NCBI GenBank assembly: GCA_014382645.1
Contig: JACNJI010000286.1
Location: forward strand, 1-14,931
Origin: Verrucomicrobiota bacterium
GTDB lineage: Bacteria > Verrucomicrobiota > Verrucomicrobiia > Opitutales > Seribacteraceae
DNA length: 14,931 nt
Reading direction: 5' to 3'
How positions within the stretch are numbered: the stretch's first letter is position 1; every line of letters begins with the position of its first letter. Position numbers and translations under genes: made by a program. The notes under the pieces were generated by a model, which was not told the DNA's origin, ran no database searches, and saw only the letters and a program-made list of their open reading frames with translations. Shown here piece after piece: positions 1 through 14,931 of this stretch.

Positions 1-513
1 CGCTTCACGGGCAAGAAATGGCTGGAGAAGAAGCCAAAAGTATACCACAAAGACAAACTGGTCGTAAGGCTTGTCCTCGTTGAAGGCTCGGATGACATAG
101 TCGCGATAATGATAGGCATTGGGGCGCTCATGGTTTGTCTCAAAGCCGGCGCTGTCGGCATAGCGCACGACATCCAACCAGTGGCGGGCCCACCTCTCAC
201 CGTAACGGTGGCTGTCGAGAACCGTCTCCACCAACCTCTTGTAGGCGTCCTCTCCATTGTCCGCGACAAAGGCGTCCACTTCCTCTGGAGTGGGGAGCAA
301 TCCAAGCATGTCCAAGTAGATCCGCCGAATCAGTATGCGTTTGGACGCCTCTTTCGCTTGCTCCAAACCTTTTACCGAAAGCCGTTTCGTTACGAATTCG
401 TCGATGCTCTTCCCAGATGAAGGACGCTCGGGGGGAAGCAGTGCCCAATGCGTCTTCGCCCCCATCAGGAGCGGGAGAAAAAGAAGGAACGCCAATTGTA
501 CTGTTTCGCGCAT
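1..513 (-). CDS. DUF1549/DUF1553 (PSD1-type) protein, N-terminal part
   Basis: Partial gene, read from the ATG at 513 towards the left edge (171 codons, no stop reached). A short hydrophobic leader (residues about 6-18) suggests export. It is followed by [10 protein letters not shown], the typical lead-in of planctomycete/verrucomicrobial DUF1549 proteins, and then by a good DUF1549 segment: [39 protein letters not shown], and [18 protein letters not shown] ending at residue 154. No cytochrome c domain precedes DUF1549, unlike longer members. The family has no settled biochemical function; members often sit beside DUF1501 genes and are predicted exported. The start lies 42 bases after the stop of the PQQ-like gene on the same strand, so the two are probably co-transcribed. 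The oddity is at codons 155-171 (bases 1-51): the usual REQLAGD-like continuation is absent in all three frames, so the true gene may be interrupted or the sequence end chimeric. Family call is firm; the 3' end is not. Confidence 0.85.
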
Positions 514-555
514 AGATGGATTACGAGTATATTATTAATTTGAATTTCTCGGCAA

Positions 556-1830
556 CTACTCTTTCCCTACGCACCATAAGTATTTTTTGCCCTTCAAAAT
601 AAGTTTACTTTCGGAGACGGCTGCCGATGCACGAGAGGAATCACCGAGATCCGATTCACCGAGCAGTTCGAACTTCTCCGCCGCCCGAACAACCAGCGTT
701 TTCCCTGCTGAGGCAATGAAGATGATTCCGTCCGAGGTGATCACCGGACTGATCGCCGGATCGATTCCCTGAGGTAACCGCTCCTTGAACAATTCCTCGC
801 CGGTGTTGATCCTGACGCATAGCAAAATACCAGGTTGGTTCATGCGAAACACTAGGTCGCCGTATGCCACTGGCGAACCAAGTCCTGACGGCGCCGGTCC
901 TAGCTTCGTTTTTAGATGGGTGGCCGTGATGTCGCCTGTCCCTTCGGGGTCGACGATCAGGCCGGGCTGTCCGCCACGACCACCCATGCAGTAAACAAAA
1001 CCCTTGGTCATTACCGGGGAGGAAACTGGCCAAATGTCACGTCCCCATTTGCAGGACCAAATCACCTCGCCGTTGTTCGGGTCGACGCCTTGCAGCGCAT
1101 GGGTTGCGCTCACCAAAAGCTGGGGGCGACCTTTCACTTGAGCGAGGACCGGAGTGGCATGGCCAAAGCTGGTTTTTTCGCGCTTGCGCTGCCAGCGTTG
1201 CTTGCCGGTGGCAGCATCGAATGCTTGAATCGTCGCTTTGGAAGACTTGCGATCGGTCAGCAGGATCACCGTGTCGCCGAAAACCATCGGGCTGACCGCC
1301 ATTGCGACATCGAATGCCGCATGGTCAGGAATAACCTGCGACCACACGGGTTTGCCATCGAGGGTTAGGGCATGAAGAATCGATGAACCGAATGCTGCGT
1401 AGACACGTTTGCCGTCGCTGGCAGGAGTGGGCGAGGCGTAACCTCCCCGCAGGTCGGAAATCGTCCATGGACCCGGTTTTACGATGCGATCCCATAGCTG
1501 TTTGCCATCGGCCAAGCGGTAACAGGTGACGTGATGTTCCGGCTGGGTCGCCTTTCGGTCCGCGTTCGCCGCCCACACGCAACTCGTCACGAAAACACGA
1601 CCATTTGCTACGATGGGGCTCCCTTGGTTGTGATCCGGGCTTCCATCGCCAAAGGGCAGGGGAACTTTCCAAAGGATGTTTTCTCCCGTCTTCGCGTCCC
1701 AGCGCAGTGGCAGCTTGGTTTCTTCCTGTATGACGCCCATGCCGGTCGATCCGCGATAGCCGGGCCAGTCTTCCGCGGTTAACAGGATTGGGAAGAAGAG
1801 ACTTAGGACAATTACATTATGGATCACCAT
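556..1830 (-). CDS. Exported PQQ-like beta-propeller repeat protein
   Basis: A protein of about 424 residues built of beta-propeller blades of the PQQ_2 type (also seen in BamB and quinoprotein alcohol dehydrogenases). Signs are the mature N-terminus DWPGYRG, and repeated strand motifs such as ADGKQLWDR, LDGKPVWSQ, ATGKQRWQR, NNGEVIWS and NTGEELFKE, each followed by a segment like SPVMTKGFVYCMG. I chose the ATG at 1830 because it puts a clean signal peptide (MVIHNVIVLSLFFPILLTA) at the start. The frame stays open to a TTG at 1893, but that adds 21 residues that look unlike a leader. No clear Shine-Dalgarno is visible. It lies 142 bases after the large cytochrome fusion gene and 42 bases before the DUF1549 gene, all on the same strand, suggesting one transcription unit. 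Related proteins in these phyla are usually annotated as PQQ-binding-like; whether this one binds a cofactor or is a structural propeller cannot be decided from sequence. Confidence 0.9.
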   Translation of the reverse strand: MVIHNVIVLSLFFPILLTAEDWPGYRGSTGMGVIQEETKLPLRWDAKTGENILWKVPLPFGDGSPDHNQGSPIVANGRVFVTSCVWAANADRKATQPEHHVTCYRLADGKQLWDRIVKPGPWTISDLRGGYASPTPASDGKRVYAAFGSSILHALTLDGKPVWSQVIPDHAAFDVAMAVSPMVFGDTVILLTDRKSSKATIQAFDAATGKQRWQRKREKTSFGHATPVLAQVKGRPQLLVSATHALQGVDPNNGEVIWSCKWGRDIWPVSSPVMTKGFVYCMGGRGGQPGLIVDPEGTGDITATHLKTKLGPAPSGLGSPVAYGDLVFRMNQPGILLCVRINTGEELFKERLPQGIDPAISPVITSDGIIFIASAGKTLVVRAAEKFELLGESDLGDSSRASAAVSESKLILKGKKYLWCVGKE

Positions 1831-1972
1831 TTTTGTAATGATGCGTTGAGAGGTGAAAGGATCAAGCGTGGAACAGAGCCATTTTTCAATCAATGAATCT
1901 GGGGGTGGCTAATGCTCGCTAGGATTTATGACTTTTGTCGCGTGCGTTTGCCGTTGAGCATGGCGCCGATCA

Positions 1973-4900
1973 TTACTTGTCCAGTTCCTCTTCTGTCCAC
2001 GGTTTGTCGCGATTCTTTGTCGCCTCTCTTACCGATTTCACCTCATGCGGGCTCACCGTGCCGCTCCCTTGCCCGAATTCCTTCCGAATGAAGGTCAGTA
2101 CATCGGCAATCTGTTTATCGGTTAGGCCGCCCATCGCTGGCATCGGTACGGAGTTCGGTTTGTCACCATGCACTTGGCCCGCCACGGAGATGGGACCAGT
2201 TAAGCCGTGTAGAACGGTTTTGATGAGTCTGGCCTTGTCTTTGCCGCTAACCCAATCGCTTCCCGCGAGTGGTGGGTAGACGCCTGGTAGGCCCTTGCCT
2301 CCGGGTTGATGGCACGCCAGGCAGGCCGTCTCATAAATCTTTTCTCCTGGTGCTCGTGGTTTTGGAATTTCGCCGAGAAGTCTACGCAAATACTCGCGTT
2401 GAACATCGCTGTCCAGAGAAAGCTGGCCATCCGCAAAGGCCGTGGCCCAATACGACTGGAGGGCACGTGCGCTCTGGCGAATCGCGTAGTCCAGAAAGGG
2501 ATCGCGCGGTTGATCAAGGGCTGCTGCGACGACTTTAATCGATTCGGACTGTGGCAGGTAGCTCGTGGCAATGACGGCTTCGAGACGGACGCGGGGATGC
2601 TGATCCACGACCCTAGCGTTCAGGAGGCTGAGGGGATCGTCCAATGCCCCGGCCCACATTCCCGTCACGCGGGTGGCGTAGGCTCGAACTCGGGCGTCCT
2701 CCGAGTTCAGAAGACGTTTCAGTAACCCCGGGTGCGGCGATTCGTGAGCCTGGAAAATGCCGATCAGTTCGAGTCGTTGCTGATCATTTTCCGCCTTTTC
2801 AATCAACGCCGTTGCCGCCGGGATCACGGCCGCCGTCGGGGCGTCAAACAACAGCCGCTTAGCCTGGTACCGGGTCCAGCGTTCGGGCGATTGCAGCTGG
2901 TCGAGCAATTCTGCGGGTGACATCGCGGCGAGGTCGGGTTGTTTGATGGGATCGCGATTTTTCGCCGTGATCCGCCAGATGCGGCCGTGAGTCATATCGC
3001 GTCGGGGATCGGCGTAGCTCGCTTGGTAGTGGCCGATTACCGGATTGTACCAATCGGCCAAATACATACCGCCATCCGGACCGACACTAACATCGACAGG
3101 ACGAAACGCGTTGTTCGATGATTTCAGTAACTTGGGCAGCTGGGTCGTTTTAAAGCCGGAACCCGCATCTTCGAAACGGTGCAGCTCGACCACGGCTCCG
3201 AAATAACCGCCTATCAGAGCGCTGCCCTGAATTTCGTCGGGCAGGGCGCGGGTGCCGATGATATCGAGCGAAGTCGTCTTGGGTGATGTTTCAAAAAGCG
3301 GTCCGACGGAGTGGTATTGTTCGGGCGATGCGCGGTAGGAAGCGCTGGCCTCGGTTTCCGAACTACTACCCGTCGAGCTGGCCCCGCTTACCATGCCGGG
3401 GACAGACCAATAGCCCTGGGGACGGTCGCCGGATTTGTGAAAAACCTGTCCGTAGTCATCAAAGGCGATACCCCAGCAATTAGCTCCCGCCATTCCGCCG
3501 CCGAAAAAGCCTTCTAGCAGCAAGGTTCGCGGATTAAAGCGCCACAGTGCGGCCCGGTCGAGTCGCTTGATTCCCCAGGGAGTCTCGACTCTCGACATGG
3601 CGTGTAGGCCCTGACTGAACCACAACGTGCCGTCCGGACCGTGGCAGATGCTGTTGATAAGCTGGTGAGTGTCGCCGATCCCAAATCCAGAAAAAATGAC
3701 ACGGTGCTCGTCCGCTTTTCCGTCGCCATCCGTATCGCGCAGGTGGAGGAGGCGATCGAAATCGCAAACATAAACCCCGCCTTTCCCTCCCCCGGGTTCA
3801 ACTCCCTGAACCATGGTCAGGCCATCGGCGAAGGTCCACGACTTATCGGCCTTGCCGTCGCCATCGGTATCTTCAACGATCTGGATGTAGTCGGAATTGT
3901 CCGAGCCGGCGAGAGATTGTGGATAAGACGGCGAGCAGGCCGCGTAGAGTCGCCCGCGTTCGTCCCAGGCGATTTGCACGGGGTTGACCACACCGTGTTC
4001 CTCGGAGGCAAATAGATTGACCTCGTATCCCTCCGCCATCTCGAAAGTGGCCTGTTGTTCCTCCGGGGTGAGAGCTTTCGAGGCACTGGCATGAGAGGTT
4101 TTTCTTTTAGGCAATTTCAGGTGAGTGGCCGATTCGCCAAGAGCGAGAGCGTGAATCCGAGCGTCAGCGGACTTAACGAGCGGAAGCTGGGCGTTGAAGG
4201 CCGCCTGCAGGGAAGACCCCTGTCCACCCGGCTTCCCATACATTTGATTGACTCGATCTCCGTAGACGAAGGACCAGTTCGCGGGTCGCCAGCAATCGAA
4301 CCAGAGCCGGTTTTTGAGGATGACTGCTGTGTTCAATTGTGGCTTTGATAAAAGGCTTTCCACATCTTGTTCAAGGCTGCCGACAATAGCTCGGCTAACA
4401 GTCTTCAATCCGCGGCCCGTGAGATGGACGCCGTTTTCAGTTCGCCGTTCCCCGGTTAGTCCTGACAGATTCACAAAAACAGCGCCGCGTTGTTTCGCGA
4501 TCTCTCGGATTGCGTTCGTATAAGCGACGACATCACCATTCCGATTCGACATATCTGGCGCATGCGAAGCAAGCGGCTTCTCGAAAGGCATTGGCGAGAC
4601 TAGAACGAGGCGTTTGGTTCGGGCTGCGAATTGATCCAGCAACCGGTGAAAGGCGGTGATGAACTCGGGTAAACGCTCCATTCCATCGAGCGCTTCCATT
4701 TGCCCGAATTGAGCGATCACCATCGTCGCGCCAACCGCTTCCAATTGCTCCGACCAGGTTCCGAAGTTCAGTTCGCGCCATTGCTGGTAAACCGTGTCCG
4801 CCTCCCACGCCATGGGCCGAAAAACGGGCTTTTTATCCGCGTAGGCCAATCCTAACAAAGACTCAATATTCCCCGCCTTTTGTTCCCGCACGAAATTCTC

Positions 4901-5647
4901 CTGGCCGGCGAAGACAATCACCTCGTTCTTGCCCACTTTGAACTTTCCCTCGGAAAAGGGAGCGAGAGGTGCGGACGGTTGCGCTTTGCCGAAACGCCTC
5001 AAAATCAACCCATCGGGCGGAACGGCTGATTTGGGCAAATCCTCGATCGTGATATTGCGAAAGGAAATTTCGGCCTTGCAGTCACCGTGAATCTGAAGGG
5101 CGATTTTGCCCTCCTTCGCAATTTCCGGGTTCGACTCGCGGTAGATCGCCGTCCGCTGACCATTGATGAAAAGAAGGATCAGATTTCCATCGGCGATCAC
5201 TTCGTAGCGATTCCATTTGCCAGTTTTTTCAAGATGTCTGACGAACTCCTTATCAGCCTGGGCAAGAAACTTGCGGCGACGTGATTCGTCGTAAAGGCAT
5301 CCCGTCCAGCCTGCTCCAATATCCGCCTGAAACCCTGACATTTCGTTAGGCGGATCGGATATTCGCTCGCTCCGGAACTGCACCCCGCCATTGACGAAAC
5401 CTTCGGTGCCGACCAACTTGTATTCAAAACGCAAGTGGAAATTCCGGTAGGACTCGGTTGTGGCGAGGAACTCGTTTTTGGGATTCCCCGCCATCGAGCC
5501 TCCGATGATAACGCCATTCTCAATGTGCCAAACCTTATTCGTCTCGCCCTCCCAGCCGTTGAAGGTTTTGCCATCAAAAAGGGTGACCGGAGCGGAAAAT
5601 GTAGCAGTAGTGAGCCAAAAAAATGTGCAGACAAGGCAGAATCTCAT
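1973..5647 (-). CDS. DUF1080 - SGNH-like - PVC-type heme-binding dehydrogenase fusion with C-terminal cytochrome c
   Basis: A 1224-residue exported multidomain protein. Residues 1-18 are a signal peptide (MRFCLVCTFFWLTTATFS). Residues about 20-203 are DUF1080, from VTLFDGKTFNGWEG to FRNITIEDLP. Residues about 235-430 have the outline of an SGNH/GDSL hydrolase, but the nucleophile block reads FAGQENFV in place of GDS and the last block is ENGVHLT with His408. NRLWFDCWRPANWSF (446-460) is the usual linker of PVC dehydrogenases. Residues about 530-900 are the PVC membrane-bound dehydrogenase propeller: FEMAEGYEVNLFA, two DTDGDGKAD calcium-type loops at 593-601 and 638-646, RPVDVSVGPDGGMYLADWYN, HGRIWRI. 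Residues about 905-1090 are helical HEAT-like repeats. Cytochrome c follows, with CLACH at 1109-1113 and a likely Met ligand in MPAMG near 1161-1165. Family knowledge suggests periplasmic electron transfer coupled to sugar or alcohol oxidation. The fusion implies that DUF1080, whose characterised members hydrolyse 3-keto-disaccharides, acts on the oxidised product; that is inference. Domain calls are strong, activity unproven. Confidence 0.93.
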   Translation of the reverse strand: MRFCLVCTFFWLTTATFSAPVTLFDGKTFNGWEGETNKVWHIENGVIIGGSMAGNPKNEFLATTESYRNFHLRFEYKLVGTEGFVNGGVQFRSERISDPPNEMSGFQADIGAGWTGCLYDESRRRKFLAQADKEFVRHLEKTGKWNRYEVIADGNLILLFINGQRTAIYRESNPEIAKEGKIALQIHGDCKAEISFRNITIEDLPKSAVPPDGLILRRFGKAQPSAPLAPFSEGKFKVGKNEVIVFAGQENFVREQKAGNIESLLGLAYADKKPVFRPMAWEADTVYQQWRELNFGTWSEQLEAVGATMVIAQFGQMEALDGMERLPEFITAFHRLLDQFAARTKRLVLVSPMPFEKPLASHAPDMSNRNGDVVAYTNAIREIAKQRGAVFVNLSGLTGERRTENGVHLTGRGLKTVSRAIVGSLEQDVESLLSKPQLNTAVILKNRLWFDCWRPANWSFVYGDRVNQMYGKPGGQGSSLQAAFNAQLPLVKSADARIHALALGESATHLKLPKRKTSHASASKALTPEEQQATFEMAEGYEVNLFASEEHGVVNPVQIAWDERGRLYAACSPSYPQSLAGSDNSDYIQIVEDTDGDGKADKSWTFADGLTMVQGVEPGGGKGGVYVCDFDRLLHLRDTDGDGKADEHRVIFSGFGIGDTHQLINSICHGPDGTLWFSQGLHAMSRVETPWGIKRLDRAALWRFNPRTLLLEGFFGGGMAGANCWGIAFDDYGQVFHKSGDRPQGYWSVPGMVSGASSTGSSSETEASASYRASPEQYHSVGPLFETSPKTTSLDIIGTRALPDEIQGSALIGGYFGAVVELHRFEDAGSGFKTTQLPKLLKSSNNAFRPVDVSVGPDGGMYLADWYNPVIGHYQASYADPRRDMTHGRIWRITAKNRDPIKQPDLAAMSPAELLDQLQSPERWTRYQAKRLLFDAPTAAVIPAATALIEKAENDQQRLELIGIFQAHESPHPGLLKRLLNSEDARVRAYATRVTGMWAGALDDPLSLLNARVVDQHPRVRLEAVIATSYLPQSESIKVVAAALDQPRDPFLDYAIRQSARALQSYWATAFADGQLSLDSDVQREYLRRLLGEIPKPRAPGEKIYETACLACHQPGGKGLPGVYPPLAGSDWVSGKDKARLIKTVLHGLTGPISVAGQVHGDKPNSVPMPAMGGLTDKQIADVLTFIRKEFGQGSGTVSPHEVKSVREATKNRDKPWTEEELDK

Positions 5648-6067
5648 GATTTCGTTATATTATTTTTGATTTAGATTCAAGACGACTGGAGATTATTTGA
5701 TTATCTACTGCCATGTTGCCTGACAATCAGTTAAAGGTACATATGACGCTCAAGGGTTTCAGAGGCTAAATTCAGATCTCTATTGAAGTGCTTTTCCTGG
5801 GATGCGGAAGCCTCGAAGATTGAAGTTGCGCCTGGCGTGTAGAGATTGCTTGCCGAATTTGTCAGTATTCTTGTCACCAATGCCGTAATTATGTTCGGCG
5901 ACCTCCGTCTCCTTTGAAATATCCGTAAGTTTTTGGGGCTTCATATGTAGGCGACAAGCGAGTTCGCATGCCTTGCTGGCGGCATCTAGACGATCGGCGG
6001 CAGGAGAGCGGGCTGTTTGAAGTCAAGCTGTTTTAATGCGGGCTAGCCCCATGCACTCAAGAACACA
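5648..6067. other. Gap of about 420 bases without a convincing gene
   Basis: This stretch separates the FKBP gene from the large fusion gene, both on the minus strand, and probably holds the fusion gene's promoter: the roughly 40 bases directly upstream of its start are very AT-rich, with TTGAAT followed 17 bases later by TAACGA, too weak to call. The only reading frame of note is on the minus strand, open from 6022 to a TAG at 5780 (80 codons). Its only ATG (5944) gives 54 residues beginning MKPQKLTDISKETEVAEHNY, mostly hydrophilic, with no family I recognise and no ribosome binding site. It could be a small gene, a remnant of a decayed gene, or chance. No RNA gene is recognisable. Confidence 0.5.
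6036..6052 (-). terminator. Possible weak hairpin after the FKBP gene
   Basis: Fifteen bases past the FKBP stop, the minus strand can fold ATG-GGG, loop CTAG, CCC, a one-base bulge, then CAT. The core is the perfect palindrome GGGCTAGCCC. It is followed by TAAAA and not by a T-run, so it is a poor intrinsic terminator. It could equally be a chance palindrome. Confidence 0.25.
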
Positions 6068-6814
6068 TTAATTCTTTATGATCTCAAGGAGTTCGCATTC
6101 GAAGATCAAAGTGTCGCCTGGTTTGATCTTGCCGCCGGGTCGAGGGTTGTCGCCGTAACCCAACTCGCTTGGGATGTAAATTCGCACCTTGCCGCCGACT
6201 TTTACTTTTGTGAGTCCACCGGAGAATCCCTTGATGACGCCACGCATGGGAAAGCTTGCAGGTTGCTGTCGCTCCACGGAACTGTCAAATACCGTGCCGT
6301 CGGTCAATGTTCCGTGATAGTGCAGTCGCACCGTATCGTTCATGGTGGGATTTGGGCCTGTTCCTTCCTTTAGGATTTCGTAAAGGAATCCGGAAGGATC
6401 TTTCAATACGCCTTCCTTTTGCTGCAAGTCGGCAAGGAATTGTTTTCCCTTAGCTTTGTTTACAGTAGACGTCTTTGCTCCTGACGATTGCTTGGCCTCA
6501 CGAGCAATCTCCATCTTCCCTCGCATAATTGCTTCTATTTTGGGCTGGAGACTTTGTACCTCCGGCGGGATTTCCTTGAGCTTTATTCCTTTTACAATTC
6601 CGGATACAATCAACTCGATTTCCTTGTCCGAAAATTCCATCCGCGAAAGTCCCGAACCTTGTGCGAACATCATGCCGATGGCTTCGTAAACCTTCTGATC
6701 CGGTTGAGGTTCCTTCTCGGCGGCGCTTCCCAATGATGCGAGTAAAATTGAACTTATTGCGAAAAAGCCCAACGTCTTCATTCCTGCCCTAATTGAATTG
6801 GAGTTATTTTTCAT
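6068..6814 (-). CDS. Exported FKBP-type peptidyl-prolyl cis-trans isomerase
   Basis: A 248-residue folding catalyst that would isomerise X-Pro bonds in the periplasm or at the cell surface. Residues 13-31 (KTLGFFAISSILLASLGSA) form a signal peptide. Residues about 38-130 are a helical FKBP_N-type dimerisation/chaperone region, as in Mip and FkpA. Residues about 142-246 are the FKBP domain, with the pocket residues Tyr166 (HYHG), Phe176 and Asp177 (VFDSS), Ile194 (VIKGF), Tyr220 (GYGD) and Phe238 (DTLIFECELL). The pocket-floor position that is Trp in most FKBPs (GW in VIPGW) is Phe197 here. The ATG at 6814 is given; a second ATG at 6781 has AGGG upstream at good spacing and would start directly with the leader, so it may be the real start. 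It is divergent from the DUF6172 gene with 190 bases between them, so it has its own promoter, and it is not obviously tied to the glycan-type genes. Family call is firm. Confidence 0.95.
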   Translation of the reverse strand: MKNNSNSIRAGMKTLGFFAISSILLASLGSAAEKEPQPDQKVYEAIGMMFAQGSGLSRMEFSDKEIELIVSGIVKGIKLKEIPPEVQSLQPKIEAIMRGKMEIAREAKQSSGAKTSTVNKAKGKQFLADLQQKEGVLKDPSGFLYEILKEGTGPNPTMNDTVRLHYHGTLTDGTVFDSSVERQQPASFPMRGVIKGFSGGLTKVKVGGKVRIYIPSELGYGDNPRPGGKIKPGDTLIFECELLEIIKN

Positions 6815-7004
6815 GCAAGAAAACTCGCTTCTGTGGGGATCGAGTCAATCGAAATCAACTGATTTCTCTTCTTGAATTATTACGAAAACAATCGCATCGA
6901 ACTGTGTGCTTGAGTAATAATTGCTGGAGTTGATTCTGATCTCTTGTCTTGTTCTGGCGGAAGAGAGCGCGTTAACCTTTTCGAATGCTCGTATTTAACA
7001 AACT

Positions 7005-7295
7005 ATGAAACAGACATTCAATCTAGTGCACCCCAAAATCAAATTTCCCAGGCTTGTGGATGCAGTGAGAGGCGATGTCAACAAATACCTAAAGAGAGAG
7101 CGAAGAAAAGAGCTGCCGGAGAAATTCGACTTCTGGGATTTCGACTGCAAATTCGGCCCGACTGCCGAAGAGGCAAAAGTCATTCATGTGGCTGAAATCG
7201 GAAAATTCATTGATGCCGCCGAAGTGGAACAGTTGAAGTCGTTTTATGTTGAAATTTTGGCCAAGGCAGCTCGTAGGACAAAAAAGCCCAAATGA
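7005..7295 (+). CDS. DUF6172 family protein
   Basis: A 96-residue soluble protein and the only plus-strand gene in the window. It is recognised by the characteristic run MKQTFNLVHPKIKFPRLVDA, then KYLKRERRKELPE, FWDFDCKFG, AEEAKVIHVAEI and FYVEILAKAARRTKKP. These span the whole length, so the protein is one full domain of the usual size. It is rich in Lys and Arg at both ends, with no signal peptide or membrane segment, so it should be cytoplasmic. Function is unknown; the basic surface could suit nucleic acid binding, but this is a guess. It is divergent from the FKBP gene and converges on the DUF1501 gene, 37 bases away. No strong Shine-Dalgarno precedes the ATG. Confidence 0.88.
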   Translation: MKQTFNLVHPKIKFPRLVDAVRGDVNKYLKRERRKELPEKFDFWDFDCKFGPTAEEAKVIHVAEIGKFIDAAEVEQLKSFYVEILAKAARRTKKPK

Positions 7296-7301
7296 ATTTC
7301 G

Positions 7302-7327
7302 AAGCGGAAACACCGAAGTCCGCTTTT
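7302..7327. terminator. Hairpin between convergent genes, likely terminator
   Basis: The arms AAGCGGA (7302-7308) and TCCGCTT (7319-7325) are perfect 7-base complements around a 10-base loop. On the plus strand the hairpin is followed by TTAAATTTT, so it starts 7 bases after the DUF6172 stop and suits that gene best. On the minus strand it starts 8 bases after the DUF1501 stop, but there the downstream side (CGAAATTC) lacks a T-run, so bidirectional action is possible but weaker. Confidence 0.6.
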
Positions 7328-7332
7328 AAATT

Positions 7333-8736
7333 TTATCCGAAGATGTCGAGCACTGGCTTGCCGGCAGTGAGGGGGCGGGAAGCACCGGAATTCTCTGTAG
7401 CCGGGTCTAGGGATATGCCCATTGCGTGCAGGACGGTGGCATGGATGTCTTGAGGGTGAACCGGGTCGCTCTCAGGTTCGGATCCGATTCTGTCCGACTT
7501 GCCGTAGACTGCACCACCACGAATGCCGCAACCTGCGAGGATGGCTGAGAAACATTTCGGCCAGTGTTGACGACCCGGAGGTTGCTGGGTGAGAACTTTT
7601 GGGGTGCGACCAAACTCTCCCATAACCACGACGAGCGTATCGTCCATCATGCCGCTTGCCTTAAGGTCGGTGAATAAACCGTACAAGGCTTGATCCAGAC
7701 GCGGCAGGCAGAAGCCCATGCCATAGGAACCGTTTCCAAAGGCATTTCCCATGCCCATATTTCCCCCATGCATATCCCAGCTAGAACTGGGCGGTCCCTT
7801 CTTGTCGTGCGGTGCCTGTCCGGCCCAGCCGTTGACGGTAACGAAACGTACACCTGATTCCACCATGCGTCGAGCCAGCAACAGGTTTTGCCCGAGGGGA
7901 TTCATACCGTACAACTCTCGGATTTTTGTAGGCTCTTGTTGCAGGTCGAAGGCTTCGCGGCCTTCTGGGCGGGTCATGCCGTCGAAAGCCATTTCTCGAA
8001 GATTTTTCCAGTCTTTGCCTTTTGGGTCCTGGTCAAGGGCGTCGGACTCAATTCCGTCAAGCAGACTTCGGCGATTCAGCAGGCGATCAGGATCGGTGGT
8101 CTCGTAAATTGTTGGGGGCTTGAAGTTCGGCATGGCCGGATGGTTGTCGGCCGATCCCACGAAGACAGGGGAATAGGGGGAGCCGAGGTAGCCGCCCGTG
8201 GAAAGATTTGGTGCACAGAAGACGGGTGGTCCGACGCACTTGATCAGCCATGCGTTCGATACTAAGTTGCGCTTGCTTGGAAGATGCTTTGCCACGACGG
8301 ACCCAATGTAGGGAGAATCATCGGGGACTCCTTGCTTTACTCTTTTCTCCGACTGTCCGCTGAGCAGGTTGTGCATGGCGTCGAAGTGGTTGCTGATGCC
8401 TCCGGGATGGGTGACGGAGCGAATTAAGCAGAACTGGTCCGTGATCTTGGCCAGCTTGGTGTGCATCTCGTTGAGCTGCATTCCAGGCACCTTTGTACGT
8501 ATGGGCTTGTATGGTCCTCGGTACTCGGAAGGAGCGTCCGGTTTCATATCCCAAGTGTCGACGTGGCTCGGGCCGCCGCACAATAGGACAAATATACAAG
8601 ACTTCTTGGAGGCCACGGCGTTGCCCGAATCATCCGTTTTGTCGCGACCAAAGACCAAGCCCGGCATGGTCAGGTTCACGGCCCCGATGCCGGCTCCTTG
8701 TAGCAGGCGACGGCGAGAGATAGTTGGTTCTTTCAT
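7333..8736 (-). CDS. DUF1501 domain protein with twin-arginine leader
   Basis: A 467-residue protein of the DUF1501 family, which belongs to the alkaline phosphatase/sulfatase-like fold group; substrates are unknown for nearly all members. The leader SRRRLLQGAGIGAVNL (residues 7-22) is a Tat signal, so the protein is probably exported folded, perhaps with a metal. Family landmarks are GGPSHVDTWDMKPDAP (54-69), VTHPGGISNHFDAMHNLLSG (108-127), WDMHGGN (320-326), GEFGRTPK (373-380) and GRQHWPKCFSAILAGCGIRGG (388-408). The common form of the last is GRDHWP, so Asp is replaced by Gln. AAGAAG lies just before the ATG. It follows the G8 gene by 142 bases on the same strand, and could be in that operon or have its own promoter; a TTGACT lies in the gap but with no good partner. 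DUF1501 genes usually sit beside a DUF1549/DUF1553 gene. Here the nearest one is about 7 kb away, beyond unrelated genes. Confidence 0.95.
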   Translation of the reverse strand: MKEPTISRRRLLQGAGIGAVNLTMPGLVFGRDKTDDSGNAVASKKSCIFVLLCGGPSHVDTWDMKPDAPSEYRGPYKPIRTKVPGMQLNEMHTKLAKITDQFCLIRSVTHPGGISNHFDAMHNLLSGQSEKRVKQGVPDDSPYIGSVVAKHLPSKRNLVSNAWLIKCVGPPVFCAPNLSTGGYLGSPYSPVFVGSADNHPAMPNFKPPTIYETTDPDRLLNRRSLLDGIESDALDQDPKGKDWKNLREMAFDGMTRPEGREAFDLQQEPTKIRELYGMNPLGQNLLLARRMVESGVRFVTVNGWAGQAPHDKKGPPSSSWDMHGGNMGMGNAFGNGSYGMGFCLPRLDQALYGLFTDLKASGMMDDTLVVVMGEFGRTPKVLTQQPPGRQHWPKCFSAILAGCGIRGGAVYGKSDRIGSEPESDPVHPQDIHATVLHAMGISLDPATENSGASRPLTAGKPVLDIFG

Positions 8737-8878
8737 CTTCTTAATGCGTTTAAGTCGAAATATGAAGTGAAGCTTTTTCTAGTTAGAGAATTGTTTACCA
8801 GCATGGCACAGTCAATGTATTTTGAGCAGTGCGGCAAAGAGAATGAGAAGGATTTGGAAGCAGTCGTATGTCGGTGGA

Positions 8879-11212
8879 CTAGATTTTGTGCGGGTTTAAT
8901 TCTCGATTGCCGGTTGCGTCGGTGGCGGTGGCGGTGATGCTCTTGGACTTGGGTAGTTCGATGCTCCAGTCGGCGACGCCGTGGACTTGGCTGAGAATTC
9001 TGGCGGATTTACCGTTCACGGAAATGGTTTTCACGACGCCGTTGTCGTGGGTAGTCCCTTGAATCAGGAGGCGGTCGCCATTTGAGTCGATGCGCGTGAT
9101 GACGGTACAGGGCGGAAGGTCGTCCACGGGGCTTAGGAGTTCCGGAAAGTCTATACCACTTACTTTCGTTGCGAGGGATTCGTCACCAGTTAGACCCTTT
9201 TCCTTGGAATACTTGTTCCCGTCGCCAAGCAAGTCCTTGGCTCGAGAACTAATTACTTTGGCGTGCTTGCCGGGGCCGAAGTAGTCGTGAATGAAATAGG
9301 GAACGCCCTTGGGTGTGGATGGCTTGAGGCGAGGTCCACCGCCTAGGTTCATGAGTGGCCAACGGTCCGGGCGTTTGGGATCGCGACCTCGAACCGTCAC
9401 ATTGCGGAAATGTGATTCGGCCTTTCCGTTTACGTTGTTGGCGCTGATCTGGATGAGGGGCATGCTGCCGCCGTAACCCATATTGCTGAAGGTGAGTCCG
9501 TCGACAGTGATGCTTCCGTGCTGTACGCTCTTGTCGTCTAGGCCTCGATTGAAGGGTTCGCTTCCGGTTGCGGCAATGCTTAGGTCGCGGTAGACATGGT
9601 TCTCGAACCAGGGTCGATATATCCCGTAGACCGCGTGGTCGATTTGAATGTTTTCCGCCAGCATAGTGGGTAACTGGGCTCTGAATGCATAATGGGTCTG
9701 CCAAATTTTGAGGTCTCTTATGAGGTGCGGATGTCGCAGGTCGGGGCCTACGCCCTCGGTGCCTGCGAGGACGACGGAATAAAGTCCTTCGCTGTGTGAC
9801 TCGTTTTTCTCGAAGCGGCTAATGGCGAGGGTCCGTATGTCGACGATTTTTCTGGAACCGTCCGGCATGAGTATGCGTAGGTTGCTGTCGAAATTGCTGC
9901 GCTTTTGGCAATCATAACGAAAGCCGTATTTTGCATTTTCCACAGCTACGTTTCGAGTGAGAACATTTCGTCCATTTGCCCACCAGAAGGCGGCTCCGTC
10001 GTTTGGATCGAAGGGAAGCTCTTGGTCCTTCAGTCTAGGGCCATTGAAAGCCTGTACGCCGAGGTTGCGGTCGAGCAGGTTGAATACTTCCGACCCGTTC
10101 TCAAGGAAGTAGCCGTGTCCCACCGACTTGTAGCCTACGCAGTCACGCACAAGTAGGTATTGCGTGCCGTGAATCGTGACCCAACGGTTGTGCGAGTCGA
10201 CTACGGCGACGCCGAGCACAGCAGAACCGCGCATTGTTTCGCCGACCAGATGGAAGTGTATTGGGTATCTCCCCAGTTCGCCTTCCTTCCCGAGATGGGC
10301 GAAACGGGCGTAGCTGATACCGCCCTTGCTGTGTCGATGGTACATGGTGTGACCCCGGACGCCATCTGGATCGGCGCTTTCGACGATGACGTTTCGGGAT
10401 AAATTTGCCACCTCGCTACGAAACTCTCCATCCCCAGAGTGTTCCAAGCGCAAGGGTTTGTCGAGAGTGATTGAGTGCCCATCGATGGCCTTAACTATTC
10501 GCTCTTCCGTGCCCACTTCCTCGTCGCGATAGGTACCCATGTTTCGCACTTTCTTGGAGGCGGTCACGATTATCTCGTCACCTACGCGCCAGTCGGAGAC
10601 ATTCTCATTCACGACAATCTTTGCGTCGCCCGGTTGGCAGGTCGCACCCAGTTTAACCCATGGCCTCCCAAGGGGGGAGCCGTGCAATTCCATACGGGCA
10701 GAGCAACAAACCAGCGCGGGTGCATCTTTTTTGTCCATGCCCTCCAAATAGTGGAGGCGAATACGAGCAGTATGCGCTGCGGGGATTGGGTTTTGTTGCG
10801 TGCCCACTTCGAGAGTGGGCAAGGATTGCCCCAGTTGGGCGTTCGGTTCACCGTTTGGTTTCAAGCTGTTGAAATCACAGGCGAATCCACGTTCCGTACA
10901 TTTGTTGCCTGCTTGAACCTTGAGTAGGCAAGCGTTGAGCTCGGTACTGCGGTCCCGGGCGAACCGGAGTGTTCCGGCCACCTGAATAAGCCGTATGACG
11001 GGCGTGGTTTTTGCGTCAAAGCGAACCGAGGTGCGTGAACTAATCAATACACGGTCTCCCGCTTTTGGGAGGCGTTGTGGTTGCCAGATCTTTGGATTTG
11101 TCCAATCGCCATCGGCGACCGACTTAACGGAAAACTGAACGGTCTCACGCTGTGCAGGAAGAACGGCGGTAAAGGTGGTGACCAACAGGAGGATCGAGAG
11201 AATGGTCTTCAT
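8879..11212 (-). CDS. G8-domain beta-helix protein, CEMIP/TMEM2-like, exported
   Basis: A 777-residue protein. Residues 1-20 are a signal peptide. Residues about 33-155 form a G8 domain: SVADGDWTNPKIWQPQRLPK, then AGDRVLISS, VAGTLRFA, LEVGTQQNPI. A long right-handed beta-helix follows, with stretches closely resembling animal CEMIP (KIAA1199) and TMEM2: SITLDKPLRLEH (247-258), GRYPIHFHL (314-322), NRWVTIHGTQ (342-351) and VGHGYFLENGSE (364-375). A C-terminal beta-sandwich-like part (about 690-777) contains DNGVVKTISVNG and TATATDATGN. In animals this family acts on hyaluronan, so polysaccharide binding or depolymerisation outside the cytoplasm is a reasonable inference; the bacterial substrate is unknown. 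The ATG at 11212 overlaps the stop of the preceding beta-helix gene by 4 bases and has AAGG six bases upstream, fixing the start. It probably shares an operon with the beta-helix and DUF1080 genes upstream. Alternative: a carbohydrate-binding structural protein without catalysis. Confidence 0.9.
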   Translation of the reverse strand: MKTILSILLLVTTFTAVLPAQRETVQFSVKSVADGDWTNPKIWQPQRLPKAGDRVLISSRTSVRFDAKTTPVIRLIQVAGTLRFARDRSTELNACLLKVQAGNKCTERGFACDFNSLKPNGEPNAQLGQSLPTLEVGTQQNPIPAAHTARIRLHYLEGMDKKDAPALVCCSARMELHGSPLGRPWVKLGATCQPGDAKIVVNENVSDWRVGDEIIVTASKKVRNMGTYRDEEVGTEERIVKAIDGHSITLDKPLRLEHSGDGEFRSEVANLSRNVIVESADPDGVRGHTMYHRHSKGGISYARFAHLGKEGELGRYPIHFHLVGETMRGSAVLGVAVVDSHNRWVTIHGTQYLLVRDCVGYKSVGHGYFLENGSEVFNLLDRNLGVQAFNGPRLKDQELPFDPNDGAAFWWANGRNVLTRNVAVENAKYGFRYDCQKRSNFDSNLRILMPDGSRKIVDIRTLAISRFEKNESHSEGLYSVVLAGTEGVGPDLRHPHLIRDLKIWQTHYAFRAQLPTMLAENIQIDHAVYGIYRPWFENHVYRDLSIAATGSEPFNRGLDDKSVQHGSITVDGLTFSNMGYGGSMPLIQISANNVNGKAESHFRNVTVRGRDPKRPDRWPLMNLGGGPRLKPSTPKGVPYFIHDYFGPGKHAKVISSRAKDLLGDGNKYSKEKGLTGDESLATKVSGIDFPELLSPVDDLPPCTVITRIDSNGDRLLIQGTTHDNGVVKTISVNGKSARILSQVHGVADWSIELPKSKSITATATDATGNRELNPHKI
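11209..11212 (-). promoter_or_regulatory. ATGA start/stop overlap, translational coupling
   Basis: The TGA of the cysteine-ladder beta-helix gene overlaps the ATG of the G8 gene in the four bases ATGA, with AAGG (bases 11219-11222 on the minus strand) six bases ahead. This arrangement normally couples translation of the second gene to the first, and suggests the two proteins are made together. Confidence 0.75.
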
Positions 11213-12903
11213 GGTGTGCCTTGTTTGTTAGGTTTCTTCCGTACCAGATTCCCCTTGACCGTGGCTTTGCGTCCGATGATCTCAAGGGCTTGGGAATTGA
11301 TGTCGTCTGAGAAGGCGATGTTGCCCGAAGCCTCGGTTGGCTTCTCGCTGTTTCGTATGACAAGAGCGGTGCCTAGAAAAGCGTGAACTTTGTTGTCGTT
11401 TGCTGAGACTTGATTGGCTTTCGAGGCGAAAAGGGCATGTCGCCAGTGGTCCACTTCGTTGTTTGAAAAAGTAACTGAAGAGCCTTCCCTTACCCAAGTG
11501 GCGAAGTTCGGAGGTCCACCTTTGCGGGGACCGTTGCCGTGAAAGCGGTTCTTCTCGATATGGGCGGTCCCTTGGAGCAGAACGCCGGCCACGCCACCGC
11601 CGTTTAGGTCGTTGTCGGTTAGGGTGGCGGTCGAATTCTCCAGAATGGCTACGAGTGGGGGCATGCCTCCCTTTCGGGACATGATGTTCTTTTTAGCGGT
11701 CAGCTTGGAACCATTTCGGATGCCGATGGCTACGAGGGCATTGTCGATAAGGCGGTTATTGATCAGGAGTGCTTCCGACTGATGGCGAACCCCGATGCCC
11801 GATGCCTTGTTGTCTTTGCAGAGGTTATCCACGATTTTTGCCACGACTCCATGCTCGATTCCAATCCCGGCGGCACCGTTCCCAATGCATTCGTTGCCCA
11901 CTATTTCGGGATGCGCTTCGTGACGGGCACCAATGCCCGCTAGTTTGTTTTTATGACAACGATTTGAGCGAATGATTGGTCGGGCTTCCTCCTCGGTTCC
12001 TATCCCGGCCATATCGTTTTCGAAGCAGTCGTTGTCTTCAATCACGGGGCGTGTGTCCTTACCCGTCCGTATGCCAATACCAGCCCGGCGGTTTTCATAA
12101 CAACGGTTTTTCGTCACGGTGGGAGAACTGCCCTCGCTTATGCCAATACCAGCCCGGATGTTGTTGTAGCATTTGTTTCCGCGTACCATGGGACTTGCTC
12201 CATTGTGGCCAATGCCTGCGTAAAAGTTTTCGAAGCAGACGTTGTTTTCGATTAGTGCGGTGGAGCCGGCCATGGAACCGATGCCACCGCCCATGTTGCG
12301 ATAGCAGACATTGCCGATGACGCCGGGCGACACTTTCCGATCCTTGGATCCCGTGATACCGATGCCCGTGTAGCCGACGTGATGCACGATGTTGTTCTTC
12401 ACTTCGCATGTGTAACGCACTTCGATGCCAGCTGTGCCGGAGACGCCGATATGCTCGTGGCTCTGCATGTTCCCCTGCGTTGCGTAATGTTTCTTCCACT
12501 TGTCGTCGTCGTAGCGACCCACCCCGGTCACGGTAAAACCATCCAAGGTCGCGTCTGCTCCCATAGTGACACCCGGACCTTTCCCTTTCGGGTGGTTCAG
12601 TATAGTGATTTCGGCCCGCTTTAGACCGAGTGCGCCCTTGGCGTCGTCTCCCGTGCTCCGGACGGTTATTCCTGCTTTCAGGACTATCCGCTCGCGGTAG
12701 GTGCCTGCCTCCACAAGGACGCGGTCGTTCGGTTCGGCTTTGTCGATGGCCGATTGTATCGAGGGGTAGTCTTTCGGCACCAGCAAATCGGCGGCACTGG
12801 TCCTATGGACGAAAGAAGTGAGTTGGGCCGTCGCGAAAATTACGAGTGGGAGAAACGCTTTCATTGTAAAAATAAAGGACTTGATTTGGGTTTTCATTTG
12901 CAT
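11209..12903 (-). CDS. Exported right-handed beta-helix protein with NxCxxN ladder
   Basis: A protein of 564 residues as called from 12903. A second ATG at 12864 starts MKAFLPLVIFATAQL, a cleaner signal peptide, and may be the true start (551 residues); neither has a strong ribosome site. DLLVPKDYPSIQSAIDKAEP and RVLVEAGTYRERIVLKAG (39-78) are the standard opening of parallel beta-helix (NosD/CASH-type) proteins. Residues about 198-404 hold nine consecutive rungs of 22-25 residues of the form NxCxxN...AGIGI, eight of them with Cys at the same place. Further, less regular rungs run to about 555. Such folds are used by pectate lyases, alginate epimerases and NosD; they bind long polymers along the helix. 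I see no recognisable catalytic set, so substrate and activity stay open. It lies 54 bases downstream of the DUF1080 gene and its stop overlaps the G8 start, so it sits mid-operon. Fold call is strong, function unknown. Confidence 0.92.
   Translation of the reverse strand: MQMKTQIKSFIFTMKAFLPLVIFATAQLTSFVHRTSAADLLVPKDYPSIQSAIDKAEPNDRVLVEAGTYRERIVLKAGITVRSTGDDAKGALGLKRAEITILNHPKGKGPGVTMGADATLDGFTVTGVGRYDDDKWKKHYATQGNMQSHEHIGVSGTAGIEVRYTCEVKNNIVHHVGYTGIGITGSKDRKVSPGVIGNVCYRNMGGGIGSMAGSTALIENNVCFENFYAGIGHNGASPMVRGNKCYNNIRAGIGISEGSSPTVTKNRCYENRRAGIGIRTGKDTRPVIEDNDCFENDMAGIGTEEEARPIIRSNRCHKNKLAGIGARHEAHPEIVGNECIGNGAAGIGIEHGVVAKIVDNLCKDNKASGIGVRHQSEALLINNRLIDNALVAIGIRNGSKLTAKKNIMSRKGGMPPLVAILENSTATLTDNDLNGGGVAGVLLQGTAHIEKNRFHGNGPRKGGPPNFATWVREGSSVTFSNNEVDHWRHALFASKANQVSANDNKVHAFLGTALVIRNSEKPTEASGNIAFSDDINSQALEIIGRKATVKGNLVRKKPNKQGTP
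11692..12312 (-). repeat. Nine tandem beta-helix rungs within the coding sequence
   Basis: Residues 198-404 of the beta-helix protein consist of nine repeats, mostly of 23 codons (69 bases). The cysteines are at 200, 223, 245, 268, 293, 316, 339 and 362; the ninth rung has NRLIDN with Leu at that place. At DNA level most repeats have diverged, but one 19-base block, tatgccaataccagcccgg, recurs exactly at 12070-12088 and 12139-12157, spaced 69 bases, pointing to duplication or gene conversion of whole rungs. Confidence 0.9.
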
Positions 12904-12957
12904 AACTTTACGTTCTTTCGGTTGATGTTTTCACCCATCATTGGCGGATTTCGTCGT

Positions 12958-13932
12958 TTATTTTTTCGCCAGCACCCAGATGTTTCGGTAGCGGACGGGG
13001 TTACCATGATCTTGGAAATGAAAGGTGCCGGCTTTGTGATTGAGTTCTACTTTGTCGTGAATTTTGATTCCGTTGTGGTGGGCGGTCATGAGTGCCTTCT
13101 TCCCGCCTTTCTGCACACGATACTCGACATCGTAGGCTTGCCATTGGAGAGGAGGGAGGGAAGCGAAGTTGAAGGTGGCGTCCTTTTTGCCCACGAGGCT
13201 GGGGATCGGTTCCATTACGTCGGGGTTCTTGTATTTGTAGAGTCCGCCGCAACCGCCGCCGAGATAGGTGACGGCGCCGAAGGAGTCGAGCACTTGAATT
13301 TCCTGACCATTGGCTAGGTAGAATCCACTATTACCACGACCTTGGCCGCGGGCAGTCGATCGAAGGTTGCAGTTGAACTCGACGTGAGCGTCGTAGTCGC
13401 CCTCGATCTTCTTGACGGAGTTCATTCCGCCCTTGGGGACTTGAATGGAACCGTCTTTCTTGTCTATATGAATCCATTCGCCCGAACGGGCTTTCATGTT
13501 GTCGAAATTTTTCCCGTCGATGAGGACGATGGCTCCGGCAGGAGGTTTCTTGCCGAGGGCAGGGGACTTTCTTACAATTCGCTTGATCGAAAGGGAACCC
13601 TTCTTCCCGATGGTTCCGTCTATTGCGCCATCCTTGAAACTGGCCTTGCAGTCGGCTCCACCGATTGAACCCCCAAAGGTTACGCCTCCCGATTTCGCGT
13701 CCGTTTTTCCGTCGATCTCGGCTCGGACGATCTTGCCGTCCAGTTTGCGGCGGGCGAGCAACTTGAAGGTGCCCTTGCCCATGGCCACCACGCGGACCTC
13801 TGTCTCGGCCGAGCCGGCGGCGTCCTTCCACGATCCCTCGTAGAGACCTTGTACGCTTTCTTCGGTCGGAGGCTTGGCGATTGCAAGTGCAGCTAGAAAA
13901 GGAAGGAGCAGTACTGTTTTTGGGATATTCAT
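12958..13932 (-). CDS. DUF1080 (3-keto-disaccharide hydrolase family) protein, exported
   Basis: A 324-residue protein. Residues 1-19 (MNIPKTVLLLPFLAALAIA) are a signal peptide. Residues about 24-125 are a separate beta-rich N-terminal part (YEGSWKD, FKLLARRKLDGKIVRAEIDG, CKASFKDGAIDGTIG) seen in some PVC DUF1080 proteins. Residues about 133-323 are DUF1080, with IVLIDGKNFDNM (135-146), GRGNSGFYLANG (198-209), EIQVLDSFG (211-219) and the closing VRYRNIWVLAKK. Characterised family members hydrolyse 3-keto-disaccharides in periplasmic glycan breakdown; many others are uncharacterised, so the exact reaction here is inferred from family only. It starts 48 bases after the stop of the PQQ-like gene and ends 54 bases before the beta-helix gene, consistent with one operon. 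No oddity in length or frame. Confidence 0.93.
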   Translation of the reverse strand: MNIPKTVLLLPFLAALAIAKPPTEESVQGLYEGSWKDAAGSAETEVRVVAMGKGTFKLLARRKLDGKIVRAEIDGKTDAKSGGVTFGGSIGGADCKASFKDGAIDGTIGKKGSLSIKRIVRKSPALGKKPPAGAIVLIDGKNFDNMKARSGEWIHIDKKDGSIQVPKGGMNSVKKIEGDYDAHVEFNCNLRSTARGQGRGNSGFYLANGQEIQVLDSFGAVTYLGGGCGGLYKYKNPDVMEPIPSLVGKKDATFNFASLPPLQWQAYDVEYRVQKGGKKALMTAHHNGIKIHDKVELNHKAGTFHFQDHGNPVRYRNIWVLAKK

Positions 13933-13980
13933 GGTTGAGTGGCTTTGAGTTGTGGAAAGGAAAGTAACGTTCGGCTTTCT

Positions 13981-14931
13981 CTACTTGCGAACGTCGTAGG
14001 CCAACAGGATATCCTGATCCCTGACGTATAGAACACCGTCGCTCACTACCGGATGTGGCCAAGCTTTCGCCTTGGAGCGTTCGGGTTGGTCGAACTTGCT
14101 GATTTGGCGGTATTCCTTCGGGTTGAGCTCCACGAGGGCGAGAGGTCCGTTTTCAGCCCGCAAAATGATTTTGCCGTCGATAATCAGTATCGCACCCTTG
14201 CCCGCGCTGCGCTGCCGCCACATTTCCTTACCCGTCTTGAGTTCTACGCAAGCGAGGGTGCCGTTGCTTGAAGCGTAGACGTAATCGCCCACTCGGATAC
14301 AACCACCGTGGTGGTTCGAGATCGTCTTGTTGGCATAGATTTCCTTGGCCGAGAAGTTTCCCCCCGAGTGGGTCACCTTGAAACCGTTGCAACCTACGCC
14401 GTAGGCACTGCTGACGAAAACATGTCCCTCATGGAAAATGGGGGTGCTGATCGTAGCCGTTTTCCCTTTGCGGGGAGCTTGCCAAAGCACCTTCCCCGTA
14501 GAGGCTTCAAGTCCGACTACGTTGGCCCCTGTGAGCTGGACGTACTGTCTCTTGCCCCCAAACTCTCGAACGATCAACGAGCTGTATTGGGCTCCATCGG
14601 TGAATTCCTTACTTTGCCAGAGGAGCTCTCCGGTTTTCTTGTCCAGGGCTACCACCGCGCCTTGTTTCCCCCCGGGAGTGACGATCACCTTGCCTTCGTC
14701 GACCAAGGGGCTCTCGGTGTAGTTCCATCCGCCGGATCGGCCGCCGAAGTCCTTGGTCAGGCTCTTCCGCCAGACTTCCGAACCATCGGAGGCCTGCAGA
14801 CAGACTAAGTCGCCGAACTGGCCCAGAGCGTAGAGATGACCATCATCGAAAGTGGGTGTGCAACGGGTCCCCTTGTAGTTCCCGCCGGTCTTTCCAACGG
14901 GTTTGGAGGACCAGATGATTTTGCCGTCCTT
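13981..14931 (-). CDS. PQQ-like beta-propeller protein, N-terminus outside window
   Basis: The frame is open from the right edge (14931) to the TAG at 13981, giving 316 codons of a longer gene; the internal ATG at 14706 is not the start, because clear blade sequence continues upstream of it (GKIIWSS, PTFDDGHLYALGQFGDLVCL, DGSEVWRKSL). Further blades carry KKTGELLWQSK, STGKVLWQAP, KTGKEMWRQ and WPHPVVSDGVLYVRDQDILL. These repeats define the PQQ_2 propeller, as in quinoprotein dehydrogenases and BamB. Its signal peptide, expected in this family, would lie beyond the edge. It is the first gene seen of the right-hand operon and runs into the DUF1080 gene after 48 bases. Enzymatic activity cannot be claimed from the visible part; it may be a scaffold or an oxidoreductase. 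Confidence 0.92.
   Translation of the reverse strand, partial: KDGKIIWSSKPVGKTGGNYKGTRCTPTFDDGHLYALGQFGDLVCLQASDGSEVWRKSLTKDFGGRSGGWNYTESPLVDEGKVIVTPGGKQGAVVALDKKTGELLWQSKEFTDGAQYSSLIVREFGGKRQYVQLTGANVVGLEASTGKVLWQAPRKGKTATISTPIFHEGHVFVSSAYGVGCNGFKVTHSGGNFSAKEIYANKTISNHHGGCIRVGDYVYASSNGTLACVELKTGKEMWRQRSAGKGAILIIDGKIILRAENGPLALVELNPKEYRQISKFDQPERSKAKAWPHPVVSDGVLYVRDQDILLAYDVRK

Follow-up and report, generated by a model that had tools for sequence, protein, structure and literature searches.

What does a protein resembling the core of animal CEMIP and TMEM2 do in a verrucomicrobial bacterium, and does it act together with the genes around it? The DNA analysed here (the window, 14,931 nucleotides in all) carries on its minus strand, in this order, a PQQ-like gene, a DUF1080 gene, a gene for a right-handed beta-helix protein (BH), the gene for the 777-aa protein that raises the question (the G8 protein), and then DUF1501, FKBP, a DUF1080/cytochrome fusion and a second PQQ gene. 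An earlier description of this DNA (the sequence-only reading) had called the G8 protein CEMIP/TMEM2-like, had noted that its gene overlaps that of a second beta-helix protein by four bases and that DUF1080 and PQQ-like genes lie upstream, and had combined all four into one secreted system for a long polysaccharide. The G8/CEMIP-core protein, its TMEM2 fold and its marker motifs stand, whereas the joint system does not.

The gene-level observations hold as well. The overlapping bases are common to both open reading frames (Table 1), and the list of open reading frames and Pfam place both upstream genes where they were said to be, the DUF1080 gene matching PF06439, a family now named 3-keto-disaccharide hydrolase. 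Judged by eye, the N-termini of the G8 protein and of BH are both hydrophobic and Sec-signal-like. Base composition gives no sign of recent foreign origin: GC and GC3 of the BH and G8 genes match those of most neighbours (FKBP is lower). Further along the window, a 1224-aa fusion protein (1973-5647) joins DUF1080 to a sub-threshold GDSL-like stretch, DUF7133, HEAT and cytochrome c.

Table 1. Features of the BH and G8 genes, in window coordinates; residue numbers are those of the G8 protein
Feature	Position	Strand	Details
G8/CEMIP-core beta-helix protein, probably secreted	8879..11212	(-)	777 aa
BH, right-handed parallel beta-helix protein with Asn/Cys repeats	11209..12903	(-)	564 aa; PF13229, PF05048; pLDDT 90.9
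Overlap of BH stop and G8 start, ATGA	11209..11212	(-)	4 bases, read from the sequence
G8 domain, PF10162	10649..11086	(-)	residues 43-188; 45.9 bits, cut-off 22.9
CEMIP_beta-hel, PF24606	9788..10354	(-)	residues 287-475; 130.6 bits, cut-off 27.3; 132.4 in genome scan
C-terminal region, predicted all-beta	8882..9124	(-)	residues 697-777; limits from BLAST blocks
R315-Y316-P-I-H319-F-H321	10250..10270	(-)	TMEM2 R546, Y547, H550, H552
V345-T-I-H348-G-T350	10163..10180	(-)	H348 = TMEM2 H585
G365-H366-G-Y-F-L-E371-N-G-S-E375	10088..10120	(-)	TMEM2 H603, E608, E612

Domains, fold and family of the G8 protein

The G8 domain proposed from the sequence is recovered by its Pfam profile, PF24606 likewise matches above its cut-off, and a structure comparison of the kind suggested earlier finds a TMEM2-like fold, so that the protein shows all three features by which we delimit the G8/CEMIP-core superfamily. 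In a sequence search of the PDB, TMEM2 (8c6i) was the sole convincing match, with E = 2.5e-18 for the single protein and 8.3e-34 for a 48-sequence profile, the two other matches having E values of 0.16 and 0.17. YPIHFHL, VTIHGTQ and GHGYFLENGSE, the stretches singled out in the sequence-only reading, are all present and align to the same TMEM2 structure. The resemblance to the CEMIP/TMEM2 core thus far exceeds chance. Towards the C-terminus, residues 708-770 match the Ca_tandemer family NF033510 below threshold (20.5 bits against 50).

The protein is an ordinary member of a large and already annotated bacterial family. Among 7997 scored candidates, a protein search found 3644 relatives at E <= 0.001; nearly all of the best 120 of these have both domains, and some are named 'G8 domain-containing protein'. 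PF24606 matches were found in five of 57 relatives of the organism and in seven of the 288 genomes of a verrucomicrobial sample (its own genome included both times), and, among sampled planctomycetes, in 18 of 246 genomes, with 16 exceeding the cut-off. The subfamily is therefore large and patchily distributed, and was encountered here mainly in planctomycetes and verrucomicrobia. Single planctomycete genomes may hold several copies: G515 has five CEMIP-core matches and G549 four, with R315 or E371 replaced in some. We recognised no study of the bacterial G8/CEMIP members, nor any reported activity, in a literature search whose scope left most subscription journals outside.

In a midpoint-rooted tree of the core (264 columns), the G8 protein falls in a clade of 17 proteins with support 100, made up of 16 short-type proteins and L089, which has an extra domain. 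TMEM2 lies outside this clade among other bacterial proteins, although the nodes that hold it have a support of only 54-65; its nearest neighbour is L085 (support 64), a bacterial protein 43% identical to it. Comparing the G8 protein, L085 and L088, the best match to TMEM2 is again L085 (E 5.3e-63). Because the tree places TMEM2 outside the clade and L085 is closer to it, the G8 protein belongs to a separate subfamily and is no orthologue of CEMIP or TMEM2. The family also includes unusual architectures: L089 (3432-6629) has a G8/CEMIP core fused to a C-terminal FGE-sulfatase domain (PF03781), and in L084 (4820-7822) the G8 match is C-terminal to the CEMIP beta-helix.

A candidate active site and a likely polysaccharide context

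Which parts of this protein might do chemistry? All strongly conserved core residues of a 27-sequence alignment (16 short-type proteins, 10 others and TMEM2) are present in the G8 protein, and those identical in 27 of 27 include H288, R315, Y316, H319, H321, H348, H366, E371, E375, W410, N416, N421, N470 and H473. TMEM2 residue numbers are the chain index plus 82, a conversion checked on Cys554, which is unpaired according to PMC10206443. Thirty further proteins, none of them among the 27, were drawn from plasmids (9) and genome loci (21) through PF24606 or tblastn, leaving aside one broken gene and the loci L071 and L072, which fall under the PF24606 cut-off. Most are about 30% identical to the first 27 and two are 91% alike; having been retrieved via the same core, they carry some remaining bias. 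Y316, H319, H348 and N421 are kept in all 30, H321 in 29, H288 in 26, E371 in 25, E375 in 24, R315 in 23 and H366 in 15. Given that R315, H366, E371 and E375 are replaced in 7, 15, 5 and 6 of these proteins, respectively, we give them less weight.

H319 and H321 stand two apart on one strand (318-324) and H348 lies on another (345-350), so that their side chains may point the same way from consecutive coils. HxH with a third histidine is a common metal-binding pattern. At the same time, the conserved histidines and asparagines could be structural.

The surroundings of more distant relatives hint at what such a site might act on. A tblastn search of 72,556 plasmids gave 10 records, all of which were inspected. 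In all seven Rhodobacterales records (L136-L142, from Leisingera, Antarctobacter, Salipiger, Ruegeria and Rhodobacteraceae S2214) the relative lies within a group of glycosyltransferase and polysaccharide biosynthesis or export genes, in Antarctobacter at its edge; six of the seven also have GH16 genes and six have sulfotransferases, the Ruegeria stretch shown having neither. Several of these clusters look alike, and in our judgement they represent some four independent arrangements. The other three of the 10 (Croceibacterium, Vitreoscilla and a planctomycete) lie outside polysaccharide clusters. Both domains exceed their cut-offs in each of the five Rhodobacterales proteins scanned, the CEMIP core barely so in two. 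As for the organism itself, its 3.8 Mb assembly (G000) has 112 PF00884 sulfatase matches, 110 of them over the cut-off and some of them fragments, a number which suggests a specialist on sulfated polysaccharides. The earlier idea of a long, perhaps sulfated polysaccharide is therefore reasonable at the level of a substrate class, and the roseobacter clusters suggest the natural substrates to try first.

Taking these observations together, we lean towards the following account as somewhat the more probable. The G8 protein, a right-handed beta-helix member of the G8/CEMIP-core superfamily, is probably secreted and would bind and cut a long, probably anionic polysaccharide, with BH as an accessory. 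The chain would most likely be bound in a groove on the beta-helix and cut internally. The reaction or a metal ion might be held by an outward-facing cluster to which one strand or its edge contributes Tyr316, His319 and His321 and the strand of the next coil contributes His348, with Arg315, Glu371 and Glu375 perhaps assisting.

Neighbours, co-occurrence and alternative readings

If the four genes named in the sequence-only reading formed one system, they should keep company elsewhere. We assembled 41 loci from genome contigs; in 32 of them the G8 match is preceded by more than 1.7 kb. Among these 32, BH adjoins G8 only in L002 and L006, both of the window's genus; the remaining 30, all from outside the genus and some of them closely related to each other, gave no match to BH over their whole length at E <= 1e-5 (0/30). 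The converse search, for a G8 match around BH homologues of other genomes, found none in 14 regions, four of which are under 7.2 kb. The sequence-only reading counted non-conservation of the pair in relatives as its own refutation, and outside the genus the pair is indeed not conserved.

Nor does another partner take its place. From the loci with a called G8 gene (a list that leaves out L028, L030, L031 and L038) we listed 44 same-strand neighbours within 350 bases and scanned 30 of them, 16 upstream and 14 downstream. These immediate neighbours, from planctomycete and verrucomicrobial loci, include no member of a beta-helix family and show no polysaccharide theme; several have no family match at all, and others are as varied as NDK, anthranilate synthase, an H+-pyrophosphatase and carboxypeptidase Taq. 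DUF1080 is directly upstream of G8 in two of the 16 (L015 and L033), which we take as chance because the family is common in these phyla, with four matches in the organism's own genome.

The five genomes of the genus tell the same story at closer range. Three of them (G000, G002 and G004) carry both BH and G8. A fourth, G003, has PQQ1 (99%), DUF1080 (93%), DUF1501 (90%) and FKBP (87%) in order but neither BH nor G8, and 101 bases separate its DUF1080 and DUF1501 genes at the empty site (L131:3781-3881). In the fifth, G001, neither gene was matched and the corresponding site was not found. From the empty site and the joint presence in the other three it follows that BH and G8 come and go together, the remaining genes being flanks; on the empty site we reject DUF1080 and PQQ as parts of the system. 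Of the proposed four-gene system, only a cassette of two genes at the level of the genus thus remains, and since the two genes travel as such a cassette in this genus, BH is probably an accessory protein and not part of a conserved system.

BH itself is, as had been claimed, a second parallel beta-helix protein (127.6 bits for PF13229, with PF05048 also matched), and a fold search with its predicted model returned beta-helices of many kinds (top match at rmsd 9.2). Its conserved cysteines C223, C245, C268, C293, C316 and C339 are spaced one to a coil, each coil being about 22-25 residues long, and D132, H139, H174, H175 and Y178 form a further conserved group.

Might BH and G8 nonetheless be a dedicated two-protein system, say an epimerase or lyase with a CEMIP-like depolymerase, translationally coupled and selected as a pair? 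The four-base overlap and the joint absence from G003 would fit, and so would the distribution of BH homologues (E <= 1e-60). They occur in 11 of the 34 genomes behind G8 loci (the 41 loci minus three of the genus, G053 and three sharing a genome) against 5 of 228 PF24606-negative planctomycete genomes, a difference with a Fisher p of 1e-7 that ignores shared ancestry and unequal search depth, all candidates having been scored in the 34 genomes against at most five per genome in the planctomycete and four in the verrucomicrobial sample. By a hand tally, BH is also commoner where the identity of the G8 protein reaches 60% or more (6/9 genomes versus 6/26 others, p 0.04), and among the 57 relatives all four genomes with a BH of at least 64% identity carry PF24606. 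Within the unselected planctomycete sample alone, BH homologues are present in 8 of 246 genomes, three of these eight being PF24606-positive (hypergeometric p 0.015). In the verrucomicrobial sample, however, the only BH homologue among 288 genomes is that of the organism itself, and six other genomes have PF24606 without BH at this threshold. The overlap, moreover, is not kept even within the genus: it is four bases in G000 and G004 (L006) but gives way to an 8-base gap in G002 (L002), where BH stops earlier. Together with the absence of the pair from every testable locus and region elsewhere, this makes a dedicated system unlikely in our view. Co-occurrence is a lead only; since it is confounded by common descent and by the uneven depth of the searches, we do not claim a functional link.

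Two further alternatives concern the G8 protein alone. It may be a non-catalytic surface or matrix-binding beta-helix protein, an adhesin or lectin-like molecule whose conserved residues serve the fold. A resemblance of its C-terminus to adhesin repeats, weak and below threshold, is consistent with this, as are the RTX, LamG or PA14 domains fused to some Rhodobacterales members and the inactivity of TMEM2 itself in one careful study (PMC10206443). Yet the tyrosine and the three histidines persist in 56-57 of 57 sequences that are about 30% identical, which in our judgement would be unusual if these positions were purely structural, and we consider this reading fairly unlikely. That the protein is a true bacterial hyaluronidase, functionally equal to CEMIP/TMEM2, seems very improbable: it does share the fold with TMEM2 and keeps the core residues, but it lacks the GG/lectin-like module, falls outside TMEM2's group on the core tree and has shorter stretches at the cleft loops.

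Comparison with CEMIP, TMEM2 and other beta-helix proteins

BH is like NosD, AlgG and AlgE4 in its PF13229/PF05048 repeats and fold, but it is far from the cut-offs of the specific families; identity as an AlgG mannuronan epimerase (31 bits against an NCBIfam cut-off of 700) or as NosD (34.7 against 300) can be rejected. The beta-helix lyases and epimerases RbmB, AlgG, AlgE4 and K1 capsule lyase are 8-14% identical to the G8 protein, and their catalytic residues need not correspond to any in it. From the bacterial 'G8 domain-containing proteins' (thousands of clusters) it differs in nothing essential: the domains are the same and it is one of them. The longer CEMIP-like L085 (1528 aa) has the same core residues and additional sequence.

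TMEM2 (CEMIP2) is 31% identical to the G8 protein across the core, and differs from it around the core. In animal CEMIP, also called KIAA1199 or HYBID, and in TMEM2 a GG/lectin-like module follows the G8 region; the bacterial protein gave no Pfam match to such a domain at E <= 1, and only nine residues separate its G8 match (to 188) from the next TMEM2-matching stretch (from 198), where TMEM2 has well over 100. Two loops obstruct the middle of the TMEM2 cleft (PMC10206443), and the matching bacterial stretches are shorter, at 24 versus 43 residues in the alignment and about 32 versus 59 when matched by hand. The N-terminus is signal-like by eye in the G8 protein and a membrane anchor in TMEM2.

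Whether TMEM2 is an enzyme is disputed. No activity was found in PMC10206443, and PMC10276149 calls the human protein inactive; PMC10474455 describes robust activity, and activity is described as calcium dependent in PMC10474455 and PMC10276149. The crystal-structure paper (PMC10206443) was unable to assign an active site. Substitutions R265C, D273N and D286N in TMEM2 (PMC10206443), H248/A303 (PMC10276149) and R187 of CEMIP (PMC6888145) are located in the GG/lectin-like module, and chimeras also implicate the C-terminal tail (PMC10276149); none of these loss-of-activity mutations implicates the core.

Against this background, what is useful here is that a testable active site can be proposed for CEMIP/TMEM2 and that a polysaccharide setting is likely. 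A more speculative extension, which we regard as possible rather than probable, is that Y316, H319, H321 and H348 (Y547, H550, H552 and H585 in TMEM2) mark the ancestral catalytic or metal-binding site of the whole superfamily, down to human CEMIP and TMEM2. Originally such proteins would have cut or processed the exopolysaccharides of bacteria, often sulfated ones; the GG/lectin-like module of animals would have come later, aiming the same chemistry at hyaluronan. Four residues that are conserved all the way to human TMEM2 present themselves for mutation in the bacterial and the animal protein alike, and beside an animal protein whose activity is contested, a compact, probably secreted relative with shorter loops and without the lectin-like module offers a simple test bed.
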